A stretch of 64,000 nt of DNA. Source: Paraburkholderia sp. FT54. Lineage in GTDB: Bacteria; Pseudomonadota; Gammaproteobacteria; Burkholderiales; Burkholderiaceae. Numbering within the stretch: position 1 is the first letter of the stretch; every line of letters starts with the position of its first letter. A program made the translations under genes and the position numbers. The notes under the pieces were generated by a model. It was not told where the DNA came from. It saw only the letters and a program-made list of their open reading frames with translations, and searched no databases. The DNA is taken from NCBI RefSeq assembly GCF_031585635.1, contig NZ_CP134195.1:434001-498000 (forward strand), read 5' to 3'. Positions 1 through 64,000 of the stretch are shown piece by piece.

Positions 1-253
1 CGTTGTTCACGTCAAAGCCGTTTTCCAACACGAAGATTGCCTTCAGACCGCCGCCCAGATCTTCCGTGCCGCGCAGGCCGAAACGCGAACCTTGCAGAAC
101 GCCGCTGGACAGGTTGTACAGGTGCTTGCCACCCGAATTTGTGTTGACGTTGAAGCCTTCGTCAATGATACCGTACAAGGTCACGCTGCTCTGAGCATGT
201 GCGACGCCTGCGAATGCGCCCAGTGCTGCGAGAGCGAGAAGCGACTTTTTCAT
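1..253 (-). CDS. Gram-negative porin, N-terminal part (runs off the left edge)
   Basis: The first 84 codons of an outer-membrane general porin of the OmpC/Omp32 type are in the window; the rest lies to the left. The start ATG (complement of 251-253) has a GGAG ribosome site 9 bases upstream. The product opens with a signal peptide (MKKSLLALAALGAFAGVAHA), then the family-typical first strand SSVTLYGIIDEGF and the loop-strand pattern SSGVLQGSRFGLRG...EDLGGGLKA. Function: trimeric diffusion pore for small hydrophilic solutes. A similar porin lies at 60479-61624. Family assignment is firm; substrate preference cannot be read. Confidence 0.93.
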   Translation of the reverse strand, partial: MKKSLLALAALGAFAGVAHAQSSVTLYGIIDEGFNVNTNSGGKHLYNLSSGVLQGSRFGLRGTEDLGGGLKAIFVLENGFDVNN

Positions 254-300
254 CGAATGATCTCCAAGGATTACGAATCTTTTGTACAAGGCAAAATATT

Positions 301-343
301 TATCTAGCGTTGAGGCCTTGCTTGTCCAACTTCGCGAGAAGTT
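301..343 (-). promoter_or_regulatory. Porin promoter with overlapping palindrome
   Basis: Read on the minus strand there is TTGGAC (complement of 324-329), a 17-base spacer and TAGATA (complement of 301-306), about 45 bases before the porin start codon. A perfect inverted repeat AACTTC-GCGA-GAAGTT (328-343) overlaps the -35 box and is placed like an operator. Apart from this promoter I see nothing in the 302-base gap between the porin and coq7. Confidence 0.5.
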
Positions 344-555
344 GCACGTAATGTAACAAAAGGCATACATGGCACAAAGAAAAAGGAGGGGTGCGGCAAC
401 GCGCCTGTTTCGTTTACGCAACATGGTCTAAAATCATCAATTGGCCGCCGGATCCGTGCGGCTTGAAGGTTTCCGTGAAGCCGGTTTTTGCCGCAAGGCC
501 TTGTCGAGTGGACCTGGCGCATCGACGAGACGGCTGTCGAATGAGGGAGTGCTGA

Positions 556-1194
556 ATGTTTCTGGACGAGTTGATTAGCGAGTTTGATCGGGGTTTACGC
601 TCAATGACCGGCGTGTCGCGGATGAGTCGTCCGTTGCCGGTTCCGCAAGAATCCGCGGTGAGCGAACCGGCGCCCGAACTTTCACCGGCGGAGCGCGCGC
701 ACGCGGCTGGATTGATGCGCGTGAATCACGTCGGCGAGGTTTGCGCCCAGGCGCTCTATCAGGCCCAGAAACTCGCGACCAAATCGCCTTCCTTGAGAGC
801 GGTGTTCAACCGCGCCGCGATCGAGGAAGAAGATCATCTCGCGTGGACTTTCAAACGCCTTGAGGCACTCGACTCGCGTCCCAGTCTGTTGAACCCGCTC
901 TGGTATACCGGCGCATTGGCGATCGGCCTCGCGGCAGGGCGCTTGGGCGACCGTGTCAGCCTCGGCTTCATGGCCGAAACCGAGCGTCAGGTTGAGCAGC
1001 ATCTCGACAGCCATCTGGACGAGCTGCCGGCAGCCGACCACGAGTCGCGCGCGATCGTCGAACAGATGCGAGTGGACGAGGCGGAACACGGCAAGGCCGC
1101 GATGGAAGCCGGCGGCCTCGAGCTGCCGTTTCCCGCGCGCGCACTGATGCGCGCCGCGTCTAAAGTCATGACGCGCACCGCCTATTACATATAA
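556..1194 (+). CDS. coq7: 3-demethoxyubiquinol 3-hydroxylase Coq7
   Basis: Membrane-associated di-iron monooxygenase that hydroxylates demethoxyubiquinol in ubiquinone synthesis. The 212-residue product shows the full ferritin-like ligand set: E61 (VNHVGE), E91 and H94 (EEEDHL), E143, E175 and H178 (DEAEHG). Residues about 115-130 ([11 protein letters not shown]) form the hydrophobic segment of the family. Start ATG follows GAGGGAGTGCTGA. It is a single gene upstream of the dcw cluster, the usual place in Burkholderiaceae, and is separated from mraZ by 519 bases, so it is probably a separate transcription unit. Confidence 0.95.
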
Positions 1195-1224
1195 GTTAAA
1201 GCCCTCCGTTCACGTACCGCCCGA

Positions 1225-1256
1225 AGGTGGGACGGCGCATCGCGCACCGCCCACCT
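1225..1256 (+). terminator. GC-rich hairpin after coq7
   Basis: A perfect 7-base stem AGGTGGG (1225-1231) / CCCACCT (1250-1256) encloses an inner GCGC-ATC-GCGC stem. It lies 31 bases after the coq7 stop. There is no T tract, so it may act as a weak or factor-assisted terminator; the function is inferred. Confidence 0.4.
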
Positions 1257-1468
1257 GAAGTACCGGAAACGCCATCCGACACCTCCCGCTCCCGCTTCAC
1301 GATCTCTTAAATTCCGCGCCTTTCCCCCGCACTTTTCACGTATCACCTTCACAAGTTGCACTAGCTCATTCATTTATAACGGTTTTCCGTTTTTATGCCT
1401 GACGTGAAGGAGTCGCGCTAAGTCCTTGTTCTAACAAACAAAATTCACCGGAAAAGCGCGCATCTCCC

Positions 1469-1497
1469 TTGACCCGTGTTTAGCGTTCCTCTAAAGT
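1469..1497 (+). promoter_or_regulatory. Promoter of the dcw cluster (Pmra)
   Basis: TTGACC (1469-1474), 17-base spacer, TAAAGT (1492-1497): a good sigma-70 promoter heading into mraZ. The start site would fall about 1504, giving a leader of about 210 bases. The MraZ boxes begin in the -10 element, so MraZ bound there would block polymerase. Confidence 0.7.
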
Positions 1498-1531
1498 GGG
1501 AGACAGTGTGAGAAAGTGTATTTTTGTGTGA
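1496..1531 (+). promoter_or_regulatory. MraZ operator: four GTG-boxes at exact 10-base spacing
   Basis: GTGGGA (1496), GTGTGA (1506), GTGTAT (1516) and GTGTGA (1526) repeat with an exact 10-base period. MraZ is known to bind TGGGN-type direct repeats spaced by 5 bases on one helix face upstream of its own gene. Position over the -10 box and start site fits autorepression. Confidence 0.8.
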
Positions 1532-1613
1532 TCTCGCACGCAGTTTCGGGTAGATTTTTACGGGTCGGGTAGCCGGCGCGCAAATGCGTCGCGAAAGCAA
1601 CCAGGTGGCATCT

Positions 1614-1671
1614 GACCAGAGTAAGTGCTTTGCATGGGACCAGAGTAAGCGCTAAAGCGCCAACTCTGGTC
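1614..1671 (+). repeat. Direct repeats and strong hairpin in the mraZ leader
   Basis: GACCAGAGTAAG(T/C)GCT occurs at 1614-1629 and 1638-1653. The second copy pairs with ACTCTGGTC (1663-1671), enclosing an inner GCGC-TAAA-GCGC stem. The first copy could pair with the same partner, so two alternative foldings are possible. A further near-repeat of the 3' arm (CGCCAACTCTGGTCGACAG and CGCCCAACTCGGGTCGACAG) runs to 1702, just before the mraZ ribosome site. Confidence 0.55.
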
Positions 1672-1713
1672 GACAGTTGAAGCGCCCAACTCGGGTCGAC
1701 AGGGGAGAGCGAA

Positions 1714-2142
1714 GTGTTCCAAGGGGCGTCGGCGCTGACGCTCGATGCGAAAGGGCGGATGTCTATTCCCTCTCGATATCGGGATGCGCTGCAGACACAG
1801 GCAGAGGGCCGGGTGACGATCACCAAGCACCCGGACGGCTGCCTGTTGCTCTTTCCGCGCCCGGAGTGGGAAATCTTTCGCGACAAGGTCGACAAGCTGC
1901 CCATGAACGCGACCTGGTGGAAGCGCATTTTTCTCGGCAACGCAATGGACGTGGATATGGACGGCGCAGGGCGCGTGCTCGTGTCGCCGGAATTGCGCAC
2001 GGCTGGCGGGCTGGAAAAAGAAGTGACCTTGCTCGGCATGGGTCGTCACTTCGAGTTGTGGGATGCACAAACCTACGCCGCGAAGGAACAGGCGGCTATG
2101 GCCGAGGGCATGCCCGACGCGTTAAAAGATTTCACGTTCTGA
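1714..2142 (+). CDS. mraZ: Transcriptional regulator MraZ
   Basis: DNA-binding autorepressor of the dcw operon. The 142-residue product is the normal length and carries the two tandem AbrB/SpoVT-like half domains, with the family signatures [13 protein letters not shown] near the N-terminus and [15 protein letters not shown] text in the second half ([14 protein letters not shown]). The start is GTG, supported by GGGGAGAG seven bases upstream; no ATG is nearby. It is the first gene of the cluster and its phased binding boxes lie upstream. rsmH follows after 15 bases. Confidence 0.95.
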
Positions 2143-2157
2143 TCGCGGTTTACATAT

Positions 2158-3111
2158 ATGGCGCCTGCGATGGGAAACGAATTGCAGCATCGCACGGTGC
2201 TGCTGGAAGAAGCGGTTCAAGCGCTGGTCACGCGTGCGGACGGCGTGTATGTGGACGGCACGTTCGGGCGCGGTGGGCACAGCCGCCTGGTGCTGGAGAA
2301 GCTGGCTGAATCGGGGCGTCTGATCGCTTTCGACAAAGACCCGCTGGCCATCGCCACGGCGCTGCAGATTGCTGATCCGCGCTTTGGCATCGTGCACGAG
2401 AGTTTTGCTTCACTGCGCACCGCGATTGCGGAGCGCGGCGTAGGACGGGTGTCGGGTGTTTTGCTGGATCTGGGCGTGTCGTCGCCGCAAGTCGACGATC
2501 CGGAGCGGGGCTTCAGCTTCCGCGCCGACGGCCCGCTCGACATGCGGATGGACCCGACGCGCGGCGAATCGGCGGCTGACTGGCTGGCGCGGGCCACGGT
2601 GCAGGAATTGACGGAGGTGATACGAGATTATGGGGAAGAACGGTTTGCTTTTCAGATTGCAAAGGCGCTTGTTGCTCGCCGGGCAGAGTCCGACCGTCTT
2701 GGGCCTCTCGTCAGCACGGGCGAGCTTGCCCAAATCGTGGCTAACGTCGTCAAAACCCGTGAGAAGGGCAAGGATCCGGCAACCCGCACCTTTCAAGCTA
2801 TACGGATTCACATCAATCAAGAGCTTGCGGAGCTGCAAGTCGTTTTAGAAGCAGCGTTGTCGCTGTTGGAGCAAGGGGGGCGGCTGGTGGTCATCAGCTT
2901 TCATTCGCTCGAAGACCGAATCGTCAAGCGATTCATGCAGGCGCACGCGAGTACGCCCGCGGTGGATCGCCGTCTGCCGATTCGCGCAGTCGATCTGCCG
3001 AGCCCTCCGCTCAAAATCATCGGCCGCGTGTTTGCAAGCGACGCTGAAGTCGCCGCGAACCCGCGCGCCCGTTCTGCCGTGATGCGCGTGGCGGAGCGGA
3101 TCGCACCATGA
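2158..3111 (+). CDS. rsmH: 16S rRNA m4C1402 methyltransferase RsmH
   Basis: SAM-dependent N4-methylation of C1402 in 16S rRNA (old name MraW). The 317-residue protein starts with the typical [13 protein letters not shown], followed by the SAM-binding [11 protein letters not shown] loop (about 31-41), [17 protein letters not shown] and the C-terminal [14 protein letters not shown] motif. Two in-frame ATGs (2158, 2170) are possible starts; the first is used here. It is the second dcw gene and its stop overlaps the ftsL start by four bases (ATGA), so the two are probably translationally coupled. Confidence 0.95.
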
Positions 3112-3458
3112 ACCGCCTCAATATTTTCCTGCTGATCATCGTGATGGGCTGCGCCTTGTCTGTCGTCAACGCTACCAATCAGCAGCGTCAGATCTTTATC
3201 CAGTTGCAGCGCGCTCAATCGCAGGAGCGCCAGCTGCAGCAGGACTATTCGCAACTTCAATATCAGCAGAGCGCGCTGTCGAAAACGTCGCGCATCGAGA
3301 ATATCGCCACTGATTCCCTGAAGATGCAATCGGTCACCACCGGCCGCACGCAATACCTCACGCTCGATCCGGGCGCGGCGAAAGCGGAAGATGCGCCGAT
3401 CCCGACTTCCGGCCCGGCATCGGCGCCGGCGGCGAACCGTCGCGGAGGCGTGCGATGA
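3108..3458 (+). CDS. ftsL: Cell division protein FtsL
   Basis: Small bitopic divisome protein of 116 residues. A short cytoplasmic N-terminus leads into a membrane helix (about 4-22, [15 protein letters not shown]), then a glutamine-rich coiled coil (about 25-62) that in known systems pairs with FtsB and contacts FtsQ and the FtsW-FtsI synthase. The tail is low complexity. It overlaps rsmH and ftsI by four bases each. The position between rsmH and ftsI identifies it more than sequence, since FtsL is poorly conserved. Confidence 0.92.
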
Positions 3459-5320
3459 AAAAATCGTCGGCTCGCAAGAGCGTGGCTTTCTCGGCCAATC
3501 CGATCCTGTCGGTGCGTCTGCCGATGTGGCGTTCCAAACTCGTCGTGTTCCTGCTGTTCATGGCGTTCGTCGCGCTCACCGCGCGCGCCTTCTGGATCCA
3601 GGGCCCCGGCAACGCGTTCTATCAGAAGCAGGGGGAAATCCGCTATCAGCGCCGGCTTGAGTTGCCGGCCACGCGCGGCAAAATTCTCGACCGCAACGGT
3701 CTCGTGCTGGCCACGAGTCTGCCGGTACGCGCGATCTGGGCGATTCCCGAATCGGTGCCGGACGACCTCGGCGCGGACAAGCTGACGTCGCTCGGCAAGC
3801 TGCTCGGCATGACCAACAAGGAACTGCGCGCCAAGCTCTCGGAAGACAAGAACTTCGTCTACGTAAAGCGCCAAGTGCCGGTGGACGTTGCCGCGAAAGT
3901 CACCGCGCTGGACATCCCCGGCATTTACGCGCGCGACGAGTACAAGCGCTTCTATCCGGAAGGCGAGATCACGGCCCACCTGATCGGCTTCACCAATGTG
4001 GAAGACGAAGGCCAGGAAGGCGTCGAGCTCGGCGACCAGAAGCTGCTCGCCGGCATGTCGGGCAGCCGTCGTGTGATCAAGGACCGCATGGGCCACATCA
4101 TCGAGGATGTGGACGAGCAGGTCGTGCCGCACAACGGCCAGGACGTGGATCTCTCGATCGACAGCAAGATTCAGTACATCGCGTATACGAACCTGAAGGC
4201 GGCCGTCGAGAAATTCAAGGCGAAGGCCGGCGCGGCGATGGTAATTGACGTGCGCACGGGCGAAGTGCTGGCGCTCGTCAATTACCCGACGTACAACCCG
4301 AACGACCGTTCACACCTGACCGGCGATCAGTTGCGCAACCGCATCCTGACCGACACGTTCGAGCCCGGCTCGATCATGAAGCCGTTCACGGTCTCGCTCG
4401 CGCTCGATCTGCACCGCGTCACGCCGACTACACTGGTTGATACAGGCGGCGGCCGCTTCGTGCTCGACGGTGCGCCGATTACCGACGACAGCGCGTTCGG
4501 CGTGCTGACGGTGGGCGGCGTGATCCAGAAGTCGAGCAACATCGGCGCGACGAAGATCGCCATGCAGCTCAAGCCCGAAGAGATGTGGAACATGTACACC
4601 AGCATCGGTCTCGGCCAGGCGCCGAAGGTCGGTTTCCCGGGCGCGGCGGCTGGCCGTCTGCGTCCGTGGAAGAGCTGGCGCCGCATCGAGCAGGCGACCA
4701 TGTCGTACGGCTACGGTCTGTCGGTGTCGCTGTTCCAGTTGGGCCGTGCTTACACCGCGATCGCACATGACGGCGAGATCATGCCGGTGTCGATCTTCCG
4801 CACGCCTGGCGATCAGCCGGCCACGGGGCCGCAGATCTTCGCGCCGACCACCGCTCGCCAGGTGCGCGCCATGCTCGAAACCGTCACGGCGCCGGGCGGC
4901 ACGTCGCCCGATGCGGCGGTGCCGGGCTATCGCGTCGGCGGCAAGAGCGGTACGGCGTACAAGCACGGCGCGCACGGCTACGACCACTCCAAATATCGCG
5001 CTTCGTTCGTCGGCATGGCGCCGATGCCGAATCCGCGCATCGTCGTGGCCGTCTCGGTCGACGAACCGACGGCGGGCAGCCACTTCGGCGGTCAGGTGTC
5101 GGGTCCGGTGTTCTCCAGCATCGTCGGCGACACGCTGCGCTCGTTGAATGTGCCGCCGGACATGCCGGTCAAGCAAATGGTGGTGTCGGACGATTCGGCA
5201 CCGGCCGCGCCGACCGCGGCCGCCACGCCTGCGACGGTCAAGAAACTCTCCACCAGCGCCGGCGCGAAGAAGATGACGATTTCCGCGAATGCGAAAAGCC
5301 ATCCGGGAGTCGTGCGATGA
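3455..5320 (+). CDS. ftsI: Peptidoglycan D,D-transpeptidase FtsI (PBP3)
   Basis: Septum-specific class B penicillin-binding protein that crosslinks new peptidoglycan with FtsW. The 621-residue product has one N-terminal membrane helix (about 30-47), a PBP dimerisation domain, and a transpeptidase domain with all three active-site motifs: S306-IM-K309, S360-S-N362 and K497-S-G-T500. A low-complexity Ala/Pro/Lys tail of about 50 residues follows the catalytic domain. It overlaps ftsL and murE by four bases. Confidence 0.96.
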   Translation: MKKSSARKSVAFSANPILSVRLPMWRSKLVVFLLFMAFVALTARAFWIQGPGNAFYQKQGEIRYQRRLELPATRGKILDRNGLVLATSLPVRAIWAIPESVPDDLGADKLTSLGKLLGMTNKELRAKLSEDKNFVYVKRQVPVDVAAKVTALDIPGIYARDEYKRFYPEGEITAHLIGFTNVEDEGQEGVELGDQKLLAGMSGSRRVIKDRMGHIIEDVDEQVVPHNGQDVDLSIDSKIQYIAYTNLKAAVEKFKAKAGAAMVIDVRTGEVLALVNYPTYNPNDRSHLTGDQLRNRILTDTFEPGSIMKPFTVSLALDLHRVTPTTLVDTGGGRFVLDGAPITDDSAFGVLTVGGVIQKSSNIGATKIAMQLKPEEMWNMYTSIGLGQAPKVGFPGAAAGRLRPWKSWRRIEQATMSYGYGLSVSLFQLGRAYTAIAHDGEIMPVSIFRTPGDQPATGPQIFAPTTARQVRAMLETVTAPGGTSPDAAVPGYRVGGKSGTAYKHGAHGYDHSKYRASFVGMAPMPNPRIVVAVSVDEPTAGSHFGGQVSGPVFSSIVGDTLRSLNVPPDMPVKQMVVSDDSAPAAPTAAATPATVKKLSTSAGAKKMTISANAKSHPGVVR

Positions 5321-6861
5321 GCATGTTGCGGAAGAACCATCCCGCGCAACGGCAGATCGCCGACGCCCTCGCCTGGCTGCACGCTCACGCGAAGCCGGCG
5401 GCGCATCTGCACGCCGACACGCGCTCACTCGCGGCCGGCGACGCGTTTTTCGCCTACGCGGTGGAGGGCGCGGACAACCGCCCGTTCATCGACGGCGCGA
5501 TCGAACGTGGCGCCGCCGTGCTGGTTCAGCCCGAAGGCTTCAGCGGCGCGATCGATCCGTCGACCACGCTGGCCGTGCCGGCGTTGAACGAACTCGCCGG
5601 TTCCATCGCGAGCGGCTGGTACAACGATCCGAGCGACGGCATGCTGACGGTCGGCATCACCGGTACGAACGGCAAGACCTCGTGCAGCCAGTGGATTTCG
5701 GCGGCGCTGACGGCGCTCGGCACGCGCTGCGCGATCATCGGCACGCTCGGCACCGGGTTGCCGGGCCAACTCGTGCACACCGGCTTCACAACGCCCGATG
5801 CGCCGCAACTGCAACGCAGTCTCGCGCAATTGCGCGATGCGGGCGCGCAGGCGGTGGCCATGGAAGTGTCGTCGCACGCACTGCACCAGGGGCGCGTGAA
5901 CGGCACGGCGTTCGACATCGCCGTATTCACGAATCTCACGCAAGACCATCTCGACTATCACCACACGTTCGAAGCCTATGAAGCCGCCAAGGCGCGTCTG
6001 TTCGCCTGGCCGGAACTGCGCGCGGCCGTGATCAACCGCGACGATGCCGCCGGCCGCCGATTGCTCGCCAGCACGCAGGGTCACGCACGCACGATCGCCT
6101 ACGGCCTGGACGACACGATGCAGGATGCGCCGCAAGCCGACGCGCTTCTGCTCGCTTCGAACGTGCGCGCCACCGCCACGGGCACGGCGTTCCATCTGAG
6201 CACCTCGGATTGGGGCGACGCCGATGTCGAAGTGCAAACGCTCGGTGCGTTCAACGTCAGCAATCTGCTCGGCGTGCTGGGCGCATTGCTCGCCGCCGAC
6301 GTGCCGTTCGACGCCGCCGTGGCCGAACTCGCAAAGCTGGAGTCGGTGAACGGCCGCATGCAGCGTCTCGGCGGCCGCTTGCAGAACGACGAACCGCTCG
6401 TCGTGATCGATTACGCGCACACGCCGGACGCACTGGAAAAGACGCTCGAAGCGCTGCGCCCGATGGCGACCGCGCGCGGCGGCGAACTGATCTGCATGTT
6501 CGGCTGCGGCGGCGACCGCGACGCCACCAAGCGTCCGCTGATGGGCGCGATCGCCGAGAAGATCGCCGACGGCGTCGTAGTGACCAGCGACAACCCGCGC
6601 AGCGAAGATCCGCAATCGATCATCGAGCAAATCGCGGCGGGCATGAAAGACGCGTCGAAGGCACGCCGTATCGAGGACCGCGCGAGCGCGATTCTGCAAG
6701 CGATCCGCAGCGCCGCGCGCGAAGACGTCATCGTGCTGGCCGGCAAGGGGCACGAAGCAACACAGGAAATCATGGGCAAGAAACGCGCTTTCTCCGATCA
6801 GGACCACGCTCGCCTCGCGCTGGCCGCGCGCGCGACGCAAGCACGCGGAGGTGGCGAATGA
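5317..6861 (+). CDS. murE: UDP-MurNAc-tripeptide ligase MurE (meso-DAP adding)
   Basis: Cytoplasmic Mur ligase adding meso-diaminopimelate to UDP-MurNAc-L-Ala-D-Glu. The 514-residue protein has the ATP loop GTNGKTS (G119-K120-T121), central-domain motifs such as MEVSSHAL, and D425-N-P-R428, the motif that selects meso-DAP over lysine. It overlaps ftsI and murF by four bases. Length is normal and nothing is missing. Confidence 0.96.
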   Translation: MSMLRKNHPAQRQIADALAWLHAHAKPAAHLHADTRSLAAGDAFFAYAVEGADNRPFIDGAIERGAAVLVQPEGFSGAIDPSTTLAVPALNELAGSIASGWYNDPSDGMLTVGITGTNGKTSCSQWISAALTALGTRCAIIGTLGTGLPGQLVHTGFTTPDAPQLQRSLAQLRDAGAQAVAMEVSSHALHQGRVNGTAFDIAVFTNLTQDHLDYHHTFEAYEAAKARLFAWPELRAAVINRDDAAGRRLLASTQGHARTIAYGLDDTMQDAPQADALLLASNVRATATGTAFHLSTSDWGDADVEVQTLGAFNVSNLLGVLGALLAADVPFDAAVAELAKLESVNGRMQRLGGRLQNDEPLVVIDYAHTPDALEKTLEALRPMATARGGELICMFGCGGDRDATKRPLMGAIAEKIADGVVVTSDNPRSEDPQSIIEQIAAGMKDASKARRIEDRASAILQAIRSAAREDVIVLAGKGHEATQEIMGKKRAFSDQDHARLALAARATQARGGGE

Positions 6862-8270
6862 GCATGTTCTCGCTGCGTGAAGCCGCCGCTTTGATCACGG
6901 GCGCAACCGTGCTGGGTGACGACGGCGTCACGTTCGAACGCGTCTCGACCGACAGCCGCAGCGCGGGCCCGGGTGATCTATTCATCGCGATCAAGGGCGA
7001 TCGGTTCGACGCGCATGACTTTCTGCCGGACGTCGCCGCGCGCAACGTGACGGCTGTTCTCGTCACGCGCACGCCGCAAGAGTGGCATGTGCCGGCGCTC
7101 AAAGTCACCGACACGCGCGTGGGTCTCGGCGCGCTCGCACGCGGCTGGCGCCGCAAGTTCAGCATGCCGCTCGTCGCCGTGACGGGCAGCAACGGCAAGA
7201 CCACGGTCAAGGAAATGATCGCGTCGATCTTCGCCGCCGCGGTCGGCGCCGACGCGCGTCTCGCGACCGTGGGTAACTTCAACAACGACATCGGCTTGCC
7301 GCTCACGCTGTTCCGTCTGCACGCAGAACATCAATTGGCGGTAGTCGAACTCGGCATGAACCATCCGGGCGAAACCTCGGAGCTCGCGAAAATCGCCGAG
7401 CCGACGGTCGCCGTGGTGAACAACGCGCAGCGCGAGCATCAGGAATTCATGGCAACGGTTGAAGCCGTCGCGCTCGAACACGCCAGCGTAATTCATGCGC
7501 TGTCGCCGGAAGGCGTCGCGGTGTTCCCGGCCGACGACGCCTACGCAAGCATCTGGCGCGTGGCCGCAACCGGCAACCGCATCATGGACTTCGCGCTGAA
7601 CTCCGCCGAACGGACCACTGAAGCGGCGGTAAAAGGCACGTTCGCGGGCAAGGTCTTGAGCATCGACACGCCGGCAGGCCAAGTCGAAGTCACACTGCAA
7701 GTGCTCGGCGACCACAACGCGCACAACGCCTTGGCCGCAACATCCGCAGCGTTGGCCGCGGGCGTTTCGCTCGACGCGATCAAGCGCGGTCTCGAATCGT
7801 TCGGCGCCGTGAAGGGCCGCTTGCAGGTCAAGCAGGCGGCGCTCGGCACGCTAGCCGGCGCCACCGTCATCGACGACACCTATAACGCCAATCCCGATTC
7901 GATGCGCGCCGCGATCGACGTGCTCGCCTCACGTGCCGCGCCGCGCGTGCTGGTGATGGGCGACATGGGTGAAGTCGGCGACAACGGTCCGGCGTTTCAC
8001 CGCGAAATCGGCGCATACGCCAAGGAACGCGGTATCGACGCGCTGTACGCCATGGGCGACGCCTCGCGCGACGCCTGCACGGCGTATGGCGCCGACGCGC
8101 ATCACGTCGCCGACATCGGCACGCTGGTCGCGCAATTGCAGCAGGCCGGTTTCGGTCCTGCCGCAACGCTTCTCGTGAAAGGCTCGCGCTTCATGCAGAT
8201 GGAGCGCGTGGTGGACGCCGTAACGAGTCCACAACCCAACGCAGCGGGCAGTACGCCCGCCGCACATTGA
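6858..8270 (+). CDS. murF: UDP-MurNAc-tripeptide--D-Ala-D-Ala ligase MurF
   Basis: Adds the D-Ala-D-Ala dipeptide to complete UDP-MurNAc-pentapeptide. The 470-residue product starts at the ATG that overlaps the murE stop; a much longer open frame upstream is only the shadow of murE. Evidence: N-terminal Mur ligase domain (VSTDSRSAGPGDLFIAIKG), ATP loop GSNGKTT (G113-K114-T115), and DDTYNANPDSM in the C-terminal domain. mraY follows after 17 bases. Confidence 0.96.
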   Translation: MSMFSLREAAALITGATVLGDDGVTFERVSTDSRSAGPGDLFIAIKGDRFDAHDFLPDVAARNVTAVLVTRTPQEWHVPALKVTDTRVGLGALARGWRRKFSMPLVAVTGSNGKTTVKEMIASIFAAAVGADARLATVGNFNNDIGLPLTLFRLHAEHQLAVVELGMNHPGETSELAKIAEPTVAVVNNAQREHQEFMATVEAVALEHASVIHALSPEGVAVFPADDAYASIWRVAATGNRIMDFALNSAERTTEAAVKGTFAGKVLSIDTPAGQVEVTLQVLGDHNAHNALAATSAALAAGVSLDAIKRGLESFGAVKGRLQVKQAALGTLAGATVIDDTYNANPDSMRAAIDVLASRAAPRVLVMGDMGEVGDNGPAFHREIGAYAKERGIDALYAMGDASRDACTAYGADAHHVADIGTLVAQLQQAGFGPAATLLVKGSRFMQMERVVDAVTSPQPNAAGSTPAAH

Positions 8271-8287
8271 AATAGAAGGACCGAAGC

Positions 8288-9457
8288 ATGCTACTGGCGC
8301 TGGCGCAATGGCTGCAGAATGACGCAAGCTTCTTGCGCGTGTTCAGTTATCTGACTTTCCGTGCGGTGATGGCGACCATCACCGCACTGCTGATCGGGCT
8401 CGTCTGCGGCCCGGCGGTGATTCGCAAGCTGACCGCCATGAAGGTGGGTCAAGCCGTTCGTAAAGACGGCCCGCAAACTCACCTGATCAAATCCGGCACG
8501 CCGACCATGGGCGGCGTGCTGATTCTGCTCGGCATTGCCGTGGCCACGCTGCTGTGGGCCGATCTGACCAATCGCTTCATCTGGATCGTGATGCTCGTCA
8601 CGTTCGGTTTCGGTGTGATCGGCTGGGTCGACGATTACCGCAAGGTGGTCTACAAGGATCCGCGCGGCATGTCATCGCGCGAAAAATATTTCTGGCAGTC
8701 GGTGATCGGGCTGTTCGCGGCGGTGTATCTCGCGTTCAGCGTGTCCGAAGCGAGCAATGTGCGCGTGTTCGACCTGTTCATGGCGTGGGTGCGCAGCGGT
8801 TTGTCGATGGGCTTGCCGGCGCGCGCCGACCTGATGCTGCCGTTCGTCAAATCGATCAGCTATCCGCTCGGGGTGTGGGGCTTCATCGTGCTGACGTATC
8901 TGGTGATCGTCGGCGCGAGCAACGCGGTCAACCTCACCGACGGTCTCGACGGTCTCGTGATCATGCCGGTCGTGCTGGTCGGCGCGTCGCTCGGTGTGTT
9001 CGCCTACGTGATGGGCAGCTCGGTCTACTCGAAATACCTGCTGTTTCCGCATATCGCCGGCGCGGGCGAACTGCTGATCTTCTGTTCGGCGATGGGCGGG
9101 GCAGGGCTCGCATTCCTCTGGTTCAACACGCACCCGGCGCAGATGTTCATGGGCGACGTTGGCGCGCTCGCGCTCGGCGGCGCGCTCGGCACGGTGGCGG
9201 TGATCGTGCGTCAGGAAATCGTGCTCTTCATCATGGGCGGCATTTTCGTTGCGGAAACGCTCTCCGTGATGTTGCAGGTCACCTGGTTCAAGTTCACCAA
9301 GCGCCGTTTCGGCGAAGGGCGGCGTCTCTTCAAGATGGCGCCGCTGCATCACCACTTCGAATTGTCGGGTTGGAAGGAAACGCAGGTGGTCGTGCGCTTC
9401 TGGATCATCACGTTGATGTTGTGTCTCTTTGGTTTGTCCACGCTCAAGTTGCGTTAA
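8288..9457 (+). CDS. mraY: Phospho-MurNAc-pentapeptide translocase MraY
   Basis: Integral membrane enzyme that moves phospho-MurNAc-pentapeptide to undecaprenyl phosphate, giving lipid I. The 389-residue protein has about ten membrane helices and the catalytic signatures D115-D116 (WVDDYRK), [17 protein letters not shown] and the loop MAPLHHHFE near the C-terminus. Start ATG has GAAGGA upstream. It lies 23 bases before murD. Confidence 0.97.
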
Positions 9458-9480
9458 GCAGGTATTAGGGGAAGCAGGCG

Positions 9481-10995
9481 ATGTTCGGCGAGAAGTTTCG
9501 GGATCGGCAAAAGCCGATGGTGCTCGTGCTGGGACTGGGTGAATCCGGTCTCGCCATGGCGCGCTGGTGCGCGCGGCACGGCTGTCGGCTGCGTGTGGCC
9601 GATACGCGCGAAGTGCCGCCGAACCTGTCCGCGCTGGAAGCGCACGGCATCGACGCCGCATTCGTCGGCGGCCCGTTTTCGCCGGTGCTGCTCGAAGGCG
9701 TCGAACTCGTCGCCATTAGCCCCGGCTTGTCGCCGCTTGCCGCTGACCTGTTGCCGCTGATCTCCGCTGCGCGCGAGCAAGGCATCCCCGTGTGGGGCGA
9801 ACTCGAGCTGTTCTCGCAAGCGTTGAAAACGCTCGGCGAAAGCGGCTACGCGCCGAAGGTGATCGCGATTACCGGCACCAACGGCAAGACGACGACCACG
9901 AGCCTGATCGGCCTGCTGTGCGAACGCGCCGGCAAGAAGGTCGCGGTGGCCGGCAATATCAGCCCGGCGCTGCTCGACAAACTCTCGGAAACAATCGACA
10001 ACACCGCGTTGCCCGACGTGTGGGTGCTGGAGCTGTCGAGCTTCCAGTTGGAAACCGCGCACACGTTTTCGCCGGATGCGGCGGTCGTGCTCAACATCAC
10101 CCAGGATCACCTGGACTGGCACGGCGGTCTCGACGCATATGCCGCCGCAAAGGGCCGTATTTTCGGTACACAGACGGTGCGCGTGCTGAATCGCGACGAC
10201 TCGCGCGTCATGAAGCTGGCGCCGCCGGAAGACAGCGAAGCCGAGATGGTCACGTTCGGCGTCACCGAGCCGAAGAACGACGGCGACTACGGCCTGCTGC
10301 GCGACAACGGCATGGTCTGGCTCGTCGAGGCGCACGATCGCGACGCGAGCGACGAACCCGTGCCGAAGCGCCGTCGCAAGAACGAAGTGGCGACGCCGCC
10401 GAACATCGCGCTAAAGCGTCTGATGCCCGCGGACGCCTTGCGCATTCGCGGCCTGCACAACGCCGCCAATGCGCTCGCCGCCTACGCACTCGCGCGCGCA
10501 ATCGGCCTGCCGGGCGCGCCGCTGCTGCACGGTCTGCGCGAATATCACGGCGAGCCGCATCGTGTGGAATTGATCGCGTCGATCGACGGTATCGACTATG
10601 TGGACGACAGCAAAGGCACCAATGTCGGCGCGACGGTTGCCGCGATCGACGGTCTCGCGCAGCGCATCGTGCTGATCGCCGGCGGCGATGGCAAGGGCCA
10701 GGATTTCGAGCCGCTCGCCGCACCGGTCATGCGCTGGTGCCGCGCCGTGATGCTGATCGGCCGTGACGCGCCGCAGATTCGTGCCGCGCTGGAAGACACC
10801 GGCATCGCCATGACGGATCACGCCACGCTCGAAGAAGCGACGCGCGCCGCAACCGCGCTGGCGCAACCGGGCGACGCCGTGTTGTTGTCACCGGCTTGCG
10901 CGAGCTTCGACATGTTCAAGGGTTACGCACACCGCGCCGCGGTATTCCGCAGCACGGTAGAAGACATCGCAGCCGAACGGGGGACGATGATATGA
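9481..10995 (+). CDS. murD: UDP-MurNAc-L-Ala--D-Glu ligase MurD
   Basis: Cytoplasmic ligase adding D-glutamate. The 504-residue protein has an N-terminal Rossmann-like UDP-binding domain ([13 protein letters not shown]), ATP loop GTNGKTT (G135-K136-T137), the HNAANALAA region and DDSKGTN in domain 3. A charged insert (about 290-315, RKNEVATPP region) makes it longer than the E. coli enzyme of about 440 residues. Its stop overlaps the ftsW start by four bases. Confidence 0.96.
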
Positions 10996-12269
10996 GCTGG
11001 TCGGAACGTTTCGGGTCGCGTCACGCTGCTGCCGGCGACGCAGCAGGTTCGGGTGGTTCGGTGCGCGTCGGCGGCCGCACGGGTGGCAGCGGTCTCGCGA
11101 GCGCCGTCAACGGTGTGCGTCCGCTACGCTCGCGCATGCTCGACTACGATCATTCGCTGCTGTGGGTGGTCGTCGCGCTGCTGGGTCTCGGCGTGGTGAT
11201 GGTGTATTCGGCGTCGATCGCCATGCCCGATTCGCCGAAGTACGCGTCGTATCGCGACTACGCGTTCCTCGTGCGCCAGATCATCTTTGTGGTGATGGGC
11301 TCGGTGATCGGTATCGTGTCGTTCCGCATTCCGATCGCGACGTGGGACAAGTACGCGCCGAAGCTGTTTCTGATTTCGCTGGTTGCGCTGGTGATCGTGC
11401 TGATCCCGCACGTCGGCAAGGGCGTGAACGGCGCGCGCCGCTGGATTCCGCTCGGCATCACGAACATGCAGCCGTCGGAAATCATGAAGCTCGCGGTGAC
11501 CATTTACGCGGCGAACTACACGGTGCGCAAGCAGGAATACATGCACAGCTTCGCCAAAGGCTTTTTGCCGATGGCCGTCGCCGTGGGTCTCGTCGGCGCA
11601 TTGCTGCTGCTCGAGCCGGACATGGGCGCGTTCATGGTGATCGCGGCGATCGCGATGGGCGTGCTGTTTCTCGGCGGCGTGAACGGCAAGCTGTTCGGCG
11701 GCCTCGTGGCAACCGCGGTCGGCACGTTCAGTCTGCTGGTGTGGGCGTCTCCGTGGCGTCGCGAGCGGATTTTCGCGTACCTCGATCCGTGGGACGACCG
11801 TTACGCACAGGGCAAGGCTTATCAATTGACGCACTCGTTGATCGCGTTCGGCCGCGGCGAGTGGTTCGGCGTGGGCCTCGGCGGCAGCGTCGAGAAGCTC
11901 AACTATCTGCCGGAAGCGCATACCGACTTCATCCTCGCGGTGATCGGCGAGGAACTCGGGTTTGTCGGCGTGCTGGTGGTGATCCTGATGTTCTACTGGA
12001 TCGTGCGCCGCTCGTTCGAGATCGGCCGTCAGGCGCTCGCACTCGACCGCACGTTCGCGGGTCTGGTCGCGAAGGGCATCGGCATCTGGTTCGGCGCGCA
12101 GACCTTCATCAACATGGGCGTGAACCTCGGCTTGCTGCCGACCAAGGGTCTCACGTTGCCGCTCGTCAGTTATGGCGGCTCGGGCATTGTGCTGAATTGC
12201 GTCGCCATTGCGGTGCTGATGCGTGTCGACTACGAGAACCGGGTGCTCATGCGCGGAGGGAAAGTATGA
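10992..12269 (+). CDS. ftsW: Septal peptidoglycan glycosyltransferase FtsW
   Basis: SEDS-family polymerase that works with FtsI. The chosen ATG overlaps murD by four bases and gives 425 residues: a glycine/serine-rich cytoplasmic N-terminus of about 45 residues, then ten membrane helices. Family signatures are [17 protein letters not shown] and [25 protein letters not shown], which include the conserved catalytic-loop acidic residues. It also overlaps murG by four bases. Confidence 0.96.
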
Positions 12270-13384
12270 CCGCCCTGCCGCAACGCACGCTGATGGTGAT
12301 GGCCGGCGGCACCGGGGGACATGTGTTCCCGGGGCTCGCGGTCGCTCATCTGATGCAGGCGTGGGGCTGGAAGGTCGTATGGCTCGGCAATCCCGCGGGC
12401 ATGGAAGCGACGCTGGTGCCGAAGCACGGCATCCCGATGGAATACGTGCGCTTCGGCGGACTGCGCGGCAAGGGCATGAAGACCAAGCTGATGCTGCCGG
12501 TCAATCTCCTGCGCGCCTGCACGCAAAGCCTCTCTGTGCTGCGTCGCGTGAAGCCGGACGTCGTGCTCGGCATGGGCGGCTACATCACGTTTCCGGCCGG
12601 CCTGATGACCGCGTTGAGCGGCCGTCCGCTGGTGCTGCATGAACAGAATTCGATTGCGGGTCTCGCGAACAAGGTGCTCGCGAAACTCGCCAAGCGCGTG
12701 CTGGTCGCATTCCCGAATGCGTTGCCGCATGGCGAATGGACGGGAAATCCAATTCGTGCGGAACTTGCTGGCGCAATGGCACCCAAAGCACGCTACGCGC
12801 AACGCTGCGGTCCGTTGAATGTACTCGTGGTGGGCGGCAGTCTCGGCGCGGCGGCATTGAATGAAGTCGTGCCGCGGGCGGTGGCCTTGCTTGCGCCGAA
12901 CGAACGGCCGCGCATCGTGCATCAGGCGGGCGCAAAGCACATCGAGGCGCTGCGCGAGAACTACGCGGCAGCCGGTTTGCAAACAGGCGCCGATGTCGAA
13001 CTCGTGCCGTTCATCGACGACATGACGAGCGCCTACGCGAACGCGGACCTGGTGATTTGCCGGTCCGGCGCGATGACGGTGTCCGAGATTTCAGCAGTAG
13101 GCGTGGCGGCATTCTTCGTGCCGTTCCCGTATGCAGTGGACGATCACCAAACTACTAATGCAGCGTTCCTCGCCGACAACGGCGCGGCGCTGGTCGTGCA
13201 GCAACGCGATCTGTCGGCGGAAACCCTCGCTGACTGGTTGCGCAGCCAGACGCGAGCAACCCTCGCGGAGATGGCGGAGCGTTCGCGCTCGCTCGCGAAA
13301 CCCGACGCCACGGAACAGGTCGCGCAGATTTGCGCGACCGTGGCGGGTTCGATTTCGGGCGCGAGCCCAGAAGGAAAGCAATGA
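12266..13384 (+). CDS. murG: N-acetylglucosaminyltransferase MurG
   Basis: Peripheral membrane GT-B glycosyltransferase converting lipid I to lipid II. The ATG overlapping the ftsW stop gives 372 residues. Seen: the N-terminal [12 protein letters not shown] loop, [19 protein letters not shown], and in the C-terminal UDP-GlcNAc domain VVGGSLGA and [12 protein letters not shown] longer open frame upstream is the shadow of ftsW. The gene overlaps murC by four bases. Confidence 0.96.
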
Positions 13385-14784
13385 AACACATCGTCAAACA
13401 CATTCATTTTGTCGGCATCGGCGGTGTCGGCATGAGCGGCATCGCGGAGGTGTTGGTCAACCTCGGCTATCAGGTGAGCGGCTCGGATCTCACGAGCAAC
13501 GCGATCACCGATCGCCTCGCCGCACTCGGCGCGCGGATCGCGATCGGTCACGCGGCGGAGAACATCGAAGGCGCGAACGCGGTGGTCGTTTCCACGGCCG
13601 TGCGTAGCGACAATCCGGAAGTGCTGGCCGCGCGTCATCGGCGCATTCCGATCGTGCCGCGCGCGGTGATGCTCGCGGAACTGATGCGCCTGAAGCAGGG
13701 CATCGCGATTGCCGGCACGCATGGCAAGACCACGACCACCTCGCTGGTGGCGAGCGTGCTCGCGGCGGGCGGACTGGATCCGACCTTCGTGATTGGCGGC
13801 CGCCTGATCAGCGCGGGCGCGAATGCACGCCTGGGCACGGGCGACTTCATCGTCGCGGAAGCCGACGAGTCGGATGCGTCGTTCCTGAATCTGTTCCCGG
13901 TGATCGAAGTCATCACGAATATCGACGCCGATCATATGGACACCTACGGCCACGACTTCGCGCGGCTCAAGCAGGCGTTCATCGAATTCACGCACCGTCT
14001 GCCGTTCTACGGTATCGCGGTTCTGTGCGTGGACGATCCGAACGTGAAGGAAATTCTGCCGTTCGTGTCCAAGCCGATCATCCGCTACGGCTTCGCGCCG
14101 GATGCGCAGGTGCGCGCGGTCAACGTCAAAGCGCACGACGGCAAGATGCATTTCACGGCCATGCGCGAAGACGCGGCGCCGATCGACATCGTGTTGAACC
14201 TGCCGGGTGAGCACAACGTACAGAATGCTTTGGCCGCAATTGCAATTGCGACTGAACTTGAAGTGAAAGATGCCGATATCCAGCGAGCGCTGGCGGATTT
14301 TAACGGCGTCGGTCGACGCTTCCAGCGCTACGGTGAAGTGCCGGTCGTGACCGAAGGCAAAACGAGCGGTGCCTACACGCTGGTCGACGACTACGGTCAT
14401 CACCCGGTCGAGATGGCAGCGACAGTGGCGGCGGCGCGCGGCGCATTTCCGGGCCGGCGTCTGGTGCTGGCGTTCCAGCCGCACCGCTTCACGCGTACGC
14501 GTGATTGCTTCGAGGATTTTGTGAAAGTGCTGTCGACCGTCGACGCGCTCGTGCTGACCGAAGTCTATTCGGCCGGCGAAGCGCCGATCGTCGCCGCGGA
14601 CGGCCGCGCGTTGGCGCGCGCGCTGCGGGTGGCGGGCAAGGTCGAACCGGTGTTTGTCGATACGGTGGATGAAGTGCCGGACGCGCTCTCAGCAGTGGTG
14701 CGCGACGGCGATGTGGTGATCACGATGGGCGCGGGTTCGATCGGCGGTGTGCCGGGTCGCCTCGCGCAGGAAACGAAGGTGTGA
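13381..14784 (+). CDS. murC: UDP-MurNAc--L-alanine ligase MurC
   Basis: First Mur ligase, adding L-alanine to UDP-MurNAc. The 467-residue protein has [17 protein letters not shown] at the N-terminus, ATP loop GTHGKTT (G115-K116-T117), EADESD, the HNVQNALAA segment and DDYGHHPVE in domain 3. Length is normal. The start overlaps the murG stop by four bases. Confidence 0.97.
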
Positions 14785-14789
14785 GCGAA

Positions 14790-15731
14790 ATGAGCAGTAT
14801 CGACCCGAAACAATTCGGCAAAGTGGCAGTACTGCTCGGTGGGGATTCCGCCGAGCGCGAGGTGTCGCTCAATTCCGGCCGCCTGGTGTTGCAAGGTCTG
14901 CGCGACGCCGGCGTCGACGCGCATCCGTTTGATCCGGCCGAGCGTCCGCTCGCCGCATTGAAGGAAGAAGGTTTTGTGCGCGCGTTCAACGCGCTGCATG
15001 GCGGCTATGGCGAGAACGGCCAGATTCAGGGCGCGCTCGATTTTTACGGCATCAAGTACACGGGTAGCGGCGTGCTCGGCTCGGCGCTCGGTCTGGACAA
15101 GTTCCGCACCAAGCTCGTGTGGCAGCAACTCGGCATTCCCACGCCGCCGTTCGAAGCGGTGCTGCGCGGCGACGACTACGCAGCGCGTTCGAAAGAGATC
15201 GTCGCGAAGCTCGGCTTGCCGCTCTTCGTGAAGCCGGCGAGCGAAGGTTCGAGCGTCGCGGTGATCAAGGTGAAGAGCGCCGACGCATTGCCCGCTGCTC
15301 TACTTGAAGCGGTCAAGTACGACAAGATCGTGGTGGTCGAAAAAAGCATTGAAGGCGGCGGCGAATACACCGCGTGCATCGCCGGCAATCTCGATCTGCC
15401 GGTGATCCGCATCGTGCCGGCCGGCGAGTTTTACGACTACCACGCGAAGTACATCGCGAACGACACGCAGTACCTGATTCCGTGCGGTCTGGCGGCGGAC
15501 GAGGAAGCGCGCCTGAAAGTGCTGGCGCGCCGTGCCTTCGACGTACTCGGCTGCACCGACTGGGGCCGCGCGGATTTCATGCTCGACGCCGACAGCAACC
15601 CGTATTTCCTCGAAGTGAACACGGCGCCTGGCATGACCGATCACTCGCTGCCGCCGAAAGCGGCGCGCGCGGTGGGCATCAGCTATCAGGAACTGGTTGT
15701 CGGCGTGTTGGCGCTGACGCTGCAGGACTAA
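14790..15731 (+). CDS. ddlB: D-alanine--D-alanine ligase Ddl
   Basis: ATP-grasp ligase making the D-Ala-D-Ala dipeptide used by MurF. Evidence: [19 protein letters not shown], the [12 protein letters not shown] segment, [14 protein letters not shown] and [22 protein letters not shown] at 14781 overlaps the murC stop and is a possible start three codons earlier; the ATG at 14790 matches the usual N-terminus better ([12 protein letters not shown]) and gives 313 residues. It is the last peptide-synthesis gene before ftsQ. Confidence 0.94.
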
Positions 15732-15755
15732 CCGGGGCGACCCGAAAGCAACACC

Positions 15756-16508
15756 ATGTGGAACAACGTTCGCCAGCTCAATTTCGCCGCCAACGCATTG
15801 CATGCGTTGCTGGTGCTCGTGCTGCTGGCGGCGGGCGGTTACTGGCTGATCCAGCGCCCGAATTTCGCGCTGCGCGAAATCCAGATCGACGGCGATACCG
15901 AGCACATCAATTCGCCGACGGTGCGCGCGGGCGTCGTGGGGCGCTTGAAGGGCAACTTTTTCACGGTGGATCTCGACGTGGCGCGTCAGGCGTTCGAGCA
16001 GATGCCGTGGGTGCGTCATGCGAGCGTGCGGCGCGTCTGGCCGAATGCACTGGCTGTCACGCTGGAAGAGTACAAACCGCTGGGGACGTGGGGCAGCGAT
16101 CAGTTGGTGAGCGTCGACGGCGAGTTGTTCACCGCGAACCAGGGCGAGCTCGAAGAAGATCTGCCCGCGTTCGACGGTCCGGACGGTACGGCAAAAGAGG
16201 TGGTCGCGCGTTATCACGACTTCCAGAAATGGTTTGCGCCGTTGGGCGCGACGCCTGAAGAAGTGACGCTGTCGCCGCGCTACGCGTGGACGGTGAAGCT
16301 CTCGAACGGCACGCAGGTGGAACTTGGGCGCGAACGCAATCAGGACACGCTGCTCGATCGGAGCAAACGTCTGAGCGCGGCGTGGAACGCGGTGACGCAA
16401 CGTTGGGGAAAGGATATCGAGTATGCGGACTTGCGCTATCCGAACGGTTTCGCGATTCGCGCGGCAGGGATGCGCTTTATCACCGAACCCGACAAGGGCA
16501 AGAAGTAA
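15756..16508 (+). CDS. ftsQ: Cell division protein FtsQ
   Basis: Bitopic inner-membrane divisome protein that scaffolds FtsB/FtsL. The 250-residue product has a short cytoplasmic part, one membrane helix (about 17-36, LHALLVLVLLAAGGYWLI), a POTRA domain (about 43-112, containing FALREIQIDG...NFFTVDLDVARQAFEQMPWVR) and the beta domain. It sits between ddlB and ftsA with short gaps of 24 and 27 bases. Confidence 0.95.
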   Translation: MWNNVRQLNFAANALHALLVLVLLAAGGYWLIQRPNFALREIQIDGDTEHINSPTVRAGVVGRLKGNFFTVDLDVARQAFEQMPWVRHASVRRVWPNALAVTLEEYKPLGTWGSDQLVSVDGELFTANQGELEEDLPAFDGPDGTAKEVVARYHDFQKWFAPLGATPEEVTLSPRYAWTVKLSNGTQVELGRERNQDTLLDRSKRLSAAWNAVTQRWGKDIEYADLRYPNGFAIRAAGMRFITEPDKGKK

Positions 16509-16535
16509 ACGGACATCACACGCAATGAGCACGCT

Positions 16536-17768
16536 ATGAGTAAAGACTATAAAGATCTGCTGGTCGCCCTCGACATTGGGACGTCGAAGGTCGTGGCCAT
16601 CGTCGCCGAGTTGAAGGGCGAAGGTCACTACGAGGTGATCGGCCTCGGCCAGAGCGAATCAAAGGGGCTCAAGAAAGGCGTGGTGGTGAATATCGAGGCC
16701 ACCGTGCAGTCCATTCAGCGCGCGCTCGAAGAGGCCGAGCTGATGGCCGACTGCAAGATCACCAACGTATTCACCGGGATTGCCGGCAGCCATATCCGCA
16801 GCTTCAATTCGAGCGGCATGGTGGCGATCAAGGAGAAGGAAGTCACGCAGACGGACGTGGCGCGCGTGATCGAGACGGCGAAGGCGATCAACATTCCGAC
16901 CGATCAGCAGGTGCTGCATATCCTGACGCAGGAATTCATCATCGACGGTCAGGAAGATGTGCGCGAACCGATCGGCATGAGCGGCATTCGCCTCGAAGTG
17001 AAGGTGCATATCGTCACCGGCGCGGTGAGCGCGGCGCAGAACATTGTGAAATGCGTGCGCCGTTGCGGGCTCGAAGTGAACGATCTGATTTTGCAGCCGC
17101 TGGCGTCGTCGCTCGCGGTGCTGACGGAAGACGAAAAAGAACTCGGGGTGGTGCTGGTCGATATCGGTGGCGGCACGACGGACATCGCGATTTTCAGCGA
17201 AGGCGCGATCCGTCATACGGCGGTGATTCCGATCGCCGGCGACCAGATCACGAGCGACATCGCGATGGCGCTGCGCACGCCGACGCCGGACGCGGAAGAC
17301 ATCAAGGTGGATTACGGCATCGCCAAGCAGGCTTTGGCCGATCCGGACGAAATGATCGAAGTGCCGGGTCTCGGCGAGCGCGGTCCGCGCACGCTGTCGC
17401 GCCAGGCGCTGGCGGCGGTGGTCGAGCCGCGTGTCGAAGAACTGTTTTCGCTCGTGCAGCAGGTGGTGCGCGAGTCGGGTTACGAGGAACTGCTGAGCTC
17501 CGGCGTGGTGCTGACCGGCGGCGCGTCGATGATGCTCGGCATGGTCGAACTCGGTGAGGACATTTTCCTGAAGCCGGTGCGCATCGGCGTGCCGGAATAC
17601 GCGGGCGGTCTCGCTGATGTAGTGCGCAATCCGCGCTACTCGACGGCGATGGGTCTGCTCGTCGAAGGACGCTCGCAGCGTATGCGCGGCCGCAAGGTCG
17701 CGGTGCAGTCAGGCTCGATGGGACAGGTGTTCACGCGCATGAAGGACTGGTTTCTCGGCAACTTCTAA
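16536..17768 (+). CDS. ftsA: Cell division protein FtsA
   Basis: Actin-like ATPase that tethers FtsZ to the membrane. The 410-residue protein has the actin phosphate-1 loop LDIGTSKVVAIVAEL, the 1C subdomain, VDIGGGTTDIAIF (phosphate 2), GVVLTGGASMM, and an amphipathic C-terminal membrane helix ending KDWFLGNF. All family parts are present. ftsZ starts 132 bases downstream. Confidence 0.97.
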   Translation: MSKDYKDLLVALDIGTSKVVAIVAELKGEGHYEVIGLGQSESKGLKKGVVVNIEATVQSIQRALEEAELMADCKITNVFTGIAGSHIRSFNSSGMVAIKEKEVTQTDVARVIETAKAINIPTDQQVLHILTQEFIIDGQEDVREPIGMSGIRLEVKVHIVTGAVSAAQNIVKCVRRCGLEVNDLILQPLASSLAVLTEDEKELGVVLVDIGGGTTDIAIFSEGAIRHTAVIPIAGDQITSDIAMALRTPTPDAEDIKVDYGIAKQALADPDEMIEVPGLGERGPRTLSRQALAAVVEPRVEELFSLVQQVVRESGYEELLSSGVVLTGGASMMLGMVELGEDIFLKPVRIGVPEYAGGLADVVRNPRYSTAMGLLVEGRSQRMRGRKVAVQSGSMGQVFTRMKDWFLGNF

Positions 17769-17900
17769 CGCATTCGCTGTACAGAACGGTTTTCAAAAAT
17801 ACGCGCCGGTGCCGGCGGCCGGCGCGCGACAGAGGGTTGCCCGATCTTCTGCCGAATAACGGCCGAGTGGCTGTAAATTTTTTATCTTGACGGAGGCATC

Positions 17901-19097
17901 ATGGATTTCCAAATGCTGGAAACCGAAACGAACGGCACCATCATCAAGGTCGTCGGAGTCGGTGGCGCTGGCGGCAATGCTGTCCAGCACATGATCAACA
18001 AAGGCGTGCAAGGCGTCGACTTCATCGTGATGAACACGGACGCGCAGGCTTTGTCGCGTTCGCGCGCCACCGCGGTGATCCAGCTCGGCAACACGGGTCT
18101 GGGCGCCGGCGCCAAGCCGGAAATGGGCCGCGCCGCAGCGGAAGAAGCACGTGAGCGCATCGCCGACGCACTGCGCGGCGCGCACATGGTCTTCATCACG
18201 GCCGGCATGGGCGGCGGCACGGGCACGGGCGCAGCACCCGTGGTTGCGCAGATCGCCAAGGAAATGGGTATCTTGACCGTTGGCGTGGTCAGCAAGCCGT
18301 TCGAATTCGAAGGCGGTAAGCGCATGCGCGTCGCAGAAGCCGGTTCGCAGCAACTGGAGGATCACGTCGACTCGCTGATCGTCGTTCTGAACGACAAGCT
18401 GTTCGAGGTGATGGGCGATGACGCCGAGATGGATAAGTGCTTCCAGTGCGCAGACGACGTTCTGAACAACGCAGTTGCCGGCATCGCGGAAATCATCAAC
18501 GTCGACGGCCTGGTGAACGTCGACTTCGAAGACGTGAAGACGGTAATGGGCGAGCAGGGCAAGGCGATGATGGGCACGGCGACGGTTGCCGGCGTCGATC
18601 GGGCGCGTCTGGCCGCTGAGCAGGCAGTTGCAAGCCCGCTGCTGGAAGGTGTGGATCTGTCGGGCGCGCGTGGCGTGCTGGTCAACATCACGTCGAGCCG
18701 TTCGCTGCGTCTGTCGGAAACGCGCGAAGTGATGAACACCATCAAGAGCTACGCCGCGGAAGACGCGACGGTTATCTTCGGCGCGGTGTACGACGATGCG
18801 ATGGGCGACGCGCTGCGCGTGACGGTCGTGGCAACGGGTCTGGGCCGTGCGGCGAAGAAGCAGCAATCGGCACCGATGACGCTGCTGCGCACCGGCACCG
18901 ACAATCAGCCGATCCACGCACACGCTGCCTACGCACCGCAGTCGTCGCACGCCAGCACGGCCGACTACGGCGCGCTGGATACGCCGGCAGTGTGGCGCAC
19001 GTCGCGCGATACGGCCGCCTCGCATGTGCAGGCGCTGCAGGAAAAGGGCGTCGACACGTACGACATTCCGGCATTCCTGCGCAAGCAGGCGGACTGA
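17901..19097 (+). CDS. ftsZ: Cell division protein FtsZ
   Basis: Tubulin-like GTPase forming the Z ring. The 398-residue protein has GVGGAGGNAV, the tubulin signature G104-GGTGTG-110, the T7 loop region NVDFEDVKTVMGEQG, a variable linker (about 320-380) and the C-terminal conserved peptide DTYDIPAFLRK that binds FtsA and other partners. A strong ribosome site (GACGGAGG) precedes the ATG. The 132-base gap before it may hold a separate ftsZ promoter, though none is obvious. Confidence 0.98.
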   Translation: MDFQMLETETNGTIIKVVGVGGAGGNAVQHMINKGVQGVDFIVMNTDAQALSRSRATAVIQLGNTGLGAGAKPEMGRAAAEEARERIADALRGAHMVFITAGMGGGTGTGAAPVVAQIAKEMGILTVGVVSKPFEFEGGKRMRVAEAGSQQLEDHVDSLIVVLNDKLFEVMGDDAEMDKCFQCADDVLNNAVAGIAEIINVDGLVNVDFEDVKTVMGEQGKAMMGTATVAGVDRARLAAEQAVASPLLEGVDLSGARGVLVNITSSRSLRLSETREVMNTIKSYAAEDATVIFGAVYDDAMGDALRVTVVATGLGRAAKKQQSAPMTLLRTGTDNQPIHAHAAYAPQSSHASTADYGALDTPAVWRTSRDTAASHVQALQEKGVDTYDIPAFLRKQAD

Positions 19098-19361
19098 GCG
19101 CGCGAGCAGGCTTTCGTTGCCGCGCTGCGAGTTGGACAGCAGTGCAGCGCTGGCGGACGAACGCACGAGCGTGGCAGGTGAACGGCAAATAAGTCGCGTA
19201 TCGTCAGATCCGCGGCAAGGACGACTGCCCTCTTCGGATTCGCGAAGCGGAGTGGGCGACTGTCGCCGGGCGGCGGAGCATGTAGTGCAGCTCACGCCGG
19301 ATTTTTCACTGCGACACGACGACGTGCGAGCGATGCTTCGCATCGATGCAAAGGACTGAGC

Positions 19362-19865
19362 ATGATTCAAGCAGGTGACAAGCTGCCCGACGCAACGCTC
19401 TTCGAGTTGATCGAAGACGAGCGGGCGGGCTGCACGATCGGGCCTAACAGCTTCGACGTGCGCGAGCAGACGGCGGGCAAGCGCGTGGTGATCTTCGGAT
19501 TGCCCGGCGCGTTCACCCCGACCTGTTCGGCCAAGCATGTACCGGGTTATGTCGAGCACGCCGAGCAGTTGCGCGCTGCGGGTATCGACGAAATCTGGTG
19601 CGTGTCCGTCAACGACGCGTTCGTAATGGGCGCGTGGGGACGCGATCAGCACGCCTCGGGCAAGGTGCGCATGATGGCGGACGGCAGTGCGGCTTTCACG
19701 CGAGCGCTCGGTCTCGAGCAGGATTTGTCGGCGCGCGGCATGGGAATCCGTTCCCAGCGCTACGCGATGGTTGTCGACGACGGCGTGGTCAAGACGTTGA
19801 ACGTCGAGGCTGCCGGCAAATTCGAAGTCAGCGATGCAGGGAGTATTCTCGCTACGTTGAGCTAG
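19362..19865 (+). CDS. Peroxiredoxin (Prx5/redoxin type)
   Basis: Thiol peroxidase reducing hydroperoxides. The 167-residue protein carries the peroxidatic motif PGAFTPTC with C55 as active cysteine and the following SAKHVPGY segment typical of the Prx5 (PMP20/type II) group. No glutaredoxin domain is fused. A gene of this type often lies between ftsZ and lpxC in Burkholderiaceae. The 264 bases before it show no clear gene. Which electron donor it uses cannot be read. Confidence 0.92.
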   Translation: MIQAGDKLPDATLFELIEDERAGCTIGPNSFDVREQTAGKRVVIFGLPGAFTPTCSAKHVPGYVEHAEQLRAAGIDEIWCVSVNDAFVMGAWGRDQHASGKVRMMADGSAAFTRALGLEQDLSARGMGIRSQRYAMVVDDGVVKTLNVEAAGKFEVSDAGSILATLS

Positions 19866-19961
19866 GCACGTGGGCGTCGTGGCCTTCGCCGCAGGCACGC
19901 GCGGTTGGCGCGTTGTGCCGGGGCAACGGTCGATAAGACGCTTTTGTGACAGGCCGTTACG

Positions 19962-20005
19962 CGGGCCGATGACCGGAAACGCCTCCGTTCCGGGGCATCG
20001 GCCCG
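19962..20005 (+). terminator. Long two-part hairpin between peroxiredoxin gene and lpxC
   Basis: CGGGCCGATG (19962-19971) pairs with CATCGGCCCG (19996-20005), and inside it CCGGAA (19973-19978) pairs with TTCCGG (19988-19993). This near-perfect 16-pair stem lies 97 bases after the peroxiredoxin stop. There is no clean T tract, so terminator function is inferred. Confidence 0.55.
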
Positions 20006-20091
20006 TCACGCTTTCCCTGACGGGCGCCCAAGGTAATGCAGCGAAACAGATTGATACGTTCCGTCCGAAGACGCTCCTTAGGGTATTGGAG

Positions 20092-20097
20092 TATAAT
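20092..20097 (+). promoter_or_regulatory. Likely lpxC promoter -10 box
   Basis: A perfect TATAAT lies 57 bases before the lpxC start codon. The -35 position is weak, so an activator or a low-consensus -35 is assumed. It follows the terminator-like hairpin, consistent with lpxC having its own promoter. Confidence 0.45.
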
Positions 20098-20153
20098 TCG
20101 TCCTATGGAATAAAAAGTCCCGATTGGGATTTTCAATCGAATAGAAGACCACC

Positions 20154-21071
20154 ATGTTGAAGCAGCGCACTATCAAGCAAATCGTCAAGACAGTCGGCAT
20201 CGGCCTGCACTCGGGCCGCAAGGTCGAACTGACGCTCCGTCCGGCCGCGCCGGACACGGGCATCGTGTTTTCGCGCGTGGATCTGGCCACGCCGGTGGAC
20301 ATTCCTGCGTCGGCGATGGCGATTGGCGATACGCGTCTGGCTTCCGTGTTGCAGAAGGACGGCGCGCGCGTCTCGACCATCGAGCATCTGATGTCCGCCT
20401 GCGCCGGTCTTGGCATCGACAACCTGTACGTCGACGTCACCGCTGAAGAAATCCCGATCATGGACGGCAGCGCCGGTTCATTCGTGTTTCTGATTCAATC
20501 GGCGGGTATCGAAGAGCAGAACGCGGCGAAGAAATTCATCAAGGTCACCAAGCCGGTCGAAATTCGTGACGGCGATAAATTCGCGCGTCTCGACCCGTAT
20601 TTCGGTTTCAAGCTCAAATTTACGATCGATTTCCGTCACCCGGCCGTGGATAAAACCGGTCAGGCGCTGGAAGTGGATTTTGCCAATACGTCGTACGTGC
20701 GCGAGATCGCGCGTGCTCGCACGTTCGGTTTCGCGCATGAAGTGGAAATGATGCGCGAACTGGGTCTGGCGCGCGGCGGCAGCATGGACAACGCGATCGT
20801 GCTCGACGAGTACCGCATTCTGAACAACGACGGCCTGCGCTATGACGATGAGTTCGTGAAGCACAAGATGCTCGACGCGATCGGTGACCTGTATGTGGTC
20901 GGCCATCCGTTGCTGGCGTCGTATAACGCGTACAAGTCGGGCCACGGCCTGAACAACGCGCTGCTGCGTGAACTACTGGCGCACGAAGATTCGTATGAAA
21001 TCGTCACCTTCGAAGATACGCAGAAAGCGCCGCGCGGCTTTGCCTACGAAACTCAAACGGCTTTTGCCTGA
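20154..21071 (+). CDS. lpxC: UDP-3-O-acyl-GlcNAc deacetylase LpxC
   Basis: Zinc enzyme for the committed step of lipid A synthesis. The 305-residue product has zinc ligand H78 ([17 protein letters not shown]), the second site H-KMLDAIGD (about 237-241) and the catalytic H near 265 ([10 protein letters not shown]). The IMDGSAGSF and [13 protein letters not shown] segments are typical. Length matches the E. coli enzyme. Confidence 0.97.
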
Positions 21072-21113
21072 CGCTTTCGAGCGAAATTTCCGAAGCAGGT
21101 GTATGAAAAGTAA

Positions 21114-21138
21114 GCGGCCCAGTCGGGCCGCTTTTTTT
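21114..21138 (+). terminator. Rho-independent terminator of lpxC
   Basis: GCGGCCC (21114-21120), loop AGTC, GGGCCGC (21125-21131), then seven T residues. It lies 43 bases after the lpxC stop and abuts the convergent dciA gene, which it may also serve in part. Confidence 0.9.
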
Positions 21139-21142
21139 CTGC

Positions 21143-21628
21143 CTAGCGATTTCTCCGATGGCGGGCCGCCATTTTCGCCAGCGCTTCCTGCAACGGCGAA
21201 GGCGCGAGCGATTCGCTCAGCGCGTGGAGCGCATCGGCGCCAGCCGGCGTCATGCGCGCCTGTTTGACGGGCGGCGGTTCCTTGACAGCCTGCGGCCGCA
21301 CGCGAATCCGCAGCGCATTGACGGGCCAGCCGCGCTGCTGCAGATCCGACAGCAGCCGTGGCTCCAGATGCCGTAGCCGTGCCGCCAGCGCGTTATGGCC
21401 GGCGAACAGGGCCAGCACGCCTTCCTTGATAAAGCTGGGCTCGACGCTCGTCGCCAGATAATCGGGCAGCAGCGCCCGCAGATCCTTCTCCAACGCCGCA
21501 ATCTGCTCGACGCCCGCGCGCAGGGCCGCGAACGCGTCCGTGCGATTGAGCACCTCGGCGACCGGCTGCGGGCGGCGCGCCTTGAACTGCTGGGGCGGCG
21601 GCCTTGAAAAGGAAGGAGAACGGCTCAT
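21143..21628 (-). CDS. dciA: DciA-like DUF721 protein
   Basis: Small basic protein of 161 residues with the DUF721 domain (about 25-105): VAEVLNRTDAFAALRAGV, DLRALLPDYLATSVEPSF, ALFAGHNALAARLRHLEPRLL and NALRIRVRP. DciA proteins of this family help load the replicative helicase in bacteria lacking DnaC. The C-terminal part is a disordered-looking Ala/Pro-rich tail. It is convergent with lpxC and divergent from secA, the standard neighbourhood of this gene. Confidence 0.85.
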   Translation of the reverse strand: MSRSPSFSRPPPQQFKARRPQPVAEVLNRTDAFAALRAGVEQIAALEKDLRALLPDYLATSVEPSFIKEGVLALFAGHNALAARLRHLEPRLLSDLQQRGWPVNALRIRVRPQAVKEPPPVKQARMTPAGADALHALSESLAPSPLQEALAKMAARHRRNR

Positions 21629-21793
21629 GTTCGATGGTAGCGGCGTGTCGCACCCTATGCGCGTTCACGCCGCGATTGTACCGCGCGGGATGCACGCGGA
21701 CCTGCCTCAATGCGGAGTGCCGGAACTCGCTGCGGCGGCCTTCGGATGCCCCGCCGCCGTCTCGTTGCTGACATCAGCGTGGGCGGGGGCGCG

Positions 21794-21802
21794 TGCTAAA
21801 AT
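21794..21802 (+). promoter_or_regulatory. Likely secA promoter (extended -10)
   Basis: TGC-TAAAAT is an extended -10 element; the TAAAAT is at 21797-21802. A start site would fall near 21809, only a few bases before the likely intron 5' end. No consensus -35 is seen at the right distance (CTGACA at 21768 is 23 bases away), which extended -10 promoters tolerate. Confidence 0.45.
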
Positions 21803-22844
21803 GCGCGATTCGGTGCGACACGCACGCTCGTGTCCGGTGGCTCCACGTTACGGAGCATCGACTAGAGGGTTATTGAGGCAACTCACCATGCCCTCCGCAG
21901 GCGGCCCCCTTGTGGGCTGCACTTTAAGAAGCAGATGCGACCCTATGGGAAGCATCCTTGTAGTGAAATTGGAAACCGGAGCAATCAGCCGGCAACCTTG
22001 TTGCATGGACTTGATTACCGTCAGGTCCCGCCCAGTCAGCGGCTTCACCTCCGCCGACAGGGCGGGGTGATGTTTGCAATTCCCGAGCTTTCAGGCAAGG
22101 GTTTCGCTAAACCGATACGAGCGAAAGCTCGGTGTGTCATTGTTCGACCTCGTCGCTGAAGATGAGGGTAGTGAACCTGCTGTACGACCAGCAGTAGCCT
22201 AGGAGGACATGCGTCACTGGCAACGGTGAGGTGTGAAGCTCTTCTGACAATGTAGCCCCCGGACGTTTCGGGCAGATCGTTTCCGCGAGGAAGCGGTCTG
22301 GATACTCCTAGCAGCAAGGGGGTAAGGCGCTAGGCTGGCTGATAGGGTTAACGGAAGTGAACTGCTGATAAACCTCGTTAGCATTGTGTGCCAAAGCTGC
22401 TGATAGGCACTGACCAACAGGTATGCGGTTGGATAGCCCGCTCGAATCTCGGGCTACGTCGTTAGTGATACCGCCGGGGAATAGGCAGAACCTAAGTCAG
22501 TCGTGTGGCATGCCGGGAACGTGGTAAGCCTGTATGGTTGCCAGCGCAGTAGGGCTGGCAGGCGAACCGCAAGGGACGCTGTTGATTGTGCAGGTATGGG
22601 AGGACGGAAAAAGCGAAGGCCGGGCTGTAATGGACCGGATAGGGGTTGAGACATCACCTCACGCGAAAGCGGGCAGACTTCCGTCTGGTCTACCGTCGCA
22701 AGACGGCTGACTACCCTCTGTAGACTTGGTTAGATGCAGGCGCATGCGCCTGTGTTGAGTTTTGTTGTTCCCCAGCGGGGTGTATCTGCCCCGCTGGGGG
22801 AGATGCGCCTTCTGTCTGGGGACTTTTCCAGGTAGGAGAGCAGC

Positions 22845-24545
22845 ATGAAAGTATTTGGTCGAACGACCGGATCTGCGCTTTCCCACGCGCCGGACAATTG
22901 GTACGCCGTAGATTGGCGACGAGTTGAGCGGAACGTGAGAGGGATGCAGATTCGAATTGCGAAGGCGACGCGGGAAGGTGACTGGCGCAGGGTGAAAGCC
23001 CTGCAACGGATGCTGACTCGCACGTTGTCTGCAAAGCTGTATGCGGTACGACGTGTTACGCAAAACCAGGGTGCGCGAACGGCTGGAGTCGATCGCGAGC
23101 TATGGGATTCGCCTGAAAGCCGATGGGAAGCCATCGGCAGGCTGAAGCGGCGCGGATACAAGCCTCTGCCATTACGGAGAGTCTTTATCCCCAAGGCAAA
23201 TGGGAAGGAGCGTCCTCTGGGCATTCCGACCATGCGAGACAGGGCGATGCAAGCTCTGTATCTGCTGGCCTTGGAGCCAGTGTCGGAATCGACGAGCGAT
23301 CTGAACTCTTACGGGTTCAGGTTGAATCGTTCGACAGCCGACGCGATGTCCCAAATCCGCGTCTGTATGTCCCAAGAGGCCTCGGCCAAGTGGGTCCTAG
23401 AAGCGGATATCAAGGGGTGCTTCGACCACATCAGTCATGACTGGCTGGAAACCAATGTCCCGATGGACAGAGGCGTCCTCCGGAAATGGTTGAAGGCTGG
23501 CCTGATTTATCAAGGTCAGCTACGGGCGACTGAGGCCGGTACGCCGCAGGGAGGAATTATCTCCCCGACGTTGGCTAACGTAACGCTGAACGGGCTGGAA
23601 CGAGAACTGGCGGTGCATCTCGGTGCGAAGCTGGGGATCATGAAAGCCCGAAGGCTGAAAGTGAATGTGGTGCGGTACGCGGACGACTTCGTGATAACCG
23701 GTGACTCGAAAGAGATACTGGAACAGGAGGTCCGACCTTGGGTGGAGGCATTCCTTGCGGTTCGAGGGTTGCAGCTATCGGAGGAGAAAACGCGGATCAC
23801 TCACATTGACGACGGCTTCGATTTCCTTGGGTGGAATTTCCGGAAGTACTCGGGAAAGATGCTCATCAAACCGAGCAAAAAGAACGCGAAAGCGTTCTAC
23901 AGCAAGGTGGCGGAAACGATCAGCAGCAACAAGACGGCGAAGCAGGAGGAGCTGATCCGATTGCTAAACCCAATGTTGCGCGGATGGGCGCAGTACCACC
24001 ATCCGGTTACGGCCAAAAAGGCGTACACCCGCATGGAGCATCTGGTGTTTCGGAGGCTCTGGTGGTGGTCCAAGCGGCGACATCCGCGAAAGAGCAGCAG
24101 TTGGGTGAAACAGAAGTACTTCCACTCAATCGACGCTCGCCAGTGGGTGTTCGCGGTCCGGACGGTTCGAGACGATGGCAGTTGGGGCCTGATGGATTTG
24201 TATCAACTCAGCGGTACGACGATCAGGCGACACAAGAAGATCCCAGGTGAATTCAATCCCTTTGATCCGAAGTGGGAGCAATATGGCGAGCAACTGCGAC
24301 AGACGCGTCTGTGGGATTCGATGCGCTATCGGAAACAGTGGGCAAAGCTGTATATGGCGCAGAGCGGGTTGTGTGCGCACTGTGGCTGTGCCTTGACGGG
24401 CGAAACAGGCTGGCACGACCATCATCTGGAATATCGGATGCATGGCGGGTCAGACAAGTTGTCCAACCGGGTTTTGCTTCACCCGCACTGTCACCAGCAG
24501 GTACACGTTGGTAAACTGGTAGTAACTAAGCCGGTTCTGTCGTAG
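22845..24545 (+). CDS. ltrA: Group II intron reverse transcriptase/maturase with HNH endonuclease
   Basis: Multifunctional intron protein of 566 residues that helps splicing and copies the intron into DNA targets. In order: an N-terminal RT-associated domain (about 15-100), reverse transcriptase with palm motifs [10 protein letters not shown] (about 187), [10 protein letters not shown] (about 232) and Y278-ADD-281, the maturase X domain (about 340-440, [10 protein letters not shown]), and a C-terminal HNH domain (C-AHC ... [12 protein letters not shown] ... [10 protein letters not shown]). No frameshift or catalytic loss is seen, so the intron may still be mobile. A ribosome site GGTAGGAGAG precedes the ATG. 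Confidence 0.95.
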
Positions 24546-24567
24546 ACAGAACTTCGTTCGTAGATTT

Positions 24568-24601
24568 GAGCCGTATGCGGGGAAACTCGCACGTACGGTT
24601 C
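24568..24601 (+). ncRNA. Group II intron domain V
   Basis: The 34-base hairpin starts GAGCCGTATGCGG and ends CGCACGTACGGTTC, with a GGAAAC apical region. This is the catalytic domain V of bacterial group II introns and fixes orientation and the 3' end. Domain VI follows (24604-24639), a stem around CCCGATCTT/AAGGTCGGG. Confidence 0.9.
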
Positions 24602-24748
24602 TCGGGGGGCCCGATCTTCGTAAGAAGGTCGGGCTACCCGACAATTCACTCTTGGACTAAGCCGCCGAGGCCCTTCCGACCCTTGGAGCGCACGTGCACG
24701 ACACGCACGCCGCCACCCAGCCGAAGCCGCGACGCAGACACCGATCCG

Positions 24749-27559
<2,811 letters not shown>

Positions 27560-27567
27560 TGCCGAAG

Positions 27568-27600
27568 GCGGCGCGCTGTGAGGCGCGCCGCGTCGTTTTA
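27568..27600 (+). terminator. secA terminator
   Basis: A 9-base stem GCGGCGCGC (27568-27576) / GCGCGCCGC (27583-27591), loop TGTGAG, then GTCGTTTTA. It lies 8 bases after the secA stop. Confidence 0.7.
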
Positions 27601-27669
27601 CGCGGTACTTTGCCTTGATTTTGCGGTGGTCCGGCAGCACGCCCGGACCATCAGTTTCCGTTTCCCTCG

Positions 27670-27692
27670 ATGCCGGCGCCTGCCGGCATTTT
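27670..27692 (+). terminator. Hairpin plus T run just before argJ
   Basis: ATGCCGGC (27670-27677), loop GCCT, GCCGGCAT (27682-27689), then TTT. The stem is perfect and ends 21 bases before the argJ start. It looks like a terminator and could be a second secA stop or an attenuator in the argJ leader. Confidence 0.5.
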
Positions 27693-27710
27693 CTTCGACA
27701 GGTCGCGACC

Positions 27711-28952
27711 ATGGCTGTCAATTTCCCCTCGATCGATCCCGCTCAACTCCACCCCGTCCCCGGCGTTTCGCTCGGCTGGGCGGAGGCGAATATCCGCAAG
27801 CCGAACCGCAAGGACGTGCTCGTCATTTCCGTGGGCGAAGGCGCCACGGTGGGCGGCGTGTTCACGCAGAACCGCTTTTGCGCGGCGCCCGTCACGGTGT
27901 GCCGTGAGAATCTGGAACGCGTGCGCGCCGGCGGCAAGCCGATTCGCGCGCTGGTGATCAACACCGGCAACGCGAACGCGGGCACGGGCGAGCCGGGCCT
28001 CGCGGCGGCGCGCGAAACCTGCGCCGAACTCGCGCGTCTCGCCGAGATCACGCCGGAACAGGTGCTGCCGTTCTCAACGGGCGTGATTCTGGAGCCGCTG
28101 CCGGTCGATCGTCTGAAGGCGGGTTTGCCGGCCGCGCTGGTGAACCGCAAGGAAGCGAACTGGTACGACGCCGCGCAGGCGATCATGACCACGGACACGT
28201 TGCCGAAGGCCACGTCGCGCCAGGTCACGATCGACGGCCATACGGTCACGCTGACCGGCATCAGCAAGGGCGCGGGCATGATCAAGCCGAACATGGCGAC
28301 CATGCTCGGCTTCCTCGCGTTCGACGCCGCCGTCGCCCAGCCGGTGCTCGACGCGCTGGTCAAGCACGTGGCGGACCGCTCGTTCAACTGCATCACGATC
28401 GATGGCGATACGTCGACCAACGATTCGTTCATCCTGATCGCGTCGGGCAAATCGAGCCTGCCTGCGATCACGTCCACTGACTCGCCCGCTTATGCAGCGC
28501 TGCGCGACGCGGTGACCGAAGTCGCCCAGACCCTCGCGCAGCTGATCGTGCGCGACGGCGAAGGCGCGACCAAATTCATGACCGTGCAAGTCGAAGGCGG
28601 CTCGAGCGTCGGCGAATGCCGCCAGATCGCCTATGCGATTGGCCACTCGCCGCTCGTGAAGACCGCTTTCTATGCATCGGACCCGAACCTCGGCCGCATT
28701 CTGGCGGCCATCGGTTATGCCGGCGTGGACGATCTCGACGTCAGCAAGATCGATCTGTATCTCGACGACGTGCTGGTTGCGACTGCCGGCGGCCGCAATC
28801 CGGCCTACCGTGAAGAAGACGGCCAGCGCGTCATGAAAAAGAGCGAGATCGGCATTCGTGTCGTACTCGGCCGCGGCGATGCGCAAGCCACGATCTGGAC
28901 TTGCGATCTGTCGCACGACTACGTGAGCATCAACGCCGACTATCGTTCGTAA
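27711..28952 (+). CDS. argJ: Bifunctional ornithine acetyltransferase/N-acetylglutamate synthase ArgJ
   Basis: Transfers the acetyl group from N-acetylornithine to glutamate in arginine synthesis and can make N-acetylglutamate. The chosen ATG starts [10 protein letters not shown] and gives 413 residues. The precursor is known to cleave itself before a threonine; here [14 protein letters not shown] places it at A196/T197. Other motifs: NTGNANAGTG and [10 protein letters not shown]. It is the first gene of a short plus-strand group with the DUF815 ATPase and Nudix genes. Confidence 0.96.
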
Positions 28953-28965
28953 CCAGGTTTATTAC

Positions 28966-28981
28966 GCGGCCCGCGGGCCGC
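28966..28981 (+). repeat. Perfect 16-base GC palindrome after argJ
   Basis: GCGGCCCGCGGGCCGC lies between the argJ stop and the next start codon, 13 bases before it. It could act as a weak terminator or translation-affecting structure; no T tract follows. Confidence 0.4.
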
Positions 28982-28994
28982 TTACTTTCCAGCC

Positions 28995-29864
28995 ATGGAC
29001 AAACTCGAACAGTTTCTGACCCGGGCCGAAGCCGTGCTCGTCCGCCTCGAAGCGATGCTTCCGCCCGCCACACCGCATATCGACTGGTCGGCGGCGGTCG
29101 CCTTCCGCTGGCGCAAGCGCCAGGGGCGCGGCTACCTGCAGCCGGTGCCGGCCATCTCGGCGATCACGCTCGACGATCTGCAAAACATCGATCGCCAGAA
29201 AGGCTTGATCGAGCAGAACACGCGTCAATTCGTGCACAAGCAGCCGGCCAACAACGTGTTGCTGACGGGCGCGCGGGGCACCGGCAAATCGTCGCTGATC
29301 AAGGCGTGCCTGAACGCGTATGCGAAAGACGGCCTGCGTCTGATCGAAGTGGATAAGGACGATCTGCACGACCTCGGCGATATCGTCGACCTGATCGCGC
29401 AGCGGCCGGAGCGCTTCGTGGTGTTCTGCGACGACCTGTCATTCGAAGACGGCGAATCGGGCTACAAGGCGCTGAAGGTCGCGCTCGACGGCTCCATCGC
29501 CGCGCAATCCGACAACGTGCTGATTTACGCGACGTCGAACCGACGCCATCTGTTGCCCGAATACATGAGCGACAACGAGACGTACAAGCACACGTCCGAC
29601 GGCGAGATTCATCCCGGCGAACTGGTCGAAGAAAAGATCTCGCTGTCCGAGCGTTTCGGGCTGTGGGTCAGCTTCTATCCGTTCAAGCAGGACGACTACC
29701 TGTCGATCATCGGCCACTGGCTGCGGCATTTCGGCTGCGAAGACGCCGAAGTCGAAGCGGCGCGCGGCGATGCGCTGGTGTGGGCGCTGGAGCGCGGCTC
29801 GCGTTCGGGGCGGGTTGCGTGGCAGTTCGCGCGCGACTGGTCCGGCCGCAAAACCTCAGCGTGA
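28995..29864 (+). CDS. DUF815 family AAA ATPase
   Basis: Predicted ATPase of 289 residues. Walker A is G92-ARGTGKS-99, Walker B VVFCDDLSFE (about 138-147), and a sensor-like YATSNRRHLLPEYM segment follows. This DUF815 family is widespread in proteobacteria next to argJ and mutT-like genes, but its role is not established. The Nudix gene starts 8 bases downstream, so they are likely cotranscribed. Function beyond ATP use is not inferred. Confidence 0.88.
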   Translation: MDKLEQFLTRAEAVLVRLEAMLPPATPHIDWSAAVAFRWRKRQGRGYLQPVPAISAITLDDLQNIDRQKGLIEQNTRQFVHKQPANNVLLTGARGTGKSSLIKACLNAYAKDGLRLIEVDKDDLHDLGDIVDLIAQRPERFVVFCDDLSFEDGESGYKALKVALDGSIAAQSDNVLIYATSNRRHLLPEYMSDNETYKHTSDGEIHPGELVEEKISLSERFGLWVSFYPFKQDDYLSIIGHWLRHFGCEDAEVEAARGDALVWALERGSRSGRVAWQFARDWSGRKTSA

Positions 29865-29872
29865 GCCTCGGC

Positions 29873-30295
29873 ATGAACGACGCCCAGAAGAACGCCACTG
29901 GCCGCAAGGTGACGGAAGTTGCCGTCGGCGTGCTGGTTCAGCCCGATGGCCGCTATCTGCTGGCGCAGCGCCCGGCAGGCAAGCCGTACGAGGGGTACTG
30001 GGAGTTTCCGGGCGGCAAGCTGGAAGCGGGCGAGTCGGTCGAGGCCGCGCTCGCCCGTGAGTTGCACGAGGAGCTGGGTATCGACGTCGAGGCGAGCCAT
30101 CTCTGGCATACGCTCGAGCACGATTACCCGCACGCCTACGTGCGGCTCTTTTTCTGCAAGGTGACGCAATGGTCCGGCGAGCCGCACGGCCGCGAAGGCC
30201 AGGCTTTTGTCTGGCAGACGCTGCCCGCGGACGTCGAGCCGCTGTTGCCGGCGACCATTCCCGTGCTGGAATGGCTCGCAGCCGAGAAGAACTGA
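29873..30295 (+). CDS. mutT: Nudix hydrolase, MutT-like
   Basis: Hydrolase of nucleoside diphosphate-X substrates. The 140-residue protein has the Nudix box G-x5-E-x7-REUXEEXGU as GGKLEAGESVEAALARELHEELG. The N-terminus VTEVAVGVLVQPDGRYLLAQRP and short length resemble MutT (8-oxo-dGTP diphosphatase), which is the likely role but not proven. The start ATG was chosen because the longer frame only overlaps the upstream ATPase gene. Confidence 0.85.
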   Translation: MNDAQKNATGRKVTEVAVGVLVQPDGRYLLAQRPAGKPYEGYWEFPGGKLEAGESVEAALARELHEELGIDVEASHLWHTLEHDYPHAYVRLFFCKVTQWSGEPHGREGQAFVWQTLPADVEPLLPATIPVLEWLAAEKN

Positions 30296-30376
30296 AGCGG
30301 AAAGAGAAGGGCGCGCGACACCGGGCGCTGCGCTAGCGCAGCGCCGATCGGCGTGGCTCGACAGTTGGGCCGCCGC

Positions 30377-30574
30377 TCAGTGCGGCGTGTAATCCCCGCC
30401 TGGCGTCTCGTCCGACGAGGCTTCCTGCTCGGACCCGCCGATCTTGTATTTCTCAGCGGCCCAGGCGCCGAGATCGATCTGCTTGCAGCGATCTGAGCAG
30501 AAGGGGCGGAAGCGGTTTTCAGGTGTCCAGCGGACGTCCTTTCCGCAAGTGGGGCATTTGACGACGGTAGGCAT
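30377..30574 (-). CDS. yacG: DNA gyrase inhibitor YacG
   Basis: Small zinc protein of 65 residues with the four-cysteine ligand set C-PTC ... C-SDRC and the [13 protein letters not shown] segment. In E. coli YacG binds GyrB and blocks DNA binding. The ATG at 30574 is taken as start; a TTG four codons earlier (30586) is possible. It is the last gene of the minus-strand group with zapD and coaE, which is the conserved order. Confidence 0.92.
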
Positions 30575-30697
30575 ACGGTCAGGCAATCAATCGCAAACGG
30601 AACAAGTAACGAATATAGGGGCATTTCTCGCCGCTTTAAAGGCGTGCCCCGTCGATCCGGATTTACCAGGTGAAGGTGACAGCTTTGCGAACGTGAC

Positions 30698-31498
<801 letters not shown>

Positions 31499-31646
31499 CT
31501 AATGCCGTGAGACTACCCTAGCAATCACACACTTTTTCAGCGCGCACTCGCAACTTTTTTCACATGTTTCGGGCGGTTTTCGACGCGCTTTTGGCATGCG
31601 CATCGCCGCGAAGTTCAACAGGGATTCCCGAGGTGGCACGTCGGCG

Positions 31647-32249
31647 TCATGCGCCGGCGAGCGACAGGTACGCGCGATGCTGCGCGTCGACTTGTGCTTT
31701 CAGTGCGTCGAGTGGCGCGTTGTCGTTGTCGATTACGTCGTCGGCCGCGGCGAGGCGCGCTTCGCGCGTAGCCTGACGGGCGATGATCGCCAGCACCTGT
31801 TCGCGGCTGAAATTGTTGCGGCTCATCACGCGCGAGATCTGCGTTTCGACGCTGCAGTCGACTGTCAGCACGCGATTCACGCGGGTCTTCCACCTGCCGG
31901 ACTCGACCAGCAGCGGCACCACCACGATCACGTAAGGCCCTCGTGCCTCACGCTCTTCGCGTTCGGTCTCCGAACGAATCAGCGGATGTGTGATGCCTTC
32001 GAGACGTTTGCGCGCGCCGTCGTCGCTGAATACGAGCGTGCGCATGCGCGCGCGGTCGAGCGAGCCGTCGGGGGCGACGAACGCTTCGCCGAACTCGGCC
32101 GCGATCTTCGGCATGGCAATACCATTCGGCGCCGTGATGCGGTGCGCGATCAGGTCGGTGTCGACGAGCGGTACGCCATGCGCGGCAAATAGGTCGGCGA
32201 CAGTCGATTTGCCGCTGCCGATGCCGCCGGTCAATCCCACAGCAAACAT
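31647..32249 (-). CDS. coaE: Dephospho-CoA kinase
   Basis: Last step of coenzyme A synthesis, phosphorylating the 3'-hydroxyl of the dephospho-CoA ribose. The 200-residue protein has P-loop GGIGSGKST (residues 8-16), VDTDLIAH and the lid arginine region. The stop of the prepilin peptidase gene is only three bases upstream, so the two are probably in one transcript. Confidence 0.95.
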
Positions 32250-32252
32250 GCT

Positions 32253-33194
32253 TCAGCCTCCCAGAGCCAGATAGAGCGGTGTGCCGAGAAACAGCGTCAA
32301 TGCGCCGCCTGCCGCGAGAAATGGCCCGAAGGGCAGCGGCTCTTCAAAACGCATACGGCCACGCCACGTTGCCAGCAGGCCGATGAGCGCGCCGGCCACC
32401 GCGGCGATCAGCACGATCTGCGGCAGCGCCGCCCAGCCGAGCCACGCGCCGAGCGCCGCCAGCAGTTTGAAATCGCCGTAGCCCATGCCTTCGACGCCGC
32501 GTACGAGGAGAAATAACCAATGTACGACCCACAACACCAGATAGCCGAAAATCGCGCCGAGCACCGCGTCATGCAGACTCGTGAACATGCCGTTGAAGTT
32601 GACGATGATGCCCGCCCATAGCAACGGCAGCGTCATGGAGTCGGGCAGCAGATGCGTGTCGATGTCGATCGCGCTCATTGCCAGCAATGCGGCGCACAGC
32701 CCGAAGGCGGCGAGCGCAGTGAGAGTCGGGCCGAACAGCGCCAGCGAGCCGGCCGCGAACGCCGCGCTGGCGATCTCGAGCAGCGGATAGCGCAGGCTCA
32801 CACGCGCCTTGCATGCGGAGCAGCGTCCGCGCAGTAGCACGTAGCTCAACACCGGCAGATTCTCCCACGCGCTCAACACGTGGCCACAGTGAGGACACGC
32901 GCTGCGCGGCACCCACAGGTTGTAGCGTGCCGGCAGGCCGTCTTCTTCCAGCGGTTCGTCCGTGGTTTCGCTGACTTCCGCGCGCCATGCGCGCTCGAGC
33001 ATGATAGGCAGCCGATGCACGACCACGTTCAGGAAACTGCCGATCACGAGGCCGAACACAATGGCGAACGTCATCTGCAGGGCCGCGGGCAAACTACCGA
33101 ACGCCTGACCGAGACCGGTCGCGAAATGGCCGGGCAGCAAGCCCGACAGCAGGCTGGAAGAAGTGTCTGGCACGAGTGGAAGTGTGGCCCGCAT
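32253..33194 (-). CDS. pilD: Prepilin peptidase/N-methyltransferase
   Basis: Membrane aspartyl protease that cuts type IV prepilin or pseudopilin leaders and methylates the new N-terminus. The 313-residue protein has the cytoplasmic zinc loop C100-PHC103 ... C125-SAC128, the first catalytic aspartate region D177-ID179 and the second GYGDF (D241), within about eight membrane helices. It precedes coaE and follows a pilC-like gene. Whether it serves pili or a type II secretion system cannot be told here. Confidence 0.94.
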   Translation of the reverse strand: MRATLPLVPDTSSSLLSGLLPGHFATGLGQAFGSLPAALQMTFAIVFGLVIGSFLNVVVHRLPIMLERAWRAEVSETTDEPLEEDGLPARYNLWVPRSACPHCGHVLSAWENLPVLSYVLLRGRCSACKARVSLRYPLLEIASAAFAAGSLALFGPTLTALAAFGLCAALLAMSAIDIDTHLLPDSMTLPLLWAGIIVNFNGMFTSLHDAVLGAIFGYLVLWVVHWLFLLVRGVEGMGYGDFKLLAALGAWLGWAALPQIVLIAAVAGALIGLLATWRGRMRFEEPLPFGPFLAAGGALTLFLGTPLYLALGG

Positions 33195-33221
33195 AGATTA
33201 AGGATGGATTCGGCTGCGATC

Positions 33222-34451
33222 CTACACCACGTTGCCGAGTTGAATAATGGGAAGATACATCGCGATCACGAGGCCGCCGACCAGCGCGCCGAGCACGATG
33301 ATGACGAGCGGCTCGCACAGGCTCGACAGCGTGCCGATCTTTTCGTCTACCTGACGATCGGCGAGCGACGCCACGTCGATCAGCATGCTGTCGAGCGCAC
33401 CGGACTCCTCGGCAACCGCGATCGGCTGCACGACCTCGGGCGGAAAGCAGTGCGCCGCGCGCATCGCCGCGGCGAGCCGTTCGCCGCGCCGCAGACGCGC
33501 GGCGATTTCCACGGTGGCGCGGTCGAAGAAGGCGTTGCCGGTGGCGTGAGTCAGCGAATCGAACGCGTCGGCTAACGGCGTGCCGGCCGACAGCAAGGTG
33601 CCGAGCGCGCGGCTCCAACGCGCCGCGCACAACGTGCGCAGCAGCGGACCGGCGACCGGTATTGTCAGCGATACTCGCGCAAAGCGGATGCGTGCGGCTT
33701 CGGAACGTCGCAGCAGAAATGTCGCTCCCGAACCCGCCGCGAACATCGCGGCGAATGCCGGAACGCTCCAACGTGCCACGCCGGAGGACAAAGCCAGCAC
33801 GAATTGCGTCGGCGCGGGCAGTCTCGCGCCGAAGCCGTCGAAGATCTGTTTGAAGGTCGGCACGACCCACACGAGCAATGCTGCGGTGATCGCCATCGCC
33901 AGCACGAGGATCGCGACCGGATAGGTCAGCGCCGCGCGCACTTTGGCGCGCTGCGCGGCGGCGCGTTCGCGATCATCGGCGATGCGGGCTAGCACGGCGG
34001 CGAGTGCGCCGGCCGCCTCGCCGACTTCGACGAGCTGACAATACAGCGCGTTGAATTGCGCGGGATGCCGCTGTAATGCAGCCGAGAAACGCAGGCCGCC
34101 GGTGATGTCGCGCGCGAGGGCGCCGACGATCCGCGGCATGCCCTGGCGGCGTGAAGCCTGCGCTTGGGCGAGCAGGTCGAGCGCGGGCGCGAGCGGCAGG
34201 CCGGCGCGCAGCAGGCTGGCGAGTTGCCGGGTGAATAGCGTGATGTCGGCGGCGCGTGCGGTCGGACGCGGCGCCGGTCCATGCGCCGTGAGTTCGACGA
34301 TGAACAGATTGTCGCGCTTGAGCAGCGAGCGTGCGGTGGCCGAGTCCGGCGCGATGAGCGCGCCGTTTTTCCGCACGCCGTCGGTATCGACACCGCGCCA
34401 TTTGAAACGCGTGTCGGCGGACAGGGGTCGCTGGGTGGCGGCTGTGTTCAT
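33222..34451 (-). CDS. pilC: Type II secretion/type IV pilus inner-membrane platform protein (GspF/PilC)
   Basis: Polytopic platform protein of 409 residues with two T2SSF domains (about 70-190 and 275-395) and the family-typical LFTRQLASLLRAGLPLAPAL and LGTLLSAGTPLADAF motifs. The start was set at the ATG that overlaps the upstream ATPase gene by four bases. No pilin gene is in the window. The neighbours suggest a type IV pilus assembly locus, pilBCD-like. Confidence 0.9.
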   Translation of the reverse strand: MNTAATQRPLSADTRFKWRGVDTDGVRKNGALIAPDSATARSLLKRDNLFIVELTAHGPAPRPTARAADITLFTRQLASLLRAGLPLAPALDLLAQAQASRRQGMPRIVGALARDITGGLRFSAALQRHPAQFNALYCQLVEVGEAAGALAAVLARIADDRERAAAQRAKVRAALTYPVAILVLAMAITAALLVWVVPTFKQIFDGFGARLPAPTQFVLALSSGVARWSVPAFAAMFAAGSGATFLLRRSEAARIRFARVSLTIPVAGPLLRTLCAARWSRALGTLLSAGTPLADAFDSLTHATGNAFFDRATVEIAARLRRGERLAAAMRAAHCFPPEVVQPIAVAEESGALDSMLIDVASLADRQVDEKIGTLSSLCEPLVIIVLGALVGGLVIAMYLPIIQLGNVV

Positions 34452-35743
34452 GCGACCTCGGTGGCGGCGAGCGCTTCGGCGAGACTGGTGGTGCCGTCGC
34501 GCACGCGAGCCAATGCCGCGTCTCGCAAGGTGCCTACGTGTTCGGTTTGCGCGAGCCGCGCAAGCTCGTGCGTGCCGGCGCTCGACACGATCAGCTCGCG
34601 CATCGCGTCGGACACGGGCATCACTTGATGAACGCCGACGCGGCCCCGATAGCCGATCCCATGGCACGCCGCGCATCCGGCCGCGGCGTAGGGCTGCCAG
34701 CCGTCAAGTTGATGCTCGCTGAAACCTGCCGCTCGAAGCGCCGCTACCGACTGCGGTGCAGGCGCACGGCACGAGACGCAGAGCCGCCGCACCAGCCGTT
34801 GTGCGGTCACCATCCGCAGCGCGGCCGCGAGGTTATACGGTTCCACGCCGATATCGATCAGACGCGCGATAGCCGCCGGCGCGTCGTTCGTATGCAGGGT
34901 CGACAGGACGAGGTGGCCGGTTTGCGCGGCTTTCACGGCGACGTCGGCGGTCTCTTCGTCGCGGATTTCACCGACCATGATCACGTCGGGATCCTGACGG
35001 AGAAATGCGCGCAACGCGACCGCGAAAGTGAGCCCGGCTTTTTCGCGCACGCTGACCTGATTGATGCCGGCCAACTGGATCTCCGCGGGATCTTCCACCG
35101 AACACAGATTGCGCGCCTCGCCGTTGAGCAGATTCAGAAAACAGTACAGCGACAAAGTCTTGCCGCTCCCGGTGGGCCCGGTGACGAGCATGAGGCCGTG
35201 CGGCGCGCGGATCGCGGCATCCACTGTTTCGCGTTGACGCGAATCGAGGCCGAGCGAGTCGAGCGAGAGATCGGCGGGCAGCGCGTCGAGTCTGCGCAGT
35301 ACGAGCTTTTCGCCGAATAGCGTCGGCAGCGAGTTGACGCGATAGTCTTCAACGCGGCCGGGTGAAGTCGAAATACGCAGCCGGCCGTCTTGCGGCACGC
35401 GACGCTCCGCGATATCCATGCGAGCCAGCACCTTCACGCGAGTAATGAACGCATCACGCAGATGCGCGGGCGGCGGCGGGATTTCGTGCAGCACGCCGTC
35501 GATTCGCAAGCGCACGCGCCAGCCGTGTTCCGCTGGCTCGATGTGAAGGTCCGACGCGTTGCGGCGGGTCGCTTCCTGCAACGTGTCGGTCAGCAGACGC
35601 ACGGCGGGAGCGTTGTCGGGATCGGTGAGGCTTGCCGCGCTGAGGTCGGGGGCGAATGCTTTCGGCCTGGCTTTGATACCGCTTTCGTGGCCGTGAGCAA
35701 TGGGACGCGGCGATGTTGCCGCGGGTTGGAAAGAAGCTTGCAT
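34448..35743 (-). CDS. pilB: GspE/PilB-type assembly ATPase
   Basis: Hexameric ATPase for pilus or pseudopilus assembly. The 431-residue protein has the GspE N2 domain, Walker A G189-PTGSGKT-196, Asp and His boxes (LCSVEDPAEI, STLHTNDAPAA), and the zinc-binding C-VSC ... C-AAC motif near 324-366. It lacks the N-terminal MshEN/GspE N1 domain of full-length PilB (about 560 residues), so it is a short-form member. It overlaps the pilC-like gene by four bases. Confidence 0.88.
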   Translation of the reverse strand: MQASFQPAATSPRPIAHGHESGIKARPKAFAPDLSAASLTDPDNAPAVRLLTDTLQEATRRNASDLHIEPAEHGWRVRLRIDGVLHEIPPPPAHLRDAFITRVKVLARMDIAERRVPQDGRLRISTSPGRVEDYRVNSLPTLFGEKLVLRRLDALPADLSLDSLGLDSRQRETVDAAIRAPHGLMLVTGPTGSGKTLSLYCFLNLLNGEARNLCSVEDPAEIQLAGINQVSVREKAGLTFAVALRAFLRQDPDVIMVGEIRDEETADVAVKAAQTGHLVLSTLHTNDAPAAIARLIDIGVEPYNLAAALRMVTAQRLVRRLCVSCRAPAPQSVAALRAAGFSEHQLDGWQPYAAAGCAACHGIGYRGRVGVHQVMPVSDAMRELIVSSAGTHELARLAQTEHVGTLRDAALARVRDGTTSLAEALAATEVA

Positions 35744-35916
35744 GAGAGACCGGTGATGAGCCGCCTGTAGAACACGACGGCTTCATCTTCCAGTACGACG
35801 GCGGGCGCCGCTATTCAGCCATTCGGCTAATGGCGCGCGCTGCGGCTGTGTGCGATGCTGCTGCATGTCGTGCTTGCCGGTGGTGTTCGGCCGCGTCCGC
35901 AGTCGCGTCGAATAGC

Positions 35917-37215
35917 CTAGCCGCGCAGTACCTTGCTGGCTTTCGCACGCGTCGGCGGTCTGAACAGCTTGACAGTGCGAATCGCCTGATCGTCGCTGCG
36001 CATCACTTCGAGTTTGACTTCGCCGATCTGCACGCACACGTCGCCGTCGGGAATATCTTCGAGAATTTCGAGGATCAGGCCGTTGAGCGTTTTCGGCCCG
36101 TCAGTCGGCAGCGTGAGATGCAGCCAGCGGTTCAACTCGCGCAGCGGCATGCTGCCGGCCACGATGCATTCGCCGTGCTCGTTCCAGCCGCCGCGCGAAT
36201 TGGCGCCACGCGGAATCGACGTGGTGAATTCGCCGATCAGCTCTTCGATGATGTCTTCCGGCGTGACGAGGCCCTGCAACTCGCCATATTCGTTGACGAC
36301 CAGCGCCGTGCGATGACGGCTCTCCTGGAAGAATTGCAGTTGCTGGAACACGGGCGTGCCGCTTGGCACGAAGTACGGCTCGGCCAGCAGCTCGCGCAGC
36401 GTCTCACGTTCGAGTTCCTGGTTGTGCAGCGCGGCCAGCGTCTTGCGTACGTGCAGCACGCCGAGCACCCGGTCGATGTCGCCTTGATAGACGATCAGCT
36501 TGTTGTGATAGCAGGTTTCGAGTTGATGCAGGATCTGTTCGAACGGCGCGTCGAAATCGAGCGCCTCGATGCGGCGGCGCGGGATCATCACGTCGTCGAC
36601 GGAAATGTTTTCGAGGTCGAACAGATTCAGCAGAATGCTGCGGTGTTTGGTCGGCATGAAGCTGCCGGACTCGAGCACGATGGTGCGCAGCTCTTCGGTC
36701 GAAAGTCGCTGATCGTGCGCGCCTTTCGTATTGATGTGCAGCACGCGCAGAATGCCGTTCGCGAACAGATTGACGAACCAGACGAGCGGTTTGGCGACGC
36801 GCATCATCGGCGCGATCAGCAGGCTCGCCGGCAGCGCGATCTTTTCCGGGAACGTCGCGCCGACGATCTTCGGCGTGATCTCCGCGAACACAATGATCAG
36901 GAACGCGACGATACCGGTCGCGATCGACAGCACCAGGTTGTTACGGCCGAACGTGTGTAGCGCGATCGAGGTGGTGAGCACCGGAATGATCGTGTTGAAC
37001 AGATTGTTGCCAATCAGTACGACGCTCAGCAGTTGATCGGTGTGCGCCAGCAGGCCCTGCGTGGTCTTCGCGCCGAGTGCGTTCTGGTTGGCAAGATGTT
37101 TCAGGCGATGGCGGTTGATCGCCATCATCGCCGTTTCGGAAATCGAAAAAAAGCTCGAGCAGACAAGCAGCAGAAAGACGGCGCCAATCTGCGCCCATAA
37201 GGGAAGTTGTTCCAC
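35917..37215 (-). CDS. CorC/HlyC family membrane protein with CBS domains
   Basis: The 432-residue protein has a DUF21/CNNM membrane domain (about 1-190, four helices), a CBS pair (about 205-330, with VDDVMIPRRRIEALD and VVNEYGELQGLVTPEDIIEELIGE) and a C-terminal CorC_HlyC domain. Family members are linked to magnesium or cobalt handling. A GTG start (37215) was chosen because VEQLPLWAQIGAVF is the usual N-terminus; the longer upstream frame reads proline/arginine-rich sequence unlike protein. Confidence 0.88.
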   Translation of the reverse strand: MEQLPLWAQIGAVFLLLVCSSFFSISETAMMAINRHRLKHLANQNALGAKTTQGLLAHTDQLLSVVLIGNNLFNTIIPVLTTSIALHTFGRNNLVLSIATGIVAFLIIVFAEITPKIVGATFPEKIALPASLLIAPMMRVAKPLVWFVNLFANGILRVLHINTKGAHDQRLSTEELRTIVLESGSFMPTKHRSILLNLFDLENISVDDVMIPRRRIEALDFDAPFEQILHQLETCYHNKLIVYQGDIDRVLGVLHVRKTLAALHNQELERETLRELLAEPYFVPSGTPVFQQLQFFQESRHRTALVVNEYGELQGLVTPEDIIEELIGEFTTSIPRGANSRGGWNEHGECIVAGSMPLRELNRWLHLTLPTDGPKTLNGLILEILEDIPDGDVCVQIGEVKLEVMRSDDQAIRTVKLFRPPTRAKASKVLRG

Positions 37216-37365
37216 GCGTCGTGAAGGATAGGGGAAAGGATGAAGAGAATATAGCAGAGGGGCTTGCGCGCGCCGCTGGGCCTGGCGGCAAAAGACAGGG
37301 CGGGCGGCGGCAGCGGCGCATGGCGCGGCTGGGGGATTAACACCGACGTGCATGACACAAAAAAC

Positions 37366-37396
37366 AAAAAACCGCCGAGCAAGCTGGGCGGTTTTT
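37366..37396 (-). terminator. Bidirectional terminator-like hairpin
   Basis: AAAAACCGCC (37366-37375) pairs with GGCGGTTTTT (37387-37396) around a GAGCAAGCTGG loop, giving T tracts on both strands. It sits 27 bases from the tRNA-Pro fragment and would terminate the original tRNA transcript on the minus strand. Confidence 0.75.
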
Positions 37397-37422
37397 CGAG
37401 CCTTGAACTAACAAGGCAAATC

Positions 37423-37469
37423 TGGTCGGGGTGAGAGGATTCGAACCTCCGGCCTCTACGTCCCGAACG
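37423..37469 (-). tRNA. 3' half of tRNA-Pro(CGG), displaced by integration (attachment site)
   Basis: Read on the minus strand, the segment runs from the anticodon loop GTTCGGGAC (anticodon CGG) through the variable region and the T arm (GGAGG-TTCGAAT-CCTCT) to acceptor CACCCCG and encoded ACCA. No D arm or 5' acceptor strand follows at higher coordinates; the match to a tRNA stops at the anticodon arm. This is the pattern of a tRNA 3' end left behind when an element integrates and rebuilds the intact gene at its far end. Confidence 0.8.
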
Positions 37470-37553
37470 CCAAGTCCGCCCTTAAGCCGTCGCTTCATGT
37501 AGCTCTTCCAGTATAGATGAATTCATAAAAATCAAAAGGTTAGGCGAAGGTGC

Positions 37554-37608
37554 GCGCAGCTGAGCGCAGCTACGCGCAGATAATCGGTGGCGCAGATTTG
37601 GCGCAGCT
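37554..37608 (+). repeat. Five GCGCAG(C/A)T direct repeats beside the attachment site
   Basis: Copies at 37554, 37564, 37574, 37590 and 37601. The first three are spaced exactly 10 bases apart, so they lie on one face of the helix. They sit between the tRNA fragment and the AlpA-like gene and look like binding sites for an excisionase, integrase arm domain or the adjacent regulator. Confidence 0.6.
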
Positions 37609-37697
37609 ACTTCCCGTATAGCGTCCCGGAGACGCCGGACGATGGCGTCCTAAAATCTTTGCGTCTTCGTTCGCGTTGGCTGGTCGCTACACAGCGC

Positions 37698-38099
37698 ATG
37701 ACCACCACATTGCGAAAGGCCATGGATGACAGCGAGAACCTGCTGACGAAGGCAGACATTGCACGAAAACTCAGAATTTCGTTGAGAACCGTCGAGAACT
37801 GGGTCAAGGACGGCACCCTGCCGCCGCCGGACCTGGGTATCAACAACCGGCGTTACTGGTACTTGGCGAAGTTCGAGGCCTTCATTCGGGAAAAGTATTC
37901 GCTGCAGCACGAGCAACCGCGGCCACCTGCTCCAGTGCAGGTGGCCGAAAATAGACTGGATACTGAAAAAACTCCGGCGTCGCGCGCGCATGGCCGAAAG
38001 ATGCGGCTGCCGTCGGCTCAGAGGAAACCGACGCCACGACCGGCGATAGCAAGGATGGCCTTCAGGAACGCGACAGACCTTGACCTGCTAAACGCATGA
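37698..38099 (+). CDS. AlpA/MerR-like helix-turn-helix protein, possible excisionase
   Basis: The 133-residue product (ATG at 37698, MTTTLRKAMDDSENLL) has a winged helix-turn-helix of the AlpA/excisionase sort at about 15-65: LTKADIARKLRISLRTVENWVKDGTLPPPDLGINNRRYW. The C-terminal half is proline- and arginine-rich and probably disordered. The frame stays open to 37587, but that start would lie in the repeat block. Position beside the attachment site and integrase suggests a role in excision or control of the element; this is inferred. Confidence 0.7.
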   Translation: MTTTLRKAMDDSENLLTKADIARKLRISLRTVENWVKDGTLPPPDLGINNRRYWYLAKFEAFIREKYSLQHEQPRPPAPVQVAENRLDTEKTPASRAHGRKMRLPSAQRKPTPRPAIARMAFRNATDLDLLNA

Positions 38100-38259
38100 C
38101 GTGGACGCCGCTGCAGCGTCCGTATGGACGAAATTGGGTTCGCATCGCGACCGGCCGCTGCGACTCCCAATGAGCAAGTGCCTAACCTTCTGCTCGCTTT
38201 CGCAGTCGGGATAGTTCCCAGCCAAGCCGAATCGCCTAGCCCCCGGCTGCCATAACCGC

Positions 38260-40272
38260 TTAGCTCGCCATGACACCGCGAAGATGGACTTCATATTTCG
38301 CGAAAGCATCGTCCTGTCTCAGATGTGCGTAATCGGAAAGCACCGTTTCTAGCTTGTCGTGTAGAAGTTGGCTTACTGTAAGAAAATCATTCGGGTTTTT
38401 TCGTAGGTAGTCGGTTGCTACGAGATGCCGTATAGCATGGGGACCGAATCCCAAGGTCTGCGGAATGAGTCGTCGAGTCAGCCTGAAAAACTGCTTATTC
38501 AGGCTTGTCCACTTGCCTGACTTGTCATTTGGGAAGAGCCAGTCTGCTTTTGTATCAGCGCGGAGGAGGCGGGGCCGGAACTCATCGAGGTATTCTTCGA
38601 TTCGGTGCCCAAGAGAGCGCGGTAGCGGCGCGTCATACACTCCTTTGATTGCTTTGCGGTCGTTTTTGAAGTCTTGGGGGCTAAACCGGATTCGCCACTG
38701 TCCGTCTTCGCGACGGTACAGTGAGCCGGAGTTGTTCGGGCGCCAAGTCATGGTGACAAGATTTCGGAGGCGAAGAGGGTTTGCGAGCACAATCGATAGC
38801 GCTAGCGCATCGCGCTTTAGGGTGGCCTCCAGCGGACTCCCTGGAGCTGCGCAAGCTGCTTCCCTGTCCAGCAACTCGACTGCTCTGAATAGAGGAGCCA
38901 ATGGTTCGGACATGTCTAACAATGACTGAATGGGGTCTTCTGGCCGTCGCGACACGTCGGTCGCGTCAGTTAGCCATTCTTTGGCGAGTTGCCACGTTTC
39001 GTGGCACGCGTTGGACCAGTCGGTGTTCAACGTTCCCGGCGGAAGCCGCGCGATGAGGTTTGGCTGCTGTGTCACAAAGCCCGTAGTCGTATTGACGAGA
39101 CTGGCGGTGAGCGCTGCGAATGCTGCATGACCTCCATGAACGAGACCACCGGACCGTCCTCGCATGAATTCGAGGTAAGCATTGACGGCATCGCGAGATG
39201 CGAACCACGCGAGGCTCTGCGCTGCATCAGTCGAAACGCCATACCCGCCTTCCTCGCGCGGTCGGGCAAGGAAACCAAAGAAGGAGCGGAATTTGTCTAA
39301 ATTTTTTTGGGCAGTCGTACAGCACAGTCCGTTACGCCATGCCTGCACCGACGGTAGTCTGGCTTGCTTTTCGCCCGATTGCAGTCGCCACGTGCCACCG
39401 GAATGTCTCGCCAAAGTTGTTCGTTTGTCGGTCTTATAGGCAAAAAATGCCTTCCATTCAACCAAGAAGTCGGCGGACAGTGCGTCTTCCTGGATGTAGT
39501 AAATATCCTTGATGTTGCGCGCAAGCCTGATGCGATAGTCGATTTGACCGGTCCCCGCAACCGAAGCGGCGTCCACGAGCGCTTTTTTAACTGCGGGAAT
39601 CAGGGATTCCAAGGCGCCGGCTTCGAGCTTCAGCTCTCGCTCAAGCCGTCTGACGGAGGGAAAAGCCCGTCGGTTGGGAAAAGCGCCTTTGAGCCAACGT
39701 GCGAGAGCCGTGGTGGATGCGCCCGCCCGCTTAGCGATGGTTTTGGGAGCATCTCCCGTTGTTGCTAGCGCGGCCCGTAGAGCGAGATGAAAAGGCGAGA
39801 CTTCCGAGTTGCGTTTTTCTACTGGCTTGATGCGTCGGTTTTCATGAAGCACAGAATCTGCGGCTTTGCGCCACGCGCGCAAGTGGCTTCTCCGGTCGCT
39901 CTTGGAGTGGCTGCTAACGGTGAGCGATTCCGAATAAGCTTTTAAGCTCTCATCGAATCGCGATAAAAGCTCCTTTCCCACAGCGGATTCGACCGTCTTG
40001 CCGTGGAACGCGAGGAAGGAATGAAGCGTTGAGAGACGGTTTTTGAGGGCCTGGTCAGATAGAGCAGCGGCATCCGTCGCGCCTTGAGACGTTACCTGGG
40101 TCTGCATGAGTACAACCAGTTCTCGGTAATAAAGGTCCATATGGTGCTCGTTTGGACCCTCAGAAAGCTGCCAAGAATCGTCGCCCTGTTCGTTACGACA
40201 AAAGATTGCATGATAACGAAAGATTGGTAACTCTATGATTTTATGTGATTTCCTCATGATGCCTCCATCCAC
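38260..40272 (-). CDS. Large tyrosine recombinase (element integrase) with internal helix-turn-helix
   Basis: Site-specific recombinase of 670 residues. The catalytic domain is C-terminal (about 480-665): first Arg in PLRLRNLVTMTW (R501 or R503), Lys in QDFKNDRK (about 536), H612-AIR-615, H638 and Y648 (LSDYAH). The N-terminal 450 residues are unlike ordinary integrases; residues about 160-222 look like an XRE/Cro helix-turn-helix (KTIAKRAGASTTALARWLKG). An in-frame ATG at 40257 is an alternative start. It faces the tRNA fragment and is probably the enzyme that integrated the element. Confidence 0.85.
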   Translation of the reverse strand: MDGGIMRKSHKIIELPIFRYHAIFCRNEQGDDSWQLSEGPNEHHMDLYYRELVVLMQTQVTSQGATDAAALSDQALKNRLSTLHSFLAFHGKTVESAVGKELLSRFDESLKAYSESLTVSSHSKSDRRSHLRAWRKAADSVLHENRRIKPVEKRNSEVSPFHLALRAALATTGDAPKTIAKRAGASTTALARWLKGAFPNRRAFPSVRRLERELKLEAGALESLIPAVKKALVDAASVAGTGQIDYRIRLARNIKDIYYIQEDALSADFLVEWKAFFAYKTDKRTTLARHSGGTWRLQSGEKQARLPSVQAWRNGLCCTTAQKNLDKFRSFFGFLARPREEGGYGVSTDAAQSLAWFASRDAVNAYLEFMRGRSGGLVHGGHAAFAALTASLVNTTTGFVTQQPNLIARLPPGTLNTDWSNACHETWQLAKEWLTDATDVSRRPEDPIQSLLDMSEPLAPLFRAVELLDREAACAAPGSPLEATLKRDALALSIVLANPLRLRNLVTMTWRPNNSGSLYRREDGQWRIRFSPQDFKNDRKAIKGVYDAPLPRSLGHRIEEYLDEFRPRLLRADTKADWLFPNDKSGKWTSLNKQFFRLTRRLIPQTLGFGPHAIRHLVATDYLRKNPNDFLTVSQLLHDKLETVLSDYAHLRQDDAFAKYEVHLRGVMAS

Positions 40273-40354
40273 TTCCTTACCAAGACGGAGGTCAGCCGTT
40301 CGTTATGTCCTGGGCAGCCACGAAGGTCAGGTTAGTGGTGCTCCGTTTAACGAA
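40189..40354 (+). repeat. Four alternating TTCGTTA/TAACGAA heptamers around the integrase start; rest of the gap shows no gene
   Basis: TTCGTTA at 40189 and 40299 and TAACGAA at 40214 and 40348 form two inverted pairs with centre spacings of 25 and 49 bases. They straddle the integrase start codon and could be operator or arm-type sites. No convincing gene is seen in 40273-40661 apart from these. Confidence 0.45.
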
Positions 40355-40661
40355 CCGGTTTATACCGATGCGAAACCTGGCGCGCCCTTGTCTTGGCGAA
40401 CGACCGGGTTTAGGCGGCAGAGAACGAATCGATTCAATTTTGGTTGATGGAACTATGGTCCATACGCGCTAGGACCGGCTCAGACGCGCCGCGTAGAAAC
40501 GCACTTCGTGCCTGTCGCGCGCTCGGTGTGACGCTGGACGCTGCAAATTGACGCCGCGAGAGGGGACGAGTCCGAGCTCAAGTTCGCGACATAGTGCAGT
40601 CGCACGGACCCGGTGAAATTTGCACCTCAGAACCTGTTTAAGCTGTTGGGCTACACGTTGT

Positions 40662-40868
40662 ATGACATCGATTAGCCCGACTGCTGAGTTTCACTACCTC
40701 GACGGCAATGACCTTGCCGAACTCCTCGGCCTGTCGTTGCGCACAATCACCTTGCGAGCAAAACATCGCCCCTGGCTGCTGCCACCGCGAGCCGAGCTTT
40801 ATGACCGAGAACTGCTCCGTTGGCGGCAAGACGTCGTCGAGGTTTGGCGGACGTCGTCTAAATTTTAG
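40662..40868 (+). CDS. Small putative DNA-binding protein
   Basis: A 68-residue product starting MTSISPTAEFHYLDG. The segment LDGNDLAELLGLSLRTITLRAKHRPWLLPPR resembles a helix-turn-helix of the AlpA/excisionase kind followed by a wing, and the rest is ELLRWRQDVVEVW. It ends four bases inside the convergent XRE gene. No ribosome site is strong. It may be a second small regulator of the element; the call rests on pattern only. Confidence 0.5.
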   Translation: MTSISPTAEFHYLDGNDLAELLGLSLRTITLRAKHRPWLLPPRAELYDRELLRWRQDVVEVWRTSSKF

Positions 40869-41200
40869 CCGGTCTTTCGTGGGGCTTTTTTTGCGGGAGT
40901 CAGGGCCTGCGTTTTTTTGCGTCCAACCTTTAGCGGCGTGGGCTCTTCGGCCTGCTCCATAAGCAACACAGCTTCCTCTACGCCTAGGGCCTCGGCCAGT
41001 GCGACAAGGCTGTCAATGCTTGCGTTTGCAAGTCCACGTTCTATTTGACTGAGCTGCGTGCGATGCATTCCCGCACGGTCCGCAAGCGCTTCCTGGGACA
41101 TGCTCTGGTTGCCTCTGAATAATTTCAAATTTTTCGCCAGCCGCTTGCGGGCTGCGTTCTGACGTTCGGAAGTGTGCGCTGCCATATGGGGCAGGAGCAT
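40865..41200 (-). CDS. XRE-family transcriptional regulator
   Basis: The product of up to 111 residues has a Cro/C1-type helix-turn-helix at about 20-80: LAKNLKLFRGNQSMSQEALADRAGMHRTQLSQIERG. A lysine-rich tail (RKKTQALTPAKKAPRK) follows. A later ATG (41185, MAAHTSERQ) is an alternative start. A perfect palindrome lies 37 bases upstream and is its likely operator. It is divergent from the small-gene run starting at 41392, so it may control both directions. Confidence 0.85.
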   Translation of the reverse strand: MLLPHMAAHTSERQNAARKRLAKNLKLFRGNQSMSQEALADRAGMHRTQLSQIERGLANASIDSLVALAEALGVEEAVLLMEQAEEPTPLKVGRKKTQALTPAKKAPRKTG

Positions 41201-41236
41201 CTTACATCGCAGCGCAGTAATCTACAGTTTAAAAAT

Positions 41237-41256
41237 TGCCAGTTTGTAAACTGGCA
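41237..41256. promoter_or_regulatory. Perfect palindromic operator TGCCAGTTT-GT-AAACTGGCA
   Basis: Two 9-base arms (41237-41245 and 41248-41256) with a 2-base centre. A partial extra arm, ACAGTTTA, lies just to the left at 41224. The position between divergent genes, one of them an XRE regulator, makes it a strong candidate for that regulator's binding site. Confidence 0.7.
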
Positions 41257-41391
41257 GTCTTTACACTACATATTTTTGCGCCTAAACTTCGTCCATCACC
41301 TGCCTCGGCCCAACAGTCGCGCGATTCGCCCCATTCGTGGGGACATTTGTTTTGAGCAGCGCGCTCTCTGACTGACAGCATCAAAGGAACC

Positions 41392-41901
41392 ATGGAAACA
41401 GTTCGTCTTAGCTATGTCCCGGCTACAAATCGGAGGACCATGGCCCGGCTCGGCCACTACCTGACAATGGAAATTGACGGCAAGTCCTTTCCGGTGTCGC
41501 CGAATGAACTAGAGGGGGAAATCGAGTGGCGTATCGAAGTTATGAGATGGCTCGTTCGAAAGACATTCCACTACTTAGCGTCGATACCGAAGGACGACTG
41601 GATACCACGCTTGCTGGAGGTCGAGAAGTCGCTGATGCTCGATACGGGCCTGCACAGGCTTGAGGCACAGGCCGTCGCCGAAAGCGCACTGAAAACAGTT
41701 AGTGACCTCACTGAATCCAGCATCCGTGACCTTGGAAATGGCGCACCTTACTTTGGAGCCCTTATCAAGCACGAATGGGAAATGCTCAGGGAGCGGCACA
41801 GAGAAATCGTGCGGAGCCAGCCATTTGATGTGGCCACGTGGACCGAAGAGGCCTCGGACCTCTCATCAGTCTCCGACAGTTGGTTACGCCAGCCAGAATG
41901 A
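41392..41901 (+). CDS. Hypothetical protein
   Basis: A 169-residue acidic, mostly helical protein that I do not recognise. Its middle reads WRIEVMRWLVRKTFHYLASIPKDDW and it ends SDSWLRQPE. No signal peptide or membrane segment is seen. ATG preceded by AAAGGAACC. It is the first gene of a plus-strand run that continues with a BPSL0761-type gene 12 bases later, and it lies divergent from the XRE regulator. Confidence 0.65.
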   Translation: METVRLSYVPATNRRTMARLGHYLTMEIDGKSFPVSPNELEGEIEWRIEVMRWLVRKTFHYLASIPKDDWIPRLLEVEKSLMLDTGLHRLEAQAVAESALKTVSDLTESSIRDLGNGAPYFGALIKHEWEMLRERHREIVRSQPFDVATWTEEASDLSSVSDSWLRQPE

Positions 41902-41913
41902 GCGTACCGACAC

Positions 41914-42123
41914 GTGACCACGCCCGACGAAAGAGCAGCCGCAGTCATGCGAACGCGCGAATTCCTGATACGTCTTGCACGTTCTGCAGATGGTTTCGTA
42001 CCTGATGCAGTGCGTATGGATGCGCAAACTTTGCTTCGGCATTACCCGTGCGTGGACGATATTGCGCTCACTTGCGAAAACTATCCGCGTTGGTGGCAAA
42101 TGCCAATGAGAGGATATAAGTGA
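41914..42123 (+). CDS. BPSL0761 family small protein
   Basis: A 69-residue protein with a GTG start. The text MTTPDERAAAVMRTREFLIRLAR ... VRMDAQTLLRHYP is the pattern of the BPSL0761 family common in Burkholderia accessory regions; function unknown. The C-terminus (CENYPRWWQMPMRGYK) is variable. It overlaps the next gene by four bases (GTGA), suggesting coupling. Confidence 0.75.
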   Translation: MTTPDERAAAVMRTREFLIRLARSADGFVPDAVRMDAQTLLRHYPCVDDIALTCENYPRWWQMPMRGYK

Positions 42124-42704
42124 CATTGGGAAAATTCGAGGAACCGTGCCGTTTAACGTTGCTGGCCAACGCTCCTTCGCTCTACCTCGACTACGACAAC
42201 TGCCTGCACGTTTGCGATGCGTTCAAGACCGCTGACGGCATTGTGCCCAGCAACCCGTCGGCAACATTTTTTGAGTTCGCTGGAGTACTCGAGAGCCTGC
42301 TCGCTCCATATCCGCCATTGCAAATCGTGTTGTCAACAAGCTGGGTGCGAGTAATCGGTTTCAGTGCGGCCCGCGATAGCCTGCCACTTGCCTCACTGTG
42401 GACCCGAGTAGTTGGCTCGACCTTCAATCCCGAAGAAGACTCTGTGGCTACGTGGCGAAGTAAAAACTCGGCGACATCAGGTCAGCCGCCATGTGAAAAA
42501 GTTGGAATCAAGAACTGGTTGGCGCTTGACGACCTGCGAGCCGGATTCGAAGGCGTTGAGAGGCATTTGGTGCGATGCCAGCAGGGAGGAGGACTTGGGG
42601 ACAAGGACGTACAGCGGTTGTTTGCTAGCCGCCTCGAGTTGATGTTCGGACAACCGGATTCTCGTTCGTCCGGGGACTCTTCGATTGCGGAGTGCTCGGC
42701 GTGA
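42120..42704 (+). CDS. HAD-like protein (Swiss Army Knife RNA-repair type HAD)
   Basis: A 194-residue protein with a GTG start overlapping the previous stop. Motif I LYLDYDNCLH keeps the DxD pair; motif II is IVLSTSWVRV; a WLALDD motif (about 140) marks the third acidic site. This set matches the HAD domain found in Swiss Army Knife RNA-repair proteins. It is probably a phosphatase or nucleotide-end processing domain, but the substrate is unknown. A second, altered copy is at 43057-43587. Confidence 0.7.
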   Translation: MTLGKFEEPCRLTLLANAPSLYLDYDNCLHVCDAFKTADGIVPSNPSATFFEFAGVLESLLAPYPPLQIVLSTSWVRVIGFSAARDSLPLASLWTRVVGSTFNPEEDSVATWRSKNSATSGQPPCEKVGIKNWLALDDLRAGFEGVERHLVRCQQGGGLGDKDVQRLFASRLELMFGQPDSRSSGDSSIAECSA

Positions 42705-43060
42705 AGTCAAGGCGGCAAAGGCGTCGCGCAACCACCGGCCGTGAAACGTCCCGGGTTATTGGTTACGCGCTGGGCGGAGTGGCAAAAGAACTAGCACGTC
42801 TGGTAGCGCGACATCTCACGCGGCGCCGGAAACCTCTCACGCGTCGAGGGGAAGTCGATATGTCGCAAAGTGATGTCTTTCGGCTTTTGTGCCGAGCATT
42901 TTCGAGAGCGATGCTTAAGCCGCGCAGCAACCCGGTGAAGGCTGCAAAGCAGCGGAGCGCTCTTTCGTTTGTGCTCGCCGCCGCGGACGTGCCTTCGTCT
43001 CTCAATGTGTCCGGTGTCCCGAGGGAACTGCGCCGCACTCGCAAACATAGGAGGCGATGA
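42701..43060 (+). CDS. Arginine-rich hypothetical protein
   Basis: A 119-residue, very basic protein beginning with a GTG that overlaps the previous stop (GTGA), and ending in an overlap with the next ATG. It contains RRQRRR and ends RELRRTRKHRRR. I recognise no domain. The two tight overlaps support that it is translated; the composition would also fit an RNA- or DNA-binding accessory protein, which is only a guess. Confidence 0.45.
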   Translation: MKSRRQRRRATTGRETSRVIGYALGGVAKELARLVARHLTRRRKPLTRRGEVDMSQSDVFRLLCRAFSRAMLKPRSNPVKAAKQRSALSFVLAAADVPSSLNVSGVPRELRRTRKHRRR

Positions 43061-43587
43061 TGGTGGGTGAGCAGCATGACAGTTCGGTTTCCGATACCCC
43101 AACACTCTTTCTCAGCTTCGGCGGCGTGTTGAATGTCGGTCACGGCCTGGTGGACGATAACGGCGTCGTCACCTTGGATTCAGGTCGGCCGCCGTTCGAG
43201 TATGCACCCTATCTTGTGGACGTCCTCACGCCTTGGCCGCAAGTACAAATCATTCTTACCACCTCGTGGCTGAGAAGCCTCGGCGATGAGAAGACCATCG
43301 CGCTGCTACCCGACGAATTGCGCCGCAGAGTCATGGGCACGACGCTTCATGCATCACCCCGTTTCGACGAAATCAAAGACGGCACCGCAAAGACCATGAC
43401 CGTCATTCGCCATTCAAAGAAGCGTGGCCTCACAAAGTGGCTGGCGCTAGATGACGAAGCGTGTGGCGTGCCTCCCGGGTTCGAACAGCATTTTTTGCAC
43501 ACAGACTCGGAAACGGCGCTAGGCGCGCCGGAAGCACGCAAACAGTTACGACGGTGGCTCGCTGCGAGCTGCCGCTGCGGCGGATAA
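43057..43587 (+). CDS. HAD-like paralogue lacking catalytic aspartates
   Basis: A 176-residue relative of the protein at 42120-42704: FEYAPYLVDVLTPWPQVQIILTTSW and WLALDDEACG align well. Motif I reads LFLSFGGVLN, so both aspartates of the DxD pair are replaced (S and G). It should therefore be inactive as a phosphatase and may bind ligand or its active paralogue. ATGATG start overlaps the previous gene by four bases. Confidence 0.68.
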   Translation: MMVGEQHDSSVSDTPTLFLSFGGVLNVGHGLVDDNGVVTLDSGRPPFEYAPYLVDVLTPWPQVQIILTTSWLRSLGDEKTIALLPDELRRRVMGTTLHASPRFDEIKDGTAKTMTVIRHSKKRGLTKWLALDDEACGVPPGFEQHFLHTDSETALGAPEARKQLRRWLAASCRCGG

Positions 43588-43669
43588 GGCAGACGCAGTG
43601 CAGCTGGCGGGGCCTTCCCGTCTTCTTTGAAGGCGCACCGGCAATGCAGACTCTGGAGAGAGAGATTCT

Positions 43670-44038
43670 ATGAAACTGTCGGACTACCCGCGGCTAGCAA
43701 TTAGCCGAGACTATCTGCGCGATGCTCGACGTATGGGGTTGTCGTCATCGACCCGCCTGCGATGCACGTGGGAGTCGATTTATTTTTGCTGCTGTGAAGT
43801 CGCCGCCCTCCAAGGTCGTCAACTGGACGGCCTGGACCATCCGGACGCCGACATTGTTGACAACGCATTGCGAGCAATCGCGTTGACGGAGGACGAGCGA
43901 CGTCATGTTCTAGAGATGCTCCATTGGGCAGCATATCAACAGCCGCTATTACCAGGGCCCTGTCTGACGGATGATGCGTGCGATTTAGCTGAAGAATTTC
44001 ACGATTGCACGGTCGCAATTGCTTTGACGAAGAGATAA
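43670..44038 (+). CDS. Hypothetical protein
   Basis: A 122-residue protein with a good ribosome site (GGAGAGAGA) before the ATG. It is cysteine-rich near 38-43 (YFCCCEVAAL) and predicted helical. It follows the altered HAD gene by 82 bases on the same strand. No family recognised; possibly a small accessory protein of the HAD pair. Confidence 0.55.
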   Translation: MKLSDYPRLAISRDYLRDARRMGLSSSTRLRCTWESIYFCCCEVAALQGRQLDGLDHPDADIVDNALRAIALTEDERRHVLEMLHWAAYQQPLLPGPCLTDDACDLAEEFHDCTVAIALTKR

Positions 44039-44143
44039 GCAATGAACCTATCCGCCCCAAGACATTGGTCCCACGTCGGTGGACATGGATGATGGCGTAG
44101 CTACCGTCGTCGAGAGGATTCCCAGTGTCAGAGGAGACCGAGT

Positions 44144-44431
44144 GTGAAGGTATGTGAGTTGATATCCAGTTTGACAGGATTGGACCCAGACGCTGTGGTG
44201 TTGTATCTCGACGAGTGCGCAGACACGACCGATGCAGTTGAAATCAACGAAATCCTCGCGCCGAATGAGCGTTGGACTTGCGAACGCCACGTCCTATCAG
44301 ATGGTCGCTTCGTAGAAGTTCATCATTCGACGGAAGGCGGACTTTCAGTCGGCTGGAATCCCTTAAGAGACTCATGCAGAGAAGAAAACGTCGTGGTGCT
44401 CTCGAGCAGAAGGACTCGGGATGAAAGTTGA
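44144..44431 (+). CDS. Hypothetical protein
   Basis: A 95-residue acidic protein with a GTG start and GAGGAG ribosome site. It begins KVCELISSLTGLDPDAVVLYLDECADTTDAVEIN, an arrangement seen in small proteins that recur in accessory regions, and ends in a basic stretch. No function is assigned. It overlaps the DUF6088 gene start by 11 bases. Confidence 0.55.
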   Translation: MKVCELISSLTGLDPDAVVLYLDECADTTDAVEINEILAPNERWTCERHVLSDGRFVEVHHSTEGGLSVGWNPLRDSCREENVVVLSSRRTRDES

Positions 44432-44803
44432 GGACCCAGTCATGGCTTTCATTGCTGGACTGGAAGGGGTTGTAGTTCTCCGCTCCGAACTGACAGGCCT
44501 TGGAAGTCCAGCACAGTTGGGGCGCGTTCTATTTAAATTCGTCAAGGCGCGTAAGCTTGTTCGCGTCGGCTTGGGAATTTACGTGAAAACGCGCGTGAGC
44601 CGGCTCACCGGACAGCTCGCGCTACCGCGACTTTCGAAGCAATCGCAGCAGAAATTTTCCATAAGCTAAAAATCGATGTCGAGCCCGGCGAGTTGACGCG
44701 TGACTACAACGAGGGCAAGACAACTCAGGTGCCCATGCTTGCAGTTGTAAGTACCGGCAAGCGTCGCATCACCCGGAAAGCCAGGTTGGCAGGAGAAGCG
44801 TGA
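44421..44803 (+). pseudogene. DUF6088/AbiEi-like gene broken by a one-base frameshift
   Basis: The first frame gives the usual N-terminus of the AbiEi-like/DUF6088 winged-helix family (LGRVLFKFVKARKLVRVGLGIYVKTR), then after TGQLAL goes out of frame and stops at 44669. The conserved rest (ATFEAIAAEIFHKL, RDYNEGKTTQVP, TGKRRITRKARLAG) continues in the next frame to 44803. Adding one base after 44627 (CCGCG to CCGGCG) would restore L-P-A-T-F. DUF6088 proteins resemble antitoxins or regulators of AbiE-type modules. A sequencing error is possible. Confidence 0.7.
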
Positions 44804-44892
44804 TATACGAGCGTCGAAGCGCGAACCGTCGAAAGAGGACGGAAACGTGATAGGACGGAGACCGATTTGTCGCTCAACTTCTGGAGCTCAAT

Positions 44893-45894
44893 ATGACTGA
44901 CAGTGGCTGGGACATTGCGATGAGCAACATCGACGCGGAGTATGACATCCCGCAATTTGTCGCTTCCTCGCTTGTTCACAAAATCGCCGCAAGTGGATTT
45001 CGTCTGCCTGCTGCGGACCGCGGCAAGTTCGAAAGGCTGCCGGACGATGTAATCGCTCGCATCGAGCATATCGTGGTCGAGGCTTACCTTGAGGCCGGCG
45101 AAGACGTTGGCGAAGAAATTCTGCGTGAGGACCTTTGGCAGCAAGCCTTAATTTCCCGGCGCGACATGGTTGCAAATGGCGAGCTGGTTCCCGAAGACTC
45201 GTTCCGTGAACGTCTCGGCGTCACTCCACGGCGTCTCAGCAAACTGCTGACAGACGGCAGCGTTTTCACGATGCTGGTCGACAACGTGGAATACTATCCA
45301 GCGCTGCTCGCAGACCCAGTAGCTGACCGCAAACGACTACAGGCAATCTGCAGAATTCTCATACCAGCACCGCCGGATGCGCGCTTTGACTATCTGTCGT
45401 CAAGGCGTGGGAGTTTGGGCGGCGTTAGACCCACCGACATGTTGAACAATGATTCGGACTACGAGAAGCTGCGGCGAATGGCGCGGGCATGGGCCGCAGA
45501 GTGGTCGCGCACTGCCGTCAAGCTCTTTGAAGGGGAGCATGATAACGAGCCCGGCGGGGCCGACCCGCTTTACACAGCAATAGCTGAGGTCGACCCAAGG
45601 AGACCATTGTGGGAACGCGCCTCAGAAGCGCTCCACGTTCATGGGTATGAATGGCCACTGGGTCCGTATCCGGAGGCTCGGACATTTACCCTCTTCGTTG
45701 AGCGGCAAGCAGTGGGGGATTCGACGCCGACCCCGGAAGCCTGCATACAAGTGTCAGCAAGCGATGATTTTATTCGTGTACGAGTAAGGCATTGCGTCGA
45801 AACGGTCCCCGAATCTCAGGCAACTTTGCCTGCCAAGAGCAAGACCGTAGTAGATGTCGCAAAAAAGGTTATCGCGCACTTCTGCAAGCGCTGA
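44893..45894 (+). CDS. Hypothetical protein, possibly with an Xre/MbcA/ParS-like C-terminal segment
   Basis: A 333-residue cytoplasmic protein. Residues about 165-205 (YLSSRRGSLGGVRPTDMLNNDSDYEKLRRMARAWAAEW) resemble the antitoxin-type GG-R-P-x-D-x-L pattern of MbcA/ParS domains, though I hold this loosely. The C-terminal part has a beta-rich look (EACIQVSASDDFIRVRVRH). The ATG is preceded by TGGAGCTCAAT. No neighbour makes its role clear. Confidence 0.6.
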   Translation: MTDSGWDIAMSNIDAEYDIPQFVASSLVHKIAASGFRLPAADRGKFERLPDDVIARIEHIVVEAYLEAGEDVGEEILREDLWQQALISRRDMVANGELVPEDSFRERLGVTPRRLSKLLTDGSVFTMLVDNVEYYPALLADPVADRKRLQAICRILIPAPPDARFDYLSSRRGSLGGVRPTDMLNNDSDYEKLRRMARAWAAEWSRTAVKLFEGEHDNEPGGADPLYTAIAEVDPRRPLWERASEALHVHGYEWPLGPYPEARTFTLFVERQAVGDSTPTPEACIQVSASDDFIRVRVRHCVETVPESQATLPAKSKTVVDVAKKVIAHFCKR

Positions 45895-46060
45895 ATCCTC
45901 GCCAATGTGCGCTATGGAGTTTGTCTTTGGAATCAGAGTGGCTACATCACTGCAGCCGACGAAGCCCTGCATGCGATAAACGGATTTCTTGCGGAAGAGT
46001 GTTGCTTACCTTGGAAACAGAGACGCATGCTTATTGGATGCGTTGAATAAGGGGAAACAA

Positions 46061-46510
46061 ATGCTGAAAGTTACTGTTGAGTTGTGGCCAGGCGGTCGCG
46101 AGTCGGGTCGCCTCGTGATTGCAACTGCGGACATTGTTCGCGTAAAAAATGGGCAACTCGCTGACTACGAGGTTCGGCTGCACGACGACGTTCTTGGCGA
46201 CATTGGCACTGCAACGCTGACGCAGTACCCCCGGTTTGCTGGCAGTGTGCTGGACCTTGCGGCGCGTGCCATTGCGACCGCTCTTGCGGGTGGCGAAGAG
46301 CTACCGCCTCGGCCCATCCTCCCCGACGTCCCTGTGCACAAAAGCGGCACAACGCCATATGTGCGCATGCGCGAAATCCCGGAGCCTGCACGCACGTTGT
46401 TCGCCAAAAACATGTTCGGCTCGACATGCCCTTACATTGAGGAAGACTCCGAGCCGATGGGCTGCGTCTATGCATGGGATTGGGAAGCCTTTTTGAGCGG
46501 AGCGAGATAG
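46061..46510 (+). CDS. Hypothetical protein
   Basis: A 149-residue protein from the ATG with GGGGAAAC upstream. N-terminus LKVTVELWPGGRESGRLVIATADIVRVKNGQLADYEVRLHDD is beta-rich; the end (CVYAWDWEAFLSGAR) is well formed. The stop overlaps the start of a short gene that repeats its N-terminal pattern. Family not recognised. Confidence 0.6.
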   Translation: MLKVTVELWPGGRESGRLVIATADIVRVKNGQLADYEVRLHDDVLGDIGTATLTQYPRFAGSVLDLAARAIATALAGGEELPPRPILPDVPVHKSGTTPYVRMREIPEPARTLFAKNMFGSTCPYIEEDSEPMGCVYAWDWEAFLSGAR

Positions 46511-46632
46511 TGCGCAAAATTACCGTAGAGCTGTGTCCATCGCATGGCCCTGGCCGCGCACTGGGATATGTACTGCGGCTCATTGCGGACGGCAAATTGC
46601 GGGCAACCACAGGCACTGGTCGACCGGGCTGA
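46510..46632 (+). CDS. Short truncated paralogue of the preceding gene
   Basis: A 40-codon frame beginning with GTG at the last base of the previous stop. RKITVELCPSHGPGRALGYVLRLIADGKLRATTG mirrors LKVTVELWPGGRESGRLVIATADIVRVKNGQLADY of the preceding protein. It looks like the start of a tandem duplicate that lost its remainder; it may or may not be expressed. Confidence 0.45.
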   Translation: MRKITVELCPSHGPGRALGYVLRLIADGKLRATTGTGRPG

Positions 46633-46650
46633 CGCTGAGGAGACTGACAC

Positions 46651-47034
46651 ATGCTTGCAATATCGATTTACGACGGTGAGTGCAACAACATCAGCTTTTT
46701 TACGCACACTTGCAACATTGAAGGCTGTGTGGTGCCCGACAATCGCACGCCGTTCAATACACTGGAAGAAGCGCAAAAGGTGCTGGAGATGTATGCCGAC
46801 AAATGCAGCACGCCCAGTCCCTCCGGCAGCTACCTCACGGTGTTCATTGGTCGCAAGACCGGAGATGCCGTCGCTCCGCTGGCGCGGCTAGCCGTGACTG
46901 TTCGTGATGGACTCGCCAGCGCAAGCATTGTTAGCAAAGACGCTCCGCGTGTTGACACGGAGCCAGTCGCTGTGAACAGCGATGACGACGTCGCGACTAT
47001 TGTGCGCAAAGTCCTCACAAGTTTACGAGAATGA
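46651..47034 (+). CDS. Hypothetical protein
   Basis: A 127-residue protein with a weak GAGGAGAC ribosome site. It reads MLAISIYDGECNNISFFTHTCNIEGC and ends VATIVRKVLTSLRE. Three cysteines lie in the first 30 residues. No signal peptide. It overlaps the next gene start by four bases (ATGA). No family recognised. Confidence 0.55.
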   Translation: MLAISIYDGECNNISFFTHTCNIEGCVVPDNRTPFNTLEEAQKVLEMYADKCSTPSPSGSYLTVFIGRKTGDAVAPLARLAVTVRDGLASASIVSKDAPRVDTEPVAVNSDDDVATIVRKVLTSLRE

Positions 47035-47366
47035 CGATGACGCTTCATCAGGTACCTAACGACTTTCCGTGGGACACGACGCCCGCATCGCTGTCAGGAA
47101 CGCAGCCGAAACTCGCCGGCAGAATGATTGACGGCAGGTTTGTCGTCGGCCTGACGGCGGAAGAGAGATGGGGCCGGTGGGATATGTGTGAAGACCTGGC
47201 CCAGCAACTGGTTGCAAAGACCCTAAAGGACGCAGCAAAGTTTCCGTCAAACTCGCGTAACGTGACACTAAGGCGGATGAGGAGAGCACTTGAAGGCAAA
47301 CAATGGACGGAGCGTGTTGAAACGGATTGGCTTATGGAGCGGCTGCGGGTCTTGCTTGGGTGGTAA
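47031..47366 (+). CDS. Hypothetical protein
   Basis: A 111-residue protein with N-terminal FPWDTTPASLSGTQPKLAGRMIDGRFVVGLTAEERWGRWDMCEDLAQQL. The SGTQPKL phrase recalls HipA-type text but the protein is far too short and lacks kinase motifs, so that is not claimed. It is coupled to the gene before it by an ATGA overlap. Confidence 0.55.
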   Translation: MTMTLHQVPNDFPWDTTPASLSGTQPKLAGRMIDGRFVVGLTAEERWGRWDMCEDLAQQLVAKTLKDAAKFPSNSRNVTLRRMRRALEGKQWTERVETDWLMERLRVLLGW

Positions 47367-47409
47367 CCTTCTGCGCGGTCCATCTATCGAAAACATCTCG
47401 TTTGCGACG

Positions 47410-47583
47410 ATGACTCAAGCCGATTCGACGGCGCGATACCTTGAGAAACTGGAGCTAGCAATTCCTACCGCTGGAAGTCGACGTTTTCCATACGAAATCG
47501 TCAAGTCGGAGGGCGGAAGTTGGATTTGCACGTTTTTGGATGCCGGACGCGCGCCGTGGCTCGCAGATGAAAGCGCCAAGTAG
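47410..47583 (+). CDS. Small hypothetical protein
   Basis: A 57-residue protein from ATG 47410 (MTQADSTARYLEKLELAIPT). The frame is open further upstream but that part overlaps the preceding gene and reads poorly. The text FPYEIVKSEGGSWICTFLDAGRAPW is plausible for a compact domain. Unknown function. Confidence 0.4.
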   Translation: MTQADSTARYLEKLELAIPTAGSRRFPYEIVKSEGGSWICTFLDAGRAPWLADESAK

Positions 47584-47622
47584 TCTGGCAGCTCGCTCGT
47601 CAACACGGACCCGCACCGGGAA

Positions 47623-49125
47623 TTACTCTTCCGACATTGGGGGGGCTACATCGCCCCGGCGAACTTCCGACAGGTCAAGGAATATTAGCCCGTTGCGACC
47701 GGGATAACTCACGATGGCGTGTTCGTTCCAAAGGACCACTGCGCGCGGACCATTCGGTGCGACACCTAAAAATATCTTGTTTAGAGTGCGGTCGTCGACC
47801 CTATCGAGAATGGCCAGTTCGCAGTTGTTGCGATTCACGGAGAGGACAAGGTCTTCGGAAATGGCCTGAGACATTGGGTCTGCCCACGGCAACGTTTCGT
47901 TGTGCCCGTTACGGGGAACGAAGATATCTCGGACGAGGCGGTAGGTGGCCGCATCTATCACTCGGATGCCGAGCATCGATTGGAACATGCCGACATAAAG
48001 CTGATTGGACCGTTCGTCGAAACTAATACAAGCGGGGGTAGCGTCATCGCTACGGTCATCGACCACGTCAGCAAGATATACCTGAGCCACATACGAGCGT
48101 GACGTGAAGTCGTAGGCTGTCAGGAAGCAATTCCCGCCTGGATATTGCTGACCATCGAGAGCGCCGCCTCTTTGAAGGCCCAAGTACAAAATGTCACTGA
48201 CAGGATGCTTCGCGAGTGCCATGCAACCGCGGCCTGAACCCGGATAGGGCACTTCGTCAAACGAATATGTGGCACTGTCAATCACATAGAAGTTGGGAAC
48301 CCGGTTGCTGGCGAAGTAGACGGTTCGCTCATCGTGCGACGCCGCAAGCTCTCCCTCACCGCCACCCGGCAGGATGAGTCGCTTGACGATGGCTTGTGTT
48401 GCAATGTCGATTACCAGGACGAACTCTGAAAAAACTTGGCCGACAAACAGCCGCCCATCAGCTATCGCCATACTTCCCGGTGGGTAATTCAAAATTTTGC
48501 GGCTCGTCTCCTCGCTGCGGACCTCATATCTGTCAAGCTCAATCGTCTCTACAATCGCCTTCGTCCACGGGTCGATGAAGCTGATGGTGCCTGAGCGCCA
48601 GTTTGCGGTGATGAGCTGGTCTCTGTAGACAAGTAGCTGCTGGGGTTCCGACAAGGTCGGAAACTGATAGATTGGTGCTTCGCCTTCCGCTTCAACGTAT
48701 GTCAATGCAACTGACGCACTGGCACGAGCTGTACGTTCGAATTCTTCGAGCGACGTCACTAACGTAATGTTCGTTCCGCGAGCCGCATCTTGCGCCCCGG
48801 GTTGAAACCCAGCTTCGCTGACGATGATTCCACGGTCAGCGCCGAGGTCATCCACGATGCTTTTCAGCGCCAGAATCTTTTCCTTTGGTACTCGTGTGGC
48901 CCATAGTTTACATTCTACGACCCAAGTGCATGGGATGCTCTGCTGCGTGAAGGTGACATATACGTCGATATCATGGCGGGCCCTGACGCCTTCTGCCGTG
49001 TAGTCGACTTCCGCAGTGAACCCAAGCCGGCGAAACGCGGCTGCTGTCTGTTCTTGATATTGTCGCCAGTTTGCGTATTCCACCATCTCCGACCTCGCCG
49101 CATACGGCTCTATGGAAGCTGCCAC
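47623..49125 (-). CDS. Mrr-like nuclease fused to a beta-propeller
   Basis: A 500-residue fusion. Residues about 15-130 form a restriction endonuclease-like (Mrr_cat) fold: LGFTAEVDYTAEGVRARHDIDVYV, then V-V-E71-C-K73 and a downstream QPGAQDAARGTNITLV, giving the D54...E-x-K pattern of PD-(D/E)xK nucleases. Residues about 155-490 contain repeated strands of a YVTN/WD-like propeller (for example LFVGQVFSEFVLVIDIATQ, TVYFASNRVPNFYVIDSAT, QLYVGMFQSMLGIRVIDAAT). No signal peptide, so it is cytoplasmic. An ATG at 49086 is an alternative start. A defence or DNA-sensing role is inferred from the nuclease and its island position. Confidence 0.75.
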   Translation of the reverse strand: MAASIEPYAARSEMVEYANWRQYQEQTAAAFRRLGFTAEVDYTAEGVRARHDIDVYVTFTQQSIPCTWVVECKLWATRVPKEKILALKSIVDDLGADRGIIVSEAGFQPGAQDAARGTNITLVTSLEEFERTARASASVALTYVEAEGEAPIYQFPTLSEPQQLLVYRDQLITANWRSGTISFIDPWTKAIVETIELDRYEVRSEETSRKILNYPPGSMAIADGRLFVGQVFSEFVLVIDIATQAIVKRLILPGGGEGELAASHDERTVYFASNRVPNFYVIDSATYSFDEVPYPGSGRGCMALAKHPVSDILYLGLQRGGALDGQQYPGGNCFLTAYDFTSRSYVAQVYLADVVDDRSDDATPACISFDERSNQLYVGMFQSMLGIRVIDAATYRLVRDIFVPRNGHNETLPWADPMSQAISEDLVLSVNRNNCELAILDRVDDRTLNKIFLGVAPNGPRAVVLWNEHAIVSYPGRNGLIFLDLSEVRRGDVAPPMSEE

Positions 49126-49652
49126 GAATTCGTCTCTGCCGAGCTAGCACGACATCCTCTGGCAGAACTCTAACCCATTTGTACGCTCCCCTCCTCATGC
49201 GCGCACTAGCGGTCGGCGAAGAGCTTTGCTCAAGCCTGGCGGGCTGGTTGAATGCAAACAATTTTATGCGGACCGCTTAAGACGAGAAGGAGCAGTCGAA
49301 AAATGGCTGCTCTGCGCGCATCAACTACTTCAATCACACGGTTGCACTCCGCGCCGGTGATTCCAGCCTCCGAACTCGACGCAAGCGGCGGCCACCTTTT
49401 GTCCGCCTTCGGTTTCGAACATCAGGGGGACGGTTGCGATACGTATGCGTTGACTACTGCCATCTGTTTCCTTGAATTTGTCGTTTGACTTCTGCGAGCC
49501 GCACGACTCGCTGAGGGCAATTACGGCAAACGCTGCCCGTTCTTTAGCTGATGAGGGCTGTCCTTGCAACACATTGGGGACTGAGAGTCGCCACGGGAAC
49601 GCTGCTTGCGACGGTGCCCGTGACAGCGCTTGCTGACAATGACCGCTAGAGG
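49126..49652. other. Gap with no supported gene
   Basis: Only a weak minus-strand frame (49330-49572, GTG start, 80 codons, ending ACVEFGGWNHRRGVQPCD) stands out, and it has no known domain. I do not call it a gene. The stretch leads into a gene fragment, so it may be decayed sequence. Confidence 0.3.
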
Positions 49653-49808
49653 ATTGTCGGCGCCTTCATCGGCGGATGGCTTGGGGGCGTTCTTGGTTTG
49701 CGTCTAGGAAGCGACATCATCGGCTCACTGATTACCGCCTTGATTGGTGCTGTCATCCTGCTTGCAATCCTGCGCCTCTTCAGCCGGGGGCGTGCGCGTT
49801 CGCTCTGA
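49653..49808 (+). pseudogene. GlsB/YeaQ/YmgE family fragment (C-terminal half)
   Basis: The frame reads IVGAFIGGWLGGVLGLRLG ... IIGSLITALIGAVILLAILRLFSRG, the second half of a small GlsB/YeaQ/YmgE (transglycosylase-associated) membrane protein. The frame is closed upstream by TAG at 49647, and the first helix and start are missing, so it is a remnant. Confidence 0.7.
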
Positions 49809-50136
49809 CGCGACAACTCGTTGGTTTTGACGATAGACACTGACTGCATCAGACCATTTACCCGGCAACACGGGGTGAAGGTACCAATCGTTGAGGAATG
49901 GCTACGTACGGCCGCTGGCATACGCATTTCCATCCATGTCAGGCATCTGCCGCTACGTGGCCATGATTCTGGGGGTTTCGAGGTGCACTTTATGAGCCTG
50001 CATCGCACTCTGCGCAAACACGGCGTGATGCCCGCCGCTTCGCGTGTCGACAAGAAAAACCAGAGGTGGCCGAAGGCTGCGTCAATGTAGGCATCGCCGT
50101 GCTCGGGCTATTCTTTGCATTGCGCCACAGACGCGC
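49809..50136. other. Gap with no supported gene
   Basis: A plus-strand open frame (49821-50090) exists but has no recognisable domain and no ribosome site. It separates the GlsB-like fragment from the benE gene. Confidence 0.3.
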
Positions 50137-51342
50137 CTATCGAGCACGCCTGCCAATTGTGAGCGCGAGGTGAGTCAGCGTTCCAATGACAATACCCCAA
50201 AACGCAGAACCGAGGCCCAGAAAAGTCATGTTTGAGGCTGTTGCAATGAATGTGATGAACGACGCCTCTCGATGGGACTCGTCGTGGACCAACCCCACGA
50301 TGTTCGTGGCAATCGCACCGAGCAATGCAAGACCTGCCAGCACTGCAACGAAGGTATTGGGGAGCGCAGCGAACAGCATGACGACCGTTCCGGCGAAGGT
50401 GCCTCCTACCAGATAGAACAGTCCATTTGCGATTCCCGCGACGTAGCGGCGCTCCGGGTCACGGTGAGAGTCGGGCCCCGTACACAATGCGGCGGTGATT
50501 GCTGCGATGACAATCGTTATGCCGCCGGAGAAAGCAACAAGAATCGATGCCAGGCTAGTTCCAACCAGAACCGGACGACTCGGCGTCTGGTAACCAGAGG
50601 CCCGCAATATGGCGAAGCCAGGCAGGAATTGACCGGTCAAGCTGACAATTACGAGAGGCACCGCCAGGCTCACGGTTGACTTCCAGGACCAGGTTGGCAT
50701 TGTGAACACGGGACGGGTAACGTCGAGACTTACCGACTGAAGATTCGTCAAACCGAGTGCCACGGCGAGAGCACAACCGAACGCTAGAACCAGGATAAGG
50801 CAGTAGCGCGCGGCCCATCGACGGAAAACGATGTAACTCGCCAGCATTCCCAGCGCAAGCCAAGGCGTGATTGCAACCGACTTGAACACATTGGTCCCGA
50901 ACTGAAAGAGAATGCCTGCCATCATGGCGCAGGCTATCCCTTTCGGTATGCGCTTCACTATCTGGTCAAACAACCCGGATACGCCAAGCAGGAAAATGCA
51001 CGCACCGGCGGCGATGTATGCGCCGATTGCATCACTCACCTGCATCCCTGGAAAAAGCGTCACCAGCAAGGCACTCCCGGGCGCAGACCAAGCCGTTATG
51101 ATTGGTTGCTTCAGCCACCAGCTCAAAGCAATTCCGGAGACCGCGGCGCCCATCGAAATCGACCAGACCCAAGACGCGACGACGTCGTTGCCAACATGTG
51201 CGGTACGTGCAGCCTGAAAAAATATCGCTAGTGGCCCGGCATAAGAGATGATGACAGCGAGCAGCCCCGCGGTTACTGCCGACACGGACCAGCGCCCAAT
51301 CGGAGCGGCGGACACTAGCGTACCTTCGTTGTCGCGATTCAT
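50137..51342 (-). CDS. benE: BenE-family benzoate/H+ symporter
   Basis: Inner-membrane transporter of 401 residues with about 11-12 helices. Family text: ISYAGPLAIFFQAA, WSAPGSALLV, FAGGITIVIAAITAALCTGPDSH-like segment (here FSGGITIVIAAITAALCTGPDSH) and ALLGAIATNIVGLV. It is the last gene of a minus-strand group lysR-unknown-catC-benE with gaps of 15-31 bases, so it is probably cotranscribed with catC. Substrate benzoate is known for the family and inferred here. Confidence 0.9.
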   Translation of the reverse strand: MNRDNEGTLVSAAPIGRWSVSAVTAGLLAVIISYAGPLAIFFQAARTAHVGNDVVASWVWSISMGAAVSGIALSWWLKQPIITAWSAPGSALLVTLFPGMQVSDAIGAYIAAGACIFLLGVSGLFDQIVKRIPKGIACAMMAGILFQFGTNVFKSVAITPWLALGMLASYIVFRRWAARYCLILVLAFGCALAVALGLTNLQSVSLDVTRPVFTMPTWSWKSTVSLAVPLVIVSLTGQFLPGFAILRASGYQTPSRPVLVGTSLASILVAFSGGITIVIAAITAALCTGPDSHRDPERRYVAGIANGLFYLVGGTFAGTVVMLFAALPNTFVAVLAGLALLGAIATNIVGLVHDESHREASFITFIATASNMTFLGLGSAFWGIVIGTLTHLALTIGRRAR

Positions 51343-51357
51343 GGCATCCGGAGGGAT

Positions 51358-51636
51358 TTAGTGGATGGAAGATGGGCGACGTCCGAGCGCCGTTACCTGC
51401 ACCCTCATATACGGAAAGAGTGGCAGACCGGAAAGAACGGTGTGCGGTTCGTCGTTCGAATCGACGTCGAAAATGCTGTAGTTCGCGTAATCACCGACAA
51501 CGCGATGCAGTTGCTGCCATTTGCCCTGACGTTGAACCTCCTGCGAGTAGGCCTTCTCGCGGGCCTTGATTTCGTCAGCCTGAGCCACCGGCATATCGTC
51601 TGGCAGGTGTACATCCGTTCTTACGAGGTAGAGCAT
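51358..51636 (-). CDS. catC: Muconolactone delta-isomerase
   Basis: Converts muconolactone to beta-ketoadipate enol-lactone in the ortho cleavage (catechol branch) pathway. The 92-residue product starts MLYLVRTDVHLPDDMP and has EKAYSQEVQRQGKWQQLHRVVGDYANYSIFDV, typical of CatC. Length matches. catA and catB are not in the window, so this gene is orphaned from the rest of the pathway here. The ATG at 51636 is used; the frame is open further. Confidence 0.9.
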   Translation of the reverse strand: MLYLVRTDVHLPDDMPVAQADEIKAREKAYSQEVQRQGKWQQLHRVVGDYANYSIFDVDSNDEPHTVLSGLPLFPYMRVQVTALGRRPSSIH

Positions 51637-51667
51637 GGGTCTCTCATTTAAAAAAGTAGGGGGGCTC

Positions 51668-52213
51668 TCAGGTCCACCAGCACAAGGTCTGTCCGCAATT
51701 GCCCCGATATTCGTAGCACGTCCAGCTGTCATCCCACCAGTCTGGTGCGCCGTCCGCAGACGCCACCGCTTCGAGCAGCGACGTCAGGTCTGTCTCGACG
51801 TATTCAATAAAGTAGCCCGACTGTGTAGTTATCTGGTAACCCCAGTTGGTCAGGCGACGTCCGTTGTCCCGTACCAGCATGTGGCAACCGAAGGCATCGT
51901 TGTAGCTCGCGCTTTTGCGAGCCATCGCCTCGCAGCACTGCTCGACTGTAGGTTCGAGTTCGCCACCGGCTCGCAGTTCATCCCGTACGCTCCGCAACAG
52001 CATAAGCAGCCAGTCAATCGCCTCATGCACCGCATCCCCGCCGGCGTTGCTGTCAGTACCCTTTGCGAGCATGTCTTCGAGCGAGCACTTGTCAGCATCC
52101 GTCGCCGTCCGATATAGGTGCTCCCTCAAAAGTGCGGGAGCACAAGCAATCATGCTAAGTGTTCGCCCCTTAGGCGCGCTGACGTATTGGTCTTGTTGTC
52201 CCGGCGTCGGCAA
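51668..52213 (-). CDS. Hypothetical protein in the catC-benE operon
   Basis: A 181-residue protein that I do not recognise. A TTG start (52213) is chosen because AAGGA lies about 11 bases upstream, next to the lysR stop; an ATG at 52153 lacks a ribosome site. The product is rich in acidic residues and ends with a Trp/Cys-rich tail (DWWDDSWTCYEYRGNCGQTLCWW). It is a soluble-looking protein. The tight packing with lysR and catC suggests it belongs to the same regulon. Confidence 0.55.
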   Translation of the reverse strand: MPTPGQQDQYVSAPKGRTLSMIACAPALLREHLYRTATDADKCSLEDMLAKGTDSNAGGDAVHEAIDWLLMLLRSVRDELRAGGELEPTVEQCCEAMARKSASYNDAFGCHMLVRDNGRRLTNWGYQITTQSGYFIEYVETDLTSLLEAVASADGAPDWWDDSWTCYEYRGNCGQTLCWWT

Positions 52214-52228
52214 GAATCGTCGTTTTCC

Positions 52229-53107
52229 TTAAGTCGATGTAAGCCTGACTCGGAGGTCTTCGACAAAAGCTTGCAATAGCAGTGACGGTTCTTCTTGGCG
52301 GCTTCGTACTATGTAAACGTCGCTAGGAACGTTTGCTTCGAAAGGACGAACATCAACACGGTCTGCCCATGCGCTCGCGCAAAAAGGGTCGATAATTGCG
52401 ATACCGCCACCGGCCGCGACAAGGCCGCATGCAGTCTCGGAACGAGTTGTTTCAAAACGCACGTCGAGGTCAATGCCGTGTTGTCCAAGAACTCGCTCAA
52501 CGGCTTGGCGAGAACCATCTTCGCGACCAAGCGCGATAAAAGGCTCATCACGCAGGTCCTGAGGTGTGACGATATTGGCCGAGGCGAGTCTGTGTCCCTT
52601 CGGCAAGATACACACTGAACTAACGCGACTCAGCAGTTCGCAAACGACGGCTGAGTCGCCTATTGGCATTGCAGTGAGTGCCACGTCTACCTGCCTCGTG
52701 GCTGCCAGCTCCGCGTTCCGGAGCGAATCGTGAACCTGAAGGTCGAGGAGTGCGCGGTCATGTCGCGCTGCAAATTCCACAGCGAACCCTGGCAACATGG
52801 CCGCTACGGCTGGATATGCGGCTATCGACACACGGCCCGATTGCAAACTCCGGACATCCGTCGCCAGACGGCGTAAACGCGCCATGCCTTTTACCACGTG
52901 GTCCACCTCCGCCAGCAACAGTTGGCTTTCCGCGGTGGGCACGAGCCGTCCTCCCCGCCGATGAAAAAGCGATAGTTGCAACTCGTGTTCGAGATTGGCG
53001 ATGTGCGTACTTAACGAGGGCTGCGAAATGGATAGCAACTGACTTGCTGCAGTAACCGTCCCGGTCTCCATCAAAGCCCGGAACGCCTCAAGCTGACGAT
53101 AGTTCAA
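52229..53107 (-). CDS. LysR-family regulator
   Basis: A 292-residue LysR protein. N-terminal helix-turn-helix at about 1-60 (QLEAFRALMETGTVTAASQLLSISQPSLSTHIANLE) and an effector-binding domain after about 90. The N-terminal text resembles opine regulators of the OccR/NocR group, and the gene is divergent from the binding-protein gene at 53459. It may control that operon and the downstream catC-benE genes. A likely box lies 34 bases upstream. Confidence 0.88.
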   Translation of the reverse strand: MNYRQLEAFRALMETGTVTAASQLLSISQPSLSTHIANLEHELQLSLFHRRGGRLVPTAESQLLLAEVDHVVKGMARLRRLATDVRSLQSGRVSIAAYPAVAAMLPGFAVEFAARHDRALLDLQVHDSLRNAELAATRQVDVALTAMPIGDSAVVCELLSRVSSVCILPKGHRLASANIVTPQDLRDEPFIALGREDGSRQAVERVLGQHGIDLDVRFETTRSETACGLVAAGGGIAIIDPFCASAWADRVDVRPFEANVPSDVYIVRSRQEEPSLLLQAFVEDLRVRLTST

Positions 53108-53140
53108 CGAATGCTCCAGCAGTATGTAGCACTTCCTGAG

Positions 53141-53157
53141 TATAGTCGAATCCTATA
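53141..53157. promoter_or_regulatory. Candidate LysR box TATAG-N7-CTATA
   Basis: An inverted repeat containing the T-N11-A core (TAGTCGAATCCTA), 34 bases before the lysR start in the divergent region. This fits the known LysR recognition pattern and autoregulation. Confidence 0.5.
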
Positions 53158-53287
53158 GGCGGGACAAAACAAAGTATTGGACGCAAGAAATTTGGTTTTA
53201 GAACATTCAGTCATGGGGACAGCAAGAAAACGATTCTCTCGCAATCCGCGTCGTACCGCTTTTCAACCTGTTAAACAGAGGGTTTAA

Positions 53288-53305
53288 GCTGCAACGACTT
53301 GCAGC
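53288..53305. repeat. Perfect inverted repeat GCTGCAA-CGAC-TTGCAGC
   Basis: Arms 53288-53294 and 53299-53305 with a 4-base loop, in the middle of the 351-base divergent region. It could be a regulator site or a small stem-loop before the binding-protein gene. Confidence 0.4.
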
Positions 53306-53458
53306 AGTCTTCGGCCTCTGCTCGGGCGTCTGCTTTTTAAGCGCTGTTTTTAGTTTTGGCTAAACAAATTAACCGCTGCCTTTATTAGGCTCGGTATATG
53401 TATTCTACCGTCAATATCAAGGGCTTAAGTCGCCCCACCTTTTCGGAGTTCGATTGCC

Positions 53459-54310
53459 ATGCGATTGTCTATTCTTGCAGTCCTGCTAACCAGCATTGCG
53501 CTCGTGCAGCCTGCCTTGGCGGCCCCAAAAACCTACGAGAAGATAACAGTCGCCACTGAGGGCGCATACGCTCCGTGGAATTTCATGGGTCCCGACGGAA
53601 AATTGGGCGGCTACGAAATTGACTTGACGCACGAGCTGTGTAATCGCATGAAGGTTAAATGCGATATCGTCGCTCAGGACTGGGATGGGATTATTCCTGG
53701 GCTGAACGCGGGGAAATACGACGCAATCGTGGCATCCATGGGTGTTACCCCGGCGCGCGAAAAAGTCGTCGCATTTTCAATACCATACACTCAAGCGCCG
53801 AATGGATTTATGACGTTGAAGTCAAGTCCATTGGCGGTGATGCCTGATTTGAATAAAGTTTTCAACCTGAGTAAGGACGAAGGCGCTGCAAAAAAAGAAA
53901 TCGCTAAGCTCCGTCCTCTGCTTTCCGGGAAAATACTGGGTGTTCAAAGCGCAAGTACGGCCGCCAATTTTGCCGACAAATATCTGAAAGACTTCATGGA
54001 GGTTCGGGAGTATAAGACCATCGAACAGCATAATCTCGACCTTCAGGCTGGTCGCGTCGATTTGGTCATGGCGAATATCACCGTCCTTAACAAGGCAGCT
54101 AGCCAGCCAGACATGAAAGACGCAGCTCTAGTAGGCCCTCGATTCCTCGGGGGCGTAATTGGGGTTGGCACGACGAATGTCGCTTTGCGAAAAGATGACG
54201 CTGATTTGAAAGTGATGTTTGACCAGGCGATTAAATCGGTGAACGACGACGGTACGAATCGCCGGTTGATGCAGAAGTGGTTCGGGCTGGACTTGTCGCC
54301 GCAGAACTGA
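53459..54310 (+). CDS. Periplasmic amino acid/opine-type binding protein
   Basis: ABC transporter substrate-binding protein of 283 residues. Signal peptide about 1-22 (LAVLLTSIALVQPALA), then KITVATEGAYAPWNFMGPDGKLGGYEIDL, typical of the lysine/arginine/ornithine and octopine/nopaline group (SBP family 3). It is the first gene of a plus-strand run for transport and oxidation. The ATG has GGAG upstream. Ligand not proven. Confidence 0.9.
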   Translation: MRLSILAVLLTSIALVQPALAAPKTYEKITVATEGAYAPWNFMGPDGKLGGYEIDLTHELCNRMKVKCDIVAQDWDGIIPGLNAGKYDAIVASMGVTPAREKVVAFSIPYTQAPNGFMTLKSSPLAVMPDLNKVFNLSKDEGAAKKEIAKLRPLLSGKILGVQSASTAANFADKYLKDFMEVREYKTIEQHNLDLQAGRVDLVMANITVLNKAASQPDMKDAALVGPRFLGGVIGVGTTNVALRKDDADLKVMFDQAIKSVNDDGTNRRLMQKWFGLDLSPQN

Positions 54311-54388
54311 TTGCTTTGCGTTTACGGGAAGCGACGGCTCTTGTAGTCGTCGCTGTCTTACCGAAAGTTTTGCGGGTTCGAATTTCAA

Positions 54389-54691
54389 ATGGCAATGTTC
54401 ACCAGGCTTGAGCCTCCAACAAAAGTAATTCAGTTCACGTTCGATGGAGAACTCGTCAACGCCGCTGAAGGAGACACGGTCGCTGCCGCGCTTCTGGCCC
54501 ATGGAGTCGAACGTTTCCGTACTACTCCTGTCACCGGCGCTCCGCGCCAACCTCATTGCATGATTGGCAACTGTTTCGATTGCATGGTCGAGATTGATGG
54601 CGTGGCCAATTGCCAGGCATGTTTAGTTACTGCAAAGCCGAGAATGAACGTGACGCATCAGGACGGCCCGGGCGAAATGGAGCTGCTATGA
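54389..54691 (+). CDS. Small 2Fe-2S subunit of an opine/amino acid dehydrogenase
   Basis: A 100-residue ferredoxin-like protein with ligand spacing C57-x4-C62-x2-C65-x12-C78. It matches the small (gamma) subunit of octopine/nopaline oxidase, D-hydroxyproline dehydrogenase and HcnA-type enzymes. The gene overlaps the next FAD subunit by four bases (ATGA), so coupling is likely. Role: electron relay from FAD. Confidence 0.88.
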   Translation: MAMFTRLEPPTKVIQFTFDGELVNAAEGDTVAAALLAHGVERFRTTPVTGAPRQPHCMIGNCFDCMVEIDGVANCQACLVTAKPRMNVTHQDGPGEMELL

Positions 54692-56142
54692 AAATTGCCG
54701 ACCGCGCTGAATGCGAGCTGGTAGTTGTCGGTGGAGGACCTGCCGGTTTGGCTGCTGCGACACTCGCGGCAGAACTCAATATTGACACCGTCATTCTGGA
54801 CGAGCAGGAGGCTCCGGGGGGCCAGATTTATCGAGCCGTCGAACGTCGTTCGAGTCACGGTGACCGCGTAGCTCCGCTGCTTGGTCCCGACTTTCGCTCG
54901 GGATGGGATTTGGTTAAAGCATTCCGTCGAAGTGGGGCGACGTATGCGCCTGGCTCAGCTGTGTGGCAGGTCACGCCAGACGGCGCAGTCGGAATTACAC
55001 AACAGGGCGAAGCATCGTTGCTTCGCAGCCGTCATGTCATCCTCGCTACCGGTGCGATGGAGCGCCCAGTCCCTGTGTCTGGGTGGACGTTGCCTGGCGT
55101 CATGGGCGCCGGCGCCGCACAAACGCTGCTGAAGTCTTCGGGGATTGTCCCATCAGAAGCCACGGTTATTGCCGGATGTGGCCCGTTGCCTTTGCTGGTG
55201 GCTGCTCAGTTGCTCGAGGCTGGTGTTCCCCTCAAGGCTGTCCTCATAACGACTCCAAGGATGTTGCCTGCTCAGGCCCTGTACCAGCTTCCTTGGGCGC
55301 TGACGCAATTCAACGAGATTCGTAAAGGGCTGTCTTGGATGCGTCGTTTGCGTGCTGCTGGAGTCGCTATCTATCACGGTGTCTCTGACGTGGTGGCCGA
55401 AGGGGCGGTCAAGCTAGAGCTCGTATCGTTTACTGCCTCGGGTAACTCCATGAGCATCCCGGCGTCGGTCCTTCTTTTGCATGATGGAGTGGTGCCGAAC
55501 GTTCAACTGAGCCGGTCGGCAGGCTGCCGCCACGTTTGGGACGAAGCCCAGCTCACTTGGCGACCCATGGTTGATAAATGGGGTGCGACAAGCCAGGAGC
55601 GCATCTCCATCGCTGGAGACGGGCAGCGCATACTCGGCGCAAAAGCGGCGGAGCCCCTTGGACGGCTGGCCGCGCTTGATGCAGCGTGCCGCCTCGGTCG
55701 GATTAGCGTCGAGGAGCGCGACGCTCGCGCGGAAGAGCATCGCAAGCTTCTGAAACGACTAATGCGGATTCGCCCCTTTCTCGACCGTGCTTTTCCTCCC
55801 TCGTTGGTCAAGCCGCTTCCTACGGGTAACACCATCGTCTGCCGATGCGAGGAGATTTCTGCCTCATTTCTCCGAGAGACCATTCGCGATGGGCTGACGG
55901 ACACGAATCAGATTAAGTCGCTGACTCGCTGCGGCATGGGTCCGTGCCAAGGACGTATGTGTGGGACGACAGTCGGTCGGATTATTGCCGAGGAACTCGG
56001 GAAATCGGTGGAGCACGTAGGCCTGTACCGCCCGCGCATACCCGTCAAGCCTGTAACGCTCGGAGCATGGGCGGCCCTGCGTAACGCTGTTAAGGACCCG
56101 GCAGCCCAACATACCGGCGAACCTTCCCGACGTGAACTGTAA
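54688..56142 (+). CDS. FAD/2Fe-2S subunit of an opine/amino acid dehydrogenase
   Basis: A 484-residue flavoprotein with N-terminal FAD site LVVVGGGPAGLAAAT, a second dinucleotide motif VIAGCGPLPLLVA, and a C-terminal BFD-type 2Fe-2S domain (about 395-450, IVCRCEEISASFL ... C-GMGPCQGRMC). This matches the alpha subunit of octopine/nopaline oxidase (OoxA/NoxA) and HcnB/LhpE proteins. Start set at the ATG overlapping the small subunit gene. Confidence 0.88.
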   Translation: MKIADRAECELVVVGGGPAGLAAATLAAELNIDTVILDEQEAPGGQIYRAVERRSSHGDRVAPLLGPDFRSGWDLVKAFRRSGATYAPGSAVWQVTPDGAVGITQQGEASLLRSRHVILATGAMERPVPVSGWTLPGVMGAGAAQTLLKSSGIVPSEATVIAGCGPLPLLVAAQLLEAGVPLKAVLITTPRMLPAQALYQLPWALTQFNEIRKGLSWMRRLRAAGVAIYHGVSDVVAEGAVKLELVSFTASGNSMSIPASVLLLHDGVVPNVQLSRSAGCRHVWDEAQLTWRPMVDKWGATSQERISIAGDGQRILGAKAAEPLGRLAALDAACRLGRISVEERDARAEEHRKLLKRLMRIRPFLDRAFPPSLVKPLPTGNTIVCRCEEISASFLRETIRDGLTDTNQIKSLTRCGMGPCQGRMCGTTVGRIIAEELGKSVEHVGLYRPRIPVKPVTLGAWAALRNAVKDPAAQHTGEPSRREL

Positions 56143-56144
56143 CT

Positions 56145-57329
56145 ATGAATTCCAGCATACAGAATCATAAGTCCGGCGCTTCGTACGACGCGATTGTCGT
56201 TGGCGGTGGTATCCACGGCTGTAGCACTGCTCTGCATCTCGCAAAGAGGGGCCTTTCAGTACTGGTCATCGAGAAAAATACGGTCGGTCGTCACGCGTCA
56301 GGAGTCAACGCCGGCGGTGTACGGCAACTCCTTCGCGATTTCGCTGAAATCCCGCTGTCCATGGCGGCGATGGAGCAATGGTTTCACCTTGAGTCTCTTC
56401 TCGGGCCGGAGCTCGCGCCCACCTGTCACTTCATTGGAAACGTCGGTCAGATAGGCGTCGCTGGCGATTCTGGAGAAATGGCATGGTGCGAAAAACGCGT
56501 CCGCGAAATGCGCAGCCGTGGCTACGAGTTTGAAGAGTTGTTAGACCGCGAGCAGCTTAGAACGCTTTTGCCGAACGTATCGGACCAGGCAGTTGGCGGA
56601 ATCATGTCGCGTCGCGACGGTCATGCGAATCCGGCGCGTTCGACGCAGGCTTTTCGCTTGCGCGCTGAACAGTTCGGGGCCGTATTCGAGGAGGGCGTCC
56701 GGGTGACAGGGCTGCAGCAATCGGGTAATCGCTGGGTGGTCGAGACATCGGCGGGCACACGAAGCGCACAGGTCGTTGTGAACTGTGGTGGTGCTTGGGC
56801 TGCGCAATTCGCACGCCTGGCGGGTGACGAGATTCCGTGCGAAACCGTTGGATACACGTTAATGGTGACGGCGCGCCTGCCGAGATTTATCGATACGGTT
56901 GTAGTCGGAATTGACCGGACGCTCTCGTTCAAGCAAACCGAGTCAGGGACTGTTGTGATTGGTGGCGGGGTTCCAGCTATCGTTGATATGGCTAACGAGA
57001 CATCCGAGACGGTCGCGGACCGCATGGTGGAAAGCGCGAGCACAGTGCTCGATTTCTTTCCGTATCTGCGCAACGCACCTGTCGTGCGGACTTGGGGAGG
57101 CCTTGAAGCCCTCACCCCGGACATTATTCCAATAATTGGGCCCAGCGAAGGAGCATCGGGTATCTGGCACGCGTTCGGCTTCTCCGGACATGGATTTCAA
57201 CTCGCTCCGATTGTCGGTTCTGTGCTCGCCGATTTGATTGTCGACGGAAAATCTGACTTCTCGTTAGAGGCGTTTAGTCCCACTCGGTTTTCGTCCGAGA
57301 CCGTCGCGGCAGTCGGAAATTTGCACTAG
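56145..57329 (+). CDS. DAO-family FAD catalytic subunit
   Basis: A 394-residue flavoprotein with DAO fold: IVVGGGIHGCSTALHLAKRG near the N-terminus and GASGIWHAFGFSGHGFQLAPIVG near the C-terminus. It is probably the catalytic (beta) subunit that oxidises the C-N bond of an opine, D-amino or N-substituted amino acid, like OoxB/NoxB/LhpB. It starts three bases after the FAD/2Fe-2S gene. Substrate is unknown. Confidence 0.88.
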   Translation: MNSSIQNHKSGASYDAIVVGGGIHGCSTALHLAKRGLSVLVIEKNTVGRHASGVNAGGVRQLLRDFAEIPLSMAAMEQWFHLESLLGPELAPTCHFIGNVGQIGVAGDSGEMAWCEKRVREMRSRGYEFEELLDREQLRTLLPNVSDQAVGGIMSRRDGHANPARSTQAFRLRAEQFGAVFEEGVRVTGLQQSGNRWVVETSAGTRSAQVVVNCGGAWAAQFARLAGDEIPCETVGYTLMVTARLPRFIDTVVVGIDRTLSFKQTESGTVVIGGGVPAIVDMANETSETVADRMVESASTVLDFFPYLRNAPVVRTWGGLEALTPDIIPIIGPSEGASGIWHAFGFSGHGFQLAPIVGSVLADLIVDGKSDFSLEAFSPTRFSSETVAAVGNLH

Positions 57330-57472
57330 GGTGAGAAGTTGCATGATTGACATGAGAATGAACTCATCGCTCACTCCGCGTCTTTTGGCGCCGGTGTGTT
57401 GCATGGATACCAACGCATTGATTCAGAGAAGGATGGCTGCGTCAACTGCTGAGATTGGATGGAGAGACGGCC

Positions 57473-58192
57473 GTGTCTGGAACTGACTTTTTTAGCGTGA
57501 TGGGCTTCGGCCCGGAAGGCTGGGGTGGGCTAATGCTCAGAGCGGCGTTGATGAGCGTTGCCGTCGCCGGCAGCGGATTTCTCATCGGAATGGTTTTTGG
57601 CTCTCTCGTATGCTGGGCGCGTCTCTCACAGAGTGCGACAGCTCGCTCCTTGGCCGACGCCTACGCCACCGTTTTACGCGGTGTTCCTGACCTCTTGGTC
57701 ATCTACCTCTTGTATTTTGGAGGAAGCGCTCTTTTGGGCCGCGTTGCAGCGTTGTTTGGCAGCAGCGGGTTCGTTTCAGCACCTACCTTCGCGACGGGTG
57801 CTCTCGCCATTGGCTGTGTATCGGGGGCGTACCAATCGGAAGTGCTCCGAGGTGCATTTCTGTCAATTCAAACTGGTCAGCTCGAAGCAGGCAGGGCCTA
57901 CGGCATGAAAACAATGCTGCTCTTGCGCCGAATTATCGTTCCGCAACTCGTGCGGTACGCGTTACCAGGAATGGAAAATGTGTGGCAGTTGGTGCTTAAG
58001 GAGTCGGCACTCATCTCCGTCATTGGGTTGGTTGAGTTGATGCGTCAGTCGGCCATCGGAAGCGGCTCAACGCATCAACCCTTTTATTTCTATGTGACAG
58101 CGACGTTGCTCTTCCTCGCGATATCGTCTGTGACGGGCTGGGGATTCAGACGCGTCGAGGCGCGCGCGTTCCGCGGAGTGCGGAGGGCATGA
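57473..58192 (+). CDS. ABC transporter permease (HisQ/OccQ type)
   Basis: Polar amino acid permease of about 239 residues, five membrane helices. It has the permease loop YGMKTMLLLRRIIVPQLVRYALP that contacts the ATPase, and LRGVPDLLVIYLLYFGG. GTG at 57473 is preferred because GGAGAG is seven bases upstream; an earlier TTG (57455) is possible. It overlaps the next permease by four bases. It should work with the binding protein at 53459. Confidence 0.88.
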   Translation: MSGTDFFSVMGFGPEGWGGLMLRAALMSVAVAGSGFLIGMVFGSLVCWARLSQSATARSLADAYATVLRGVPDLLVIYLLYFGGSALLGRVAALFGSSGFVSAPTFATGALAIGCVSGAYQSEVLRGAFLSIQTGQLEAGRAYGMKTMLLLRRIIVPQLVRYALPGMENVWQLVLKESALISVIGLVELMRQSAIGSGSTHQPFYFYVTATLLFLAISSVTGWGFRRVEARAFRGVRRA

Positions 58193-58929
58193 TGGACTTT
58201 CAATTTGTCGCTGACACTGTTCTCAGCTTGCTCTCCGGAGTTCCAAAGACACTGCAGCTTGCCGCTATTTCGATATCAGTAGGCGCGGTCCTGGCAGTCA
58301 TCCTGGCTTGCTTACGGCTCTATGGGCCGTGGCCAGTCAGGACGCTAGTAAGGGGCTATGTCTTCGCGTTTCGTGGAACACCGCTTTTGGTGCAGATATT
58401 CCTGATTTATTACGGCTTAGGCCAACTTTCGGCCGTTCGACACAGCTTCTTGTGGGTGTACTTGCGAGAGCCTTTCTGGTGTGCAGTGCTCGCACTGGCC
58501 CTCAACACTGCAGCTTACGGAGCTGAAATCATTCGCGGCGGTATCTTGTCTGTTCCGTACGGTCAAGTTGAAGCTGCTTGGGCATGCGGCATGTCGGGAT
58601 TTAAAACCTTTCGACGGATAATTTTTCCCGTCGCATTGCGACAGGCTCTCCCCGCCTACAGTAACGAGATTATTTTAATGGTTAAGTCGACTTCGTTAGC
58701 GAGCGTTATCACGCTGATGGAGGTCACTGGCATCGCTTACAAGATAATTTCGGAGACCTACAACGCTGTACCGGTGTTTGTCTGTGCTGGCGGCATTTAC
58801 TTGCTCATAAATTTTATCGTGACGCGAATGCTGCAATACTTCGAGAGACGGCTGACTCCTCATTTGCGGCGCAGGTCAGACGACTCCCGGGAAACAAAAG
58901 GTCGAATCAAGGGTGCATCAATTGGTTAG
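58189..58929 (+). CDS. ABC transporter permease (HisM/OccM type)
   Basis: Second permease of 246 residues with five helices and the ATPase-contact loop CGMSGFKTFRRIIFPVALRQALPAYSNE. FRGTPLLVQIFLIYYG is typical of the HisM group. ATGATG start; the overlap with the first permease supports one transcript. It would form a heterodimer pore with it. Confidence 0.9.
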   Translation: MMDFQFVADTVLSLLSGVPKTLQLAAISISVGAVLAVILACLRLYGPWPVRTLVRGYVFAFRGTPLLVQIFLIYYGLGQLSAVRHSFLWVYLREPFWCAVLALALNTAAYGAEIIRGGILSVPYGQVEAAWACGMSGFKTFRRIIFPVALRQALPAYSNEIILMVKSTSLASVITLMEVTGIAYKIISETYNAVPVFVCAGGIYLLINFIVTRMLQYFERRLTPHLRRRSDDSRETKGRIKGASIG

Positions 58930-58940
58930 CAGGCGCCGTT

Positions 58941-59049
58941 TGACCACTTCAGAGGGTTTGAAGCTGACCGTTTGAATTAGTCTCCTGCCCTCAAGTGGTC
59001 ACAGCGTCCGCGCATGTAGGCGTTGCCTTCTCACGGCACCGCGGACGCT
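58941..59049. repeat. Two adjacent inverted repeats between permease and ATPase genes
   Basis: TGACCACTT (58941-58949) / AAGTGGTCA (58993-59001) and AGCGTCCGC (59003-59011) / GCGGACGCT (59041-59049). The flanking text of the first pair (TTCAGAGGG and CCCTCAAG) is also partly inverted, so it may be a decayed small element. The rest of the 297-base gap holds nothing recognised. Confidence 0.5.
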
Positions 59050-59226
59050 TCATTGCCGGACACTAATTCTGCGCCGTATCTGCCATTACCCTTCCCGCCA
59101 GTCGCGCGCCTCAAGGGCAATGTGTGGCACGGGTTCAAGTACGCTCGTGTTGAGCGAACTTCATGATATTGCACCGGATGGAGCCCACACCATCTGGAGA
59201 TTTAAAAGTATTGTCAAAGGAACACC

Positions 59227-60021
59227 ATGTTGCCCCATACGACTCAAAGCGAAGCCCGCAAGCTGGCGGTTCACGACATCCACAAACGCTTCGGTGACAA
59301 CGAAGTGCTGAAAGGCATATCCCTCAACGCCAACAAAGGCGACGTCATCAGCATCATCGGCGCGAGTGGCTCGGGTAAAAGCACCTTCTTGCGCTGTATA
59401 AACTTCCTCGAAAGGCCGAACGCTGGCCGAATTGTTGTCGACGGCGTGGAGGTAAAGACTGAGGTCGACAAGATTGGGAACCTCGATGTCGCGGACCGCA
59501 AGCAGCTGCAACGCATGCGAACCAAGCTCGCAATGGTGTTCCAGCACTTCAACCTGTGGGCGCACATGAACGTGCTCGAGAACGTTATCGAGGCACCGAT
59601 TCATGTTCTTGGACTGTCGCGTAGCGAAGCGGAGGAACGCGCGCGCGCATTCCTCGAGAAAGTTGGTCTCCCTGCGCGCGTTGAGAAGCAGTACCCGTCG
59701 CATTTGTCGGGTGGTCAACAGCAGCGGGTGGCAATAGCGCGCGCCCTCGCGATGAATCCCGACGTCATGCTTTTCGATGAACCTACTTCAGCGCTCGACC
59801 CTGAGCTGGTTGGCGAAGTTCTGAGAGTGATGCAAAAGCTTGCCGAAGAAGGTCGGACGATGATTGTGGTCACGCACGAGATGGGTTTCGCGCGCAATGT
59901 GTCCAATCGTGTGATGTTCTTGCACCAAGGGCGCACTGAAGAAGAAGGCTTGCCAGACGAAGTGCTGAGCACCCCGCGTAGCGACCGATTGAAGCAGTTT
60001 CTGTCTGGCAGTCTCAAGTAA
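59227..60021 (+). CDS. ABC transporter ATPase (HisP/OccP type)
   Basis: ATP-binding subunit of 264 residues for polar amino acid uptake. Walker A G45-ASGSGKST-53, signature LSGGQQQR, Walker [15 protein letters not shown] and the switch histidine TH in VVTHEMGF. It should energise the two permeases at 57473-58929. It is cut off from them by a 297-base gap that holds inverted repeats, so it may have its own promoter. Confidence 0.92.
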
Positions 60022-60478
60022 GCCGCGCACGTTGCAGAGTGATGAGCAGCACCACCTCGCGCGTTGGGTGGGGCAGACGCGACTCAGGCGGCAGTCGTCG
60101 CGGTGCCACTTGCCTCGATATCCGGCGCGGACGCAATCTTCGATTTGCTGAACGTTGCCAAAGAGACGGATGACTCCTCGCTCTAACGCGTGAGACTCTC
60201 CTCGCAGAATAGACGTGTCAAATGCATGCAGTGATGGACGGACTCTGGAATTGCCGATGGCAGGTACAAGCTATCAGCGAAATAGACAAACTTCGCCGCT
60301 AAAACGGCCGTAATCTCGAAGTACGTTTTGCGGCCGACCCTTGGACACACTTTTTGCTGGCTGGTGTTCGTAGCGTGACTGCAAGCATTCCTGGTGGACC
60401 AGTCTTACCCGCTTTACCCACGCAGACAAATAAAAAGGTTGCAAGTAGTTATTTAAAATAAAGTAGTTTGGAGAACTT
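60022..60478. other. Long intergenic region before the porin
   Basis: No convincing gene on either strand in 457 bases. An AT-rich stretch (60430-60478) with TTAAAATAAAG and GGAG lies directly before the porin start and probably carries its leader. Confidence 0.35.
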
Positions 60479-61624
60479 ATGAAAAAGAGCATTCTTGCGG
60501 GACTTATTATTTCCACTTTTACGGCCCCCGCTTTCGCCCAAAACAGCGTGACGCTTTACGGGTTGATTGACGAAGGCTTTGATTACACCAATAACGTCGC
60601 AGGCGGCAAGGTGTATGAACTCCAGAGTGGCTTCGCCCAAGGTAGCCGATTTGGCCTTAAAGGGGCCGAGGACCTTGGTGGTGGCCTGAAAGCCGTGTTC
60701 CAGTTGGAGAATGGCTTCAATGTCAACAATGGAAAACTTGGGCAGGGTGGCCTCATGTTTGGCCGTCAGGCGTACGTTGGTATCTCGTCAAGCCAGTGGG
60801 GCTCGGTTACGTTGGGTCGACAGTACGACTCCGTCGTAGACTATCTGGCGCAGACCACGGCAAACGGCAACTGGGCGGGCTATCTGTTTTCCCACCCGTA
60901 TGACAACGACAACACGGACAACTCGTTCCGCGTCAATAACACGGTGAAGTACACGAGTCCCGAAATTGCCGGGCTGCAGTTTGGCGGAACGTATAGCTTC
61001 AGTAACGACACTAACTTCGCCAACAATCGCCAGTACAGCGCTGGCGCGCAGTACTCCAACGGTGGCCTGCTTCTCGCAGCGGCGTACCTGCAGGCCAATA
61101 ATCCATCGGCGACAGCAGGCGGCGCTATCAATAACGGAGGTGACGAGAATTTCGTGGGAAGCAAGCTGCGAATTTTCGGCGCGGGAGCTAGCTATACGTT
61201 CGGGTCGGCGAACGTGGGCGTCTCATACACGAATACGTACGTCGCAAACCCGACCACTTCCGGATACGTCGGAGACATCACGCTGCCCACAGGTACGCTG
61301 TCGAACCTACGATTCCAGAACTTTGAGATTAACGGCAAGTACCAGTTCACGCCGGCGTTCTATGTGGGTGCAATGTACACATACACCCGTACCGACTTCA
61401 ACAGTACCGAGGGGAAGCTCAATCCAAGCTATCAGATGGTTGGGTTGATGGCCGACTACAACCTCTCAAAACGCACTGACGTCTACCTACAAGGCGCTTA
61501 CCAGCACGTAGGTGGCGACCGTACAGGTACCGTCCTCGACTTTGCCTTCGTGCCAGGTGCCGATAACGTCTCCTCCACCCAAAATCAGGTGGTCGCGCGA
61601 GTCGCTATCCGTCATAAGTTCTAA
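60479..61624 (+). CDS. Gram-negative porin
   Basis: Outer-membrane porin of 381 residues: signal peptide about 1-20 (cut after FA), first strand QNSVTLYGLIDEGF, GSRFGLKGAEDLGGGLKAVFQLENGF, VTLGRQYDS, and the C-terminal aromatic residue (VARVAIRHKF) recognised by the BAM complex. It may let opines or amino acids reach the periplasmic binding protein, judged only from its place. It is related to the partial porin at the left edge. Confidence 0.93.
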   Translation: MKKSILAGLIISTFTAPAFAQNSVTLYGLIDEGFDYTNNVAGGKVYELQSGFAQGSRFGLKGAEDLGGGLKAVFQLENGFNVNNGKLGQGGLMFGRQAYVGISSSQWGSVTLGRQYDSVVDYLAQTTANGNWAGYLFSHPYDNDNTDNSFRVNNTVKYTSPEIAGLQFGGTYSFSNDTNFANNRQYSAGAQYSNGGLLLAAAYLQANNPSATAGGAINNGGDENFVGSKLRIFGAGASYTFGSANVGVSYTNTYVANPTTSGYVGDITLPTGTLSNLRFQNFEINGKYQFTPAFYVGAMYTYTRTDFNSTEGKLNPSYQMVGLMADYNLSKRTDVYLQGAYQHVGGDRTGTVLDFAFVPGADNVSSTQNQVVARVAIRHKF

Positions 61625-61632
61625 CCAGGTCA

Positions 61633-61671
61633 ATCGGGAGCATGTTCGAGGTTTGAGCTCTCGCTCCCGAT
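61633..61671 (+). terminator. Hairpin after the porin gene
   Basis: ATCGGGAGC (61633-61641) pairs perfectly with GCTCCCGAT (61663-61671), loop 21 bases, 9 bases after the stop. No T run follows. The remaining sequence to 61986 shows no intact gene; a short minus-strand piece reading KSNTPLHELIREYPHLTES ending at 61695 may be a decayed gene end. Confidence 0.5.
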
Positions 61672-61986
61672 GAACCCAAATAGGAGTGTCGGCGTCACGA
61701 CTCTGTCAGATGAGGGTACTCGCGAATCAATTCGTGCAGCGGCGTGTTGGACTTGGCCGTGTGCTTGAAGGTCGGCGTCTCGTCGAGCCACTACGGATGA
61801 ACCGGTCGACCGCTCCAATCAGGTGACGACGTGTGGAGGGGATGCGCCAGTCCCAAGATTCCCGCGTTTTGAGACTCTATTCGGAATAAATGAAAACGCC
61901 AACGCCGACCCCAAATTCGGTCCATAGATTTTCGGTGCGAACTCTGCGCGTTCACCGTGAATTTTCAACCTCTGCGTGAGAAAAGC

Positions 61987-62898
61987 ATGAACACAGACAA
62001 GACCACCTTTGATGCCAAGACGACAGCTTCGCTTCTCGAATACGCCACGCTCGTGAACGTCCTGCGGGAGACGATTGTCGAGTATGGAGCCGGACGCATC
62101 GCGAGCCCCGAGCGCCTTGCCATTCCGTTGCAGCAAGGCGGCCTGATGCTCTCCATGCCGTCGAGTGCTGAAGACATTGCAATCCACAAGCTCGTGAACG
62201 TCTGCCCCGGCAACATCGCGCGAAATCTGCCGACCATCAACGGGCAAGTCATCGCGTGTGACTCGATTACTGGCGAGATGATGTTCATTCTGGACGGCCC
62301 GACTGTGACTGGCCGACGGACTGCCGCTGTCTCGGCGCTGGGCGCAATGACGCTTTCGAATGGTTTGCTCAAGAAAATTCTGGTCATCGGTACTGGCAAG
62401 CAGGCATCCAACCACGTCGAAGCGTTCGCCACACTCTTCCCCGATGCGCGCATCCTGTCGAAGGGCATCTCCGATGACGACACGCGAAGCTTTGTCGAAC
62501 GCCAGAAGGCGGTCGCTCCGAACCTCGAAGCATTGCAAGGCGAGATTCCCGAATCCGTCGACGTGGTCGTTACCGTGACGACGAGCAGGAAGCCTGTTTA
62601 CGACGAAGCGGCGCGCGTTGGTCGCCTAGTTATTGGCGTAGGTGCATTTACTCCGGACGCTGCTGAAATCAGCAAGCTGGTCGTTGATGGCAGTTTCGTG
62701 GTCGTCGACGACCCGGTTGGCGCGAAGCATGAAGCAGGCGACCTTATCCAGGCCAACTTCGAGTGGAGCAGGGCTGGCTCTTTGGCGCAAGCGATTCAAG
62801 GTCAACTGAGCGTGGATGCACCGGTTTTCTTCAAGAGTGTCGGATGCGCGGCATGGGACCTGGCAGCGTGCCGAGTCGCCCGCAAAGCGCTCGGTTAA
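61987..62898 (+). CDS. Ornithine cyclodeaminase/mu-crystallin family, likely delta1-pyrroline-2-carboxylate reductase
   Basis: A 303-residue NAD(P)-dependent enzyme of the OCD/mu-crystallin family. It has ALGAMTLSNG, a Rossmann motif ILVIGTGKQASNHVEAF and VDVVVTVTTSRKPVY, closest in feel to LhpI-type imino acid reductases (pyrroline-2-carboxylate to proline) rather than true ornithine cyclodeaminase. It would reduce the imine made by the upstream dehydrogenase. ATG at 61987 is preferred over GTG at 61957. Confidence 0.85.
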   Translation: MNTDKTTFDAKTTASLLEYATLVNVLRETIVEYGAGRIASPERLAIPLQQGGLMLSMPSSAEDIAIHKLVNVCPGNIARNLPTINGQVIACDSITGEMMFILDGPTVTGRRTAAVSALGAMTLSNGLLKKILVIGTGKQASNHVEAFATLFPDARILSKGISDDDTRSFVERQKAVAPNLEALQGEIPESVDVVVTVTTSRKPVYDEAARVGRLVIGVGAFTPDAAEISKLVVDGSFVVVDDPVGAKHEAGDLIQANFEWSRAGSLAQAIQGQLSVDAPVFFKSVGCAAWDLAACRVARKALG

Positions 62899-63228
62899 TC
62901 AAAAAAGCGGCTACGAAGGCGAAGTGTCTCTGCCATGCCGGAAGCTCTTTTCAAGAACTGTGGAGCAATCGGTGCTTAGAGATACTTTGAGACGTTTCCC
63001 CTCGCAGTAAACCGTGCTCGCCGACATGCCATCTGACAGCTCGCCACGAGTTGGGGGTAGACGCAGAAGATGCGCGAATAGTTGGGGTTGGTGAACGGTC
63101 GTTTGGCTCCGGCACCACGCAGGACGTGAAAGCACCTCTGACATCGGACGGGCTGCTGCCGAACACGCGAGTGGTTCGGCATTCGTTAAAAAGTGTCAGT
63201 TCGCTGTGGTCGATTTGCGTGTACGATA
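62899..63228. other. Gap with no supported gene
   Basis: No convincing coding sequence. It leads up to the LexA box and imuA remnant. Confidence 0.3.
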
Positions 63229-63244
63229 CTGTATAAATATACAG
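63229..63244. promoter_or_regulatory. LexA (SOS) box
   Basis: CTGTATAAATATACAG is a perfect CTGT-N8-ACAG box, 13 bases before the imuA start codon. imuA-imuB-dnaE2 operons are LexA-controlled in many proteobacteria, so it is a real but now possibly functionless site. Confidence 0.8.
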
Positions 63245-63257
63245 GTTTTTCCACCGC

Positions 63258-63623
63258 CAATGTCCACTGCTACTGTCACTGTTGAGGAGATACACCCTTC
63301 CACGGCTACGGGCGTCGCAGCTCGCCCGTAGCCGTGGAAGGGTTGTCGAGACTGGGTATCCAGCACTATCGGCGGAAGTGCCCGGTGGCGGCTGGCCTGT
63401 CGGAGCGCTGGTTGACCTTCTTGTCCAGCAGGCCGGTGTTGGCGAACTCCGACTGTTACGCCCAGCGCTTAGCGCTGCAGGCAACCGGCCGATTGCGTTC
63501 GTCCAGTCACCGCATACCCCCGACGGCTTGGGGCTCAGCTACATCGGGCAGTCTCTGGACCAAGTGCTTCGAGTGAATGCGCAGAAACACGACGACGGTC
63601 GACAGGGTCAAACGGGCCTATGA
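63258..63623 (+). pseudogene. imuA: imuA remnant (translesion synthesis protein), frameshifted and truncated
   Basis: The ATG frame (63258) reads STATVTVEEIHPS, then goes wrong and stops at 63327. In the next frame LRASQLARSRGRVVETGYPALSAEVPGGGWPVGALVDLLVQQAGVGELRLLRPAL is clearly ImuA. Similarity ends near 63590 (RVNAQKHDD); the C-terminal half and imuB/dnaE2 are absent. A frameshift near HPS and a 3' truncation make it a pseudogene. Confidence 0.8.
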
Positions 63624-63841
63624 TTCCGACGTAGTTCATGACGTCCATTTCGGAGTTGCCTAGAGACATGCTGCACTCGCAGAGTGGAGATAAGCGAGGC
63701 TCCTCGGTATGGGCGCGGTGCGCTCGGGACCTCTTGGGGGGTGCTGAAGCCATGAACTCAGTTGATGCAACGATTTGTAGAACGCCTATCGTGCCGCTTG
63801 TGCTCGATTCGACGGGCGTTCCCATGAACGAACGTCTATGG

Positions 63842-64000
63842 CTAGGTCCAGTAGTCGCTACCCAAGCTTTCCAAGAATTCGTCTCGCTCTTCCTCGGAGA
63901 TAAAGATTTCTGATTTTTCTCCCGACGCGCACATTATTGATTCGAATGACTTGAACTTGGAAATCCATCGCCAAGTCGCGTAGGCATCGATAGCCCCGGC
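63842..64000 (-). CDS. C-terminal end of a hypothetical protein (runs off the right edge)
   Basis: On the minus strand the frame from the window edge reads WRWISKFKSFESIMC ... EIFISEEERDEFLESLGSDYWT and stops at 63842. The acidic helical text looks like protein. Start and family are outside the window, so it is only a likely partial gene. Confidence 0.4.
   Translation of the reverse strand, partial: AGAIDAYATWRWISKFKSFESIMCASGEKSEIFISEEERDEFLESLGSDYWT

What the first reader, a model, noticed from the sequence alone, without database searches (positions are those of the whole stretch)
47623..49125. Mrr-type nuclease fused to a beta-propeller: candidate new defence or DNA-sensing protein
The N-terminal 130 residues show the PD-(D/E)xK pattern (D54, E71-C-K73) of Mrr_cat endonucleases; the remaining about 350 residues are repeated propeller strands. 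Nuclease plus repeat sensor is a common defence layout, but I do not know this pair as a named system. The gene stands alone on the minus strand of a tRNA-integrated element, beside unknown genes. The nuclease and propeller calls come from motifs; the defence role is inference.
Basis: partly seen in the sequence, partly recalled or inferred. Interest (0 to 1): 0.8.

Follow-up and report, generated by a model that had tools for sequence, protein, structure and literature searches.

The report
Mrr nuclease fused to seven-bladed propeller
This gene encodes a likely DNA-cutting enzyme joined to a wheel-shaped sensing domain on a mobile island, a layout already shown to protect E. coli against phages, so it is a new member of a known kind whose trigger is still unknown.

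Summary
Residues 19-125 match Mrr_cat (E 1e-12). A confident model (mean pLDDT 87.5, pTM 0.86) fits a PD-(D/E)XK core followed by seven blades. D54-E71-K73 is D-(E/Q)-K in 214 of 216 homologues that have all three columns. The likely start is ATG 49086 (487 aa). The fusion is a widespread but rare, patchy family of about 480 aa. The gene lies in an island bounded by a 52-bp repeat of tRNA-Pro(CGG), about 58.6 kb, whose intact tRNA lies 32 kb beyond the window.

The layout is not unnamed. Vassallo et al. 2022 (PMC9519451, sections read) validated an E. coli anti-phage protein with a 7-bladed propeller and a separate N-terminal Mrr nuclease. I could not read its sequence, so identity with this family is likely, not shown. 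In Enterobacteria and one Paraburkholderia the gene sits 20 bp or less downstream of PADLOC PD-Lambda-3 A and B; here it stands alone.

New here: invariant loop residues crowd one propeller face (25 of 111 top-loop against 1 of 50 bottom-loop positions, P 4e-4), which suggests that a conserved ligand, not a fast-changing phage protein, gates the nuclease.

The parts
47623..49086 (-).
48721..49086 (-). Mrr-type PD-(D/E)XK nuclease domain, residues 14-135 of the 500-aa ORF; D54, E71, K73
   Evidence: Pfam Mrr_cat 1.1e-12 over residues 19-125; catalytic columns; alpha-beta-beta-beta-alpha-beta-alpha-beta order in the model
47674..48672 (-). seven-bladed beta-propeller, residues 152-484; I take strand 152-154 to close blade 7
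38260..40272 (-). tyrosine recombinase (670 aa) of the island
   Evidence: Pfam Phage_integrase 4.8e-7; same kind of gene at L024:17186-19183
37418..37469 (+). left end of the island: 52-bp exact direct repeat of the 3' part of tRNA-Pro(CGG); the other copy lies at C1:530006-530057, overlapping the intact tRNA outside the window

Best explanation
A single-protein anti-phage nuclease carried by an integrative island. The C-terminal seven-bladed propeller is the sensor: its top face, where invariant residues of all seven blades come together, binds one conserved ligand (a DNA feature, nucleotide or conserved protein). Binding releases or orients the N-terminal Mrr-type PD-(D/E)XK domain, which then cuts DNA. 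Shown: both domains, intact catalytic residues, purifying selection, top-face conservation, island location, defence-type neighbours in relatives. From the literature: this layout protects E. coli from phage. Inferred: that this gene does so, that it acts alone, the ligand binding, the gating, and phage DNA as the target.
For: Mrr_cat hit; D-(E/Q)-K in 214 of 216 homologues with all three columns; model pLDDT 87.5, pTM 0.86 and propeller matches. Purifying selection: window against L024 dN 0.028/dS 0.138, against L001 0.028/0.163. Invariant (>=97%) loop positions: 25 of 111 top (BC, DA) against 1 of 50 bottom (AB, CD), hypergeometric P 3.6e-4; the end of strand B carries conserved residues in all seven blades. 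Neighbours: PD-Lambda-3 A/B in L009 and L023, Hachiman in L009, L011, L012, L019 and L020, BREX in L009, PDC-S14 in L001, SLFN_AlbA_2 in L024, KAP, HEPN and STAND-Mrr in L002. Carried on plasmids (18 of 41 matching records hold >=80% of the query). An Mrr-beta-propeller protein was validated as anti-phage in E. coli (PMC9519451).
Against: The window's own close neighbours are not recognised defence genes: among six window proteins scanned with PADLOC the only signals are weak (PDC-S24 3.1e-4 for 44893-45894; PDC-S02 0.019 for the protein itself), and BenE, a benzoate transporter, lies on the other side. PADLOC 2023 has no convincing match to the two members tested (E<=1: best 0.019, E<=0.01: none), nor to the SLFN_AlbA_2 neighbour in L024. 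I could not check that the published E. coli protein is of this sequence family. No structure with ligand; top-face conservation could also mark an oligomer interface or packing of the nuclease domain. 16 of 216 have Q for E, which Mrr-type sites tolerate (recalled), and 2 of 216 depart further.
Confidence: 0.7

Rival explanations
1. Modification-dependent (type IV-like) restriction: the propeller itself binds DNA, reading modified or unusual DNA, as the winged helix is thought to do in E. coli Mrr (recalled), and the nuclease cuts beside it without a separate protein trigger.
For: The nuclease domain is of the Mrr family. E. coli YncE, a close structural match, is in the PDB as a complex with DNA (3vh0, rank 16). 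One invariant ligand face would suit DNA. No methyltransferase among the 13 window neighbours scanned with Pfam.
Against: Among top-loop positions with >=90% conservation there is one R/K (R432) against five D/E, not the basic surface expected for DNA; invariant R319 and R249 lie in strands.
Confidence: 0.25
2. A nuclease serving the mobile element rather than the host: plasmid or element competition, or DNA processing during transfer.
For: The gene rides on a tRNA island and on plasmids, conjugative ones among them; integrases or transposases recur near it.
Against: Relatives lie in unrelated carriers: E. coli chromosome at a fimbrial locus, several plasmids, an integrase-bearing stretch near an IMP dehydrogenase gene; besides mobility genes, defence-type genes are what recurs. 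No match in 50,697 phage records or by pattern scans of viral contigs.
Confidence: 0.1
3. Third component of PD-Lambda-3: the Mrr-propeller works only with PD-Lambda-3 A (a PD-(D/E)XK-like 159-aa protein by my reading of its motif) and B (TIGR02391, with a partial match to a PADLOC HEPN model).
For: Same strand and order, about 20 bp apart in E. coli and 12 bp apart in L023.
Against: A and B have no blastp match beside it in the window or in L001, L024 and L002. In E. coli, of 3 opened loci out of 8 records with the 90-95%-identical A+B, two are followed by Qat and one by a 156-bp remnant.
Confidence: 0.1

Closest known systems
Mrr-beta-propeller anti-phage protein of Vassallo et al. 2022 (PMC9519451; its PD number is not in the parts of the main text I read)
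   Same: N-terminal Mrr-family nuclease and separate 7-bladed propeller; found in E. coli, where this family has members at about 57% identity (for plasmid copies)
   Different: Sequence not compared (supplement not readable here); the host here is a relative of Paraburkholderia phytofirmans and P. ginsengiterrae, whose copies are 94% identical; the text seen does not say whether that system is one gene; trigger unknown in both
E. coli Mrr (type IV restriction enzyme)
   Same: Mrr_cat nuclease domain
   Different: Recalled: Mrr has an N-terminal winged helix and no propeller; here the likely sensor is a C-terminal propeller
PD-Lambda-3 (A + B)
   Same: Adjacent genes in Enterobacteria and in L023, a genome of the same genus; A looks like a PD-(D/E)XK protein
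   Different: A and B are other proteins and have no match near the gene in the window; A+B also occur without a whole Mrr-propeller
E. coli YncE and YVTN S-layer propellers
   Same: Propeller fold, top structural and profile matches
   Different: No nuclease domain; 14-17% identity

Membership tests
Mrr_cat (PF04471) PD-(D/E)XK nucleases | Profile match above the curated cut-off | tested here: met
   48.5 bits, cut-off 21
Mrr_cat (PF04471) PD-(D/E)XK nucleases | Catalytic D ... [E/Q]-x-K (pattern recalled) | tested here: met
   214 of 216 rows with all three columns, window protein included
Mrr_cat (PF04471) PD-(D/E)XK nucleases | DNA cleavage | not testable with these tools
   needs a biochemical assay
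Mrr-beta-propeller anti-phage protein (Vassallo 2022) | 7-bladed propeller with separate N-terminal Mrr domain | tested here: met
   definition
Mrr-beta-propeller anti-phage protein (Vassallo 2022) | Sequence homology to the cloned E. coli protein | not testable with these tools
   supplementary tables could not be read; E. coli members of the present family exist
Mrr-beta-propeller anti-phage protein (Vassallo 2022) | Reduces phage plating | not testable with these tools
   bench test
PD-Lambda-3 | Genes A and B adjacent | tested here: not met
   no window stop-to-stop frame of 60 aa or more between 36 and 56 kb matches A or B of the E. coli loci by blastp at 1e-4
Classical restriction-modification | Cognate methyltransferase beside the nuclease | tested here: not met
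   no methyltransferase in Pfam scans of 13 window ORFs between 37.6 and 52.2 kb; smaller ORFs there were not scanned
Type IV restriction (E. coli Mrr type) | N-terminal winged helix before the nuclease (recalled) | tested here: not met
   nuclease match starts at residue 19; no extra domain in the model
Type IV restriction (E. coli Mrr type) | Cuts modified DNA only | not testable with these tools
   needs an assay

The most novel reading that the evidence does not exclude
The propeller reads one invariant signal shared by very different phages or by infection itself (a nucleotide, DNA end or conserved host or phage fold), so that one nuclease with one unchanging sensor face has spread across Proteobacteria and, by the labels of metagenome-assembled genomes, Gemmatimonadetes and Planctomycetes; this would be a pattern-recognition DNase rather than an arms-race sensor.
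Probability: 0.3. Interest if true: 0.65.

Novelty: new member of a known kind. Interest (0 to 1): 0.38.

Why it matters
The layout is known to defend E. coli, but its trigger is not. The gene here is a stand-alone, well-modelled member with intact catalytic residues, and the conserved top face names a small set of residues to test. Members are named 'restriction endonuclease', 'hypothetical protein' or 'YncE' in the sources, and the two tested have no convincing match in the PADLOC 2023 models, so surveys that rest on these will probably not count the family.

Tried and rejected
Phages and viral contigs: no match (the viral scans rest on peptide patterns, 27 stretches matched a pattern and none encoded a relative). 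Genome sampling for further contexts: at E<=1e-60 only the own genome in the class (1 of 369), order (1 of 399) and phylum (1 of 398) samples; 3 of 144 in the genus, own included, at E<=1e-40. A first look at 59 relatives with the protein gave 6 genomes at E<=0.001, own included; the five others are weak partial matches (2.9e-7 to 7.9e-4) to a part of one half. Genome contigs gave two loci (L001, L002). Right-flank DNA in 40 relatives to look for an empty site: 19 of 40 match, own included; 2 of the 18 others over more than 1 kb; I did not pursue it. Guessing PADLOC accession numbers to learn which PD system is the Mrr-propeller: three tries, all PD-Lambda-5 models; abandoned. Literature: searches (one search listed mostly engineering and clinical 'propeller' papers). 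Of the papers I opened, only PMC9519451 describes an Mrr-propeller anti-phage protein in what I saw (abstract, sections 7, 8, 27 and passages); PMC10952713, PMC12322248, PMC12707154 and PMC7159879 were seen as passages; the other papers as listings. The idea that the Mrr-propeller is part of PD-Lambda-3 was weakened by loci that hold the one without the other. No fold search of the nuclease domain alone was run; the 50 Foldseek hits listed are, by their descriptions, propeller proteins as far as I can tell, so the nuclease fold rests on Pfam, catalytic residues and strand order. VIA-align was not run; the viral fold library was asked once and the queue was full.

Rows dropped: P0115 and P0068 left out of the 27-row conservation count; all 221 rows kept. 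The homologue lists are capped: best 120 of 257 and best 120 of 328.

Full report
What is there. The ORF at 47623-49125 on the minus strand is real.

Domains. Pfam gives Mrr_cat (PF04471) at 1.1e-12 over residues 19-125; the YNCE and DUF5074 propeller models and a model of inactive REases score below their cut-offs, as do the NCBIfam propeller models. A profile of 27 family members finds the YVTN S-layer propeller 1l0q at 2.4e-12, and the propeller profile aligns with itself at an offset (second hit 1.6e-5; a plain autocorrelation in the same call showed no sharp period). AlphaFold2 on 27 sequences gives mean pLDDT 87.5 and pTM 0.86: helix 20-33, strands 37-45, 50-61, 64-72, helix 81-94, strand 98-102, helix 109-115, strand 120-123, the order of a PD-(D/E)XK core, with D54 in the second strand and E71-C-K73 at the end of the third; then strands of which I group 28 into seven blades, the last closed by strand 152-154. 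Foldseek's best PDB matches include 1l0q, E. coli YncE (also as a DNA complex, 3vh0) and WD40/G-beta propellers.

Is the nuclease intact? In 221 homologues from the listed parts of two searches, 216 have all three catalytic columns; 198 are D-E-K, 16 D-Q-K, 1 D-D-K and 1 P-E-G. Between the window and its two nearest relatives dN/dS is about 0.17-0.21. Both halves are therefore kept by selection.

How widespread is the fusion? Of the 120 proteins listed (257 found) for the window protein, each covers 82% or more of it and 119 carry a precomputed PF04471; median length of the 121 with the query is 480 aa. Members carry names from Paraburkholderia, Burkholderia, Dyella, Cupriavidus, Lysobacter, Bradyrhizobium, Pseudomonas, Klebsiella, Enterobacter, Citrobacter, E. 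coli and a Desulfosalsimonadaceae MAG and, through a distant member, Gemmatimonadetes and Thermoguttaceae MAGs. It is rare: 3 of 144 genomes of the genus, own included; own genome only in samples of 399 (order), 369 (class) and 398 (phylum); 36 of 5426 E. coli genomes (31 with at least 80% of the gene). It was not found in phage records or by pattern scans of viral contigs.

Where it sits. The island's left end is a 52-bp exact copy (37418-37469) of the 3' part of tRNA-Pro(CGG), 0.8 kb from a 670-aa tyrosine recombinase; the intact tRNA is at C1:530011-530087, 32 kb past the window's end. If these are the two ends, the element is 58.6 kb; I did not read the part beyond the window, apart from 4 kb around the tRNA, and did not show an empty site. 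In L024 the same gene lies 7 kb from a 665-aa recombinase. Against L001 and L024 the window lacks about 1.2 kb holding most of a 398-aa gene that faces the Mrr-propeller there.

Neighbours. In L001 the next gene, on the other strand, is a PADLOC candidate defence protein, PDC-S14 (1.6e-82); in L024 a Schlafen AlbA_2 protein lies upstream (no PADLOC match); in L002 a KAP NTPase, a HEPN_LA2681 protein and a STAND protein with its own Mrr_cat lie around it; in L023 and in the Enterobacterial cassette PD-Lambda-3 A and B lie upstream. Of six Enterobacterial loci with the whole gene that I opened (L009-L012, L019, L020), five have Hachiman downstream (not L010, where transposases follow) and L009 has BREX upstream. 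The Enterobacterial copies are near-identical and count as one context. So five of six contexts (window, L001, L024, L002, L023, Enterobacteria) have recognised, candidate or defence-type genes beside it; the window is the exception, and window, L001 and L024 are close relatives (94-97% protein identity). This is a small, hand-made count without a background rate.

PD-Lambda-3 is separable. A+B match in 44 of 5426 E. coli genomes. Of three loci opened among 8 records with the 90-95%-identical A+B, two are followed by Qat and one by a 156-bp remnant of an Mrr gene. PADLOC models hit A and B over their full length but not the Mrr-propeller. A review table lists PD-Lambda-3 among PD-(D/E)XK systems (PMC10952713, passages), which fits A, whose sequence holds a PD ... 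ExK-like motif by my reading, but would also fit the Mrr-propeller had it been part of the cloned operon.

What is known. Vassallo et al. 2022 (PMC9519451; abstract, sections 7, 8, 27 and passages read) selected 21 anti-phage loci from E. coli; [quoted passage not shown] The same paper says that 7 of 11 systems with DNA-binding or -cleavage components gave direct immunity; I do not know to which group this one belongs. Its PD number and sequence are not in the text I read, and I had no look-ups for supplements.

How it may work. Labelling propeller positions by the model's strands, 25 of 111 top-loop positions (BC and DA loops) but 1 of 50 bottom-loop positions are at least 97% conserved in the 221 rows (hypergeometric P 3.6e-4; mean entropy 1.36 against 1.87 bits, P 0.005). 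Related sequences are not independent and the strand limits are the model's, so the P values are a guide. The end of strand B carries conserved residues in all seven blades (N-W, Q-V-F-S, S-N, R-G-G, Q-S, R-N-N, Y-P). That BC and DA are the top loops is recalled propeller convention. Such a face is what a binding site for an unchanging ligand would look like; it could also bind the nuclease domain or a partner subunit. The nuclease half is more alike across the family than the propeller (67% against 54% mean identity to the window protein, n = 120), so the sensor does change faster overall, outside that face.

Verdict. A new member of a known kind: a stand-alone Mrr-propeller, most likely a defence nuclease, on a tRNA island. 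The defence role is likely by published analogy and neighbourhood; the trigger is the open question.

Noticed in passing
L015:5476-9059 and L017:6230-8729: Mrr domains 49% and 41% identical to this one follow a PfkB-type kinase and a QueC-like (7-cyano-7-deazaguanine synthase) gene on Methylocystis and Agrobacterium plasmids, with another C-terminus: possibly a separate defence operon.
   Followed up: no
L014:8040-8735, L016:7983-8693, L018:7989-8489: Short proteins (166-236 aa) carry a similar Mrr domain (46-52% identity) without room for the propeller: the nuclease module is reused with other partners.
   Followed up: partly
window:47281-47580: Remnant (86 aa, 83% identity) of a 398-aa gene that is whole in L001 and L024 and has a weak PADLOC ZacB match in L001: the window's copy of this neighbour looks broken by a deletion.
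   Followed up: partly
window:42120-42704 and 43057-43587: Two neighbouring genes with HAD_SAK_2 domains (Swiss Army Knife RNA repair HAD), in the same island.
   Followed up: no
window:44893-45894: 333-aa gene with relatives in L001 (63% protein identity) and L024 (DNA match); its N-terminal part weakly matches the end of the PADLOC PDC-S24 profile.
   Followed up: partly
window:22176-24642: Rfam group II intron features at 22176-22329 and 24566-24642 with a 566-aa ORF between (22845-24545).
   Followed up: no
L025:9326-10247 and L027:9323-9478: E. coli copies of the Mrr-propeller are cut short (beside an IS1 in strain 730V1; a remnant in strain C8) while PD-Lambda-3 A and B upstream stay annotated as whole.
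   Followed up: partly
L009:13535-16657: A 1040-aa protein with weak STAND/P-loop matches lies directly downstream of the Mrr-propeller in the Enterobacterial cassette.
   Followed up: no
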